The position numbers and the translations under genes were made by a program. The notes beneath the pieces were generated by a model. It was not told where the DNA came from and ran no database searches. It worked only from the letters and a program-made list of their open reading frames with translations. From contig JAKFYD010000025.1 in assembly GCA_021731025.1 (NCBI GenBank), forward strand, positions 1 to 51,208: 51,208 nt of DNA, read 5' to 3'. The DNA comes from Pseudobdellovibrionaceae bacterium. Lineage in GTDB: Bacteria; Bdellovibrionota; Bdellovibrionia; Bdellovibrionales; Bdellovibrionaceae. Positions 1 through 51,208 of the stretch are shown piece after piece (the stretch's first letter is position 1; every line of letters begins with the position of its first letter).

Positions 1-2
1 TT

Positions 3-49
3 TTCCTGACCACCCCCACCCAACGATGTTGGTTGAAGGTGGTCAGGAA
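3..49. repeat. Imperfect hairpin (inverted repeat) at the window edge
   Basis: Arms TTCCTGACCACC (3-14) and its exact reverse complement (38-49) enclose a second inner stem, CCAAC (20-24) and GTTGG (28-32), around the trinucleotide GAT. The two stems are separated by an unpaired bulge on each side (15-19 and 33-37). Such a structure could be a terminator without a U-tract, a regulator-binding site or the end of the mobile cassette that follows. Nothing in the sequence decides between these. Confidence 0.6.
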
Positions 50-371
50 CCGGGGGACGGGCCTGGGTGGAGGACAGGAGATACAAAAAGAAATAATAAT
101 AAAAAGAAAAATATAAAATACAAAACGAAGCAAAGAGAATTTTATCAGGTAGGCAGCGAGATCAAGAGTCTTTCGTTTGAAAATTTATTGCCGTTTGATT
201 TACATGACATTGAACAAAGTTTTACGTTGAGCTTACCAGATAAATTTCTCCTTGGTCCGTATGATGAGGTCGACGTACCGCGCGCCCTCCGTTTGAATGG
301 ACTCAACACAAACTGCAACATGCTTCATTTTTTTCAAAAACAACAATTCTCACCATAAAGGAGGTGCCATT
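50..371. other. Leader region of the recombinase cassette, no supported gene
   Basis: A short G-rich stretch (50-80) gives way to an A-rich stretch (about 88-135) and then to ordinary sequence up to a strong Shine-Dalgarno AAAGGAGGT (358-366) that serves the gene starting at 372. One plus-strand reading frame (26-358) is open, but it has no ribosome-binding site, an atypical low-complexity N-terminal half and no recognised domain. It may be a remnant. No clear sigma70 promoter was identified. Confidence 0.4.
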
Positions 372-788
372 ATGACAAATGAATTAAAAGAAATAAAATT
401 CGGGAACAAAAACGAAAGTGATAGCTCAGTGAAGATTACAGTCTCGAAAGCAATTGTCGATAACTTGAATGATTTGGTAGAAAAGGTCAATAGTGAGTTC
501 GATGTGGGTCGAGTGCATCGACAAGATGTTGCCTCTTGGATCATTGCTCAATTTTTAAAGTCCTATACTGATCACGATGTTAATTTAATCAGGCAAAGCC
601 AGTACACTGATGCGCTAATGCTTGAATCCATTTATCGACGTGCGAAAGAAACAGGCGAAATACCTGATTTCCTTAGAGATGCTTTACGAAAACAATTTCA
701 AGATGATGCTGAAACTCCAAAAAGGAAAAAAGCATTGACTAAGAAGTCCATCAATGATGGACTCAATAACCATGAAGGTGTTTTATGA
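372..788 (+). CDS. Small RHH-like DNA-binding protein of the recombinase cassette
   Basis: This 138-residue protein is not recognised with certainty. Residues about 18-62 start with a short strand-like segment (VKITVSK), followed by two helices with the pattern GRVHRQDVASWI. This fits a ribbon-helix-helix DNA-binding fold, and the C-terminal third is strongly basic (PKRKKALTKK). The start at 372 is chosen over an in-frame upstream one because AAAGGAGGT lies six bases before the ATG. Its stop overlaps the start of the next gene (ATGA at 785-788), so the two are translationally coupled. The position ahead of an XRE regulator and a recombinase suggests a role in cassette control or accessory DNA binding. 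That role is inference from context. Confidence 0.6.
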   Translation: MTNELKEIKFGNKNESDSSVKITVSKAIVDNLNDLVEKVNSEFDVGRVHRQDVASWIIAQFLKSYTDHDVNLIRQSQYTDALMLESIYRRAKETGEIPDFLRDALRKQFQDDAETPKRKKALTKKSINDGLNNHEGVL

Positions 789-1036
789 CGGGACAAGAAT
801 TCAAAAGGATCAGGGAAAAGCTTGGTTTTTCTCAAGACCAGCTCGCTTTAGTTTTGGGTCTTTCTGGGAAGAAGGCTGTCAGCAATATCGAAATAGGTTT
901 CAGGAACCCAAGTCGCTTAATCGCTGCAATAATGCATGTCTTTGTGAGGCTTCCAGAAAAACGATCAATAGAACTCAGAAACCTACTCTTGGAAATTTCC
1001 AAGCAGCAAATCAAGGAATCGAGAGGCTCTCGCTAA
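785..1036 (+). CDS. XRE-family HTH transcriptional regulator
   Basis: This 83-residue protein is almost entirely one helix-turn-helix domain of the Cro/CI (XRE) type. Residues 4-45 carry FKRIREKLGFSQDQLALVLG, then the recognition-helix region KKAVSNIEIGFRNPSR, which matches the family's 'LGLS...VSxxExG.R.P' pattern. It overlaps the preceding gene by four bases (ATGA), and its stop is overlapped by the next start (TAATG, 1034-1038). It probably represses or times expression of the recombinase cassette, as similar regulators do in integrative elements. No ligand or protease domain is present. Confidence 0.8.
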   Translation: MTGQEFKRIREKLGFSQDQLALVLGLSGKKAVSNIEIGFRNPSRLIAAIMHVFVRLPEKRSIELRNLLLEISKQQIKESRGSR

Positions 1037-1242
1037 TGAGGAAGCGTCGCGAATACATAGAGTCTTTAAAGATTGATCTGAGTACCGTGAAGATAAATCT
1101 AATTCCAATACAAGACATGTCCTTAAATTCCAAGAAGCGTACGTCTGAAGTCTTAGATCTTGTAATTAAAATGATTTTTCTTGCGACCAAGAAAGGCCCT
1201 GTACCTAAAGCGGACAAGGAGGATTTCAATGCAGCAGCTTAA
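1036..1242 (+). CDS. Small hypothetical protein between regulator and recombinase
   Basis: This 68-residue ORF begins at an ATG sharing a base with the stop of the XRE gene (TAATG) and ends fourteen bases inside the recombinase gene. The product is basic (MRKRREYIESLKIDL at the start) and has no recognised domain. Its central part contains a hydrophobic, probably helical segment (VLDLVIKMIFLATKK). Its extent is supported by overlaps on both sides, typical of a tightly packed phage-like or integrative cassette. It could be an excision factor or an accessory DNA-binding peptide, but that is only a guess from size and position. Confidence 0.5.
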   Translation: MRKRREYIESLKIDLSTVKINLIPIQDMSLNSKKRTSEVLDLVIKMIFLATKKGPVPKADKEDFNAAA

Positions 1243-2968
1243 AATTGGTGGGTATATTAGGGTTTCGACAGAAGAACAAGCTAGTCTTGTCGATGGCTCT
1301 TTAGATAATCAAAAATATCGAATAAAGGCATTTGTAGAAGTCAAAAATATACAAGAACCTAACTGGGGCAATGTCGTAGAATTTTATATTGATGACGGCT
1401 ATTCCGCTAAGGACACCCGCAGACCTGCGTTTCAGAAGATGATGACTGATCTTAAGCAAGGAAAGATTAATTTAATTTTAGTACCAGATTTGTCGAGGTT
1501 ATCTCGAAGCATTTCTGATTTTTGTGGAATTTTAGAGCTACTAAAACAGTCCAACTCATCATTCTTATCTATCAAAGAGCAATTCGACACTAGTACTCCA
1601 GCAGGAAAGATGATGCTCTATAATATGATAAATTTAGCTCAATTCGAGCGAGAGCAAACTGCAGAACGAGTAGCCCTTGGCTGTCATTCGCGTGCAATGA
1701 GAGGACTATTAAATGGAGGACAAGAGATTCTTGGCTACAGCAAAGTGCCGGAACAGAAGAACACTTATGTCATCAATGAACATGAAATTGAAATTGTCAG
1801 GACTATATTTAAAAAATTCCTTGAGCAAGGTTCCTTAAACCGCACTATTGCAGCTTTGGAAGAAATTGGCATTCGACCGAAAGTAAAACAGAATAGAAAA
1901 GAACGACTTGTTGAACGTGGGTACTGGACACATCAGACGTTGGGAAGTTTGCTCCGAAATCCTGCTTACATTGGAATGCGTGAAGTAAATCGTAAATATA
2001 AATTTAAAGAACAAAGAACTTTAAAACCTCACCAAAAGTATCAGCTAGTCAAAGCGAGCTGGCCTGGAATAATTGAAAAAGATCTTTTTGAATCTGTCCA
2101 ATTCAGCCTTGATGAAAACAAGAAAAGCGAGCGCCGTCGCTTAGCTAGTGCAGAGAAACGAGTTTTCTTTGCCTCTGGGATTGTTAGATGCGCAGATTGC
2201 GGTAGGCCTCTTATTGGTCAGTCAGCTCATGGGCGAGTAAATGTGCATCGCTACTATGTCCATTCTTATTCCAAAGGTGATACAATCACTTGCTCTATAA
2301 GAAGAATCAGAGCCGAAGATGTAGAAGTATCCTTATCGAAGCATATTTCCAAGATTTTAGCAGATGGTCAGTATCTTGATTCAGTAGCTGATAGAATCGT
2401 TTCTCAGGCGAAAGAGTTAGATGCTACATCAAAAGATCAAATGAAACATCTTCAGAAGGAACTCCAAGGCGCTGAAGAAGAAATGGAAGCGGCATTTAAA
2501 TTCCAAGTAAGTGCAAAAAAGGGAGCAGAATCAGAGAAATTTCTTATGACTAAACTCGATGAACTGGGAAAACGAAAGAGCGCTCTTGAAAAAGGTATTT
2601 TAGAACTCGAAGCATCAAAACCAAGTATCACTTCCCTATCTAACGTTCGGAAAGATTTAGAAAATAGGGTTCGTCTGGTCTCTAAAGGTTGGAGCAAGTT
2701 ATCCGCCGCCCAACAGAAGAGAACCCTGCGACATCTTATACACCAACTTTTTGTTGGCCCACAAGGCATCGACATTTTCTATTATTCAAACGCATTTTCA
2801 GAAGGAATGACACCGGCAGGACTTTTGACGGAACAGAAAAACACTACTAAGATGCTTCCTTTTCGGACTTTGGGAACTGGAAAAATCGATTCTAAACTGA
2901 AGATTCAAAATTGCTTATCTGCAAGTTTGGTGACCTCACCAGGAATTGAACCTGGATCTACCGTTTAG
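1229..2968 (+). CDS. Large serine recombinase (site-specific integrase)
   Basis: This 579-residue protein catalyses DNA strand exchange through a phosphoserine link. The N-terminal resolvase domain (about 1-150) has the catalytic serine in GGYIRVSTEEQ (Ser13) and the arginine-containing VPDLSRLSRS segment. The recombinase domain spans roughly 165-290. A zinc ribbon follows with CADC near 320 and a further Cys near 353, then a coiled-coil region (about 390-480). The start at 1229 is set by the Shine-Dalgarno AAGGAGG just upstream; an earlier in-frame start would run through the upstream small gene. The reading frame ends inside the tRNA-Arg gene: its last residues, TSPGIEPGSTV, are antisense translation of the tRNA T-arm. 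That makes the right end of the cassette a probable attachment junction. Confidence 0.93.
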   Translation: MQQLKIGGYIRVSTEEQASLVDGSLDNQKYRIKAFVEVKNIQEPNWGNVVEFYIDDGYSAKDTRRPAFQKMMTDLKQGKINLILVPDLSRLSRSISDFCGILELLKQSNSSFLSIKEQFDTSTPAGKMMLYNMINLAQFEREQTAERVALGCHSRAMRGLLNGGQEILGYSKVPEQKNTYVINEHEIEIVRTIFKKFLEQGSLNRTIAALEEIGIRPKVKQNRKERLVERGYWTHQTLGSLLRNPAYIGMREVNRKYKFKEQRTLKPHQKYQLVKASWPGIIEKDLFESVQFSLDENKKSERRRLASAEKRVFFASGIVRCADCGRPLIGQSAHGRVNVHRYYVHSYSKGDTITCSIRRIRAEDVEVSLSKHISKILADGQYLDSVADRIVSQAKELDATSKDQMKHLQKELQGAEEEMEAAFKFQVSAKKGAESEKFLMTKLDELGKRKSALEKGILELEASKPSITSLSNVRKDLENRVRLVSKGWSKLSAAQQKRTLRHLIHQLFVGPQGIDIFYYSNAFSEGMTPAGLLTEQKNTTKMLPFRTLGTGKIDSKLKIQNCLSASLVTSPGIEPGSTV

Positions 2969-3003
2969 GAAACGGTAGCTCTATCCATTTGAGCTATGAG
3001 GTC
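2928..3003 (-). tRNA. tRNA-Arg (anticodon CCU)
   Basis: Read on the minus strand, a complete cloverleaf is visible. A 7-bp acceptor stem pairs GACCTCA with TGAGGTC, there is a D-arm GCTC/GAGC, and the anticodon stem ACCGT/ACGGT encloses the loop TTCCTAA with anticodon CCT. The T-arm is CCAGG/CCTGG around TTCAATT, followed by discriminator A and an encoded CCA (2928-2930). It decodes AGG. The gene lies 33 bases downstream of pilR on the same strand and may be co-transcribed with the pil operon. Its 3' half is overlapped antisense by the recombinase ORF. Confidence 0.96.
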
Positions 3004-3036
3004 TCTCGCGAAATGCAAAGGCCCTTAGAGATAAAT

Positions 3037-4449
3037 CTAGGCCTCTTCGTCGTCAAGCTCATCGTCACCGACAGTACCCAGATTGTACTTTTCGATGCGA
3101 TAGCGCATAGAGCGAAAGGTGATGTGCAATAACTTAGAAGCCTTCTTCTTGACCCCGCCTGCAGCGTGAATCGCTTTAACCAGCAATTCCTTCTCGATCT
3201 GTCCCATGACCTTATCCAAATCGATTCCTTCAGGGCCAACTTCGATCTCACTGCTGGAAGCTAGTTTGCGACCGGTGTTGGTGTTCACCATAGGTGGTAA
3301 GCTCTCGGGAAGGATGGTGGCTCCCCCTTCCAGGGCTACAGTTCTTTCAATCAGATTCTCGAGCTCACGCACGTTTCCAGGATAGTCGTACTTTTGTATG
3401 ATCTCCATGACCTCGGCACTGATGGCTCCAATGTTTTTATTCAATCGTTCGTTGTACTTTTTCAAGAAGTGATTCGCGAGCAAGGGAATGTCGTCTTTTC
3501 TTTCACGCAAAGACGGCGTTTTAATATTGATCACATTCAAACGATAGTACAAATCTTGTCGGAACGAACCTTTAGCAACCATGTCTTCCAAATTGCGATT
3601 GGTGGCTGCGATGATGCGCACTTCAATTTTCATATCCTCAGTACCACCCACGCGACGGATGATACGTTCTTGAATCGCTCGTAAAAGTTTAACTTGGATA
3701 GCTAAGGGTAGCTCACCGACTTCGTCGAGAAATAATGTTCCGCCGTCAGCAACTTCGAAAAGACCTGACTTATCACTGACAGCGCCAGTGAAAGAACCTT
3801 TTTTGTGACCGAACATTTCTGATTCCATCAGATTCTCAGGAATGGCACCGCAGTTCACGGTGATAAAAGGTTTATCTTTTAAAGGACCATTGTAGTGAAT
3901 TGCTTTTGCGACAACTTCTTTTCCAGTTCCTGATTCTCCGGTGATCAAAACATTCGTTGGTGCAACCGATACTCTTTTGACCAGATCAAAAATCTGATGC
4001 ATCGCCGCTGAATTTCCAATGACATTCTGAAAACTGTACTCACGAGTTAATTCTTTTTTCAGTGATCGATTTTCAACTTCGAGATTTTTACTGCGAAGAG
4101 CGTTCTGAATGTTCAACCGAACTTCGTCGATTTTAAAAGGCTTTGTTAAATAATCGTAAGCGCCCATCTTCATCGCTTCAACTGCGGTTTCAGTCGTTCC
4201 AAAAGCGGTGATCATCATGAAAACAATATCTGGATAGGAATCACGAACATGTTTTAAAAGCTCTATTCCCGTCACGTGGGGCATCTGCAAATCAGAGATG
4301 ATCATATCGAAGGATTTTTTGCTTAAGAGATCTTTCGCCTTCTGGCCATCTTCGGCTAAGGTGATTTCATAGCCCTCTTTTTTGAGCATGATCTCTAGGA
4401 ATTCGCGGATCGATTCTTCATCATCGACAACAAGTATCTTTGCTTTCAT
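3037..4449 (-). CDS. pilR: PilR, sigma54-dependent response regulator of type IV pili
   Basis: This 470-residue NtrC-class activator has three parts. The receiver domain (1-120) has acidic pair Asp9/Asp10, phospho-acceptor Asp53 and Lys103. The AAA+ domain (about 142-370) has Walker A GESGTGKE at 171-178 and Walker B GGTLFLDE near 236. The C-terminal Fis-type helix-turn-helix ends in TFRSMRYRIEKY, a sequence diagnostic of PilR. The sigma54-contacting loop reads GSFTGA (218-223) rather than GAFTGA; PilR proteins from other genera commonly have the serine. The acidic tail DDELDDEEA is unusual. The gene follows pilS after a 37-base gap and presumably activates pilin or pilus genes elsewhere, since no pilA is present downstream. 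Confidence 0.93.
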   Translation of the reverse strand: MKAKILVVDDEESIREFLEIMLKKEGYEITLAEDGQKAKDLLSKKSFDMIISDLQMPHVTGIELLKHVRDSYPDIVFMMITAFGTTETAVEAMKMGAYDYLTKPFKIDEVRLNIQNALRSKNLEVENRSLKKELTREYSFQNVIGNSAAMHQIFDLVKRVSVAPTNVLITGESGTGKEVVAKAIHYNGPLKDKPFITVNCGAIPENLMESEMFGHKKGSFTGAVSDKSGLFEVADGGTLFLDEVGELPLAIQVKLLRAIQERIIRRVGGTEDMKIEVRIIAATNRNLEDMVAKGSFRQDLYYRLNVINIKTPSLRERKDDIPLLANHFLKKYNERLNKNIGAISAEVMEIIQKYDYPGNVRELENLIERTVALEGGATILPESLPPMVNTNTGRKLASSSEIEVGPEGIDLDKVMGQIEKELLVKAIHAAGGVKKKASKLLHITFRSMRYRIEKYNLGTVGDDELDDEEA

Positions 4450-4486
4450 ACAACCTCAATATCTTATATTTAAATTTTGAGGTGTC

Positions 4487-6058
4487 TTAAGACTTCGCGC
4501 AAGGAAAAACCAGAGTGAATTCAGTCCCCTGACCTACTTCACTGTTCACCACGACCTCAACTTTATGACTTTCTAATATCTTATGAGTCACAGCTAGACC
4601 TAAGCCCGTCCCTTTTGGTTTTGTCGTATGGAAAGGTTCGAACAATCTCTTCTTTACGGGATCTGTCATTCCCATTCCTGAATCAGAAATTTTAACCACG
4701 ACTGCTTTTCGAGATTCATCGTATTTTAAAGTTAAAGTCAGGACAGCTCCGGGCGAATCAGTCATAGCCTGATAGGCATTCACCATAAGATTTAAAAAGA
4801 CTTGTCTCAACTTATCAACATGGCCCAACACCTGAGGCACAGTTTCAAAATTTTTAATGACCTCAACATCACTTCGCAAAGTTTTATTTGTCTTTAAAGA
4901 TTCACTGACTTCATTAAGAATTAAGCTCAAGTTAACATAGTCCGTTGGCTCGGCAAAAGGCCGCGAATAATCTAAAAACTCGGTGATTAAAGAATTTAAT
5001 CGGTCAATCTCACGCAAAATAATTCTCATTAGCTTTCGGTCATCTTCATTGGCCGTGGTTTGTGAGAGCATCTCAACACTGCCGCTGATGCCCGCCAAGG
5101 GATTTCTAATTTCGTGAGCAATTCCAGCGGCCAATTGCCCAATGGCCGCAAGCTTTTCATTTTGCCGGAGACGTGATTCCAATTCGCGAATCTTCGTCAA
5201 ATCATCAAAGAGCACCAGATCCATTTCTTTTCCAGAATTGGCTTCGGTAAATCGCGATTTACGAAAACCTAAAATCTTTTGTTTTTGAGTTTTACTTTCG
5301 AATTTCAAATCAAAATTATCCTGCAGGGACGTCAAGACGTTTGAAAAATAATCCTGAATTCTTTGCCCGATCAGAATGGGCTCTTCTAGAATTTGCGAAG
5401 AAGATCGATTAGCTTGAAGGATTTTTCCTTGATCGTCAAAAGTGATTAGCCCTGAGGGAATATTTTCAATCAATAGAGCATTCAGTTTTTCGACCGCAAT
5501 TAAGCTAAGTCCGGTTCGCTGCAGTTCTTTGTCGGTTCGGAAAAGTTGCTCGGATAAATAGCCAGATAAGCCCGCAATGACAAAGAAAGCGACATTATTA
5601 ATCGCTAAAATCAGAATATGCTGCATCTGTCGTACTTCGACACTCCACAGGCTGGCAATGCTAAAAAAGATGCTTGAACAGAGAGCCAAAGTCAGCGCAC
5701 CTTCCCCTCGAAAGACAAATCCGCCCAGTGTAATCAGGATCATAAAAACAAACAGGAAAAAAGTTTGATTAAGTCCACTCTGATGAACCAACAAGGAAAC
5801 CAAGAGCAGATCCAAAACGAAGGTAACTAAAAGCCAATGAATATTTTCGTAAAACCAATTGATTTTAATCAACAGCCCCAGATGCAGACTAAGTCCTGTC
5901 AGCAAAATAAAATAGAAAAAGGAGAGGTAGCCCCAATCAATGAACTGTCCTTGAAACACGAACGTCGCAACACTGAAGATGAGAATTAAAAAGAGAAGAC
6001 CCACCCTGAGCGATTCAACGATGAGTCTATTTTTCTCAACTTTAATCCAGGTCATCAA
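4487..6058 (-). CDS. pilS: PilS, membrane sensor histidine kinase
   Basis: This 523-residue kinase has about six transmembrane helices in residues 15-170. A PAS-like domain (about 190-290) contains LIENIPSGLITFDDQG. The dimerisation/phosphotransfer helix has His315 in AAGIAHEIRNPLAG. The ATPase domain shows the N box LMVNAYQAM, the G1 box DSGMGMT and the G2 box KGTGLGLA. It would phosphorylate the adjacent PilR. In Pseudomonas PilS responds to pilin in the membrane; whether that holds here is inference. It overlaps pilC by four bases (stop of pilC inside ATGA), so the two are translationally coupled. Confidence 0.92.
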   Translation of the reverse strand: MMTWIKVEKNRLIVESLRVGLLFLILIFSVATFVFQGQFIDWGYLSFFYFILLTGLSLHLGLLIKINWFYENIHWLLVTFVLDLLLVSLLVHQSGLNQTFFLFVFMILITLGGFVFRGEGALTLALCSSIFFSIASLWSVEVRQMQHILILAINNVAFFVIAGLSGYLSEQLFRTDKELQRTGLSLIAVEKLNALLIENIPSGLITFDDQGKILQANRSSSQILEEPILIGQRIQDYFSNVLTSLQDNFDLKFESKTQKQKILGFRKSRFTEANSGKEMDLVLFDDLTKIRELESRLRQNEKLAAIGQLAAGIAHEIRNPLAGISGSVEMLSQTTANEDDRKLMRIILREIDRLNSLITEFLDYSRPFAEPTDYVNLSLILNEVSESLKTNKTLRSDVEVIKNFETVPQVLGHVDKLRQVFLNLMVNAYQAMTDSPGAVLTLTLKYDESRKAVVVKISDSGMGMTDPVKKRLFEPFHTTKPKGTGLGLAVTHKILESHKVEVVVNSEVGQGTEFTLVFPCAKS

Positions 6059-7281
6059 CCACCAACGACATCGGCCATATTGAAGACTGGCAAGTACATG
6101 GCAACAACAAGCACAGCGATGATGCCCCCAAGGACAACCATCAGCAAGGGTTCAATTAAGGATGTGAGAGCTTTCACTGCATTTTCAACTTCATCTTCAT
6201 AGAAGTCAGCTATCTTTCCTAACATCACGTCCAAGGTTCCTGACTGCTCACCAATGCTGATCATTTGCACGACCATAGTTGGAAACACTTTATCTTTCGA
6301 GAGAGGTAAAGCTAATGGTTTACCTTGCATTACAGAATCCTTACATCGAGTTAAAGCTTTTTCGATAACGATGTTTCCCGAAGTTTTAGAAGCAATGTCG
6401 ATAGCTTCGATCAAGCCAACACCTGAAGATAAAAGTGTCGACAATGTGTGCGTCAGCCGCGCAAAACTTTGTTTAGAAACTAATTCTCCAAGGATCGGCG
6501 CTCTAAAACAAAAAGTCTCAAAGCGAGTTCGCCCTTCCTCGGTTTTAATGTAATTCATAAATAAAAACGGGCCAGCGATCAATGCACCCACATAAATGTA
6601 CCAATTGTGAATCATGGCTTGGCTGAGCTTAACTACCATCTGAGTTAACATGGGTGGAGCTTTTCCATTCGCCGCAAAAAATTCCTGAAATTTGGGAATG
6701 ATAAATACAAGAATCCCCGAGATGACAAGGATGGCCACAGCAATAATGACTGCGGGATAAATCATTGCTCCCTTAACTTGCGATTTAATTTTTTGTGATT
6801 TTTCCATGTAAATCGCTAGACGATTCAGAATTCCATCCAGAATCCCGGCCTCTTCCCCAGCTTGGATCATATTGCAATACAGTCGATCAAAAACAGTGGG
6901 AATCATGGCCATTGAATCAGCTAAACGTCGTCCCGTTTCAATTGATTGCTTCACTTTCAATGCTGAATCCTTCAGTAAGCCCGGCCGCAAACCTTCGCCC
7001 AAAATTTTTAAAGCATCCACCACGGGAATCCCGGCGTTAATCAAAGTTGCAAATTGGCGTGTAAAGATTTGCATATCTTTCGAGTTAACTTTCTTAGAAA
7101 AAAGTGATGGCGATGCCGAAGCTGATTTGCGAATACCGACTTGGCTTTTCGGTATAACTCTTAAAGTTTGCATATTCATCTGTTGAAGTTTTACTCGGAC
7201 TTCACTTTCAGATTTAGCTTCCACTTCACCTTGCATGACCTGCCCGGTTAAATTTTTGGCTTGGTAAACATAGCGGGCCAT
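6055..7281 (-). CDS. pilC: PilC, type IV pilus inner-membrane platform protein
   Basis: This 408-residue protein has the two tandem T2SSF (GspF/PilC) repeats, with FTRQFATLINAGIPVVDAL near residue 75 and FARLTHTLSTLLSSGVGL near 275. Three hydrophobic segments lie at about 170-200, 220-245 and 378-402. It forms the cytoplasmic membrane platform that couples the PilB motor to pilin insertion. Length is typical of the family (about 400). Its start overlaps the stop of the pilT-like gene by one base (TAATG), and its stop overlaps pilS. Confidence 0.94.
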   Translation of the reverse strand: MARYVYQAKNLTGQVMQGEVEAKSESEVRVKLQQMNMQTLRVIPKSQVGIRKSASASPSLFSKKVNSKDMQIFTRQFATLINAGIPVVDALKILGEGLRPGLLKDSALKVKQSIETGRRLADSMAMIPTVFDRLYCNMIQAGEEAGILDGILNRLAIYMEKSQKIKSQVKGAMIYPAVIIAVAILVISGILVFIIPKFQEFFAANGKAPPMLTQMVVKLSQAMIHNWYIYVGALIAGPFLFMNYIKTEEGRTRFETFCFRAPILGELVSKQSFARLTHTLSTLLSSGVGLIEAIDIASKTSGNIVIEKALTRCKDSVMQGKPLALPLSKDKVFPTMVVQMISIGEQSGTLDVMLGKIADFYEDEVENAVKALTSLIEPLLMVVLGGIIAVLVVAMYLPVFNMADVVGG

Positions 7282-8030
7282 TACACACCTACCTTTTTCA
7301 ACAGATGATCAAGATCTACAGGATCACGACTGACTTCAAATGCCGTTTTGATTTCGATTCTTCGTCGAATTAACAATTGTAAAAGGGATTGGTTCAAAGT
7401 CACGATGCCCGAGTGCTCACCGGCATTTCGAGTCAGGTCCTCGAAGTCTTTAAGACTTCCATCCCAGAGGCATCTTTTAACTTCAGAAGAAGCCAAAATC
7501 ACTTCGTGAGCAAAAAGAGATTCCCCTGTCGGTGGCACAATTCGTGTTTGACCAAAAAGCAGCACCAAACCATCAATCGCTCTCCACAACAGATGAGAAT
7601 TTTGAGTTTGCAAAGCTAATCCAAAAATCCGGTGTAACGAACACAATAAAGACGGAGAGGCCATTTGCAAAATGACTAACCTTCCCTCTTCATAGAGATT
7701 AACGGCTGCAACTAATTCGTCCTTTTGTTGCACATTTTCGAAAACCACCACGGAAGAACTTTTGATCATTTTACGCTGTTCAACGGAATTTTTATTTTCG
7801 TAAGTACAAACATGAAAACTATTTTGAAGTCCTTCAACGGGATCACTATCTCGCGAAATGTAGACTCCAGGCCCATTCTGTTTTTTATACCGATGGAATA
7901 AGAAATCTAAAGTTTTATCCAAGGCTGAATGCCGATTTCCCGCCATCAGGATGAGCCCTTGCTCTCGTTGAAAATTATCAACCAGAACTTGAGGAACGGG
8001 CACATCGAGAACTGCATTCGCTTTCGCCAT
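7281..8030 (-). CDS. Degenerate PilT-like protein lacking ATPase motifs
   Basis: This 249-residue protein sits exactly where pilT lies in pilB-pilT-pilC operons, but it is about 100 residues shorter than normal PilT (about 345). The canonical N-terminal PAS-like domain is missing. At the Walker A position the sequence is GLILMAGNRHSALDKTL, with no GxxGxGKST. Around Walker B it keeps SVVVFENVQ, and the His-box region (GHLVLGTLHT in PilT) has become GRLVILQMAS. The C-terminal part (LFAHEVILASSEVKRCL, LNQSLLQLL) still aligns with PilT. The frame is intact, with two bases between it and pilB and a one-base overlap with pilC, so it is probably expressed. A structural or regulatory pseudo-ATPase is more likely than a working retraction motor. 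Confidence 0.72.
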   Translation of the reverse strand: MAKANAVLDVPVPQVLVDNFQREQGLILMAGNRHSALDKTLDFLFHRYKKQNGPGVYISRDSDPVEGLQNSFHVCTYENKNSVEQRKMIKSSSVVVFENVQQKDELVAAVNLYEEGRLVILQMASPSLLCSLHRIFGLALQTQNSHLLWRAIDGLVLLFGQTRIVPPTGESLFAHEVILASSEVKRCLWDGSLKDFEDLTRNAGEHSGIVTLNQSLLQLLIRRRIEIKTAFEVSRDPVDLDHLLKKVGV

Positions 8031-8032
8031 AG

Positions 8033-9736
8033 TTAAACGTCCTTTACAGAAGAGTTCACAACTTCTTCAACGGTGGTGATTCCTAATCTCAATTTAAGCA
8101 AAGCACTTCGTCTTAAGGTGCGCAGACCCAGTTCTCGCGCTAATATTCGCAGCTGACTGGTGTTGGCGCCCCTGAGGATGGCGTCCTTAATCTTTTCGGT
8201 CATAGGAAATAATTCGTAAATTGCGGCCCTGCCCTTGATGCCGCTGTTATTACAATCGCGACAACCACGGCCTTTAAAAGTTTTATAGTTTGAGACTTCA
8301 TCAGCATCGACCCCTAAACCAAGAAGCACCTGTGCGGGAATTTCGATGGGCGCTTTGCAGGTATCACAAATACGACCCACCAGACGTTGTGCGACGATGA
8401 GATTTAGAGTGGAAGTGATGATGTAAGGAGCAACTCCGATTTCGGTTAAACGAATAATTGTTGATGGGGCATCGTTCGTATGCAAAGTGCTTACGACCAT
8501 GTGACCTGTTGAAGCCGCCTTAAATGAAATCTCTGCGGTCTCTTGATCCCGAATCTCTCCCACCATAACAATGTCAGGATCTTGTCGTAAAAATGTTTTT
8601 AAAGCCGATGCGAAAGTTAAACTGATATCAGGATTCATTTGCACTTGATTAATGCCTTCGAGATTGAACTCGACAGGATCTTCTGCGGTGCTGATGTTGA
8701 CATCGGCTTTGTTAAGCTCTGACAAGGCCGAATAAATGGTCGTGGTTTTTCCACTTCCTGTTGGACCTGTAATCAAAACCATTCCCTGGGGCTGATTGAT
8801 ATTATCTTTAAAAAGTTTTAAATCATCTTCTTCAAAACCCAGCTTAGTCATGTCCAATTGCAAGTTCGATTTATCCAGTAAACGCAAAACAACTTTTTCA
8901 CCCCAAAGTGTTGGCAAAACGCTGACACGAAAATCCATTTCTTTAGATTTTGTGCGAACTTTAAGACGACCGTCTTGGGGTCGACGTCGTTCGGCGATAT
9001 CCAATTTGGACATAATTTTCAATCGCGCCGCAATGGCCGAGCCCGAACCTTGCGGTGGCGAGGTTGCTTCCAGCAATGTACCATCGATGCGGTAACGAAC
9101 ACGGAATTTTTTTTCATAGGGCTCGAAATGAATATCAGACACTCGGCGCTTCATAGCATCAGCCAAAGTTGCGTTTACAAATTTCACCACAGGAGAATCT
9201 TCGCCCAACAGATCCTGGTCGATCATTTCCACAGAATTACTGCTGCTTTCGCTGACCGAACTGACCATCTCTTCGTCGCGCATTTGATCCAAACTTTTTT
9301 GGATATTTGCCCCGTAGTACTTATCAATTGCGGCTTGCACAGCGATGGGCGTTGCAACAACAGGCTGGATGCTTTTCATCTTTGTGAGGTAACGCAAATC
9401 CTCGCGCACCATCAGATTGCTTGGATCTGAAAATGCGACCACCAAAGTTTGTCCTGCCTTTTGTAAGGGCATTAACAGGTATTTTTCACAAATATCGCGA
9501 CCTAAAAGTTGCACAACGGTGGGATCAATTTCAAAACTACCAAGTTCAACTCCAGGAACTTGGTAGTGCTTTTCTAAAGCACGAAGAATTTGATTCTCTT
9601 TAAGAAAACCTAAAGAAACGACGCTTTGAAGTACGTTATAGACTTTGTTTTTCTTTTGATCTTCAAGTGCAGCATTCAGTTGCTCTGGTCGTAATAATCC
9701 TTGTTTGACAAGAATTTCTCCGGCCTTCAAAGACAT
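8033..9736 (-). CDS. pilB: PilB, type IV pilus extension ATPase
   Basis: This 567-residue AAA-type secretion ATPase starts with an MshEN-type domain (residues 1-140; MSLKAGEILVKQGLLRPEQL), a domain that binds cyclic di-GMP in some relatives. An N2 linker domain follows (FVNATLADAMKRRVSDIHFE). The motor has Walker A GPTGSGKTTT near 322, an Asp box, Walker B DIVMVGEIRD and the His box GHMVVSTLHT. A zinc tetracysteine is formed by CDTC near 455 and CRDC near 485. It hydrolyses ATP to drive pilin assembly. The Shine-Dalgarno GAGGAAAA precedes the ATG, and the operon promoter should lie in the 64 bases upstream. Confidence 0.95.
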   Translation of the reverse strand: MSLKAGEILVKQGLLRPEQLNAALEDQKKNKVYNVLQSVVSLGFLKENQILRALEKHYQVPGVELGSFEIDPTVVQLLGRDICEKYLLMPLQKAGQTLVVAFSDPSNLMVREDLRYLTKMKSIQPVVATPIAVQAAIDKYYGANIQKSLDQMRDEEMVSSVSESSSNSVEMIDQDLLGEDSPVVKFVNATLADAMKRRVSDIHFEPYEKKFRVRYRIDGTLLEATSPPQGSGSAIAARLKIMSKLDIAERRRPQDGRLKVRTKSKEMDFRVSVLPTLWGEKVVLRLLDKSNLQLDMTKLGFEEDDLKLFKDNINQPQGMVLITGPTGSGKTTTIYSALSELNKADVNISTAEDPVEFNLEGINQVQMNPDISLTFASALKTFLRQDPDIVMVGEIRDQETAEISFKAASTGHMVVSTLHTNDAPSTIIRLTEIGVAPYIITSTLNLIVAQRLVGRICDTCKAPIEIPAQVLLGLGVDADEVSNYKTFKGRGCRDCNNSGIKGRAAIYELFPMTEKIKDAILRGANTSQLRILARELGLRTLRRSALLKLRLGITTVEEVVNSSVKDV

Positions 9737-9800
9737 GATTTTCCTCTCTGAAAAGAACTTGAAATATCATATCTTTAACCGCGATCATGCGTTACTAGAC

Positions 9801-10655
9801 CTAGGGTGAGTTTTGAACTTTTTCCGCCAGAAACTGATTCCAGCTCTGCTCGAACTCGGCGAAACCGAAACTCATTCCCGTTTTAATTTTTTGAATCAAA
9901 CTAAAGTCGTAAAAAGCTGACAGATAAGTCGGTGGCAAAGTCTGTAAAGAGGCCCGCTCGGCCTCTTCGAGAAGCAAACTCTTTGGTTTTTCAAAATTGA
10001 GATCCAGCACGACTCCACCGGCTTTCATAAAATTAAAATAAACCAAGTCGTCCAAAATGGGATGCTCGTCCGCGTATTTAATAGTGCTGATCATGATTGC
10101 GGCTTTGGTGGTTTGCAAAGTCAATTGGTGACTGGACAAGGCGAGAATTTCAGTCCCCACATGAAAACGTTTTAAAAAATTGACCTCGGCTTGAACAAAG
10201 TCTTCATCTTCACCGACCAAATAAACGCGACGATGTCCTAAACTTAAAAGCAAAGAAACTAACACTCGACCCTTCAAATCGTCACAAATTACGTAGCTCG
10301 CCTCTTTGATATCGTAGCCAGTGATCCGCGAAACAATGGCCTCACGAAGGCTTTCGTAAAGCATAACTCGGGGCCAATAATTTTTTTCTTCGTAGAGAAA
10401 AGTATCACAACAGCCCAACAGCTGCACCTGCGCCGGTTGAGTTTGCCATTTTTCCAGTATCAACTGAGACATTTCATAACTTAAACGATAGGCATCAAAT
10501 TTTTTCTCGCGAGACTCGACGAGCAGATCTTTCGCTTGCTCTGCAGGAAAATTAATTCTTTCAATGGCGACATTTTTTTCTTTAAGAAATTTTTCAATGT
10601 GCAAAAAGGAAGAGGATGGCTGCTCACTGATTTCCGCAATTTTAACCAGAGACAT
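9801..10655 (-). CDS. AroE-like (shikimate dehydrogenase-type) Rossmann protein
   Basis: This 284-residue protein is not recognised with certainty. A central segment, VLVSLLLSLGHRRVYLVGED, resembles the nucleotide-binding part of shikimate dehydrogenases, and a later GGVVLDLNFEKPKSLLLEEA resembles their VVxDxxYxPxxTxLL motif. The glycine-rich GAGGAA loop and the catalytic Lys/Asp pair are not visible, so activity is doubtful. The start at 10655 is preferred over an earlier in-frame start because AAAGGA lies upstream at good spacing. It overlaps ribF by 14 bases, so the two are probably co-translated. A diverged dehydrogenase-like protein is the best guess. Confidence 0.45.
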   Translation of the reverse strand: MSLVKIAEISEQPSSSFLHIEKFLKEKNVAIERINFPAEQAKDLLVESREKKFDAYRLSYEMSQLILEKWQTQPAQVQLLGCCDTFLYEEKNYWPRVMLYESLREAIVSRITGYDIKEASYVICDDLKGRVLVSLLLSLGHRRVYLVGEDEDFVQAEVNFLKRFHVGTEILALSSHQLTLQTTKAAIMISTIKYADEHPILDDLVYFNFMKAGGVVLDLNFEKPKSLLLEEAERASLQTLPPTYLSAFYDFSLIQKIKTGMSFGFAEFEQSWNQFLAEKVQNSP

Positions 10656-11577
10656 TAAAATATTCCTTTGCCTGTTTGCGATCATTTTCCAACTGTTGCT
10701 TTAACTCTTGCAAAGAACCGAATTTTTTTTCTTCGCGCAGAAATTTAACAAATTCCAAAGTGACTTCTTGATCATAAATCTGTTCGTCAAAATTAAGGAT
10801 GTGAGTTTCAATTTTAACCTGGTCAAAACTCTGCGCCACCGTCGGGTTCCATCCAACATTGGTCATTGAGGGATGAATATTTCCACCAACTTTGAACCGA
10901 GTCAGGTAGACTCCAACTCTTGGCTTCAGACTCCAAGGCACATCCAAATTGGCTGTAGGAAAACCAATCGTTCGTCCCCGGCGATCTCCCGGTATAACTT
11001 TTCCCTGCAAGTAAAAAGGTCTTCCTAAAAATTCTTGGGCTTGGACGATTTCTCCCCGCCGAATGAATTCACGAATCTTCGAAGAAGATACAATCATCCC
11101 ACTTTTTTCAAAAGGAGGGATAATTTCAACACCGATAGCGTTTTTTTGACAGATGTCCTGCAGAAGTTTTAAGGTTCCTTGGCGCCCAGAACCAAAAGCG
11201 AAATCATAACCCACGATAACTTTTTGTGGCTTGAGATGCTTAAAAATTAACTGTTTTAAAAATTCTTCCGGCGTTAACCGTGAAAATTCCAGATTAAATG
11301 GATGGCGAACAAAAATGTCCACGCCGATCTTTTTCATTTGCTCAATTTGATCCTCCACTGGAAAAATTCTCTGAAATTCGCGTTCGGGATACAAAACCTG
11401 CAAAGGATGAGGATCAAAAGTAACCACCAGCGAGGAAGATTTTTGCTCGTGAGCCTGCTGGACCAGCCGACGCAACAAAGCCTCGTGCCCCAGATGCACG
11501 CCATCAAAATTACCGAGTGTCACTACAGTGCTTTTCACAAGCGGTTGCACTTGCTCCAAGGAATTGATCACCTGCAT
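10642..11577 (-). CDS. ribF: Bifunctional riboflavin kinase/FAD synthetase
   Basis: This 311-residue enzyme converts riboflavin to FMN and then to FAD in the cytoplasm. The N-terminal adenylyltransferase domain (about 1-185) has VVTLGNFDGVHLGHEALLRR with the HxGH nucleotidyl-transferase motif, and VGYDFAFGSGRQG. The C-terminal kinase domain (about 185-305) has the RRGRTIGFPTANL motif and the catalytic glutamate region KIETHILNFD. Length matches the family. It is transcribed divergently from the CHASE2 kinase and overlaps the AroE-like gene downstream. Confidence 0.95.
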   Translation of the reverse strand: MQVINSLEQVQPLVKSTVVTLGNFDGVHLGHEALLRRLVQQAHEQKSSSLVVTFDPHPLQVLYPEREFQRIFPVEDQIEQMKKIGVDIFVRHPFNLEFSRLTPEEFLKQLIFKHLKPQKVIVGYDFAFGSGRQGTLKLLQDICQKNAIGVEIIPPFEKSGMIVSSSKIREFIRRGEIVQAQEFLGRPFYLQGKVIPGDRRGRTIGFPTANLDVPWSLKPRVGVYLTRFKVGGNIHPSMTNVGWNPTVAQSFDQVKIETHILNFDEQIYDQEVTLEFVKFLREEKKFGSLQELKQQLENDRKQAKEYFNVSG

Positions 11578-11664
11578 TTTTGTAAAATCTCCCTATTCTT
11601 TTCAAATTCATAGTAGCAAGCCCCGAAACCGATTTCATCGTTGAAATTCTATTGAGATTCCGCT

Positions 11665-13539
11665 ATGTTGCGTTGCGTGAGACCCCGTCGATATCTAACA
11701 CTGATTCAACTTCGCTTGAGCTATCTTTCGCGATGGCTGCGCCGTCGCGGCGGCTTCTTTCTGCGTCTTTTCCTGTGCTGGATGTTTGCGATCCTTGTTC
11801 TGCGGTACGATGAAGTTACAAGCTATGATCAGCGCTTTCAATTGCGTGGTCCACAAAAAGTGGGCAACGAAGTTGTCGTCATCCTTTTAAAGCTCAGTGA
11901 TTTTCGCAAAACTGGAAGCATTCAAATGAGTACGATGATCGACATTAATGAACCAACCACGATCAGCGATAGCACCTTCTGGGATCAAACCTTGTGGAAA
12001 GAATTTTTAACCCAGTTATTAAAACAAAAACCACGTTCAATTGGGGTTAATCTCTATTTCGGAGACAACGTCGAAAAAATCACTCTAACTCCCGAAGAAA
12101 AACGAATTTTTTATGATCCGAAAATTTTTTGGTCAACTTCGGTCAATCACATGGATCGGTCACTTCTCCCCGCTTTCACCAATCGTCGCCAAAGCAATGT
12201 CGGTAGCAATGAATTGCGTCGCGACGACGACGGAGTTGTTCGTCGCATTTTTCCTTCCACTTCAGAGCATCCACTGCTGGTCGAAAAGTTAACCGACTTG
12301 CGATTACCAAAAAATAATTCTCGCTGGCTGATCAATTATCGAGGGGACGACACTCTGTTCACCAAGGTGAGCTGGCATGAGATCATGAACAATGAACTGC
12401 CACCCCGATTTTTAGAAAATAAAATTATCCTTATCGGAGCGGAAACGAATTTGACTCCGAATTACCAAACTCCCTTTGGACCTCTTCATCGTGTCCATAT
12501 TTTAGCTCAAGTCGTCGACAATCTTCTGCACAGCCGATGGGTCATTCGCTATTCCATGGGGGTCTATGCAGCTTTTTTATTTTTAATTGCTTTGCTTGCC
12601 GCTTTTATCATTACCCACTTTCCACAGAGCGTGAGTTTGGTCTTTTTTATTTGGATTGGAACCTTGGTCGCCGCCATGAGCGCGTGGATTTTTGATTCAT
12701 TTTACGTTTGGCTGCCGGCGGTGTCGACATCGATTCTATTGGCCAGCATTTGGATCATCTTTGTCGGCTATCAAGCATCCAAGATTGAACGCAAAAACTT
12801 TGTCCTTGAGCAAGAGCAAAAATACCTTCACGAACTTGAACAGCTTAAAAATAATTTTGTGAGCTTAATCAGTCATGATCTGAAAACGCCGATTGCAAAA
12901 ATTCAGGCGGTGGTGGATCGCCTGCTGACTCAGGACACTCAAAACGAACTGAAGAATGATTTTTTAGCGCTCAGATCTTATGGCGACGAATTGAATCGCT
13001 ACATCCAGTCGATCCTGCAAGTTTTGCGGATCGAATCGAGGGAATTTCAGTTGATTATTGAAGTCGCCGACATCAATGAGATTATTGATGCGGCTCTTCG
13101 CCAACTGCGGCCTTTAGCTGCAGAAAAAAATATTCAGCTGACCACATCGTTGGAACCGATTTTTTCTGTCGAGTTTGATATCACTTTGATGAAAGAAGTT
13201 ATTATTAATCTCGTCGAAAATGCCATTAAGTACTCTTCTCCAGGACAAGAAATTTTGGTTAAATCCTGGGAGGATCAAAATTTTGTCCATGTTTCAATCG
13301 TTGACCATGGCCAAGGAATTTCCGCTGAAGAAATCGAAAAAGTTTGGGAAAAATTCACTCGAGGTAAAAACCAGGATTTAAAGACTAAAGGCACAGGCTT
13401 GGGTCTTTACTTGGTTAAATATTTTGTGGAGCTTCACGGAGGCCAAGTCTCTATGGAAAGCCAAGAAGGAAAGGGCACGACTGTCTCCTTTACCTTACCG
13501 GTCAGTGATGATAAGACCTCCCTGGAAGGAGTTTCATGA
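11665..13539 (+). CDS. CHASE2-domain sensor histidine kinase
   Basis: This 624-residue membrane kinase has an arginine-rich N-terminus and one transmembrane helix (about 30-47). A CHASE2 extracytoplasmic sensor follows (about 48-290; YDEVTSYDQRFQLRGP is typical of its start). Three transmembrane helices (about 297-370) come next, then a coiled coil and a kinase core with the H box LISHDLKTPIAK (His near 404). The N box is NLVENAIKYSS, and the G boxes are DHGQGIS and KGTGLGLYLV. CHASE2 kinases sense unknown periplasmic signals. The gene overlaps its response regulator by four bases (ATGA, 13536-13539), which marks them as a cognate pair. The Shine-Dalgarno before the ATG is weak. Confidence 0.9.
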   Translation: MLRCVRPRRYLTLIQLRLSYLSRWLRRRGGFFLRLFLCWMFAILVLRYDEVTSYDQRFQLRGPQKVGNEVVVILLKLSDFRKTGSIQMSTMIDINEPTTISDSTFWDQTLWKEFLTQLLKQKPRSIGVNLYFGDNVEKITLTPEEKRIFYDPKIFWSTSVNHMDRSLLPAFTNRRQSNVGSNELRRDDDGVVRRIFPSTSEHPLLVEKLTDLRLPKNNSRWLINYRGDDTLFTKVSWHEIMNNELPPRFLENKIILIGAETNLTPNYQTPFGPLHRVHILAQVVDNLLHSRWVIRYSMGVYAAFLFLIALLAAFIITHFPQSVSLVFFIWIGTLVAAMSAWIFDSFYVWLPAVSTSILLASIWIIFVGYQASKIERKNFVLEQEQKYLHELEQLKNNFVSLISHDLKTPIAKIQAVVDRLLTQDTQNELKNDFLALRSYGDELNRYIQSILQVLRIESREFQLIIEVADINEIIDAALRQLRPLAAEKNIQLTTSLEPIFSVEFDITLMKEVIINLVENAIKYSSPGQEILVKSWEDQNFVHVSIVDHGQGISAEEIEKVWEKFTRGKNQDLKTKGTGLGLYLVKYFVELHGGQVSMESQEGKGTTVSFTLPVSDDKTSLEGVS

Positions 13540-14960
13540 AAAAAGTATTGAATGCCCTTATTGTTGATGACGAAGCTGAATTAAGAAAATCCGTAGCTTC
13601 GATTCTGCGCTCTTCTGTGCCTGAAATTGAATTTCAAATGGAGGAAGCCGCTGATGGCAAAGAGGCCTTGGATAAAGTCAAAGCCCAATCCTTCGATGTT
13701 GTTTTGATGGATGTTAAAATGCCCGAAATGAATGGATTAGATGCATTAACGGCAATCAAAGAACATGATCCTCGCACTTTTGTTGTTATCATGACGGCGC
13801 ACAGTAATTTGAATGATGCCATTCTTGCAATTAAAGAGGGCGCTTATGACTATGTCGAAAAACCAGTTAAAGCGGAACGTCTGGTTGAAATTGTAAGGGC
13901 AGCCTTTGACGCTCGCGAGATGGTTTCTAAATTGGCTCTTTCCAGTCCTATCTTCGATGATGACATTGAATCAGACTTTGTTGGCAATACCCAAAAAATG
14001 CGGGAAGTTTTCCATCTGATCTTTAAACTTTGCAAAGTCGACACCACCGTTTTGATCCGCGGGGAAAACGGCACGGGCAAAGAACTTGTTGCTCATGCAA
14101 TTCACTCGAACTCTCCGCGAAAGAGCGGATCTTTTATCGCCATCAACTGCGGGGCTATTCCTGAAGCTCTGATGGAAAGCGAATTGTTTGGTCATGAAAA
14201 AGGTGCCTTTACAGGAGCTATCGAACGTAAAATTGGAAAATTTCAAGCGGCTAATAATGGCACCCTCTTTCTGGATGAAATTGGAGAGCTGAAACCCGAC
14301 ATGCAGGTTAAACTCTTGCGCGTTTTGCAAGAGAAAAAATTCACTCCTGTCGGAAGTACACGCGAAGTTAAATCTAATGCTCGAATCATTGCGGCCACGA
14401 ATCGCAATTTAGAAAAAATGATGGAAGATGGACAATTTCGCGAAGATCTTTTTTACCGCTTGAATGTCATGCCTATTTTTCTTCCGCCGCTGCGTGAACG
14501 CGTGGAAGATATTCCTGCACTTGTCAGCCACTTCATTAAAAAGTTTTCTAAGCAGCACAACAGCACCATCAATTCCATTTCTGCCGAAGCTTTAGAGCTG
14601 ATGAAGAAATACAATTGGCCAGGAAATATTCGTGAACTTGAAAATGCTGTCGAGCGCGCTTTCATTGTTGAAACTTCAAATCAAATCATGGCGCAAAGTT
14701 TACCGGATTCCATGAAGGCAAAAGTTAGCCCCCTACGAGCTCCAAGCTCCGAGAATGAGAAAACGACCACCTTAGGATATTCTGGGGCCTTGGACTTCGA
14801 TGCCTTCAAAGAAGGTATGGAAAAAGATTTTATCATCAATGCCCTTAAAGCTAACAATGGCCGTATCAATCAAACCGTGGCTCAGGCCAATATTCCTAAA
14901 AATACTCTTTTAAGGAAAATTAAAAAATACGGAATTGTCGTCAAAGATCTTATGGAATAG
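13536..14960 (+). CDS. Sigma54-dependent response regulator paired with CHASE2 kinase
   Basis: This 474-residue NtrC-class protein has a receiver domain (1-125) with Asp11/Asp12, phospho-acceptor Asp59 and Lys109. The AAA+ domain has Walker A GENGTGKE at 176-183 and an intact GAFTGA loop at 223-228, so it should contact sigma54. The C-terminal Fis-like HTH ends in IPKNTLLRKIKKYGI. The targets are not visible here; no convincing -24/-12 promoter was found near the pair. The 3' end converges with and overlaps the end of a glycosyltransferase gene by 11 bases. Confidence 0.92.
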   Translation: MKKVLNALIVDDEAELRKSVASILRSSVPEIEFQMEEAADGKEALDKVKAQSFDVVLMDVKMPEMNGLDALTAIKEHDPRTFVVIMTAHSNLNDAILAIKEGAYDYVEKPVKAERLVEIVRAAFDAREMVSKLALSSPIFDDDIESDFVGNTQKMREVFHLIFKLCKVDTTVLIRGENGTGKELVAHAIHSNSPRKSGSFIAINCGAIPEALMESELFGHEKGAFTGAIERKIGKFQAANNGTLFLDEIGELKPDMQVKLLRVLQEKKFTPVGSTREVKSNARIIAATNRNLEKMMEDGQFREDLFYRLNVMPIFLPPLRERVEDIPALVSHFIKKFSKQHNSTINSISAEALELMKKYNWPGNIRELENAVERAFIVETSNQIMAQSLPDSMKAKVSPLRAPSSENEKTTTLGYSGALDFDAFKEGMEKDFIINALKANNGRINQTVAQANIPKNTLLRKIKKYGIVVKDLME

Positions 14961-16074
14961 CTTTTTCGCAGCAGCGAATGACCGCTGCTGACGAAATCGT
15001 TTTCATGCACTCGTGAGTTCCTAAAGGACAATGTCGATGACCATGAGGACCACAGGGACGACAAACCAGGTGAGATTTCTCAACAAGATAAGATCGGCTC
15101 GACCAAGGGCGAAAGCCAAATTCAATAATGGTCGGTCCAAAAACGGTCACTGTGGGAACATCAGCACAACAAGCCAAATGTGTTGAAGCGCTGTCGTTAC
15201 CAACCACTAAAACTCCCTTGGAAAGTAAAACTGCAGATTCGTAGATGCTTGTTTTCCCGGTGAGATTGAGGCTGCCAGGAATCCGTGATTGAATCCGCTC
15301 GGTCAGGGCTTCTTCGCCCGGGCCTCCCATTATAAAAACCTGATATTCTTTTTCCTGAAAGTAACGCCCGACTTCAATGAAGCCTTGTTCGGTCCACATT
15401 TTAGTCGCCCAAACACTGCCCGGGAAAAGAAAAATCCATTTGTTATCTTGGTAGGATTTTAATTTGAAGGTTTCAACCAAACGTTGAAATGTAAAAGTAT
15501 CTTTATTCAATTGTTCTCTTAAACTCAGGCTACACCAGCCTGGCACTGCAGACAGTTTTCCTGATGAGTCTTTTTGGTAAAAAATATTTTCCGAAGCCAA
15601 GGCGAAAGCTTTTTTTTGAGTTTCACTGTCCCAAGGAAAGAGCAAACTCATTTGCCTTAAAGGCTCGGGCCATTGTTTTTGCTTTTCGATGCTCTTTGTA
15701 AAAAAAATTGAATTCCAAAACTTTCGAAAAGAGATTTTATGTTTGGATTTAAGACTCGAACAGAAAAAAGCCGTTCGCAATGATTCGTGCGGAGAAAAAA
15801 TATATTCTAGATTTTTTGACTGCAGCTGTTCTTGAGCTTTGGTGTAACTTGCTCTATCCCCTTTTTTGATCTCGATCACTTCATCAAATAAGAGCGTCTT
15901 TAAAAAAAAATCTCCCAGTCCCTTTCGGCACAGCAAAATCAAGCGATGCTGGGGCCAAAGTTCACGAAGACGCTGATAGAAAGGGATTCCTAGTAACAAA
16001 TCGCCCAAAAAGGCCGTTTGCACGACTAAAAGTGATCGAGGGGATTCTGTAAATTGGGCTGTGGGATTTGGCAC
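14950..16074 (-). CDS. Glycosyltransferase family 9 (heptosyltransferase-like)
   Basis: This 374-residue protein belongs to the ADP-heptose LPS heptosyltransferase family (GT9). It has SLLVVQTAFLGDLLLGIPF at the N-terminus, KWIFLFPGSVWATKMW in the middle and the donor-binding segment VVGNDSASTHLACCADVPT. A C-terminal cysteine cluster contains CRPCGPHGHRHCP. It probably adds a sugar to the LPS core at the inner membrane's cytoplasmic face. The start is a GTG at 16074, supported by GGAG six bases upstream. It lies 49 bases inside the next GT9 gene of the same operon, so the two are coupled. Confidence 0.87.
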   Translation of the reverse strand: MPNPTAQFTESPRSLLVVQTAFLGDLLLGIPFYQRLRELWPQHRLILLCRKGLGDFFLKTLLFDEVIEIKKGDRASYTKAQEQLQSKNLEYIFSPHESLRTAFFCSSLKSKHKISFRKFWNSIFFTKSIEKQKQWPEPLRQMSLLFPWDSETQKKAFALASENIFYQKDSSGKLSAVPGWCSLSLREQLNKDTFTFQRLVETFKLKSYQDNKWIFLFPGSVWATKMWTEQGFIEVGRYFQEKEYQVFIMGGPGEEALTERIQSRIPGSLNLTGKTSIYESAVLLSKGVLVVGNDSASTHLACCADVPTVTVFGPTIIEFGFRPWSSRSYLVEKSHLVCRPCGPHGHRHCPLGTHECMKTISSAAVIRCCEKAIP

Positions 16075-17177
16075 GACAATCTCCGAATCAATCGTCGAAA
16101 AACATCATCAAGATCAACTAGATCGTAACACATCGTCGCCTTTTGACAAGATCTGTTCCAGCAAGGACTGCATTCCGCCGTCGTCAGTATCGCTTCACCA
16201 TGTCCAAAAAAATCAATCTCGTGAGCGCAACTGGGGCCAAACCAAGCCAAAGTGTATATCCTTTGCGAAAGCGACATATGCATTCCGAGACTATCTCCGG
16301 TAAAAACAACATCACAGGCTGCCACGCTGACTAAACCATCTCGCAGACCCAAGTTTGTTTCACTGCTGATAATGGGAAAATTTGCAGCGATGCTGCGATT
16401 ACGTTCACGGTCTTCCGGACCTCCCAACAGCACAATTTGAATGTCCTTAAAGGGAAGAAGTTTTTTAATCAACTCCCGATGTCCTTCAACACTTAATTTT
16501 TTTGCGGCCAAAACTTCGCTGCAGCCGGTATTGATCCCAAGAATTTTTTTATGACCTTGATTGCTCCATTGCCACTTTCGCTCAAGGGAAACTTCCTTTT
16601 CACCTTCGGTCAATGGAAGGTGGTAACCTTCATTCTGTTTTAGCGTTGGAAGCTCTAAAGCTTCTTGTGTTAACTGCAGTTCGCTTTTTTTATTTTTATA
16701 AAATTTTAAATCGTTGTTCAGGCCAATATTCCAAAGCTCACGAGCTGCAGGAGTTGCAGCCTGCACGGCCCCCGTTACAGAATCAACGATAAAGCCAAGG
16801 ACTTGACGAGCTTTTGTGTAGGACAATACGCCAGACGCTTCCAAAGATTTATCGACGATATAGGCTATATCAAATTCAAGAGCTTTCAACTTGAGCAGAT
16901 CTTTACTTTCGGTCGTCAGCACTCGATCGATGAGGTTATTATAAACCAAAAGCTGTTGAGCTGGGTTTTGCGTGACCCAGGTCAAATGACAATGAGGATG
17001 TTTTTCATGGATAGCTTTAAGTAAAGCGGTCGATCGGACGACCGCACCCAATGCGCCCAAATGAATCAGCAAGATACGCTGATGCACCGGTTTTAAAGAT
17101 GGGCACAAAGAATCGCAAACTTCATTAAGTCCACAAGGTTTGTAACCTGTGAAATGCTTACAGTGAGTGATGGGCAT
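16026..17177 (-). CDS. Glycosyltransferase family 9 with N-terminal cysteine cluster
   Basis: This 383-residue GT9 protein has the family N-terminus RILLIHLGALGAVVRSTALL, but only after about 33 extra residues containing four closely spaced cysteines (CKHFTGYKPC and VCDSLC). Donor-site residues appear in VFTGDSLGMHMSLS. A second cysteine group (CSPCWNRSC, then C) lies near the C-terminus. The two groups could share a metal or iron-sulphur site; that is inference. It is likely to act in LPS core assembly with the adjacent GT9. The gene lies 62 bases upstream-side of the DUF3108 lipoprotein in the envelope cluster, and it may be the last but one of that operon. Confidence 0.85.
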   Translation of the reverse strand: MPITHCKHFTGYKPCGLNEVCDSLCPSLKPVHQRILLIHLGALGAVVRSTALLKAIHEKHPHCHLTWVTQNPAQQLLVYNNLIDRVLTTESKDLLKLKALEFDIAYIVDKSLEASGVLSYTKARQVLGFIVDSVTGAVQAATPAARELWNIGLNNDLKFYKNKKSELQLTQEALELPTLKQNEGYHLPLTEGEKEVSLERKWQWSNQGHKKILGINTGCSEVLAAKKLSVEGHRELIKKLLPFKDIQIVLLGGPEDRERNRSIAANFPIISSETNLGLRDGLVSVAACDVVFTGDSLGMHMSLSQRIYTLAWFGPSCAHEIDFFGHGEAILTTAECSPCWNRSCQKATMCYDLVDLDDVFRRLIRRLSCQIPQPNLQNPLDHF

Positions 17178-17239
17178 GTTCTTATTTTATAGCGAAGAAT
17201 TTAGAAACACGAATGCAGCGAAAAAAATTCAGCCGAAGG

Positions 17240-18292
17240 TCACGGCTTGCCGGGATTTATTCGAATAACTTCTGAGACTATAGTCCCGATCTTGATACTG
17301 GACTCGATACGCAGTACGTGTTTGCGATCATCATCAGAAAGCCAAATGTAAATATCACCGACCGGTCGGAAAAGGCCCTTTACCGTAATTTCTGGTTTAA
17401 CGACAATCGCCGGAAGCACACCAATGTCGGTGTCTAATTTTTCTTTTCTTAGCGCAGTTCCTTTGAAAACTAAATTTTCGCCGTCATGAGCCACATGAAA
17501 ACTGTAGGTCTTCCCTATTTCCCATTTAAAAATTCTCATGTAAAAAACCATACTGAAAACATTCTGGGAATAATTGACGATATCCCACTCGAGCTTTTTT
17601 TCTTCCTCGCCGGATTTTTTCGTGACTTTTTTTTCCCAATAAGTGGCTTTTAATTTTTCAAAATCAAAGAAAGATCTTGCTTGGCGAAGCTGGCCTGATT
17701 CTTTCACATCCATTGTGAAAACTCGGGGAACCAATTGTTCATAATCCATTAAAGTGACGACTCGATCATCAACGCTGTAAAAACTTGAAAAGACACTGCT
17801 GCTGCGAATTTCAGTCGCGAAAGCATAGGCTTTTTTTCCATTCACTTCAACAAAGGGCTCAACTTTTAAAGCTAACTCTCCGGCTGAAACTTTAAAATAA
17901 TGCACATTATGGATAACCTCTTCACCGACCCGAAAAGGATCTGTGTTGGGCCGACGATCAATGCCAAAACCTTCTCTATCTTCAATATCTGGCTCTCGGG
18001 CTGTGGGCTTTTTTTCTTCGACAGGCTTTTTGCCATCTGTTTTTTTCTTTTTACCTTTTTCGACGGCTATGCGTTTACTGGTTTTTTTCTTTGAGGGCGG
18101 CGCCGGTTCAGCTGGTTTTACTTCAGCACCTTCTTTAACTTCTGGCGCTGGAGCTTCAGCAATATTGCTGATTTTCACCCGCTTCTCGAATTCTTCATTT
18201 TTATTTAATTGTTCGATCTTGTCGTATTTAAGATAGGAAGACCTGCAGGAAACTAAAAGGAAACTAAGGCTGATAATGAAGAACCATTTCAT
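17240..18292 (-). CDS. DUF3108-family lipoprotein
   Basis: This 350-residue protein has a lipoprotein signal peptide (lipobox LVSC, Cys16). A charged, proline- and lysine-rich linker (about 40-105) follows. The C-terminal DUF3108 domain (about 115-345) has FRVGEEVIHNVHYFKVSAGE at its start and VKGLFRPVGDIYIWLSDDDR near its end. DUF3108 proteins are periplasmic or outer-membrane-associated with unknown activity. Position directly after the lipid A acyltransferase (four-base overlap) suggests a role in envelope biogenesis, which is inference. Confidence 0.83.
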   Translation of the reverse strand: MKWFFIISLSFLLVSCRSSYLKYDKIEQLNKNEEFEKRVKISNIAEAPAPEVKEGAEVKPAEPAPPSKKKTSKRIAVEKGKKKKTDGKKPVEEKKPTAREPDIEDREGFGIDRRPNTDPFRVGEEVIHNVHYFKVSAGELALKVEPFVEVNGKKAYAFATEIRSSSVFSSFYSVDDRVVTLMDYEQLVPRVFTMDVKESGQLRQARSFFDFEKLKATYWEKKVTKKSGEEEKKLEWDIVNYSQNVFSMVFYMRIFKWEIGKTYSFHVAHDGENLVFKGTALRKEKLDTDIGVLPAIVVKPEITVKGLFRPVGDIYIWLSDDDRKHVLRIESSIKIGTIVSEVIRINPGKP

Positions 18293-19176
18293 TCAAAGAC
18301 CTTCCATCGTCGGTGCAGCCACATCCATTGCTCGGGGTATCTTCTCACAATCTTTTCAATTTGATCAGTAAAATATTGGGTGAGATCTGCAATTGTTTTG
18401 TCTTTGTCATCGGAAACAAGATGAGAGAGTTTCAATTCTGGCTCGAAAACCAAGTGAATTTTTCCATCATGACCTTCATAAGTATAAACAGGAACTACCG
18501 GAGAGCCTGTTTTCAAATGAAATAGTGCCAACCCATAGGCCGTTCCCGTTTTTTTTCTAAAAAATTCCGTTTCAACCCCGTAAGGCTTACCCATGAACTG
18601 ATCAAGCACAAATATAACGCAGGCTTTATTCTTAATGGCTTTAAGTATTTCAAAAGGAGCTTGCCTTCCATGGGGCTCAATGAATTTAACACCCCGCCCC
18701 TTACGAATGTAAAACCAAAAATCATTGAACCATCTGGTCTTGAAGAACTTGGAGATAAGATAGATTTCAATCCCCAACAAGGTTATCAAACTTGCGCCCA
18801 TATCCCCATGGCCCAGATGCAGACTCAAAATATAAACGCCTTTTCCTTGAGAAAGGGCTTCGCGAATATTTTCAGTCCCTTCGTAAACAGCATGCTTCTG
18901 AGCCCACTTCTGATCCAGTTGGGGCAAAGTAAAAAATTCCAAGAAGTTAGATCCCATTCCATAAACGCTTTGCCGCCCGATTTTAATTTTTTCGGCCTGG
19001 GACTTTTCAGGGAAGGCAATATCCAAATTTTGCAAAATCACGCGACGACGGAAACGGAAAATATCAAACCACAAAACGCCCAAAAAGGCCCCAAGGGATC
19101 GCAGGATCTGCCGAGGAATCAGCCCAAGTAAAAAGCTGAAAAAATTAAGACAACTTTTGTAAAACGTAGTCATCAA
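18289..19176 (-). CDS. LpxL/HtrB-type lipid A late acyltransferase
   Basis: This 295-residue protein belongs to the lysophospholipid acyltransferase superfamily. It has an N-terminal membrane anchor (about 10-40) and the catalytic HxxxxD motif in LSLHLGHGDMG (about residue 119). Further family motifs are VIFVLDQFMGKPYGVETEFF and the C-terminal YPEQWMWLHRRWK. It transfers a secondary acyl chain to lipid A at the inner membrane. It overlaps lpxK by 32 bases and DUF3108 by four. The exact acceptor (lauroyl or myristoyl position) cannot be read from sequence. Confidence 0.88.
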   Translation of the reverse strand: MMTTFYKSCLNFFSFLLGLIPRQILRSLGAFLGVLWFDIFRFRRRVILQNLDIAFPEKSQAEKIKIGRQSVYGMGSNFLEFFTLPQLDQKWAQKHAVYEGTENIREALSQGKGVYILSLHLGHGDMGASLITLLGIEIYLISKFFKTRWFNDFWFYIRKGRGVKFIEPHGRQAPFEILKAIKNKACVIFVLDQFMGKPYGVETEFFRKKTGTAYGLALFHLKTGSPVVPVYTYEGHDGKIHLVFEPELKLSHLVSDDKDKTIADLTQYFTDQIEKIVRRYPEQWMWLHRRWKVFE

Positions 19177-20158
19177 ACTCTTCCTCGGGGTTTTTCATTT
19201 GCATCCCTAGTTTAAGAACGGCAATCGGTATCTCTTTAGGCCACAGGTTTTTTATTTTCACTGCATCTTTTTCGGTTGTGATAAACACGGATTGCCTTAA
19301 AGTTTTTAGCTCTAACAAAAGCTTAATATCATTTGCGGTGTACTGATGGTGGTCCGGAAAAAACTTAAAGTCAATTTGGAGGTCTTTGCGGTAATGCTGC
19401 AATAACAGTCGAAATGACTCAGGACGAGCCAAACCGCAAAAAATAAAAACGCGCTTGGGCAAATTTTCTAATTTAATTTCGGTCCCATCATGTAAGGACA
19501 CAAGAGATTCAATCACGGAATCAAAACAAAACATTTTTTTCTCGGGGTAACGCTGACGAAAACGAGTCACCAAAGCCCCAGGGCCTAAATTGAATTTGGT
19601 GACCACAAGAGCATCTGCCCGCTTCAAATTCTTCCAAGTTTCACGAGCTCTTCCCAAAGGAAACAACCGGTAATTCGCTTCGGGCTCGGTGGCATCCAAA
19701 AGCACAAAGTCAAGATTGCGCCCTAAACGTCGATGCTGAAAACCATCGTCAACAATGATCACATCCACTTTTTCTTTGCGAACCAGGGCTCGAGCAATTT
19801 CGTACTTTTTCTGACCAACATAAACACAAACTTCGGGGTGAGTTAATGCAATCAATGTGGGTTCGTCACCGAACAAAGCGCTAGCTTGGGGTAATGCTGG
19901 ATCCACACGCACCGGTGCTTTAGCTTGAGCTTTGTAAGCCCGGCTAACAACTCCAACCCTTTGCGCTTTATGAAGACAGCGGGAAATTAAAAAATTTGTA
20001 AAGGGGGTCTTCCCCGTTCCACCCAAAGTTAAATTCCCAACGCTAATAACAGGTATACTCAATTGAGTGGGACGAATGAGTTTCTTATCATAAATCCAAT
20101 TCTTTAATCCCGACAAAACTCCGTAGATGGAGCTCAATAGAGCCAAGAAAAAATTCAT
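19145..20158 (-). CDS. lpxK: LpxK, lipid A 4'-kinase
   Basis: This 337-residue membrane-anchored kinase adds the 4'-phosphate to the disaccharide-1-phosphate lipid A precursor. The P-loop SVGNLTLGGTGKTPF (about 40-55) is intact, and DVIIVDDGFQHRRLGRNLD carries the conserved DDGFQHR motif. The N-terminal hydrophobic segment anchors it to the inner membrane. Length matches the family (about 330). It overlaps lpxB by four bases. The intact motifs are of interest because Bdellovibrio lipid A has been described as lacking phosphate (see findings). Confidence 0.93.
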   Translation of the reverse strand: MNFFLALLSSIYGVLSGLKNWIYDKKLIRPTQLSIPVISVGNLTLGGTGKTPFTNFLISRCLHKAQRVGVVSRAYKAQAKAPVRVDPALPQASALFGDEPTLIALTHPEVCVYVGQKKYEIARALVRKEKVDVIIVDDGFQHRRLGRNLDFVLLDATEPEANYRLFPLGRARETWKNLKRADALVVTKFNLGPGALVTRFRQRYPEKKMFCFDSVIESLVSLHDGTEIKLENLPKRVFIFCGLARPESFRLLLQHYRKDLQIDFKFFPDHHQYTANDIKLLLELKTLRQSVFITTEKDAVKIKNLWPKEIPIAVLKLGMQMKNPEEEFDDYVLQKLS

Positions 20159-21303
20159 GATGAAAAAAACTCCTCTAAACCCGCGGCCACTCTTTGAGTT
20201 ACACCTTTTTCGCCCAGGGTGTGAATCAGCTTTCGCAATTCCGCTTTCTGCTCTTCTGCTTTTTGGGGTTGAAGCATCAATTCTTCCATCAGTCGCGTCA
20301 GTTCATCGGGATTTGCCAGAGACTGAAATCTTTCGGGTGCCACTTCCTTGCCCAAAATTAAATTCACCAAGCCAAAGTATCGAGTTCCTCGCACAAAAAT
20401 CTTTGCAATCCATCCCGTCAAAGGTTTCATGCGGTACATAATGACCATAGGTTTTTGCAGTAATCCCACCATCAGGGTCGCCGTTCCTGATGCGACCAAA
20501 ACATAATCTGTCATGGCAATCATGTCGAAAGGATTTCTTTTCATGATCACGTAAGGACAAGAAAAATTTTCTAGGTAAGGATATAATTTTTCCCGCTCGA
20601 AGGTTGGCGCAACAAGAATCAAAATTTTCAGTTTAGGAATTTTAAGTTTTAACCGACGGGCCACTTCAAGCTGCATTTCAAAATGTTGAGCGAGCTCGAG
20701 CCGACGACTGCCCGGCATTAAGCCTAAGACAACTTCGTCGGTTGAAATCCCACAGCGTTGTCTTTCCGTACTGACCCACTCGGGATCAAAATATTTATCA
20801 TCAAGCTCGTCCAAAATAGGATGACCCACAAATTGGTTTTCGACTTGGTGAGCTTGATAAAAAGGAACCTCGAAGGGAAAAAGAAGAAAAACTTTTTTGC
20901 AGTATTTTTTTATGGTTTTCACTCGGCCTTTACGCCAAGCCCAAACCTGCGGGGAAATATAATACACCACCGGTATGCCCCGTTGATGAAGTTTCTTCGC
21001 GAGCATCAAATTAAACTCGGGATAATCCATAACGATGGCGACTTTGGGTTTGCGAATTTCGGCTTCGCGAACCAAATTATCAAAGACGGATTTCAATAAA
21101 CTGAAATGATTAATAATTTCTGCAGCGCCGACGACGGCCATTTCTTCGGACTTACCGAGCCGTTCGAAACCTAAAGCTTCCATCTCGGGACTTCCGACAC
21201 CAAAGCTTTGAATTTGACGACCACCTTTTTTCCAATGCTCAATTAATTTTTGCGCGTAGGTCACGCTTGAAGCTTCCGCAGCAACAATGAGCACAGAGTC
21301 CAT
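20155..21303 (-). CDS. lpxB: LpxB, lipid-A-disaccharide synthase
   Basis: This 382-residue GT19 enzyme condenses UDP-diacyl-sugar with lipid X. Recognisable motifs are AIVMDYPEFNL, with the catalytic Asp region, the YYISPQVWAWRKGR signature, GLMPGSRRLEL and VLVASGTATLM. The ATG at 21303 is chosen over an earlier in-frame start because it directly overlaps the upstream stop (TAATG) and agrees with the family N-terminus. The family's N-terminal GExSGD motif reads AAEASSVTYA here, so its final Gly-Asp are not conserved. The other catalytic motifs are intact. Confidence 0.92.
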   Translation of the reverse strand: MDSVLIVAAEASSVTYAQKLIEHWKKGGRQIQSFGVGSPEMEALGFERLGKSEEMAVVGAAEIINHFSLLKSVFDNLVREAEIRKPKVAIVMDYPEFNLMLAKKLHQRGIPVVYYISPQVWAWRKGRVKTIKKYCKKVFLLFPFEVPFYQAHQVENQFVGHPILDELDDKYFDPEWVSTERQRCGISTDEVVLGLMPGSRRLELAQHFEMQLEVARRLKLKIPKLKILILVAPTFEREKLYPYLENFSCPYVIMKRNPFDMIAMTDYVLVASGTATLMVGLLQKPMVIMYRMKPLTGWIAKIFVRGTRYFGLVNLILGKEVAPERFQSLANPDELTRLMEELMLQPQKAEEQKAELRKLIHTLGEKGVTQRVAAGLEEFFSS

Positions 21304-22259
21304 TAAGCTGAACCTATTTTTTGGTGAATTTTTTCGATCCAAGCCAAAGCTTTCAAACCATCTTCACCGGTGACCTGTGGTTTTTCATCCTTAAGAACAC
21401 AGTTCACAAAAGCTTCCGTCTCTAACTGAAGTGCATCTTTTCTATCGACCGTCCATGAAGTCACTTTCATGGGTTCAGCTTCACTACCCTTTTCAACCTT
21501 TTGCAGTTCCATCGTTCCCGTATTGGCGAAGAGAACTTGCTGCAGCTCGAGAGCACGAATTGATCTTTGCCCTGTCGGAGCAGCCCGACTGACCGAGATA
21601 AAACTTTCAAGCCCATTCTTCATTTTAATGTAAGCCGTAGCGACATCCGTTGTTTTGGATAAAAGTGTTGTGCCTGTAGCTTCGAAGGAAGAAATCTCTG
21701 ATCCGCTTAGCCATAAGAGCAAATCCAAATCGTGAATCATCAAATCGTGCAAAACACTGACATCTGAGCCGCGGGTTTTAAAAGGACCCTGACGAATAAA
21801 TTCTAAGCTCACTGGATTTTTGAGATGCTTTTTGAATTCCACGATCGAAGGATTAAATCGTTCAATATGTCCCACGGCTAACTTTATTTTTTTTTGTTCC
21901 GCCAGGTTAACAAGCTCTTCCGCCTGAGCCACAGTTGCGGCAATTGGCTTTTCAACGAAGACATGTATGCCAGCATTCAAAAAAAGTTTTGCGATTTCAT
22001 AATGGGCGCTCGTTGTCGCCGCGATACTGACGGCATCAACTTTTGATAACAGATCCTTTGGAGTGTTAAAAGCTTTCGTTCCAAGTTCGACGGCAACTTT
22101 GTTAGCTTGGGAAGGGCTGAAATCACAGACACCAACTAAATCAATTAAGGGATTAGCTTTATGCTTTTGAGCATGAAAGTGACCAAGATACCCGACCCCA
22201 ATGACTGCGGTTCTTAAAGCGGCATTCGGTTTCTTTTGAGATTCAGGAATGTTTGCCAT
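21303..22259 (-). CDS. Gfo/Idh/MocA oxidoreductase, GnnA-like (UDP-GlcNAc 3-dehydrogenase)
   Basis: This 318-residue NAD(P)-dependent oxidoreductase has the Rossmann loop VIGVGYLGHFHA and the catalytic EKPIAA segment (HVFVEKPIAATVAQAEELV). A C-terminal Gfo/Idh domain follows with GHIERFNPS and HDLMIHDLDLLLWL. Between lpxA and lpxB, family members such as GnnA of Acidithiobacillus oxidise the 3-OH of UDP-GlcNAc, so that GnnB can aminate it for amide-linked lipid A. The ATG at 22259 is preferred over a TTG one codon upstream because AGAGG lies at better spacing. No GnnB aminotransferase is present in the window. GnnA is the best guess from context. Confidence 0.78.
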   Translation of the reverse strand: MANIPESQKKPNAALRTAVIGVGYLGHFHAQKHKANPLIDLVGVCDFSPSQANKVAVELGTKAFNTPKDLLSKVDAVSIAATTSAHYEIAKLFLNAGIHVFVEKPIAATVAQAEELVNLAEQKKIKLAVGHIERFNPSIVEFKKHLKNPVSLEFIRQGPFKTRGSDVSVLHDLMIHDLDLLLWLSGSEISSFEATGTTLLSKTTDVATAYIKMKNGLESFISVSRAAPTGQRSIRALELQQVLFANTGTMELQKVEKGSEAEPMKVTSWTVDRKDALQLETEAFVNCVLKDEKPQVTGEDGLKALAWIEKIHQKIGSA

Positions 22260-22274
22260 CAAACCTCTCGACTT

Positions 22275-23093
22275 TTATTCTTCAAGTTCAGTGGTTCGGC
22301 GCTCACCCCGAGCAATTGCGATGCCCCTTTTAGAACTGCGAATGAAATGAACAAAGTAATCAATATTTTCTGAAGGGCTGCACTCGTGCTGAATGCGTGC
22401 AACGGCTTCATCCACAGTACTGGTTCCCATAATGACGATACGAATGGCCTTATGAATATTTTGCACTTCTTCTTTGGAAAAACCTTTTCTGAGGAGGCCC
22501 ACTTTATTTGTAGCTCGGCAAATGGCGTAATTTCCCTGAGCTCGAGAAAATGGAAGAATGTCTTTATTAATGACACTGCTTCCAGCAACAAAAGAATTTT
22601 TTCCGACTTTAGTGAATTGATTGAAAGCACAAACCCCACCAATCACCACGTTGTCTTCAATTTCACAATGTCCACCCAAATGAGTGTCGTTGGCCATGAT
22701 GATGCTATTTCCTAAGCGACAATCGTGACCAATGTGAGTGTAAGCCATGAAGTAACTGTTATTCCCAATAACGGTTTTGCCATCCGCTTTGCTGGTAGCG
22801 ATATTTGCGGTCGCAAATTCCCTAAAGACATTATTATTTCCAATGATCAATTTTGTCGGTTCGCCTTTGTAGGAAATATCTTGTGGCGGTCCACCGATCA
22901 CGGCTCCAGGGCAAATGTGGTTGTTTTCGCCAATTTCAAGAATTCCTGAACGGCATCCCACCGTCGCGTGACCTTCGATAAAGGTCCCTTTTCCAATTTT
23001 AACTTTTCCCTGGATCAAACAGTAGGGACCAATTTCAACATCAGGTCCTAGCTCGACATCAGGAGACAAAACACTGGTGGGATGAATCTTCAT
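22275..23093 (-). CDS. lpxA: LpxA, UDP-GlcNAc(3N) O/N-acyltransferase
   Basis: This 272-residue left-handed beta-helix acyltransferase has N-terminal hexapeptide repeats (VELGPDVEIGPYCLIQGKVK). The catalytic-His region is THIGHDCRLGNSI, and the motif GGHCEIEDNVVIGGVCAFNQF matches E. coli LpxA. The C-terminal helical domain is about 80 residues. It transfers a 3-hydroxyacyl chain from ACP to the 3-position, as the first step of lipid A synthesis. Next to a GnnA-like gene, the acceptor may be the 3-amino sugar (amide linkage). It lies two bases downstream of ompH/skp. Confidence 0.94.
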   Translation of the reverse strand: MKIHPTSVLSPDVELGPDVEIGPYCLIQGKVKIGKGTFIEGHATVGCRSGILEIGENNHICPGAVIGGPPQDISYKGEPTKLIIGNNNVFREFATANIATSKADGKTVIGNNSYFMAYTHIGHDCRLGNSIIMANDTHLGGHCEIEDNVVIGGVCAFNQFTKVGKNSFVAGSSVINKDILPFSRAQGNYAICRATNKVGLLRKGFSKEEVQNIHKAIRIVIMGTSTVDEAVARIQHECSPSENIDYFVHFIRSSKRGIAIARGERRTTELEE

Positions 23094-23095
23094 AT

Positions 23096-23611
23096 TTACT
23101 TTTCTTTTTCAAAAGCTTTCAGAACTTCATCAGTAATATCAAGACCGCTTTCAGCGTGAAGAACCATAGCGGTGTTTTCTAAAACCATGCTGTAACCTTT
23201 GTCTTTAGCAATTTTAGAAATCACTTTGCGCATTTTATCGATGATTGGCGCCGTTAGGTCTTGTTCTTTCTTTTGGATTTCCATTTGATTAGCGCCGACA
23301 GTTTGACGGAACTTCATCATCTCTTCCTGGAAACCAGCTTGTTTTTGTTGGAAGGCTTCTTCAGACATCACTGATTTTTTACGCTCGAGATCTTCGCTCA
23401 TTTTTTTTAAATCAGCTTCTTTCTTTTGAAGCTCCTTCTTTTTCTTTTCAAAATCTCCTTCAAGTTCAGCTTTAGCTTTTTTGCCTGCCGCAGAGCCTTG
23501 AATAGCTTTTTGCATATTAACTACAGCAATTTTAAACTCGGCATGAGCTGAAGTTGTCGTTAGTAAAAAAACAAAAATCGTCGTCAACTTTGCAATGTTT
23601 GATAATCTCAT
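23096..23611 (-). CDS. OmpH/Skp periplasmic chaperone
   Basis: This 171-residue protein has a signal peptide (cleavage after TTTSAHA) and an extended lysine/glutamate-rich coiled coil (about 45-130), the Skp 'tentacles'. FKIAVVNMQKAIQGSAAGKK is the family N-terminal signature. It would hold unfolded beta-barrel proteins soluble in the periplasm. The ATG at 23611 is chosen because AAAGGA lies six bases upstream; the ORF extends further but without a ribosome-binding site. Located next to bamA, as in most Gram-negatives. Confidence 0.92.
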   Translation of the reverse strand: MRLSNIAKLTTIFVFLLTTTSAHAEFKIAVVNMQKAIQGSAAGKKAKAELEGDFEKKKKELQKKEADLKKMSEDLERKKSVMSEEAFQQKQAGFQEEMMKFRQTVGANQMEIQKKEQDLTAPIIDKMRKVISKIAKDKGYSMVLENTAMVLHAESGLDITDEVLKAFEKEK

Positions 23612-23630
23612 ACACATTCCTTTCAATAGC

Positions 23631-26108
23631 CTAAAACGGCGTTCCAATTGAAAACTCAAAGACCACACTCTCATGTTCCAGTTCGCGGTTCAAAGGGAAG
23701 CCCCATTCGAAACGCAATGGGCCAATCGGTGAAAACCAACGAATTCCAAAACCTATATCACTAAAAAATTTATCATCTGTAATCACGTCATCAGCTTGCC
23801 CCACATCATAGAAGGCAACACCGTACATTGAAGCCTCATTGATCAGTGGGAACAATAACTCTCCTTGATACATCAACTGTTGAGTTCCACCAAAGTAACG
23901 GTAAGAACGCAAATCAGCTTCAGCCGCAGGAAGCGAAGTGGGCGGGCCCATCAACTGATTTTTAATGTGCTGTGATTTCACTTTTTTCCCAACGCGAGCG
24001 TAACGATAACCGCGTAAAGAATATGGCCCACCTAAGAGGTACAATTCATTGAATGGCACCATACGATTAGGATCGGTCGATTCAATGCGAGCGTAGGAAA
24101 ATGAATTTCGGAAAATCACATCCCAAAATAAATTTTTGAAAAAGCGGAAGTCACCGTTGGCTTTGTAGTAACGGTGATTACCACCGACCGGTCCCGCCAA
24201 CGAATATCCAGCGCGGGCGTAGATTCCCTTGCTGGGCCGGAACCGATCATTACGAGTGTCGTAATCGATACTAGCACCCAATAATCCTGTATCCCCATCC
24301 GCTGTTTTCAAAGGGAATAAATCGGGATCGGTGATGGATTGTTGAGTGACGGAATCAATGACTTCAAAAAGTTCAGTGCGGGAATAGGTGTAACTGAAAT
24401 TAACCCGAGTGTAATCACCGATAGGATGACCCACAAAAATAGAGCCACCCGTTTTACTTTGATTGAAATCCAGTCGGCCCGAATCAACGCTGCGGAAAGC
24501 GCGGAAACCTAAGGACCACAAGGTGTCTTTGTAATAAGGTTCGGTGAAACTCAAATCAAATAAAGTGGTGTTACTGGAATGCTGTAAAGAAACCCCTAGG
24601 TTTTGTCCTTTACCCAAAAAGTTTGTCTGCTGAACTGAGCCCTGCAGCGTAAATCCCTGACTTGTTCCGTAACCAGCACCGAATTGGATTTGCCCTGTTC
24701 CCCGTTCCTTAACCACGATATCGATATTCATAAGATCTGGATGATCAGGCACTGAAGATGTTTTAAAATTAACTTCTTCAAAAAAACCTAAGCGCTGAAC
24801 ATTTTCGAGTGACTGACGACGGCGAGTTTCATTGTAAAGTTCGCCCTCTTTGATTTTCAATTCACGACGAAGAACTTTATCACGAGTTTTGGAATTACCA
24901 ACAACATTGATTTGATTAAAGTAAACTTTATTACCTTTATCAAAGTCGAAAACCAAATCGACTTTGCGATCTTTCTCGCGAATATTCCATCGCGGAATCA
25001 CGTTCGTGTAGGCATAGCCAAGGTCACCATATTTTGCCTGCAAATCACTCAGATCCTTTTGCAAAACATCATAAGCGAAAATTTTATTTTCATCCAATTT
25101 GATCACATCAAAAAGCTCTTGCCGAGAAAATAGAACGTCGCCGGCAAAGTCCAAATCACCCACTTCGAATTGTTCACCCTCTTCGACATGAAAGGTAATG
25201 TAGATCCCTTTTTTATCTGGGGTCACCGTCACATGAGGGCGATCGACTTTCGCTTGGATATAACCTTGATTGTAGTAAATGAATCGAACAATTTGAGTGT
25301 CCCGTTCGAAGACTTCTTGCTTGTAGGCACCCGAGCCACTGAGTCCCGTAAAATAACCTTCTTCGCTGGTCATCAATTTGGACTTTAAAGCGTTATCCGA
25401 TAATTTTTTATTTCCCAAAAAAGTAATTTTTTTAACTTTTACTTTTTCATTTTCTTTAATTTTAAAAATGACTTTTACGGTTTCATCCTTAACGACGTCT
25501 TCCGTTTTAACGTCAATTTTAGCTAGAAAAAAGCCTTTATCTTCATAGAGTTTTTGAATTTTTTCTTGGGCCTCTTTGATCTTAGCCATGTTCAAAATTT
25601 CGTAAGCCTTTAACCCACTGGCCCCAGTGACGTCTTCCAGCTTAAGTTCGGAAATTCCTTCGTAAGTGATTTCCACCATCGAAGGTTTTTCCTGAACTCG
25701 ATATTCCAGCTGCACACCTTGACTGGAAACAGTTCTTAAAACTTCAACGTCGTAGAAAAATCCTAGTTTAAAAAGATTTTGGATATCTTCGCGAATCTTT
25801 TCATCTTCGTAAGATTCGCCAACTTTCGTTTTTAAACGGGCGATAATAGCGTCTTTTTCAATTTTCTTTTGCCCGGAGATTTTTATTTCAGAAACTTTAA
25901 CGTCAGAAGAAACATTTTTGACAGTCTTTGCAGGACGCACAAAACGCTTTTTTGGTTTAACCGGCGCTGAAGTTCTTTGGCGCGCAGGGACTGTCGGAGA
26001 ATTCGTGCTTTGAGCGAAACTCAACGGTGAGCACAAAAGAATCACAGCCAGGAAGCCTGTCCAGCAATGGAATAGAAAGAACTTAATGATTTGGCTCAGA
26101 TAGATCAA
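23631..26108 (-). CDS. bamA: BamA, outer-membrane beta-barrel assembly factor
   Basis: This 825-residue Omp85 protein has a hydrophobic signal sequence (1-32) and a basic linker (KPKKRFVRPAK). Five POTRA domains (about 65-430) are followed by a 16-strand barrel ending in phenylalanine (FEFSIGTPF). Barrel motifs visible are GAGYGTSQGFTLQGSVQQTN and LLGGPYSLRGYRYARVG, which carries the conserved VRGF/Y-type loop. It folds outer-membrane proteins. The start codon is TTG (26108) with GAGGG ten bases upstream; no ATG lies in the first 60 residues. A weak start could be a dose control. Confidence 0.95.
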   Translation of the reverse strand: MIYLSQIIKFFLFHCWTGFLAVILLCSPLSFAQSTNSPTVPARQRTSAPVKPKKRFVRPAKTVKNVSSDVKVSEIKISGQKKIEKDAIIARLKTKVGESYEDEKIREDIQNLFKLGFFYDVEVLRTVSSQGVQLEYRVQEKPSMVEITYEGISELKLEDVTGASGLKAYEILNMAKIKEAQEKIQKLYEDKGFFLAKIDVKTEDVVKDETVKVIFKIKENEKVKVKKITFLGNKKLSDNALKSKLMTSEEGYFTGLSGSGAYKQEVFERDTQIVRFIYYNQGYIQAKVDRPHVTVTPDKKGIYITFHVEEGEQFEVGDLDFAGDVLFSRQELFDVIKLDENKIFAYDVLQKDLSDLQAKYGDLGYAYTNVIPRWNIREKDRKVDLVFDFDKGNKVYFNQINVVGNSKTRDKVLRRELKIKEGELYNETRRRQSLENVQRLGFFEEVNFKTSSVPDHPDLMNIDIVVKERGTGQIQFGAGYGTSQGFTLQGSVQQTNFLGKGQNLGVSLQHSSNTTLFDLSFTEPYYKDTLWSLGFRAFRSVDSGRLDFNQSKTGGSIFVGHPIGDYTRVNFSYTYSRTELFEVIDSVTQQSITDPDLFPLKTADGDTGLLGASIDYDTRNDRFRPSKGIYARAGYSLAGPVGGNHRYYKANGDFRFFKNLFWDVIFRNSFSYARIESTDPNRMVPFNELYLLGGPYSLRGYRYARVGKKVKSQHIKNQLMGPPTSLPAAEADLRSYRYFGGTQQLMYQGELLFPLINEASMYGVAFYDVGQADDVITDDKFFSDIGFGIRWFSPIGPLRFEWGFPLNRELEHESVVFEFSIGTPF

Positions 26109-26158
26109 TGCTGGTTTTCCCTCGTGTGTTCAAAGCCTAGCCTGGGGTCTAGGAACTG

Positions 26159-26839
26159 TCAAGAGAACCACTGCCCATCTTTCATGCGCAAAAGCCGCGG
26201 AAACCGTTGCGCAAAAGAGACATCATGAGTGACAACGATCAGAGAGAGATTAAATTTTTCTTTAAGCAGAAAAAAAATTTCCTGAATTTTGCCGCTATTG
26301 GTCGAATCTAAATTTCCCGTGGGCTCATCAGCGAATAGAATTTTTGGTTTGCGCACTAAAGCTCGCGCAATAGCCACACGCTGAAGTTCTCCTCCTGACA
26401 TCTGACTGGGATAATGTGAAAGTCGCTCGTTCAGACCTAATAAATTGAGCAGGTCATGAGCTTGGGCTTCAGCTTCATCTTTAGGCACTCCACCAATGCG
26501 ACAAGGCAACATCACATTTTCAAGTGCTGTTAATTCTGACATCAGATGATGAAACTGAAAAACGAAACCCATCGTCTCGTTGCGGAAAGAAGCCAAATCT
26601 TCTTCCGGCATTGCTAATAAATTTTTATCTTCATAGATCAGCTCACCGGCTTGAGGACGATCCAAGGTTCCTAAAATCTGCAACAAAGTGCTTTTACCCG
26701 AACCCGAAGTCCCGACGATACCGAGAGCTTCCCCTTCGTACAGCTGAAGATTTATTCCTTTCAAAATTTGCAGCTCGCCAATTCCCTGCGAATAACTTTT
26801 ATGAATATTGGATGCTGATAACAAAATTTTCTTAGCCAT
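26159..26839 (-). CDS. lolD: LolD, lipoprotein-releasing ABC transporter ATPase
   Basis: This 226-residue ATPase has Walker A GIVGTSGSGKSTL, the Q-loop FVFQFHHLMSELTALENVML (typical of the LolD/MacB class) and the signature MSGGELQRVAIARAL. Walker B is KILFADEPTGNLD, and the H-loop is VVTHDVS. With LolC/E it extracts lipoproteins from the inner membrane to LolA. It overlaps the membrane-subunit gene by eight bases. A 50-base gap separates it from bamA; the same transcript could continue. Confidence 0.94.
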   Translation of the reverse strand: MAKKILLSASNIHKSYSQGIGELQILKGINLQLYEGEALGIVGTSGSGKSTLLQILGTLDRPQAGELIYEDKNLLAMPEEDLASFRNETMGFVFQFHHLMSELTALENVMLPCRIGGVPKDEAEAQAHDLLNLLGLNERLSHYPSQMSGGELQRVAIARALVRKPKILFADEPTGNLDSTNSGKIQEIFFLLKEKFNLSLIVVTHDVSFAQRFPRLLRMKDGQWFS

Positions 26840-28094
26840 ATTTTAATCCCTCAACAGGAGAAAGCCGTGCACCCCTCAGGGCTGGGGCCAAGGTGGCGAC
26901 AAAACAAATCAAAAAAGTAGCAACGGAAATACTGAGGAAATCAACCCACCGAATCTCAACATCGATATTGTCTATCTTGTAAACGGAACCCGGTATTAAA
27001 CCTAAATTGGACTGTCCCCAAGCAAAGAACCAACACAAAATAAGACCCAGTAGGCTTCCTAAAGTCAAACCGACTCCACCAATCAACAAACCCTGTAAAC
27101 TAAAAATTTTTAAAATATTGAGTGAGCGAATGCCCAAAGATTTCAGCAAAGAGATATCTCCATATCTTTGCACCACATTCACGTAGAGTGTACTCGACAC
27201 GTTAAAGGCCGCCACCATCACAATAATAAAAACGACGAAAAAAATCGTTGGTCTTTCAATTTTAATCGCATCAAAAAGATTTTCATTGGAATCCCGCCAA
27301 TCGCGAATCCAATAATCTCTGCCGAGCACATGGTTCAATCTAAATCCTGAATTGCGAGCCTCTTCGATATCTTGAAAACGCAAAATCAGTCCCGTGTATT
27401 TGTCGCCAACCTCAGCTAAATCTTGAGTCGACTTAAGATCTGTCATGATAAAACGTTGGTTCCAATCGTTCTTCCCTAAATCTAAAACTCCGCTGACTTG
27501 AAATTCGCCGACTCGTCGTCGAAAAACTCCCGGATTGATCGAGTCACTGATGGGAACGACAATCCGAAAAGTATCACCGGGTTTAAGACCAAGTTTATCG
27601 GCTAAGCCACGGCCAATTAAAGCCAAGGCTTTCTGTTCGCCCTGGGCTGGAGCTAGCTCGATTTTTCCAGTAATTAAACGTGAGCTCAAATTCAACACCT
27701 GAGCGTAGCGATTCTCATCCACTCCTTGAATCATCACTCCACTGATCAGGCCGCGAGAAGCAAAGATAGCTTCGACCGAAGTGAAACGCGTCGATGAAAC
27801 TAAAGTCGGTTCAGCTTTGCGAATTTTTTCTTCGAGCTCCATCCAAGAATCAGGAGTACGATTGGTCTTCACAACGCGCACATGACCAGTCACATCGGCC
27901 ATCGCTTGGCGCAAAGTGGATTCAAAACCACTCATCACCGCCATTGAAACAAAAAGACAAGCTACTCCCAAAGCTAAACCGCCCAAGGCCAAAGGCGCTG
28001 ATCCTCCAAAAAGAGCTCGACGACTGAAAAGCATTTTCCAGGCTAACCAAAACTCGAGAGAATTGACCTTCAGGTCCTTAAGCTTAATTTTCAT
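26832..28094 (-). CDS. LolC/LolE-family lipoprotein-releasing permease
   Basis: This 420-residue permease has four transmembrane helices: one near the N-terminus (about 30-58) and three near the C-terminus (about 280-405). A large periplasmic domain lies between, in the MacB/LolCE fold. The N-terminal motif is FSRRALFGGSAPLALGGLAL, and the C-terminal end has ALRGARLSPVEGLKYG, typical of LolC/LolE. Only one such gene is present, so the transporter may be a homodimer (the LolF situation) rather than LolC plus LolE. It overlaps prfB by four bases. Confidence 0.92.
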   Translation of the reverse strand: MKIKLKDLKVNSLEFWLAWKMLFSRRALFGGSAPLALGGLALGVACLFVSMAVMSGFESTLRQAMADVTGHVRVVKTNRTPDSWMELEEKIRKAEPTLVSSTRFTSVEAIFASRGLISGVMIQGVDENRYAQVLNLSSRLITGKIELAPAQGEQKALALIGRGLADKLGLKPGDTFRIVVPISDSINPGVFRRRVGEFQVSGVLDLGKNDWNQRFIMTDLKSTQDLAEVGDKYTGLILRFQDIEEARNSGFRLNHVLGRDYWIRDWRDSNENLFDAIKIERPTIFFVVFIIVMVAAFNVSSTLYVNVVQRYGDISLLKSLGIRSLNILKIFSLQGLLIGGVGLTLGSLLGLILCWFFAWGQSNLGLIPGSVYKIDNIDVEIRWVDFLSISVATFLICFVATLAPALRGARLSPVEGLKYG

Positions 28095-29228
28095 TTCGCC
28101 TTTGGTTCTTGTTGAGTGCTGAGATTCGATTTCAAGTAGGCCATGATAAAATCATCCAAGTCACCATCCATCACGTCGTGCACCTGGTTTGTTTCGCAAT
28201 CCGTTCGGTGATCTTTCACCAATTGATAAGGATGCATAACGTAAGATCGTATCTGCGAGCCCCACTCGTTGGCTTTTTTAGAAGAGTTCATTTCATCTTT
28301 GGCTTTATTGCGTTTTTCGATTTCCTTTTCGTACAGAGCCGCTTTCAACATTTTCAATGCTTTTTCTCGGTTCTGAATTTGACTGCGTTGAGTTTGGCAT
28401 TGAACGATGATCCCCGAAGGCAAATGGTACATGCGAACGGCAGAATCTGTTTTATTCACGTGCTGACCGCCGGCTCCGCTCGAACGAAAAGTTTCTACTT
28501 TCAAATCTTCGGGACGAATTTCAATGTTGATGTCGTCATCAACTTCCGCCCAAGCAAACACGCTGGCAAAAGAAGTGTGGCGACGAGCGTTTGAATCAAA
28601 AGGTGATATTCGCACCAAGCGATGCACTCCACTTTCAGCTTTTAAGTATCCGTAGGCGTAAGGTCCTTCGATCAAGAGAGTGCAAGATTTAATGCCGGCT
28701 TCTTCCCCTTCACTCATCTCGAGAATTTCACTGCGATAGCCGTGCTTGTCAGCATAGCGAGTGTACATGCGCAAAAGCATTCCCGCCCAGTCACAGGATT
28801 CCGTGCCTCCCGCACCGGCATTGATTTGCAAGTAAGTGCTGTTGGAATCAAGTTCTCCATTGAGCACGCGTTTCAGCTCGAGCTCTTGGCCGATTTTTTC
28901 GACAAAGGCCAACTCTGATTTCACATCTTTGAAAGTGGCTTCATCTTGAGCTTCCTCTGCCATTTCGAGGAGAACTTTGGCGTCATCAAGCCGACGATGA
29001 AAGGAATCCCATTCTTCAACGGCTTTTTCGAGCAAACTTTTTTCTTTATTGATTTTTTGCATCTCGGTGGGCTTTTCCCAGATCGCTGGGTTTTCCGCCG
29101 CCAAGGCTAATTCGTTGAGGCGCTTTTTCTTTTTATCAAGGTCAAAGATACCCCCGAAGCTCCTGCGAGAACTGATCGAGCTCGGTGATCTTTCTTTTAA
29201 CGTCTGAAATCTCAGCAACCAATGACAT
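28091..29228 (-). CDS. prfB: Peptide chain release factor 2 (needs +1 frameshift)
   Basis: RF2 recognises UGA and UAA and releases the finished peptide. It is encoded in two frames. A 28-codon first part starts at ATG 29228 (MSLVAEISDVKRK) and ends at an in-frame UGA (29142-29144). The main part continues in the +1 frame from 29143 to the stop at 28091, giving about 378 residues. The anticodon-like tripeptide is SPF in VRISPFDSNARR. The catalytic GGQ is in SSGAGGQHVNKTDSAVR. It is the first gene of the envelope operon, which it enters by a four-base overlap with lolC/E. Confidence 0.95.
29141..29158 (-). promoter_or_regulatory. prfB: prfB programmed +1 frameshift site
   Basis: On the minus strand the sequence reads CTTCGGGGGTATCTTTGAC around this interval. 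Ribosomes pause at the in-frame UGA (29142-29144) after CUU, aided by the Shine-Dalgarno-like CGGGGG at 29151-29156, and slip to read GAC. The arrangement is nearly identical to the classic E. coli site. Low RF2 favours slippage, and thus RF2 controls its own synthesis. Confidence 0.95.
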
Positions 29229-29377
29229 GAGTCCGTCCTTTAATGAAGAGCTTTTAAAAATCGCTGTGTGTGGGGGGAAAGTCAACTTTTAACGGTTAGT
29301 AACGTAAGCTAGTTCAATTAAAAAGAGATAATTTTATTGGAGTGCTCTTGTTAATCATATTCTTTCCAGGCTAAGAC

Positions 29378-29696
29378 ATGAATATGCACCAGATTATTTA
29401 TGTGTTGATATTTCTAGCAGTATTCAATGGCTGTAGAGAAATTCGACGCGAGCCGTACTCTTGTTATGGAATCACTTGATACGCCTGAATCCACCACTAG
29501 CATGAATTTCCTTTTTAGAAAGCCTGCAGAACCGTCTCTTTCAGTTCGTACCAGAAACGCCCTTTTGTCTCACGGAATTTCTATGAAAACCATCTCTACA
29601 GCGGGTCCAGAGGCTTTATGTAAAATGTATTATTGGGGTCCGAATAGACCCATTTCGATGGATACTTCGCTTGAGACAAAAGCTAGGATTTTTTGA
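29378..29696 (+). pseudogene. Possible frameshifted small lipoprotein remnant
   Basis: An ATG at 29378 opens a hydrophobic signal ending in a lipobox-like FNGC (Cys19), but this frame stops at 29479. The overlapping +1 frame stays open to 29696 (for example ALCKMYYWGPNRP). One indel would join them into a roughly 105-residue lipoprotein. The alternative is that neither frame is coding; no strong ribosome-binding site is seen. Confidence 0.25.
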
Positions 29697-29753
29697 GGAT
29701 AATAACTTTAAAATTAAAAGAGTTTTTGAATAAAATCGTTGATTCAAAAAATT

Positions 29754-29773
29754 ACTGCCAGGTGGCAGTAACA
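29754..29773. repeat. Perfect palindrome TTACTGCCA-2-TGGCAGTAA (copy 1)
   Basis: Nine-base arms flank a two-base centre. Read on the minus strand, the stem is followed at once by TTTTTT, which would make a plausible intrinsic terminator for minus-strand transcription. The same arms recur at 30488-30510. Confidence 0.75.
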
Positions 29774-29944
29774 AGATCTCGTTCTAAATTATCCAAATTA
29801 AAACCTATCATTTACAAAGTCCCAAACCTATATTCACCTGGGCAGAAAGTAACGTTCGCTTTTTATAGCTAACGCTTCTAATTTTAATTACGTTCACAAC
29901 ATGGTTTAAATTTAACTTTTAAATTATTTTAAAGAAACGTAACA

Positions 29945-30427
29945 GTGACTGTAGCGGTAGCTTCACAGAAGCTTTTTACAAACCAAGTTCCTAGTCAGCC
30001 ATCAAATACAGACGGTGTAAACTATGAATTAGGTATGAAGTTTACTGCCACTGTGGCAGGAAAGATTTCAGCAATTAGGTTTTATAAATCAGCTTCAGAA
30101 TCAGGAACTCACGTTGGAAAGATTTACTCTTCAAGCGGAGCACTGCTCGCGTCAGTAACATTTACTGGAGAAACAGCGTCTGGATGGCAGCAAATGAACC
30201 TCGCTACTCCTTTAAATATTACTGCAAACACTCAGTACACAGTTTCAGTGACCACAGGAAATAGGTACTATGTCACAACTGTGAATGGACTTGTATCACA
30301 AGTATCAAATGGAAATCTCCGATCTGTTGTGGGAAGTAATGGAGTCTTCGGCCCCGTAGGCTCACGCCCAACAAGCTCATGGAATAATTCCAATTACTTC
30401 AAAGATATTGTGTTTACTCCGAATTGA
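29945..30427 (+). pseudogene. DUF4082-domain fragment of a surface protein
   Basis: The 160-residue frame from a GTG start is one complete DUF4082 module (GMKFTATVAGKISAIRFYKS; PLNITANTQYTVSVTT; ending YFKDIVFTPN). This beta-rich domain normally occurs as a tandem module in large bacterial surface or extracellular proteins. There is no signal peptide and no ribosome-binding site. The frame is open for a few codons upstream (NVTVTVAV, resembling the end of another beta module) before a stop at 29930. It is probably the surviving C-terminal piece of a larger exported protein; the domain itself is undamaged. Confidence 0.6.
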
Positions 30428-30487
30428 AAAAATGATGTTTAGGATTAAGACCCTAGCTGCACTTATCCGGAATTTTTAATCCAACAA

Positions 30488-30510
30488 GTTACTGCCAATC
30501 TGGCAGTAAC
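30488..30510. repeat. Palindrome GTTACTGCCA-3-TGGCAGTAAC (copy 2)
   Basis: Ten-base arms enclose ATC. It lies between the convergent ends of the DUF4082 frame (30427) and the lysR gene (30523), so it could terminate transcription from either side, although no strong U-tract follows. Its arms are identical to copy 1 at 29754-29773. Confidence 0.75.
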
Positions 30511-30522
30511 TTCCATTTCTTC

Positions 30523-31353
30523 TTAGGCTTTGGTGCTTTCCCTATATGAGTTTACAAAATCTAAAAGAAGATTCCTATTTTTACCAATTGCCAAAACCTC
30601 GTAGGGAAACTTAAATTCAATTCCAAGTACTTTTTTCAATGGTTTGCGAGGAATAATATCTGGAACCAAACAGGTACCTGATACTGCTTCGGCCATTTTT
30701 TTCGATAGACTCCAGCTTTCTACTTGGACGTGTATAATATCTTTTGCCTTATTTTTTTTGCCGATGAACTTAAGGCCTTCAATAACTTCAGGACGATTTT
30801 CAGTAGTGATAAGCAAATGACTGAGTCGACCATTCTTCGACAAAAACTCAAAGTTCCCTTTACTTAAAACTACAGATTCAAATCCATATGTTTTTCTATC
30901 ATCAATCAAAAGCCCAACAGTGCACTCCCCGTCTTCGACCAGTTGCCGAACTTTTGCTGACGTTCCTATTTTCATTTCAAACCGACCGAAATTGATTAAG
31001 TTAATTTTTTTCAACCATGGGATTATTAAGTGCTCTGCAATTGTGGCTGAGCACGCAATCTTAAAAGACTTATTTGCAGCGGAAACTTCATCAAGTGTGC
31101 TGCTTAATTGCTCTAAGGCTATACTGGCTTTCTCGAAAAAAGTTTTACCCTGTTTCGTTAATTCCAACTCACGCTTCTTGTGAGTAATGATGGAATAACC
31201 CAAATGGTGCTCTAAGCGTCGTATAGCCTGACTTACAGCTGGACGGGAAACATGATTAATTACTGCAGATTGAGTAAGACTATGCAGTCTTATTGCATCA
31301 ACAAAATATTTTATATTACTTAAGTTTAGGTCCGTCCATTTCATAGTAATCAT
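30523..31353 (-). CDS. LysR-family transcriptional regulator
   Basis: This 276-residue protein has an N-terminal winged helix-turn-helix (about 10-70; SLTQSAVINHVSRPAVSQAI, then RRLEHHLGYSIITHKKRELE). A dimerisation helix and a periplasmic-binding-protein-like effector domain (about 95-270) follow. No ligand can be inferred. The start could be 31353 or the ATG at 31344; neither has a clear Shine-Dalgarno. It is transcribed divergently from a secreted DUF952 gene, and a palindrome overlaps its start. LysR proteins usually control their divergent neighbour and themselves. Confidence 0.88.
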   Translation of the reverse strand: MITMKWTDLNLSNIKYFVDAIRLHSLTQSAVINHVSRPAVSQAIRRLEHHLGYSIITHKKRELELTKQGKTFFEKASIALEQLSSTLDEVSAANKSFKIACSATIAEHLIIPWLKKINLINFGRFEMKIGTSAKVRQLVEDGECTVGLLIDDRKTYGFESVVLSKGNFEFLSKNGRLSHLLITTENRPEVIEGLKFIGKKNKAKDIIHVQVESWSLSKKMAEAVSGTCLVPDIIPRKPLKKVLGIEFKFPYEVLAIGKNRNLLLDFVNSYRESTKA

Positions 31354-31363
31354 ACATTACTAT
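31343..31363. promoter_or_regulatory. Candidate LysR operator overlapping the lysR start
   Basis: ATAGTAAT (31343-31350) and ATTACTAT (31356-31363) form perfect eight-base arms around CATAC, and the sequence contains the T-N11-A pattern typical of LysR sites. It overlaps both candidate lysR starts and a TATAAT (31361-31366) that could be the -10 of the divergent gene. Binding would therefore repress lysR and affect its neighbour. Confidence 0.5.
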
Positions 31364-31441
31364 AATGATATTTTTTTGTCACTTTTATTTACCAACAGAC
31401 TTTGTTAAATAGTCCGCGAACACAAGACAAGGGAAAATTTT

Positions 31442-32080
31442 ATGAATAGTTTTAATTTGAAAATAGCAATAGTCACTTTGGCACTTCTTAAAAGCACCAG
31501 CCTATACGCTTCCGTCTACCATATGCTAGAATCGACTAGTCTTAACGAGGCTTACAGAACCGGTTACGTGATTAATCCGAGCTTAAAAAAAGAAGGATTT
31601 ACCCACTGTGTAAAGAAAAACCAAATCTTACAAATTGCGAATAAATATTATTTAAAAGGTAAAGATATACTTCTTATCGAAATTGACCAGAGAAAGCTTT
31701 CTTATCCTCTGAGATTCGATTACGTGAGCTCTTATCGAGATTTTTTCCCACATATTTATGGTCCCATAAATATTACGGCCATAACTCGAATCTATAAACT
31801 TAAAAGAAATACTCAGGGGCAATATGTAAGTGCTACAGAAGTTAAAACCTCAAATAAAGCTTCTAAGAATGTGACGTCACCCTCTCAGGTCTCGTCCACA
31901 CAGTTCGCGCCCTTTAGCTGTAATGAAGGTGATTCGTTAATTATGGCCGATTTGGAGCGACAATGTGCCGCGATGAAAATGCGCTTAGCCCAATATCGAA
32001 TCTTGAGTTGCACTCCTGCAGGCGATGATGGCGGGTATGTTAACTATTTTTCTATCGATGCTTCGGGATATTGCATGTAA
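31442..32080 (+). CDS. Secreted DUF952-domain protein with cysteine-rich tail
   Basis: This 212-residue protein has a signal peptide (about 1-23, ending LYASVYH). The DUF952 domain (about 24-120) shows the family pattern: VYHMLESTSLNEAY, then KEGFTHCVKKNQILQIANKY, then FFPHIYGPI. The tail (about 130-212) has four cysteines and no recognised fold. DUF952 proteins are usually small cytoplasmic proteins of unknown activity; they have been related to ADP-ribosyltransferase folds, which I recall but cannot check. Export and the disulphide-capable tail are unusual. It faces a LysR gene, which probably regulates it. Confidence 0.78.
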   Translation: MNSFNLKIAIVTLALLKSTSLYASVYHMLESTSLNEAYRTGYVINPSLKKEGFTHCVKKNQILQIANKYYLKGKDILLIEIDQRKLSYPLRFDYVSSYRDFFPHIYGPINITAITRIYKLKRNTQGQYVSATEVKTSNKASKNVTSPSQVSSTQFAPFSCNEGDSLIMADLERQCAAMKMRLAQYRILSCTPAGDDGGYVNYFSIDASGYCM

Positions 32081-32122
32081 TTTAGAGTTAGGATACTTTC
32101 TGCTATTGGCCGAAGTACTTGC

Positions 32123-32725
32123 TTAGCTTCTCACAAACTTAATTAAATCTTCAAACTCATCTTTGTCTGCTTTCTTTAGCGCAGCAATGTAAGCAGATCT
32201 AGTTTTACCTTCTGCCTCAAGAGGTGTATGCGCGCCCAGCTTCCCCCAAGTGAACTTATTCTCGCCGAGCCTTTGCAAAAGTAAATCTGTCATCAAACGA
32301 GCATGGCGTCCATTCCCATTTGAAAACACATGAATCTGCACCAATCGATGATGAAATCTAACTACCATCTCATCTCGACTGAAAGTTTTATTTTCTATCC
32401 AAAATTTTGTGTTACCAATGAGGATCGCCAGATCCGTCATGATATTTTCCTTCATGACGCCAATATTCTTATTGGATCTGCGAACCTTCCCTGCCCACTT
32501 CCAAACTTGATTAAACGTATTTTCGTGGAGCTTAAGAAGAAAGGATACTGACAGCAAATCATCCAAATTTTGTTTTCCTGCCCAAATGAAACCATCCGCG
32601 ATATTGGATTGCTCCAGTTGGTTAAGCTCTCCCATGGTGGAAATATAATCCGGAATTAAATCTTTAAGTTCATCTGGATCGATAGCAGTTGCACCACTTG
32701 GATATGAAATTTTGAATTTAGACAT
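32123..32725 (-). CDS. Fic-domain protein, mobile mystery protein B family
   Basis: This 200-residue protein has the Fic core motif as HVFSNGNGRHARL near residue 130. The metal-binding acidic residue of canonical HPFxDGNGR is Asn, as I recall also being the case in 'mobile mystery protein B' relatives. The N-terminal part (AIDPDELKDLIPDYISTMGELNQ) and FNQVWKWAGKVRRS are also typical. Canonical Fic enzymes AMPylate proteins; Asn at this site makes catalysis uncertain. The gene overlaps its XRE partner by eight bases, a toxin-antitoxin-like layout. Known family members travel on mobile elements. Confidence 0.85.
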   Translation of the reverse strand: MSKFKISYPSGATAIDPDELKDLIPDYISTMGELNQLEQSNIADGFIWAGKQNLDDLLSVSFLLKLHENTFNQVWKWAGKVRRSNKNIGVMKENIMTDLAILIGNTKFWIENKTFSRDEMVVRFHHRLVQIHVFSNGNGRHARLMTDLLLQRLGENKFTWGKLGAHTPLEAEGKTRSAYIAALKKADKDEFEDLIKFVRS

Positions 32726-33227
32726 TTTTCTTAACTTTTAGTTTTTTATTATTCGTTTCCCAAATTCTTGCATCCTTAGATTCCATGAGTTCTTGTGCAA
32801 CTCTCTCTATTTCTTTCTGAATTTGCTTTTCAGATGTTCCTTGTTTTTCAAGTCTCATTGTATGGACAACATCCTTCAGAAGTTTACGAGCGGCTTCATG
32901 AGCTTTATTTTTTATAATGTCATCCAATGTATTACCCGATTCAATCGGAACAATAGCGTAAACAACTTTGCAATCCATTGCTCGTGCAGCATTCTCTAAA
33001 GATTCAATCGTAACTTTCTTTTTAGGTTCCCTTTTTTCAAGTTGCGCAATGGAGCTAGGACCCACACCTACTTGTTCGGCTAATTGCCTAATTGTTAGCC
33101 CAAGTGAACCTCTGATCGCCTTAACCCATCCAGAAGGAGGCATAGGCTCATTGACCTTAGAAAAAAGATTTAATTTTTGCTGTATGATTCTTTTTTGATT
33201 CTCATGTCTTTTCTTATCCGCTTTCAT
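32718..33227 (-). CDS. XRE-type regulator, mobile mystery protein A family
   Basis: This 169-residue protein has an XRE helix-turn-helix in residues about 35-95 (PSGWVKAIRGSLGLTIRQLA, VGVGPSSIAQLEKREPKK, ESLENAARAMDCKVVYAIVP), matching 'mobile mystery protein A'. A helical C-terminal part with many charged residues follows. It likely acts as antitoxin or repressor for the Fic partner just downstream, binding the repeats upstream of its own start. Confidence 0.87.
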   Translation of the reverse strand: MKADKKRHENQKRIIQQKLNLFSKVNEPMPPSGWVKAIRGSLGLTIRQLAEQVGVGPSSIAQLEKREPKKKVTIESLENAARAMDCKVVYAIVPIESGNTLDDIIKNKAHEAARKLLKDVVHTMRLEKQGTSEKQIQKEIERVAQELMESKDARIWETNNKKLKVKKNV

Positions 33228-33240
33228 AGCTGCCTTTCTG

Positions 33241-33291
33241 TATACTTATAAGGCTATACAGCTACCTAAATTGTACACTTATAAAGCTATA
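33241..33291. promoter_or_regulatory. Tandem 18-bp operator-like repeats upstream of the XRE/Fic pair
   Basis: TATACTTATAAGGCTATA (33241-33258) and TACACTTATAAAGCTATA (33274-33291) differ at two of 18 positions and are spaced 33 bases apart, close to three helical turns. They lie just upstream of the XRE gene. A weaker related element (TATAAGCATA) lies near 33333, and GTACAT/ATGTAC (33306-33311 and 33322-33327) form an inverted pair. The layout fits autorepression by the XRE protein. Confidence 0.6.
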
Positions 33292-33444
33292 AAAGTAAAT
33301 AAGATGTACATTTAAAAGTATATGTACTTTTTTATAAGCATACGATTCTACTTATATTTACTTGGAAAACATCTATTTAGAAAGTCCAGATATTTTAATT
33401 TAGCAATGTAAAGATGTAAAATTAAAGACATTTAGGCTAATTAT

Positions 33445-34035
33445 TTACTTCTTCTTAGCCTTCACCGCACGCGAAGGCTTCGCCTTCACAACTTTAGCTT
33501 TCTTCGCTGGAACCACCGAAGGTTTCTTTGCTTTCACCACAGCCTTTTTCTTTTCCCCATTACTAGGAACAACTTTCAGGTGACGTTTCTTCTCCGAAGG
33601 AGTTTCAAGCGCCGTCAAGATTTGCTCTTGCAGGATCATCATCTTCTTATCATCTTCGGGGCTTTTTTCGTGATCATATCCCAACAGGTGCAGAACTCCG
33701 TGAACGATCATACGGGTCACTTCATTTTCATAAGTGAGTTTGTTATCCAAAGCTTGCTTTTTTAAGACCTGCGGGCACATCACAAGCTCACCGAAACCGT
33801 CGGGGTCATCAGTGACGAAACTCAAAACGTCCGTCGCATAATCTTTACTGCGGTATTGCCAATTGATTCGCTTTGCATCTTTCTCATCTAAAAAAACCAC
33901 CGAAAGTTCTTTGCTATTCAATTCTTCAGAAATAACTTTCCGCTTGATCAGCTCCTTCGAAAAGGATTCCACCCAGGTGTGTAGAAATTCTTCGGGACAA
34001 GCTTCTGCGGAATCATTGACGATAAGCATTTTCAT
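33445..34035 (-). CDS. ybeY: YbeY endoribonuclease with basic C-terminal tail
   Basis: This 196-residue metalloprotein has the zinc motif HGVLHLLGYDH (H-x3-H-x5-H) and the family segment TDVLSFVTDDPDGFGELVMC. YbeY acts in 16S rRNA 3' maturation and ribosome quality control. The last roughly 50 residues are an additional Lys/Ala/Pro-rich tail (for example VVPAKKAKVVKAKPS) not found in ordinary YbeY, which is about 150 residues. The tail could bind RNA. It overlaps the upstream 7TM-HD gene by four bases. Confidence 0.9.
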   Translation of the reverse strand: MKMLIVNDSAEACPEEFLHTWVESFSKELIKRKVISEELNSKELSVVFLDEKDAKRINWQYRSKDYATDVLSFVTDDPDGFGELVMCPQVLKKQALDNKLTYENEVTRMIVHGVLHLLGYDHEKSPEDDKKMMILQEQILTALETPSEKKRHLKVVPSNGEKKKAVVKAKKPSVVPAKKAKVVKAKPSRAVKAKKK

Positions 34036-36461
34036 TTTACGACCTTTGAATTCTGAATGTTTGATTTGTAAGCGATATCACCTAATCCCCCACCGGCACT
34101 GCGAGGATAATCCACACGTTGATGGTAAATTCCCAAAAGAATACGGATGAAAGCTGCTTCGACTTTGGAAATATCTTTCAAGGTCAATTGGCACTCATCC
34201 AATTGGCCATCGACAAACTTTCGTTGGATGATGTTCTTAACAATATTTTGCAAACGCGCCGGTGTCGGTTCATCCAGCGAGCGGGCTGCCGCTTCAATGC
34301 TATCGGCAAGCATGCACAGAGCTGCTTCGCGAAATTGCGGTTTTGGTCCTGGATAACGAAATTCATCTTCAGAAAAGTCAGGATCTTCTTCACCCTTTTG
34401 ATCCAAAGCTTTATTGTAGAAAAAAGAAATTAAAGTCGTTCCGTGATGCTGAACAATTCCATCGATGATGGGTTTTCCCAATTTGTGTTTCATGCCCATC
34501 TCGACCCCATCCTTCACGTGAGCTACCAACAGGGTACGACTCATGAAAGGTGAAATCTGATCGTGTGGATTGACACCAGGACGCTGATTCTCGATGAAAT
34601 AGTTGGCGTGCTCCATCTTTCCAATATCGTGGTAGTAGCTCATCACTTTACCCAGCAAAGGATTCGCGCCTATTTCTTCCGCGGCAGCTTCAACCATGCT
34701 TCCCACCATCATCGAGTGATGATAAGTGCCCGGCGATTTCACGAGCATGTCCTTCAGGAGAGGGTGATTCAAATTGCTGAGTTCAAGTAATTTAACATCA
34801 GTGGTGTAATTGAAGGCCGTTTCTAGAAAGGGAATAGCCACCATCGTAAACATCGAACTAAAGATTCCTCCCAAAAAACCCGCAGGCACTGCCCACCAAA
34901 TTTCACTGGAAGTGGTTTCTTGCTCCATCAAACGGACCGCAATTAAAAATGCAATCGTGAGCGCTGTAATTAAACCGGCTCTGACACCGGCTCGGTAAAT
35001 ATCATTTCTCTTTTTACAGTTGTACACTCCCCGTGCGGCAGCGATTCCACCGACCAAGCACACAATAGAAAAAGTGTAATTAAAGTCCTCCATGATTCCT
35101 AATACTAAAGCCAAGAAGGTGGTGAACAACCAAACAATTTCACCGGAAGGTATTAGTAAGCCCACCATCATCGGTCCCGCAGCGACAGGTGCTGCATAAA
35201 GAAAAACGGAATGAATCAAAGAATTCCCAAAACGACTGACGAAAGCGGCATCGGCCAAGTAAAGATAAAATTTTGTCATGATGACCACGCCCAAAATAAT
35301 GAGCTTCATCATCACCAGGTCTTTCGTTTCAATCTTAATACTTTGAAGCGAAAATCTTCGCAAATAAGAAAATTGAACTAAAAGAACCAATGTCATTAAT
35401 AAAGCCAAAGAAATAACGATCACATCTTTTCGACGATCTGATTGCAAACTTTCGATCTGCTTTAAAATCGCCATTTGAAAGGGCTGCACCACGCTGCCCT
35501 TAGCAACAACATTTTGATTGCGCTTGATGGTGATGTTGACTGGGATGACGGCTTCCCTGGCTTTCTGACGTCGGCTCGCAGTTTCTTGTTTGTTCAGAGT
35601 CAAATTCGGTACAATCAATGCGCGAGCCAAATACAACAAATTCGATCGATCACTCTCGTTCATTTTTTCGAGACTGGCTCTTTCGAGCAAAACAAAATTG
35701 TCAGGGACCTGCATATCGACAATTTCTTTTTTATTCAGAAGAAATTCGCGACCAGAATTATTTTTATGAACGACGCGCGCTGTAACTTCATGGAGCCCTT
35801 GGGAGCTGAAACGCTCTGGCGATTCGGCGATTTTTTTATCATACCAAAGATCAAGATTGCGGACGAGTGCGTTTTCAATGCGTTGATGAAATCGATTGTC
35901 GATAAGCCACTCGAAGAGATAGTCATCAATATGAGCATCTAAATCTTTTTCGAACTGACTCTTATGATTGAAAAACTCTTTAATTTGCTTTTCCCGCTGT
36001 GAGCCCCGAACTGGCCACTGAAAATCTCGGGCTAAATTTCTCATTGATCGAAAGGCGCGGTAAATGTGACTTGAAGTTCGCTCAAAAACGCCGGTGTCGT
36101 AATCATAGACAACCGGAATGGCGTATTCCGCACGCAGACGTTTTTCTTCCGTTGTGACCTCGTCAGTCATTTCAAAACTGAATGGCGAAAGCACATCCAC
36201 AGAGGCCACTTGATTGACGCGAATGTTGTGGGGAATAACCATTTGGAAAAATATCAAGTAGGACAAAACCAAACAGAATATGAATAAGAAAAGAATTCGC
36301 CGGGCCGAGTATCTTTCTTCCAGATAAACTAACCAGCGACCAAAAAATGTTTTTTCCAAACCCAGGTGCTCGGCCCAATCTAAAAATTTTAGACTGGGAT
36401 CTTCGTAATTCACCCGCGAATGGGCGGTATCCTTTTTTGGATCTTCATTTCGCGACGGCAT
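34032..36461 (-). CDS. 7TM-HD family phosphohydrolase (PgpH-like)
   Basis: This 809-residue membrane protein has a first transmembrane helix (about 50-70), a large extracytoplasmic 7TMR-HDED sensor (about 75-340) and seven transmembrane helices (about 345-545). A cytoplasmic HD domain (about 555-760) has SPGTYHHSMMVGSMVEAAAE and YYHDIGKMEHANYF (His-Asp metal site). Listeria PgpH of this family degrades cyclic di-AMP; the substrate here is unknown. The ATG at 36461 is preferred over a TTG six codons earlier because AAAGGG precedes it. It is followed at once by ybeY, as in many bacteria. Confidence 0.9.
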   Translation of the reverse strand: MPSRNEDPKKDTAHSRVNYEDPSLKFLDWAEHLGLEKTFFGRWLVYLEERYSARRILFLFIFCLVLSYLIFFQMVIPHNIRVNQVASVDVLSPFSFEMTDEVTTEEKRLRAEYAIPVVYDYDTGVFERTSSHIYRAFRSMRNLARDFQWPVRGSQREKQIKEFFNHKSQFEKDLDAHIDDYLFEWLIDNRFHQRIENALVRNLDLWYDKKIAESPERFSSQGLHEVTARVVHKNNSGREFLLNKKEIVDMQVPDNFVLLERASLEKMNESDRSNLLYLARALIVPNLTLNKQETASRRQKAREAVIPVNITIKRNQNVVAKGSVVQPFQMAILKQIESLQSDRRKDVIVISLALLMTLVLLVQFSYLRRFSLQSIKIETKDLVMMKLIILGVVIMTKFYLYLADAAFVSRFGNSLIHSVFLYAAPVAAGPMMVGLLIPSGEIVWLFTTFLALVLGIMEDFNYTFSIVCLVGGIAAARGVYNCKKRNDIYRAGVRAGLITALTIAFLIAVRLMEQETTSSEIWWAVPAGFLGGIFSSMFTMVAIPFLETAFNYTTDVKLLELSNLNHPLLKDMLVKSPGTYHHSMMVGSMVEAAAEEIGANPLLGKVMSYYHDIGKMEHANYFIENQRPGVNPHDQISPFMSRTLLVAHVKDGVEMGMKHKLGKPIIDGIVQHHGTTLISFFYNKALDQKGEEDPDFSEDEFRYPGPKPQFREAALCMLADSIEAAARSLDEPTPARLQNIVKNIIQRKFVDGQLDECQLTLKDISKVEAAFIRILLGIYHQRVDYPRSAGGGLGDIAYKSNIQNSKVVK

Positions 36462-36491
36462 ATTCCCTTTCAACTCCAAGAATGAAATAAT

Positions 36492-36497
36492 ATTATA
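36492..36497 (-). promoter_or_regulatory. Candidate -10 element of the 7TM-HD/ybeY operon
   Basis: A perfect TATAAT on the minus strand lies 30 bases upstream of the chosen ATG (36461). The -35 at the right distance (TTTCGA) is poor, so the promoter call rests on the -10 and position. Confidence 0.35.
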
Positions 36498-36574
36498 CCG
36501 AAATAAAATTTTAGTCGAAACTTGCGATGAACCGTGTTAGGAATCCGGACTTGCCCATCCAATGTCGAGGTCAC

Positions 36575-37405
36575 ATGCCACAAGCTCCTAATAAAACAAA
36601 AGAATTTCAAGGTCTAGTCGAGCTCGTCGAGGTCTTGCGCGGTCCTGAAGGCTGTCCTTGGGACAAAGAACAAACTCCCCGCACTTTGGCCCCCTATGCC
36701 ATTGAAGAAATTTACGAAATGGTCGATGCCCTCGAAAAGGAAGATGATCAAGCACTGAAAGAAGAATTAGGCGATGTTTTGTTTCAAATCGCCTTGCATG
36801 CTGAAATGGCCAAAGAACGAAAGGCTTTCACCTTCGAAGATATCTTTCAAACTCTCATCGAAAAAATGGTGCGTCGACATCCCCACGTTTTTGGGGATAT
36901 GAAAGTTAAAAACTCAGAAGAAGTTTGGCTCAACTGGGAACAAATTAAAGCCAAGGAGAAACAGCAAAGTCGCTCGTCTTTATTTTCTTCGTTGCCGGCG
37001 CATCTGCCCTCTTTGCAAAGAGCTTTTAAAATAGGTGTGAAAACTGAAAAATTGAAATTCGACTGGCCCAACACCGCCGGAGTTTTAGAAAAATTCAATG
37101 AAGAGATGGATGAGCTCTTAGCTGAAATTCCCAAATCACATTTGGAAGAAAAAAAATCATTTACACCTCGACAAATTGCGCGTCTCGAAGAAGAACTCGG
37201 CGATGTTTTGTTCACTTTAGCTCAATTAGCTCGACACTTGGATCTCGAGCCCGAGCAATGCCTGCGAAAAAGCTGCCATAAATTTGAATCTCGTTTCGAG
37301 AAAATGATGGAATTGACCCAACAAGAGAATTCAGAGTGGTCAGCACTGTCGAACTCTCAAAAAGAATCCTTCTGGAAAAAAGCCAAAGAGTTCGATAAAA
37401 AGTAA
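36575..37405 (+). CDS. mazG: MazG nucleoside triphosphate pyrophosphohydrolase
   Basis: This 276-residue enzyme hydrolyses NTPs and dNTPs to monophosphates plus pyrophosphate. It has the N-terminal MazG domain with LRGPEGCPWDKEQTPRTLAP and KEELGDVLFQIALHAEMA, and the C-terminal domain with EEELGDVLFTLAQLARHL; both carry the EExxD-type metal sites. The ATG at 36575 has GAGG four to five bases upstream and matches the family N-terminus. An earlier in-frame start lacks a Shine-Dalgarno. It is divergent from the 7TM-HD gene. Confidence 0.93.
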   Translation: MPQAPNKTKEFQGLVELVEVLRGPEGCPWDKEQTPRTLAPYAIEEIYEMVDALEKEDDQALKEELGDVLFQIALHAEMAKERKAFTFEDIFQTLIEKMVRRHPHVFGDMKVKNSEEVWLNWEQIKAKEKQQSRSSLFSSLPAHLPSLQRAFKIGVKTEKLKFDWPNTAGVLEKFNEEMDELLAEIPKSHLEEKKSFTPRQIARLEEELGDVLFTLAQLARHLDLEPEQCLRKSCHKFESRFEKMMELTQQENSEWSALSNSQKESFWKKAKEFDKK

Positions 37406-37618
37406 ACTTCTGGAAAATTTTGACGAAGTTTTTTGCACAAAAATCTTTAATTATTCCTTTGTCTTCGTCAGTTCGACGAACTTTTCTACATCGTAAATAA
37501 ATTTGCACCTTATCTTTTTCTTGAGAACTCAATCCTTTCCATTGGTTAGTTCGCCCCATAGTGAAACAGTCACCCCGAAATACAAATACTTTCCGGAGCT
37601 TAGCCTAAAACTTACGAT

Positions 37619-37654
37619 CGGGCTCGAGTCCAACTAGACTAAATGAAAGGCCCG
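37619..37654 (+). promoter_or_regulatory. Possible 5'-leader hairpin near the CglB-like ribosome-binding site
   Basis: CGGGC (37619-37623) can pair with GCCCG (37650-37654), and the inner AGTC/GACT (37627-37630 and 37637-37640) can pair around CAACTA. The base of the stem abuts the Shine-Dalgarno GGAGG (37654-37658) of the gene at 37663. Pairing could limit ribosome access; the stems are short, so this is weak evidence. Confidence 0.25.
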
Positions 37655-37662
37655 GAGGAAAA

Positions 37663-38760
37663 ATGAAAACCCAAGTACGTGTGCCCATGAACGGAATAAT
37701 GATTTATCTGCTTCTTTTACTTCTTGCAGGACTTTTAAGTGCTTGCCAAAAATCTAATGATTCCTTTTCACTCATGTCAGAGCAAACAACTTTTAAACAA
37801 AGCACAGAAATTGTTCCGCGAAAAATTGATATTCTTTGGGTCATCGATAACTCAGGCTCAATGGAAAATTCTCAAGCGAATATCGCCAATAATTTCCGTT
37901 CTTTCATTGAAAAATTCCAGCAAAAAAATTATGACTTCCAAATTGGCGTTACGACAACTGACGCTTATACGGCTTATTATTCCAATAACAACAATCTTTC
38001 CAAATTGCGAAGCGGCGCTCAGATTGGCGAATTCCCAACTGTCTACAGTGATTCTGGCGTCACTCTCATCACCAGAGACACTCCTAATATTGAAGCTACT
38101 TTTTTAACAAATATCAAACAAGGCATTTTTGGAAATGGTGACGAGCGTGCCTTCATGAGCATGCAGCACACTTTGCAAAATCCATTGAATGCCGCATTTA
38201 AGCGCCCTGGGTCTTATCTCGCAATTATTATCGTGAGTGACGAAGAGGATTTTTCACACAACGACATCAGTGGCTATTATCCTTCAGAAAATTACAATGA
38301 CCCAAAAATGTATCCTGTGCAAAACTACGTCAACTTTCTGGATGCACTCACAGAGAGCACAAGCACCGTTAGAAATTACTCGGTAAGCTCCATCTATATT
38401 CCTGATGCCGCCTGCTTAACTCAACTGCAAGCTGGCTTCGCGAAAAAAATCTCTACACGCTATCCTAAACTTTCCGAGCTCACCGGAGGGGTAAAAGCTT
38501 CCCTCTGCGGAAATTTTGCTGATTCTCTGCAATTAATTTCTGACACTGTTTTGGATTTAGCCTCAGTCTTTCCATTGGGACGCGAACCTATAGCCGAAAC
38601 GATTTTAGTTACGGTAAATGGTACGGTCGTTCCTCAAAATGCAACCAACGGTTGGACTTATGATTCCGCTACAAATTCAATTTCATTTCGTGGCGCTGCA
38701 GTTCCACCTGCAGATGCTAATATCTCAATCACCTTTGATCCCAAAACAATTAAGCAATAG
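37663..38760 (+). CDS. VWA-domain lipoprotein, CglB-like surface adhesin
   Basis: This 365-residue lipoprotein has a signal peptide with lipobox LLSAC (Cys28). A von Willebrand A domain (about 52-250) carries the MIDAS motif DNSGSM in DILWVIDNSGSMEN and a second acidic patch IIIVSDEEDF. A C-terminal region of beta-sandwich type follows (ILVTVNGTVVPQN, ISITFDPK). Myxococcus CglB, also a VWA lipoprotein, is the surface adhesin of the Agl/Glt gliding machine. The adjacent TolQ/TolR/Glt-like genes support that identification, although similarity to CglB itself was not computed. It is the first gene of the operon, with Shine-Dalgarno GGAGG. Confidence 0.8.
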   Translation: MKTQVRVPMNGIMIYLLLLLLAGLLSACQKSNDSFSLMSEQTTFKQSTEIVPRKIDILWVIDNSGSMENSQANIANNFRSFIEKFQQKNYDFQIGVTTTDAYTAYYSNNNNLSKLRSGAQIGEFPTVYSDSGVTLITRDTPNIEATFLTNIKQGIFGNGDERAFMSMQHTLQNPLNAAFKRPGSYLAIIIVSDEEDFSHNDISGYYPSENYNDPKMYPVQNYVNFLDALTESTSTVRNYSVSSIYIPDAACLTQLQAGFAKKISTRYPKLSELTGGVKASLCGNFADSLQLISDTVLDLASVFPLGREPIAETILVTVNGTVVPQNATNGWTYDSATNSISFRGAAVPPADANISITFDPKTIKQ

Positions 38761-38786
38761 GACAACAACGATGAAAAAGAGGAGAT

Positions 38787-39386
38787 ATGAAACCGGCAGC
38801 TTTCAAGAAACAAGAATCTAAATGGTATATTCTTAGGGGTGAAAATAAGTTCGGTCCTTTTGAATATGGCGCCATGCTGGCCATGATCCAAAAAGCCGAA
38901 CTCTTCGACTACAACTACATATGGGCGACGGGAATGGAGAACTGGGCCATGCTCGGCGAAGTCGAAGAATTCTCTAAAGATCGTCTCGCTTTGTTGATAC
39001 AAAGCAAGGATCCTATCAGCCATGCATTCCTGCAAAGGGGCGCCGACCGCGCAGATGTGAAAATTCCTCTCTTCGCTCACAGCGATCAGCATTTTTTCGA
39101 TGGAGACTGTGTTTCAATCAGCGACAACGGCGCGCTGGTATTGCTTAACAACCCTTTGCTTCTTCCCGGTCAAAATATTCTACTGCACTTTAAATCGACA
39201 GAATTCACGGAAAACAGCTTTAATGTTTACGCACAGATTGTCCGAAAGAATTTCAGTAGACAAAGACTTAACGTGAAATCTGGTTTGCATTACGCAGTTC
39301 GCTTCACCGAAATGCAAGAGACAGGTAAAAAGGAAATTCAAACTTTAATTAAGAATTATCACGAGTACAGAAAGGACGCAGTATGA
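38787..39386 (+). CDS. GYF-PilZ protein, candidate c-di-GMP adaptor
   Basis: This 199-residue cytoplasmic protein combines two domains. Residues about 12-60 form a GYF_2 domain (KWYILRGENKFGPFEYGAML, then ATGMENW). Residues about 85-195 look like PilZ, with RGADR (RxxxR form) and SISDNGALV ([D/N]xSxxG form), so cyclic di-GMP binding is plausible. In Myxococcus, GYF and zinc-finger modules sit on GltJ and receive signals from the gliding regulators. Here GYF is a separate protein fused to PilZ. It overlaps the TolQ-like gene by four bases (ATGA), so it is made with the motor. The function is inference from domains and context. Confidence 0.72.
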   Translation: MKPAAFKKQESKWYILRGENKFGPFEYGAMLAMIQKAELFDYNYIWATGMENWAMLGEVEEFSKDRLALLIQSKDPISHAFLQRGADRADVKIPLFAHSDQHFFDGDCVSISDNGALVLLNNPLLLPGQNILLHFKSTEFTENSFNVYAQIVRKNFSRQRLNVKSGLHYAVRFTEMQETGKKEIQTLIKNYHEYRKDAV

Positions 39387-40102
39387 TGACATTTATCAAT
39401 TTTATGAACTCTTCAGGGGTAGTCGGATGGATTATCCTTGCGACTGGAGTAGCTGGTATTGTTTTGATCGCTGAACGATCTAAAACCCTATACTTCGAAT
39501 ACGGTATAAACGTCGACGAGTTTATGAACCGCATACAAACTTTGGTTCTTGGAAAAAAATTGGACGAAGCTTTGGTTCTTTGTTCACAAATGGATAAAAA
39601 ACCATTGGCTCGAGCTTTTAAAACTATTTTGGAAAAGGCAGACCGTGACGATGAAACTATTTTTCAAAGTCATGACATCGCAATGGCTGAAGTGATGCCA
39701 CTTTACACTCGCCGTTTGCATTACCTTTCCATGTTGGCCAACGTGGCAACTTTGCTTGGTCTCTTAGGAACAATCCATGGTTTGATTCTTTCCTTCGAAG
39801 CGGTGGCGCAAGCCGACCCTGCGGCGAAACAACATTTGTTAGCGAACGGGATTTCTGTTTCGATGTATACGACAGCATTGGGTCTTGCGGTGGCGATTCC
39901 GGCAATGGTGTTTTTTTCATTCCTGACAGCAAGACAAAATCAGTTGATCGAGCAAGCGACTGAAAAATGCTCGAAGCTGACCGAGATATTAACAAGTTCA
40001 CACATGCCTCAGTTGACTCGCAATACGGTGTTTCCTGACACTCCCGTAGGACACAATTCGAATGGACCAACCCCACCGAATCCAAACTCGAAAGCATCCT
40101 GA
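39383..40102 (+). CDS. MotA/TolQ/ExbB proton-channel protein (AglR-like)
   Basis: This 239-residue inner-membrane protein has three transmembrane helices (about 10-30, 112-140 and 158-180). Family motifs are LANVATLLGLLGTIHGLI and SMYTTALGLAVAIPAM, including the channel threonine. With two TolR-like partners it forms a proton-driven motor. In Myxococcus the AglR-AglQ-AglS complex powers gliding and sporulation coat transport. The C-terminus is a proline/asparagine-rich tail. It is 39 bases ahead of the first TolR-like gene. Confidence 0.9.
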   Translation: MMTFINFMNSSGVVGWIILATGVAGIVLIAERSKTLYFEYGINVDEFMNRIQTLVLGKKLDEALVLCSQMDKKPLARAFKTILEKADRDDETIFQSHDIAMAEVMPLYTRRLHYLSMLANVATLLGLLGTIHGLILSFEAVAQADPAAKQHLLANGISVSMYTTALGLAVAIPAMVFFSFLTARQNQLIEQATEKCSKLTEILTSSHMPQLTRNTVFPDTPVGHNSNGPTPPNPNSKAS

Positions 40103-40141
40103 AAAGTGAATGCAGAGTAAGAAAGAAAAAAGGAGTTATTT

Positions 40142-40684
40142 GTGGGAACAAGAAAATTTAAGATAGAACATGCGACTGATTTCGAGCTCGATTTAGCTCC
40201 TCTGTTAGCCGTCATGGTAAAACTTGTTCCCGTACTTTTGATTTCTTCAGCCTTTGTCCAAATGATGATTATTGAAACTGAACTTCCCCAAGTGGTTCAA
40301 GAAGCCATTCAACGTCAAGAAGACCAAAAGAACGAAAAGGCTTCGATCACTTTGGAAGTCAGCACTAAGACCGGTCTTAAAATTGTGATCTTAGACAAAG
40401 GACAAAATAAGACCGACGTTGTTCCCTTTGTCGACGGAAAATTCGATTGGGTGCAAGTTCACGGTAAACTCAAAGAAGTTAAAAAATTGTATCCTGATAT
40501 TTTCAAAATAGATTTGAAACCTGATGAAGATGTTTCTTATCAAGATTTAGTCAAGATTATGGATGAAGCTCGCCGCAGTCGTGATCAGCAAAAATTTCCT
40601 GTTTACGATGCTCAGTCCGGTAAAAATGTTGAAACTGAATACATGTTTCCAGAAATTGTTTTTGCAAACACGTTCGAGGGATAA
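40142..40684 (+). CDS. TolR/ExbD-like protein lacking the membrane aspartate
   Basis: This 180-residue protein has one transmembrane helix (about 18-40) and a periplasmic ExbD/TolR-type domain. The family helix reads PLLDVLLVLL, with the Asp essential for proton flow; here it reads PLLAVMVKLV (Ala23, and Lys27 also inside the helix). The periplasmic part resembles TolR (FKIDLKPDEDVSYQDLVKIM). The start is GTG, with Shine-Dalgarno AAGGAG six bases before. It forms a pair with the next gene, which keeps the Asp. The alignment was done by eye against E. coli TolR. Confidence 0.83.
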   Translation: MGTRKFKIEHATDFELDLAPLLAVMVKLVPVLLISSAFVQMMIIETELPQVVQEAIQRQEDQKNEKASITLEVSTKTGLKIVILDKGQNKTDVVPFVDGKFDWVQVHGKLKEVKKLYPDIFKIDLKPDEDVSYQDLVKIMDEARRSRDQQKFPVYDAQSGKNVETEYMFPEIVFANTFEG

Positions 40685-40687
40685 ATT

Positions 40688-41185
40688 ATGGCACGAAGAC
40701 ATCGCTATCAGCCTCCGGGCAAAAGATCGACCACTTTCAGTCTGAACATCACTTCGATGACAGATATGTTTACTTTACTGTTAGTGTTTTTACTACAATC
40801 CTACAATACATCGGAAGTTCAAATTGAAATGACAGAAGGCCTACGCCTTCCCGCTTCGAACACTTCACTGAATCCCAATGATGGAGTCAAAGTGAACATC
40901 ACTTTGGATTCGATTAAAATTGATAAGGAAGAAATTGGTAAAATCGTTAACAGCCAAATTGACAACAAAGACTTGGACCCTCAAGACACCAGTTTCATCC
41001 TTCCACTCTTCAGAGAGCTGGATAAAATTATGAAAAGCGAAAAAGATAAAAAAATAATTAAAGAAGGCCGTATTCTTCTCCAAGCTGATGCCCGACTTCC
41101 CTATTCGACTTTACGCAAGGTTATGTACACGGCTTCGATGGCAGGTTTTCCCCAACTTAAAATGGTGACGACCGTAGGAAATTAA
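40688..41185 (+). CDS. TolR/ExbD-like protein with membrane aspartate
   Basis: This 165-residue protein has a transmembrane helix (about 22-42) in SLNITSMTDMFTLLLVFLLQ, with Asp26 at the position of the proton-carrying residue of TolR and ExbD. A periplasmic domain follows and ends in YSTLRKVMYTASMAGFPQLK, a family signature. It lies three bases after its paralogue. In Myxococcus, AglQ and AglS are the corresponding two TolR-like subunits; which of the two it matches best cannot be decided by eye. Confidence 0.88.
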   Translation: MARRHRYQPPGKRSTTFSLNITSMTDMFTLLLVFLLQSYNTSEVQIEMTEGLRLPASNTSLNPNDGVKVNITLDSIKIDKEEIGKIVNSQIDNKDLDPQDTSFILPLFRELDKIMKSEKDKKIIKEGRILLQADARLPYSTLRKVMYTASMAGFPQLKMVTTVGN

Positions 41186-41195
41186 GGATAAAAAA

Positions 41196-44100
41196 ATGAA
41201 ATTTGTTTTAACATCATTGATTTTCACCTTAAGCACTCACTCCCAAGCCAAAACGGATGACCGCGGACTATTGCCTGAAATTCGCTCGAACACGAGCAGC
41301 GAAGATGTGAATGAAAAGAACACTCTTAAATCCGAAATACTGATCACCAAAGCTGAATCTAAGGCCATTGAATCTTTACAAAGCATTCTTAAACGAAAAA
41401 AAGGATCTCCCGACGAACCCGATCTTTGGTATCGATTGGCCGAGCTTTATTCTCGTCGTTCAAAGTCTGGCCGCTTCTTTGACCTTTACACGAACGAAAA
41501 AACCAAGCGCTTAAGTTCTGTCCCAGCTGTTGTTGGAAAAAGTTCCGAGTGGACAAAAAAAGCCATCGACATTTACAGCAAAATTGAAACTCAATTCAAA
41601 AATTACCGTGATATGGATTCGGTCTTATTCAATCATGCCTTCGCACTTCAACAAATTGGACAATTGAAAGCGGCCGAAAATCTTTATATTCGCATGATTG
41701 AAACAAAACCAAAATCTCCACTAATGCCTGATGCCCTTTTGGCCCTCAGCGAGCTTCTCTACGATCAAGCCCGCTTTTCTGCGGCTTTAAATTACTTTGA
41801 AAAATTAGAAAATTACAAAGAAAGCCGTGTTTATTCCTACGGTCTTTATAAAATGGCTTGGACTTTCTACAATTTAAAAAATTCTGAAATGGCTGTTCAT
41901 AAGCTCAAAGAAGTTTTGAAACTTAATCCTCCATTGCAAGCAGGCGAAAATTTCACCAAGGGGCACTACCTTCGTAAGGAAGCACTTCGTGATTTAACTA
42001 TCTTCATTGGGGATTCCTACACTGCAACTGAACTTTATTCTTTTTTCAAAAAAATTACCGAAGGTGACGAATTGGGTACAGCGATGATTGATCTCGCTAA
42101 ATTGTACGAATCTCACAGCCGGCATAAAGATCTAAATGTTTTCCTGAATGAGTTTATTTCAAAACAAGAAGACAGTGGTCATGTTGTTACTGCGCACTTG
42201 ATGCTTGTTGATGCCAACGAAGCACTGCGTGCTCGCGACAAGGTTGTCAAACATCTGCAAATCGCCAGCGACCATTGTAAAACGGGTTCATCATGGCGTT
42301 TAAAGCAAAAAGAAACGACCTTGAACGAAGTTTGTATCAAGGAATTCCGCCAAACCAGTTTGGAAATTGCCTCGAAGTGGTGGGACATTTGGCTTAAGAA
42401 TAAACAGCATGTGGCTTTCTCGGAGCTGACTGAAAAAGCTTTCCGGGTAATTCTGGACAATGAAGAAGCTGACAAGCCCGATCTAAAAACTCGTTACGCT
42501 TTGGCTGAATTATTATTTCAATTAGCTAAATATGAAGAGGCCAGCGATCAGTATAAAGTTGTTGGTGACAAAGCCACCGAGTCGGCCATGGCCCACGACG
42601 CCACTTACGGTGCGCTCTACGCAAAAGAAAAAAGTTACGAAAAAGAAAAAAATTCTTTGAAAGACGCCCAACGCAAAGATTTAGCTTTAAATTACATCAA
42701 AAAATTTCCTAAAGGTCAGTACGTTCTTCCTATCAGTTTTAAGGTCGGTCTAATCTTTTATGAAGAAAAAAATTATGATGAAGCTATGAAATGGCTAAAG
42801 CCCATTGCTGAAAACAAGACCAATAAAGAACTTATGGTTAAAGCAGAAGATATCATCTTAGATATTTATAACCTGAAAAAAGATTATGCTGGTCTTAAAG
42901 GTTTGGCCGAAGGCTTCTTGAAGAAAAGTCCCGATGAAGCTCGCAAGAAAAATCTTAAAAAGATCAACGAAGAGGCTCACTACTCTCAAATTCAAGACTT
43001 TTCAAAAACGGCTTCGCAATTGGAAGCTTCGGACAAGCTGATTGAATTCTACAAATCACATCCTGATTCTAAATTGTCACAAACCGCCCATTGGCAGGCT
43101 TTAAGCTTACTGTTTTCTCAAGGACAAAGCGTTCGTGCTTCAGAGCTCGTTTTAGATTATGTTCAAAAATATCCTAAAGATGAAAAAAATCTCGAGGCTC
43201 TCAAGGAATCTGCAAAATCCTTTGCGGAATCTGGCCGTCTTTTAAAATCAGCACAGTTATTAACAGAAATTGCTGAAAAAGATCCAAAAAATAAAATTGC
43301 TCACCTGGAAATGGCTGCAGATTTCTACACTCTGGAAAATAAACCAGCCGAAGCGCGCAAAATTTTTAACTCTTTGCTGACTCAGGTCGATAAAAAAGAT
43401 CGCGCTCGCATGTACAACAAAATCTTAAGCAGCTTTAATGATCGCCAAGACGATCCTGAATACCAAAAAGTTGAAAGCACACTGTTGACCCAAAACATCG
43501 AGCCCTACGCCACTCAGATTTTAACTAAAAAAGCAAATTCACTGCTCAGACAAAAGAAGCATAAAGAAGCTTTTGACCTCGCTCGAAAAATTATGTCACG
43601 CGATTCCAGCGCCGAAATTCGCGCGGAGTCCCGCTTGGTTCAGGCCGAAGTCCTTGAACAAGAATTGTTTTCACAAAGTATCAAATCATCAAAAGAAGAT
43701 CGATTGGCTATGGTCCTAGCCATGAAGACCGAAAAATTAGATAAAGCCCAAACTGCTTATCTTTCAGCGACTAAAATGAATTCTGATCCTAAAATCCAGC
43801 TGCAAGCTTTCCAAGGGATCGATCGCTGTTATCAAAACTACATTGTGAGTTTAAAGAACATTGTTCCTCCGAGCACTTTGTCAGAAGAAGATCAAAAGAC
43901 ACTATTGAACGAGATTGCGAAAATCGTTGGCCCTATGGAAGAAAAACGAAATGACAATTTAAAACAAATTCAAGCTATTGCTAAGAATGCTCTTTCGAAA
44001 GAAAATCAAATCGTATGGGCTGAAATGGCCGTGGAAAATACGCCTCGACCAGTTATTAAATATCCTGACTACCCTCACTTGCAAGTCTTCTTCCCACGGA

Positions 44101-44897
44101 ATTTCGTTGAGAGTAAAGAGAATTGGAAAAAGGTAGAAGTTAAAACCAAGTCTTCTTGCGATCTTAAAAAATGGAATGCCTCTTCGGTATCCAATGTTCA
44201 AAACACCGCAGAAAGCTGTTTCTCGGCTCAGGACTTTAAAGCTCTGGAAAGAGTAGCCCTTGATATGACAATGACCAAAGAGCAAAGACCTCACGGTCTT
44301 TTCTTATTGAGCTTTGTAGCGGAAGCCCAAGGCCAACCCCTGAAAGCTTACTGGCTCATTGAAAAGTATCTTAAGGAAAATCCAAGCAATGCTCCTGCCC
44401 AATTTCAAAAGGCCCGCTTAACTTACAAAATTGACGGATTGACAGCGGCGCTCCCTCTGTTCGGCGAGGTCCTGAACTCGTCAATGACTTCGACAGAAAT
44501 AGAAACTTTCCGTGGAATCAAGGCTTACACCGAGAACAATTTTGAGACTGTTATACAGATCTTCTCGGGATTTCCGAAAGATCAGTTGTATAATTTCAAT
44601 GTGGGACTTTTGTTAAGCGAAGCTTACGCCCAAAAAGGAGACTTAGGTAAATCATTGAAAGTGGTCAGTGAATTTTTGAACCGCAAAGGAACAGATCAAT
44701 TAAACGGGCTGGTTCATCAAGCGCACTTGTTGGAGATGTATAAAAACTCTTCGATGGAAGCCATGGACAGTTACCAAAAAGCTTTGAAGTACGCGAAAGA
44801 AGAAGACATGCGGAATTGGATCGAAAAGAAAATTGACTACCTCAAGACTTTAAATAAAAAAGTGGGGCTCAATGAAAATGGTCGGAGCGAAAAATGA
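41196..44897 (+). CDS. Large periplasmic TPR protein (Glt-type)
   Basis: This 1233-residue protein has a signal peptide (cleavage near HSQA-KT) and is filled with tetratricopeptide-like helical repeats, for example ADLWYRLAELYSRRS-type units around 85, 155, 195, 440 and 640. No catalytic motif is seen. Large TPR proteins (GltD, GltE, GltI class) are periplasmic scaffold components of the Myxococcus gliding machine. It follows the motor genes by ten bases and overlaps the next small gene by four. The exact Glt homologue is not decided. Confidence 0.8.
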   Translation: MKFVLTSLIFTLSTHSQAKTDDRGLLPEIRSNTSSEDVNEKNTLKSEILITKAESKAIESLQSILKRKKGSPDEPDLWYRLAELYSRRSKSGRFFDLYTNEKTKRLSSVPAVVGKSSEWTKKAIDIYSKIETQFKNYRDMDSVLFNHAFALQQIGQLKAAENLYIRMIETKPKSPLMPDALLALSELLYDQARFSAALNYFEKLENYKESRVYSYGLYKMAWTFYNLKNSEMAVHKLKEVLKLNPPLQAGENFTKGHYLRKEALRDLTIFIGDSYTATELYSFFKKITEGDELGTAMIDLAKLYESHSRHKDLNVFLNEFISKQEDSGHVVTAHLMLVDANEALRARDKVVKHLQIASDHCKTGSSWRLKQKETTLNEVCIKEFRQTSLEIASKWWDIWLKNKQHVAFSELTEKAFRVILDNEEADKPDLKTRYALAELLFQLAKYEEASDQYKVVGDKATESAMAHDATYGALYAKEKSYEKEKNSLKDAQRKDLALNYIKKFPKGQYVLPISFKVGLIFYEEKNYDEAMKWLKPIAENKTNKELMVKAEDIILDIYNLKKDYAGLKGLAEGFLKKSPDEARKKNLKKINEEAHYSQIQDFSKTASQLEASDKLIEFYKSHPDSKLSQTAHWQALSLLFSQGQSVRASELVLDYVQKYPKDEKNLEALKESAKSFAESGRLLKSAQLLTEIAEKDPKNKIAHLEMAADFYTLENKPAEARKIFNSLLTQVDKKDRARMYNKILSSFNDRQDDPEYQKVESTLLTQNIEPYATQILTKKANSLLRQKKHKEAFDLARKIMSRDSSAEIRAESRLVQAEVLEQELFSQSIKSSKEDRLAMVLAMKTEKLDKAQTAYLSATKMNSDPKIQLQAFQGIDRCYQNYIVSLKNIVPPSTLSEEDQKTLLNEIAKIVGPMEEKRNDNLKQIQAIAKNALSKENQIVWAEMAVENTPRPVIKYPDYPHLQVFFPRNFVESKENWKKVEVKTKSSCDLKKWNASSVSNVQNTAESCFSAQDFKALERVALDMTMTKEQRPHGLFLLSFVAEAQGQPLKAYWLIEKYLKENPSNAPAQFQKARLTYKIDGLTAALPLFGEVLNSSMTSTEIETFRGIKAYTENNFETVIQIFSGFPKDQLYNFNVGLLLSEAYAQKGDLGKSLKVVSEFLNRKGTDQLNGLVHQAHLLEMYKNSSMEAMDSYQKALKYAKEEDMRNWIEKKIDYLKTLNKKVGLNENGRSEK

Positions 44898-45139
44898 AAT
44901 ACATCAGTTGTGTCGTACTCCTTATTTGTTTTTCCTTAATCTCTCAGGCGCAGAATAAGAAAAAAACTGTGCGCAAGGTTCAAGAGGTCAATTTCGGGGA
45001 AATGAGTCTCAAAGGAACCATTCGCAATCCTGACGGCGCTTTCTTAGTCCAAAAGAAAGGGCTTAAATTTTTGCCTCTGTATGATGTGCAAAAAGATATG
45101 GACGGACGAATTCGCGAGGCTAGTTTTTACGTAAGGTAA
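44894..45139 (+). CDS. Small exported protein of the Glt-like operon
   Basis: This 81-residue product has a signal peptide (cleavage near SQA-QN) and a basic mature start (NKKKTVRKVQEV). A conserved-looking core follows (GEMSLKGTIRNPDGAFLVQK, then DMDGRIREASFYVR). No family is recognised. The four-base overlap with the TPR gene and the short gap to the FHA gene place it firmly in the operon, so a periplasmic linker or chaperone-like role in the machine is plausible but unproven. Confidence 0.7.
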   Translation: MKYISCVVLLICFSLISQAQNKKKTVRKVQEVNFGEMSLKGTIRNPDGAFLVQKKGLKFLPLYDVQKDMDGRIREASFYVR

Positions 45140-45160
45140 CCATCAGAAGGAAGATAGAAA

Positions 45161-46609
45161 ATGCTCACGTTGCTGGTACAACAAACAACATCGAACGGCA
45201 CCAAAAAAACTTGGAAACTTAATCCAGGGAAAGCTATCTACACTTTCGGAACTTCCCGGGTGTCCGACCTCATATCGATTGATCAAGACACTCAAAACTA
45301 TGAGGGCGTCTTCGAATTTCGCAACAATCAGTGGGTTTACATTGATTTCAATAAAGACAATTTTTTACAAAACAAAGCTCCTACCCTTCCCCTAACTAAA
45401 GCCCATACCATCAGCTTTAAAAACTCTCAGATTGTCATTACGCCTATGATTAAGGACGTCGAGATTTTTGAGAGCTTAGAAAAAAATAAGTCAGAACCTA
45501 AAGCAAATACGAAACCTCACCATATTTTCGTAGTTCGCCATTATGGTCGAGTTATTGAAACAAAAACTTTAAAACCAAAAGTTAAATTCCGACCGGCCTC
45601 TGTTGTTGAAAAAGTTGTCGTCGACCCCGTGCCTTCGCAGGAATGGGTCCGAAAAAATTATGGGAACTACGAAATCAGCCAACGTATTATCTATGTTGAA
45701 GACACTTCTCCTCTTTCGAAATTTAAACTCTCGCAAATCACCGATCGCGAGAGCCTAAAGAATATTTCGATTGTTGGAGTTTGCTGCTTGATCTTCGCAC
45801 TGATTGCAGCAGTGACTCCTAAACCTAAACACGATCAAGTTGTTGCTGTTCCGCAAAGCGCGACGAAACTGATTGTTCGCACGGACTTTAAAAAGACCAA
45901 ACAACAAAAACCTCAGGCTGAAAAATCGGTGGCCCAAAAGCAGGCGGCCCCTGCAACTACTCCTTCCACCGCCCCTGCCGGAGGAAAAGTCGCCGGTATG
46001 TTGAAGAGTCTGAACTCAGGCCGCTTAAGCAATTTACTTTCAAAAATTTCAGCCCAAGCCCAAAAGTCTAAAAATGCCATTATTTCTAAGGGTGTTGCCG
46101 CAGGCACAGGTCCCAGTGGACGCGCCCTTGCCGCAATTGGCCCCGTGGATAAATCGGGTAAAGACTGGAGCTCTGACGCTAAAGGAACTGGGGTAACGAT
46201 TTCAACATCAGGTCTTGGCGGTGGAAAATCCATCAATGGCGTTGGTCAACTGGCTGGCGGAAAAGTCGGCCAAGCCGGGGTCGGTTTGATCGAAGACGAA
46301 TCCGAAGTGGTCGGTGGTTTAGATCGCGATATCATTGCTAGCTATATTAAAACTCAGTTAGGACAAATTCTTTACTGCTATGAACGACAACTGAGTGCAA
46401 AAAAAGATCTGTTCGGGAAAGTCGCTGTGCGATTCACAATTGGTCCATCAGGCCAAGTCGAAACACAACAAATTGGTGATACAACGTTAAAGAACGCAAC
46501 CGTCGAAGGATGTATTTTGAACAAGGTTGCCCAATGGAAATTCCCTGCGCCACAAGGGGGAACAAAGGTGAATGTCACCTATCCATTCTTGTTTAAAAGT
46601 ACAAACTAA
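45161..46609 (+). CDS. FHA-TM-TonB-like protein (GltG-like)
   Basis: This 482-residue protein has an N-terminal FHA-like domain (about 10-105; TFGTSRVSDLISIDQDTQNY, a phosphothreonine-reader fold). One transmembrane helix (about 203-222; IVGVCCLIFALIAAVTP) follows, then a long Ala/Pro/Gly-rich periplasmic linker. The C-terminal AgmX/PglI (TonB-like) domain has QLGQILYCYERQL and GKVAVRFTIGPSGQVE. In Myxococcus, GltG has this cytoplasmic FHA plus periplasmic TonB-like layout and connects the motor to the outer membrane. It would transmit proton-driven motion across the periplasm. The FHA call is by pattern only. Confidence 0.8.
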   Translation: MLTLLVQQTTSNGTKKTWKLNPGKAIYTFGTSRVSDLISIDQDTQNYEGVFEFRNNQWVYIDFNKDNFLQNKAPTLPLTKAHTISFKNSQIVITPMIKDVEIFESLEKNKSEPKANTKPHHIFVVRHYGRVIETKTLKPKVKFRPASVVEKVVVDPVPSQEWVRKNYGNYEISQRIIYVEDTSPLSKFKLSQITDRESLKNISIVGVCCLIFALIAAVTPKPKHDQVVAVPQSATKLIVRTDFKKTKQQKPQAEKSVAQKQAAPATTPSTAPAGGKVAGMLKSLNSGRLSNLLSKISAQAQKSKNAIISKGVAAGTGPSGRALAAIGPVDKSGKDWSSDAKGTGVTISTSGLGGGKSINGVGQLAGGKVGQAGVGLIEDESEVVGGLDRDIIASYIKTQLGQILYCYERQLSAKKDLFGKVAVRFTIGPSGQVETQQIGDTTLKNATVEGCILNKVAQWKFPAPQGGTKVNVTYPFLFKSTN

Positions 46610-46624
46610 GACGGAGGCTACAAC

Positions 46625-47410
46625 ATGAAACGACAATTTATTTTCCTCATCGCCATAGGCCTGCTTTGGTCTATGCCTGGGAATGCACAAAGCAAATCTG
46701 CAAAAGTTGAAGAGAAAAAACCCGAAGCGGCGGCTGCGGAATCTGACAAACTGGATATCCAAAAGCTTGAGCAAAAATATTGGTCAGCCAAGGATGATGA
46801 CTTCTCGGTGATTCAGAATCGTTCTTTCGCTAAGGAAAAACGCTGGTACCTATCGATGAATTATGGTGCTCCATTCAATGATCCCAATTCCGTAGGAAAT
46901 GTTCTAGGTCTCAATGTAGGATATTTTTTCAACGAACGCTGGGGTCTGGAATTAAATTACAATCGAGCAAGCTATAAGGATAATGACACGGTAGAGTTTT
47001 TTAAAACCCGACATGGGACAATGCCCGATGCAAACCGCTACGCTGGCGCAACAAGCTTGATGGCTTATTGGGTCCCTATCTATGCGAAGATGAGTTTCGT
47101 AGATAAAAAAATTATTTATTTCGATATGGGATTTGGATTGGGTTTAGGCAACACTTCTTATTATCAACAAAAGTGTAACAGCACTTGTTCGACTTCGACC
47201 TTTGATAGTGTTGATGTAAATAAATCTGCATTTCACTATTCAGTAAATGTCTTTCAGCAGTTTTTTATTTCGAATCGTTGGGCCGTACGGGTTGATTTTA
47301 TGAATCGATGGACTAATGAAGATCGACTCAATTTTAGAACAGCAGAAAGTATCGGCAGCAAAATGATCAATGACACTGCTTTGCAAATCGGTCTTACGTT
47401 CTGGAAATAA
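46625..47410 (+). CDS. Outer-membrane beta-barrel protein (GltA/B/H-type candidate)
   Basis: This 261-residue protein has a signal peptide (cleavage near GNAQ) and a charged helical segment (about 35-65; KLEQKYWSAKDDDFSVIQ). About eight amphipathic strands follow, such as FNERWGLELNYNRASY and FFISNRWAVRVDFMNRW, and it ends ALQIGLTFWK. This head-plus-barrel type is widespread in Myxococcus outer-membrane proteins of the Glt and Nfs systems. A cysteine pair (KCNSTC) near 185-190 could form a loop disulphide. It would be the outer-membrane anchor of the machine. Confidence 0.78.
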   Translation: MKRQFIFLIAIGLLWSMPGNAQSKSAKVEEKKPEAAAAESDKLDIQKLEQKYWSAKDDDFSVIQNRSFAKEKRWYLSMNYGAPFNDPNSVGNVLGLNVGYFFNERWGLELNYNRASYKDNDTVEFFKTRHGTMPDANRYAGATSLMAYWVPIYAKMSFVDKKIIYFDMGFGLGLGNTSYYQQKCNSTCSTSTFDSVDVNKSAFHYSVNVFQQFFISNRWAVRVDFMNRWTNEDRLNFRTAESIGSKMINDTALQIGLTFWK

Positions 47411-47426
47411 CTAGACAGAGGATTTT

Positions 47427-49505
47427 ATGATTTCACTTCATCGCGTATTAACACCAGTTTTGATTTTCAACTTGGCGGCAAGCATTAGTGAAGCTCAAGT
47501 TTTAAAAACGTCTAACTCGGGAAAAAAACCAGCGGCGAACTTAAAAATCAAAACCAGCAAAGTTCCGACTTTTGAAATTCATAAATCAACGACCCAAATT
47601 CCTCGTCTGGATATCGGTGAAGAACCTACTCTGGAATCCCAAGTGACTCCTTTGAATATTCCGACAGCTCCCCAACTAAAAGCATTTCAGATTCAGAAAA
47701 AACAATCACCCAAAGTTGTGGAGCTTGAAAAGAAAAAAAATCCTATCGCTACTGCACCCCCTGCAAAGTCTTTTGCGAACAGCAAAACCTTAGCGCAGAT
47801 TCCCGAGATCAAAGCTTTAAAAGAAGTTACTGATCCAACTGTGAAAGAGCCAAATCTGGAAACGAAAGAAATGGTTACTTTCAAATCCCAAGAATATAAA
47901 ATTCTCGAAGGACAAATTTATTACGAAATGTTGCAAAATTACGAAATGGCCCTGGCCCACTTTTCAGAACTTTTGGGAGATAAAGATTACGGTCATGAAG
48001 CCACCTATCATTATTCCTTAGCTGCAGCCGAATTAGGATTGCCTACAGAAATGCGCACAAACCTATTGAAAGTCGCCAAAGATCAACGCAGCCGCGATTT
48101 ACAAGTTGAGGCCACCAAGTCCTTAGTTAAACACATTGATAAATTGCAGGTCAGCGACGTTAAAGATATCGAAAACTATGTACAAAAGTACGAAGTCGAT
48201 ACTGACAAAGAAGACGCCTACCAATTTTACCGTGCTAAATATTTCCTCGAGCAAGGAAATCTGACTGCGGTTGAAGAATCACTCCAAAATATTGACGAGA
48301 AGTCAAAATACTACCATGAAAGTTTACTGATTCGGGGTTTAAGTCTGTACCGCCAAGGAAAAATCGACGCTGCTGCTGATGCTTTAAATATGCTTCTCGA
48401 TAAGGCAGACCGATCAATCCCCGTTCGCACAGTTTCAGCAATCACTTTGGCGCGAATCTATTTTCAACGAGCAATGTATAAAGAAGCCTTTCTAGCTTAT
48501 GGCCAAGTGGATAAATCTCATCCTTTGTGGCTGCAAGCTATGGTCGAACAAGCCTGGACACAAATTCTTTTGAAAGATTTTGAAGGCGCCGCCGGCAATA
48601 TGTTTTCGCTGCATACGGATTTTTTTAAAAACGCTTTCAATCCTGAAAGCTACGTTGTGCGCACAGTGGGTTATTTGAATCTCTGTCAATTCGGTGACGG
48701 CATGAATGTGCTCAACAATATGGGTCAGCGCTATGCTCCAATGTATGGTCGACTGGCAGGTTTCCAAGAAAAGAAAAAAGCGGCTAAAGATTACTATGAT
48801 CTTGTTCGCACTTGGTTGAAAAGCCCTGATCTTCGCGAGGTTGATGGCGTACCACGCTCTTACATTGTCGAGTTGGCTCGTCATCCCTCTTTCGTGGCGA
48901 TTCAAAAGCAAATTAATAATTTCGAAGATGAAATCACATCTTTCAACAATGTGACTTTAAAATTAGTGCAACGTGAGAAAGACCTAATTAAGAAACAAAC
49001 TGAGGCCAATTCAGAACTCAATAAAGTCCGCATAAAACTGAATGAGCCTAAAGCCGATGTTGCGACGTTAAAAACCCAAGAGACACTTCAACAAAAGCGT
49101 TTAGCGAGCTACAAGTATCAAGCACAAACCGTCAACAAGGCCCGAAACAGCATCAAAGAAATTCGCGAGAAAAGTTTTGCCCGCATCGACAAAGAGAAAG
49201 CCGAAGCCCGTGATCGCGCCGCTGTTGCTCTTAAATCTCGCTACGGCGTTGCGCTAGCTTCGCTGAAAAACGTGCTTGATCAAAGCGAAGTGCTCCAGTA
49301 CGAAATTTACTCTGGCGCCGGTGAGCATATCCGCTATCAAGCCTCAGGTGGCGAAGCTCAAAAACGTAATGTCAATGATACCCCGAAACCTGAAAAAGAT
49401 AAAATCATGAAGTGGAACTTTAAAGGCGAAATTTGGGAAGACGAAATCGGCCACTTCCGTTCTTCCCTGAAAAACGTATGTCCTGCTGATGATGGTGGAC
49501 GCTAA
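47427..49505 (+). CDS. Periplasmic TPR protein with coiled coil
   Basis: This 692-residue exported protein has a signal peptide (about 1-23). A proline/lysine-rich disordered segment (about 25-140) and helical TPR-like repeats (about 155-450) follow, then a long coiled coil (about 500-600; VQREKDLIKKQTEANSELNK). No enzyme motif is present. Such TPR proteins scaffold the Glt machine. The Shine-Dalgarno AGAGGA precedes the ATG. The gene lies 16 bases after the barrel gene. Confidence 0.78.
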   Translation: MISLHRVLTPVLIFNLAASISEAQVLKTSNSGKKPAANLKIKTSKVPTFEIHKSTTQIPRLDIGEEPTLESQVTPLNIPTAPQLKAFQIQKKQSPKVVELEKKKNPIATAPPAKSFANSKTLAQIPEIKALKEVTDPTVKEPNLETKEMVTFKSQEYKILEGQIYYEMLQNYEMALAHFSELLGDKDYGHEATYHYSLAAAELGLPTEMRTNLLKVAKDQRSRDLQVEATKSLVKHIDKLQVSDVKDIENYVQKYEVDTDKEDAYQFYRAKYFLEQGNLTAVEESLQNIDEKSKYYHESLLIRGLSLYRQGKIDAAADALNMLLDKADRSIPVRTVSAITLARIYFQRAMYKEAFLAYGQVDKSHPLWLQAMVEQAWTQILLKDFEGAAGNMFSLHTDFFKNAFNPESYVVRTVGYLNLCQFGDGMNVLNNMGQRYAPMYGRLAGFQEKKKAAKDYYDLVRTWLKSPDLREVDGVPRSYIVELARHPSFVAIQKQINNFEDEITSFNNVTLKLVQREKDLIKKQTEANSELNKVRIKLNEPKADVATLKTQETLQQKRLASYKYQAQTVNKARNSIKEIREKSFARIDKEKAEARDRAAVALKSRYGVALASLKNVLDQSEVLQYEIYSGAGEHIRYQASGGEAQKRNVNDTPKPEKDKIMKWNFKGEIWEDEIGHFRSSLKNVCPADDGGR

Positions 49506-49537
49506 GCTTAAGAATGAAATTAAATGAAGGAGCCCTT

Positions 49538-50200
49538 ATGAAAAACTTAACAAATAAACAACTGAGAATGGGGATTCTTGCTCTCTCGCTGGCCTATTCT
49601 CCCGGCCTGTTTGCCAAAAAATCCGCCCAAGAAGGTTTGGATAAAATTAAAGCAAATATCGAGAATTCAAAGCTCAATGTTCAGGATTACAAAAAGAATT
49701 TGGGCATCGTTGACAAAAATATTTCCGAAGTCGCAAAATCGCGGACTCAAGTCGAAGATCAAAAGAAACAGGTTGCGGCCCAAATGAAAGAAAACCAAAC
49801 CGCCATGAAAAAAATTGAACAAAATGACAAAGAGCTCAATCAGTTGATCGCCGATGAAAAAAATAAGCTCAGTCAAGACGATAAGAAGATCAAAGAACTC
49901 GAAGACAGCATCGCTAAAATCAAAGAAAACCAAACGATTCGCAATAAAAACATCGCCGACTACCAAACTCAACTGACCCAAGTGCAGGAAGAGAAAAAAG
50001 TTTGGACGACCCGCGCTGACGCTCTGAAAGAGCAAGAAAAACAAGTGAACGAAAAATTCAAAACCGTTTCTACCCAGGAAAATGATTGGAAAAACAAAAA
50101 GCGCGGGTACGAAGGCGAAATCTCACGCTGGAATAAAGAGATCGATAAACAACAAAAAGTTTACGACAATTATAAAAACCTAGCGGAAGTTAAGGATTAA
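49538..50200 (+). CDS. Periplasmic coiled-coil protein
   Basis: This 220-residue protein has a signal peptide (cleavage near LFAKKS) and is then almost wholly a Lys/Glu/Gln-rich coiled coil (residues about 25-215). The ATG at 49538 is preferred over an upstream in-frame start because AAGGAG lies at the right distance. It is the last gene of the Glt-like operon and might be a periplasmic spacer. It ends by overlapping the stop of the convergent gene by four bases, so no room for a terminator exists between them. Confidence 0.78.
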   Translation: MKNLTNKQLRMGILALSLAYSPGLFAKKSAQEGLDKIKANIENSKLNVQDYKKNLGIVDKNISEVAKSRTQVEDQKKQVAAQMKENQTAMKKIEQNDKELNQLIADEKNKLSQDDKKIKELEDSIAKIKENQTIRNKNIADYQTQLTQVQEEKKVWTTRADALKEQEKQVNEKFKTVSTQENDWKNKKRGYEGEISRWNKEIDKQQKVYDNYKNLAEVKD

Positions 50201-51081
50201 TTTGAAACAGCGCTAGAAATGCATTTGTTGTCTAAACCAAAACTCTTATAAAGATTTTCTGTCTGCGAATACAAATCTTTAGCAAATTGATCGAGTTCAG
50301 CTTGTCGCTCAAGGTTGTTGCTATAATCTCGATACTGCATCACTCCACCAATCAAAGTTACAATTGGCCATACTATAACGGACAACATTCTAGAGCCTGC
50401 AGTTTCTGCTAATTCTTTATAAAGAGCAGCACTGACGTTTGGTAAGCGACCAAAATCTCGCATCGCTGCGGACGCTTGGAATGACGCTTTTATACCTAAG
50501 GCGCCATGAACTAAACCAATCAAAGGCACAAACGTTTTAAACACAGCATCTTTAAAATAAGGAGCATTGATTCTGTCTTCTAAAAGTTCTTTTAAATCTT
50601 TTGCTTCTTTATCAAGACGAATGTACTGTTGATTCAGTTGATTGTATTCCTCAGCCGATTGAGCATTCGCTCCCAAGCAATCTACAGGATTTGCAAAGGT
50701 ATAGGTCAAAACAATGCTGGCTCCCGCATAGTTCAGTGAATTTACTCGAAGATGATTTGAAATTTGAGATATCAGAAACCCTCGGTCAGCTGGTGATGAA
50801 ATTGTGTATCGAGTTTCTTGGGTGAATAAATCTTCCGTCCTTGTTCTATCAGTGACTCGAGACAAACTCCCTAAAATAGCTGGATTTGTCTCGATCAAAA
50901 ACTTTTTGTCTTGCTCAGTAAGAGTGATGACGGGACTATTCAGTCCAAGTTGATCAATGACTCTAATTAATATTCTAAAAGTACGAGCTTGCTGATTAAC
51001 ATAAGTCATTATACCTTGCGCTCGAGAAGTATTAACTGCTGCAGAAGCATTAAAACTATAAAATCCTAGAATTAATAACAT
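50197..51081 (-). CDS. Hypothetical exported membrane protein
   Basis: This 294-residue protein has a short signal peptide (cleavage near ASA-AV). A mixed alpha/beta middle (about 20-130) precedes a helical coiled region (about 140-175), and two hydrophobic segments lie at about 180-200 and 230-255 (VIVWPIVTLIGGVMQ). No family is recognised. It is read towards the Glt-like operon and is probably independent of it. The ATG has GGAA-type Shine-Dalgarno sequence upstream. Confidence 0.65.
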   Translation of the reverse strand: MLLILGFYSFNASAAVNTSRAQGIMTYVNQQARTFRILIRVIDQLGLNSPVITLTEQDKKFLIETNPAILGSLSRVTDRTRTEDLFTQETRYTISSPADRGFLISQISNHLRVNSLNYAGASIVLTYTFANPVDCLGANAQSAEEYNQLNQQYIRLDKEAKDLKELLEDRINAPYFKDAVFKTFVPLIGLVHGALGIKASFQASAAMRDFGRLPNVSAALYKELAETAGSRMLSVIVWPIVTLIGGVMQYRDYSNNLERQAELDQFAKDLYSQTENLYKSFGLDNKCISSAVSN

Positions 51082-51208
51082 GATACCGTTCCAAAGTTGT
51101 TGGGGTGAATTCCCCGTTATGACACCGGAACAGATTTTTCAAATTGATTTTAAAGCAGAGAGTATGCCATTTATAATTCTATTAAATTTGAATAGAAGAC
51201 AAAAGAGT

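Follow-up and report, generated by a model that had tools for sequence, protein, structure and literature searches.

The window, by which we mean the whole 51,208-nucleotide stretch of DNA that was analysed, encodes a proton motor of the Agl type in which the pore aspartate of the ExbD/TolR family is absent from the first of two TolR-like axle subunits (TolR1) and present in the second (TolR2). This asymmetric Asp/Ala pair is, as judged from the alignments described below, a new form of Agl-type motor. The change in TolR1 is probably functional, since an entire bacterial family has retained it. We lean towards the view that one copy of each subunit would form a heterodimeric axle with a single working Asp in a 5:1:1 motor.

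The sequence-only reading of this DNA had described one TolQ-like gene followed by two adjacent TolR/ExbD-like genes, and both the open reading frames and the profile matches bear this out. TolR1, an AglQ-like protein of 180 aa, is encoded at 40142..40684 on the + strand, with a GTG start at 40142 that is preceded by GGAG. TolR2, an AglS-like protein of 165 aa, is encoded at 40688..41185 (+ strand). Its start lies 3 bases past the TolR1 stop, so linked translation of the two genes is likely. The Pfam family ExbD/TolR (PF02472) matches TolR1 with 66.2 bits (E 3.8e-18) and TolR2 with 52.2 bits (E 8.3e-14), in both cases above the curated cut-off of 25.4 bits, and the match spans the helix and the periplasmic domain.

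The helix sequences are LDLAPLLAVMVKLVPVLLISSAF for TolR1 and LNITSMTDMFTLLLVFLLQ for TolR2, with the core LDLAP-LLA-VMVK in the former versus LNITS-MTD-MFTL in the latter. In a gap-free alignment of the pore region, Pro20-Leu-Leu-Ala23 of TolR1 stands opposite Pro-Leu-Leu-Asp23 of TolR, in agreement with the earlier assignment of Ala (Ala23, codon GCC, 40208..40210, + strand) to the pore position of TolR1 and of Asp (Asp26, codon GAT, 40763..40765, + strand) to that of TolR2. A lysine had also been placed near the pore, deeper in the membrane. Lys27 (codon AAA, 40220..40222, + strand) is indeed present in TolR1, but it is better described as lying one helix turn towards the periplasm from Ala23 and facing almost the same side of the helix. 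The possibility had been raised that Asp17 (40190..40192, + strand) is the actual pore residue. We rejected this candidate because Asp17 lies six residues before the pore position in the gap-free alignment, and because Asn occupies residue 17 in orthologues with a pore Asp. The genome has 11 ExbD/TolR genes in total, four tandem TolR pairs among them, and the ten ExbD/TolR proteins other than TolR1 all have the Asp.

The motor genes belong to a + strand run from 37663 to 50200, whose gene order is kept in relatives within the window's family and more weakly beyond it. The run begins with a VWA-domain lipoprotein-like protein (37663..38760), which by synteny is the Bd1483 equivalent and which resembles CglD and a Bdellovibrio MIDAS adhesin (NF052240, E 1e-17; NF033765 CglD, E 2.3e-11; both below cut-off). 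It is followed by a protein with GYF_2 and PilZ domains (38787..39386; PF14237 and PF07238, above cut-off) and by the TolQ/AglR-like ring subunit of 239 aa (39383..40102; PF01618, E 2.1e-25; TIGR02796 tolQ, E 4.8e-16, below the equivalog cut-off). The start codon of TolQ and the stop codon of the preceding gene share bases (ATGA, 39383-39386), which suggests a tightly coupled operon and a possible cyclic-dinucleotide sensor beside the motor. Downstream of TolR2 lie a large TPR protein of 1233 aa (41196..44897; TPR families and synteny) and a GltG-like, TonB-like transducer with an AgmX/PglI C-terminal domain (45161..46609; NF033768, 106.7 bits against a cut-off of 40; NF033760 GltG, E 3.7e-36, below cut-off). 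Three further genes are assigned to the cluster by synteny: a secreted protein with the appearance of an outer-membrane barrel, a type judged from sequence only (46625..47410), a protein with TPR-like repeats by eye (47427..49505), and a secreted protein that by eye is a coiled coil and is encoded by the last conserved gene (49514..50200). All of these genes are on the + strand.

Four proton motor sets of the Agl/Glt-like kind occur in the genome, and this locus is one of them. We place it in an Agl-motor context because the GltG-type C-terminal domain is matched above cut-off and because an aglR insertion in the equivalent operon of Bdellovibrio bacteriovorus impairs biofilm predation (PMC2277423). 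Like AglR-AglQ-AglS of Myxococcus xanthus, it has one TolQ-like and two TolR-like genes in tandem, adjoining Glt-type genes that include a GltG-type transducer. However, a conserved Asp has been described in both AglQ and AglS (PMC9389320), and the window's first TolR lacks it. In the TolQ-like subunit, Thr130 and Thr164 align with TolQ T145 and T178, so the ring threonines are kept. The membrane Glu of ExbB/TolQ (E176 in E. coli ExbB) is replaced by Val159. This position is non-acidic across the whole clade, and many outgroups retain the Glu (ISEAM).

To assess conservation, we collected twelve near relatives from public genomes and then widened the set to orthologues at the level of the family, order, class and phylum, which yielded 128 distinct TolQ-TolR1-TolR2 triples. 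One TolQ gene and two TolR genes occur together in every one of these sets. The pore Asp of TolR2 is present in 128/128, and that of TolR1 is absent in 82/128. With respect to TolR1, the sets fall into three classes: Ala or Ser with Lys (n=59, the window's family), Ala, Ser, Gly or Asn without Lys (n=23, nearly all other Bdellovibrionales), and Asp (n=46). A check of the Ala/Lys pattern in related predators had been suggested; Ala or Ser together with Lys was found in 59 of 59 distinct sets of the window's family, Lys27 is invariant in that family only, and the pore position does not vary freely among relatives. Within the family, the TolR1 helix is the best-conserved part of the protein (89%, versus 59% for the remainder). 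We therefore rejected chance, an error of sequencing or assembly, and decay as explanations, given also the ten paralogues in the genome that keep Asp.

A few exceptional loci deserve mention. In relatives, 19 of 20 TolR paralogues carry Asp and the remaining one carries Asn. In L210 (G053:C2:67285-68292), an Agl-type TolR paralogue that belongs to a different motor set, Asn occupies the pore position (PFINLL), which appears to be another kind of Asp loss within the window's family. L152 (G296:C61:734-4217), a distant TolR1 orthologue, has Asn both at the pore and at the position of residue 17; its pore Asn is probably an independent loss. One complete genome of the window's family (G044, presumably B. 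exovorus JSS) has no set of the window's type and retains a single Agl-type pair (L216).

The history of these changes was investigated with a tree built from TolQ, TolR1 and TolR2, from which the trait columns were left out. The Lys class forms a single clade in this three-protein tree, with support 100. A quick free tree suggests three to four changes of pore state, but a tree in which all Asp-less rows except L152 are held together has a likelihood higher by 23.5 and is not rejected by the AU test (p-AU 0.836). We therefore set aside several independent losses of Asp, with only the Asn of L152 standing apart. The simplest account would be one loss of Asp (the Asn of L152 apart), followed by one later gain of Lys. 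The tree points to Asp as the older state of TolR1, because outgroups and paralogues in the same genome carry it. It is important to consider that the Asp class might represent a different motor set. However, when Asp-less genomes were searched with an Asp-class profile, it reached the same single locus, with no comparable second copy, and Asp-bearing and Asp-less TolR1 are therefore 1:1 orthologues.

The asymmetry does not depend on Lys, as the Ala state predates that with Lys; since a class exists that lacks both Asp and Lys, the asymmetry probably came first and would have been refined by Lys later. Gln37 of TolR2 appears together with Lys27 of TolR1; it lies at the helix's outer end, a position held by Lys in nearly all orthologues from outside the family. 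Along with Tyr162, Ser160 and Val159 of TolQ it marks the Lys class, and these substitutions are inseparable from ancestry because they share the single origin of that class. A shift at residue 17, from Asn (44/46 Asp-bearing orthologues) to Asp (81/82 Asp-less TolR1), accompanied the loss of the pore Asp. For this change (Asn17Asp) and for Thr29 of TolR2, independent-contrast tests had too few independent events.

With these observations in mind, we propose that a TolQ ring would enclose an axle of one TolR1 and one TolR2, such that only TolR2 would contribute a protonatable Asp and each axle would have one working carboxylate instead of two. TolR1 would be a fixed neutral partner that retains its periplasmic domain. 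By the published 5:2 rotary model, a single-Asp axle would make one step per ring subunit rather than two, and hence five instead of ten proton-driven steps per turn (PMC9389320). In the window's family, Lys27 would bring a fixed positive charge to roughly the level of Asp26 of TolR2, and would probably tune the pKa of this Asp or gate it through a Lys-Asp pair. This heterodimeric, single-Asp interpretation is plausible and partly supported. It is favoured by the constant association of one TolQ with two TolR genes, the invariant Asp of TolR2 beside the frequent lack of one in TolR1, the 1:1 orthology of the two TolR1 forms, the constrained helix, the retained ring threonines, the fit of the Asp-less rows to one clade, the single origin of Lys and the close spacing of the two TolR genes. 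E. coli TolQ-TolR and ExbB-ExbD share with the window's motor the ring and single-helix axle, the Pro-x-x-(Asp/Ala) helix and the periplasmic fold, but their axle is homodimeric and carries two Asp. A further argument for our proposal is that, in E. coli TolQR, the surroundings of these two Asp differ at any given time: one is at the TolQ threonines, and the other faces the cytoplasmic cavity (PMC12215075).

Structure prediction bears on the fold rather than on the assembly. We supplied AlphaFold with fused TolR1-TolR2 and TolQ-TolR1-TolR2, with stops read as Gly, as all three genes are in one frame. Both models are of low confidence (pTM 0.34 and 0.36, respectively) and too weak to judge a complex of a five-subunit ring and two axle helices; neither contains a reliable interface. 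When the fused TolR1-TolR2 model was searched with Foldseek, it matched TolR (5by4, prob 1.00, E 2.7e-3) and ExbD (8vgc, 8p9r) with modest E-values, and the predicted periplasmic fold is of the expected TolR/ExbD type. No solved structure matched the TolR1 profile by sequence.

TolR2 homodimers alone could power the motor, which counts against a heterodimer. TolR1-TolQ complexes would then be proton-dead and would compete with the working motor or form a separate peptidoglycan anchor, so that TolR1 would be a regulatory or brake subunit. In keeping with this, the Asp is needed in MotB, TolR and ExbD. Moreover, whether AglQ and AglS form a heterodimer or homodimers is stated to be unknown (PMC9389320). 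However, we consider a brake unlikely, as TolR1 is as constantly present as TolR2, its helix is strongly constrained, and the Asp-bearing orthologues that occupy its slot suggest that it had a core role before Asp was lost. It is less probable still that the carboxylate was relocated, with Asp17 releasing protons at the cytoplasmic end of the pore. The shift at residue 17 speaks for such a relocation, but the association is built on very few independent changes, L152 retained Asn at this residue, and Asp17, which stands before Pro20 where the helix starts, is almost two turns from the pore position and faces a different side. Lys27 might instead be the working residue, a positive axle charge that, much as in GldLM, pairs with an acidic residue of the ring. 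GldL-GldM also has an axle subunit without the canonical Asp, its key carboxylate being Glu49 of the GldL ring (PMC8986121), whereas the second axle subunit of the window's motor keeps the Asp. In favour of this reading, Lys27 is invariant in the window's family. Yet the alignment reveals no conserved membrane-embedded Asp or Glu in TolQ of that family, and Lys is missing from the Asp-less class outside it; we regard this explanation as very doubtful. Finally, decay of TolR1 into a subunit whose residue has no function is largely refuted and merits almost no credence, since, despite variation among Ala, Ser and Gly by lineage and the absence of the whole set from G044, the clade has small residues only, no return of Asp was seen, the reading frames are unbroken and no part of TolR1 is better conserved than the helix.

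By gene order and position, the window's locus corresponds to Bd1473-Bd1483 of B. bacteriovorus. In G003, which we take to be strain HD100, synteny places the orthologous operon on the minus strand, at 1.39-1.41 Mb, and its TolR1 (L043) has the same Ala and Lys. Bd1481 has been designated aglR, and Bd1483 is a gliding-cluster gene with an insertion point at +1022 (PMC2277423). This point fits the 353-aa VWA gene, and TolR1 would therefore be Bd1480. The operon is one of four tonB/agl-like operons that differ in regulation (PMC2797640). Bd1480 ('aglQ') is reported to be surface-induced and lowered in cGAMP-deficient mutants (PMC9140294), and this published 'aglQ' thus appears to be the Asp-less protein. 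The open-licence papers found on the locus treat bd1480 as an ordinary aglQ proton-channel gene, and the passages retrieved from them do not mention the missing Asp.

These results bear on the gliding motor of Bdellovibrio, described in 2026 as a 'major open challenge' (PMC13104615), and they indicate that the marker gene bd1480 encodes the Asp-less subunit. It is conceivable, as a tentative extension of our proposal, that nature has produced a single-carboxylate rotary motor with an obligate heterodimeric axle, a neutral residue and a fixed, buried Lys having replaced the Asp in one of its two helices. If true, such a motor would take half as many proton steps per turn, and its built-in asymmetry may determine the direction, the step size or the gating. 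In models of MotAB, ExbBD and TolQR, the two axle Asp are taken to be equivalent. A natural, conserved pair with a single proton-binding subunit would make this assumption, as well as the question of the AglQ/AglS dimer, testable in a cultivable organism.
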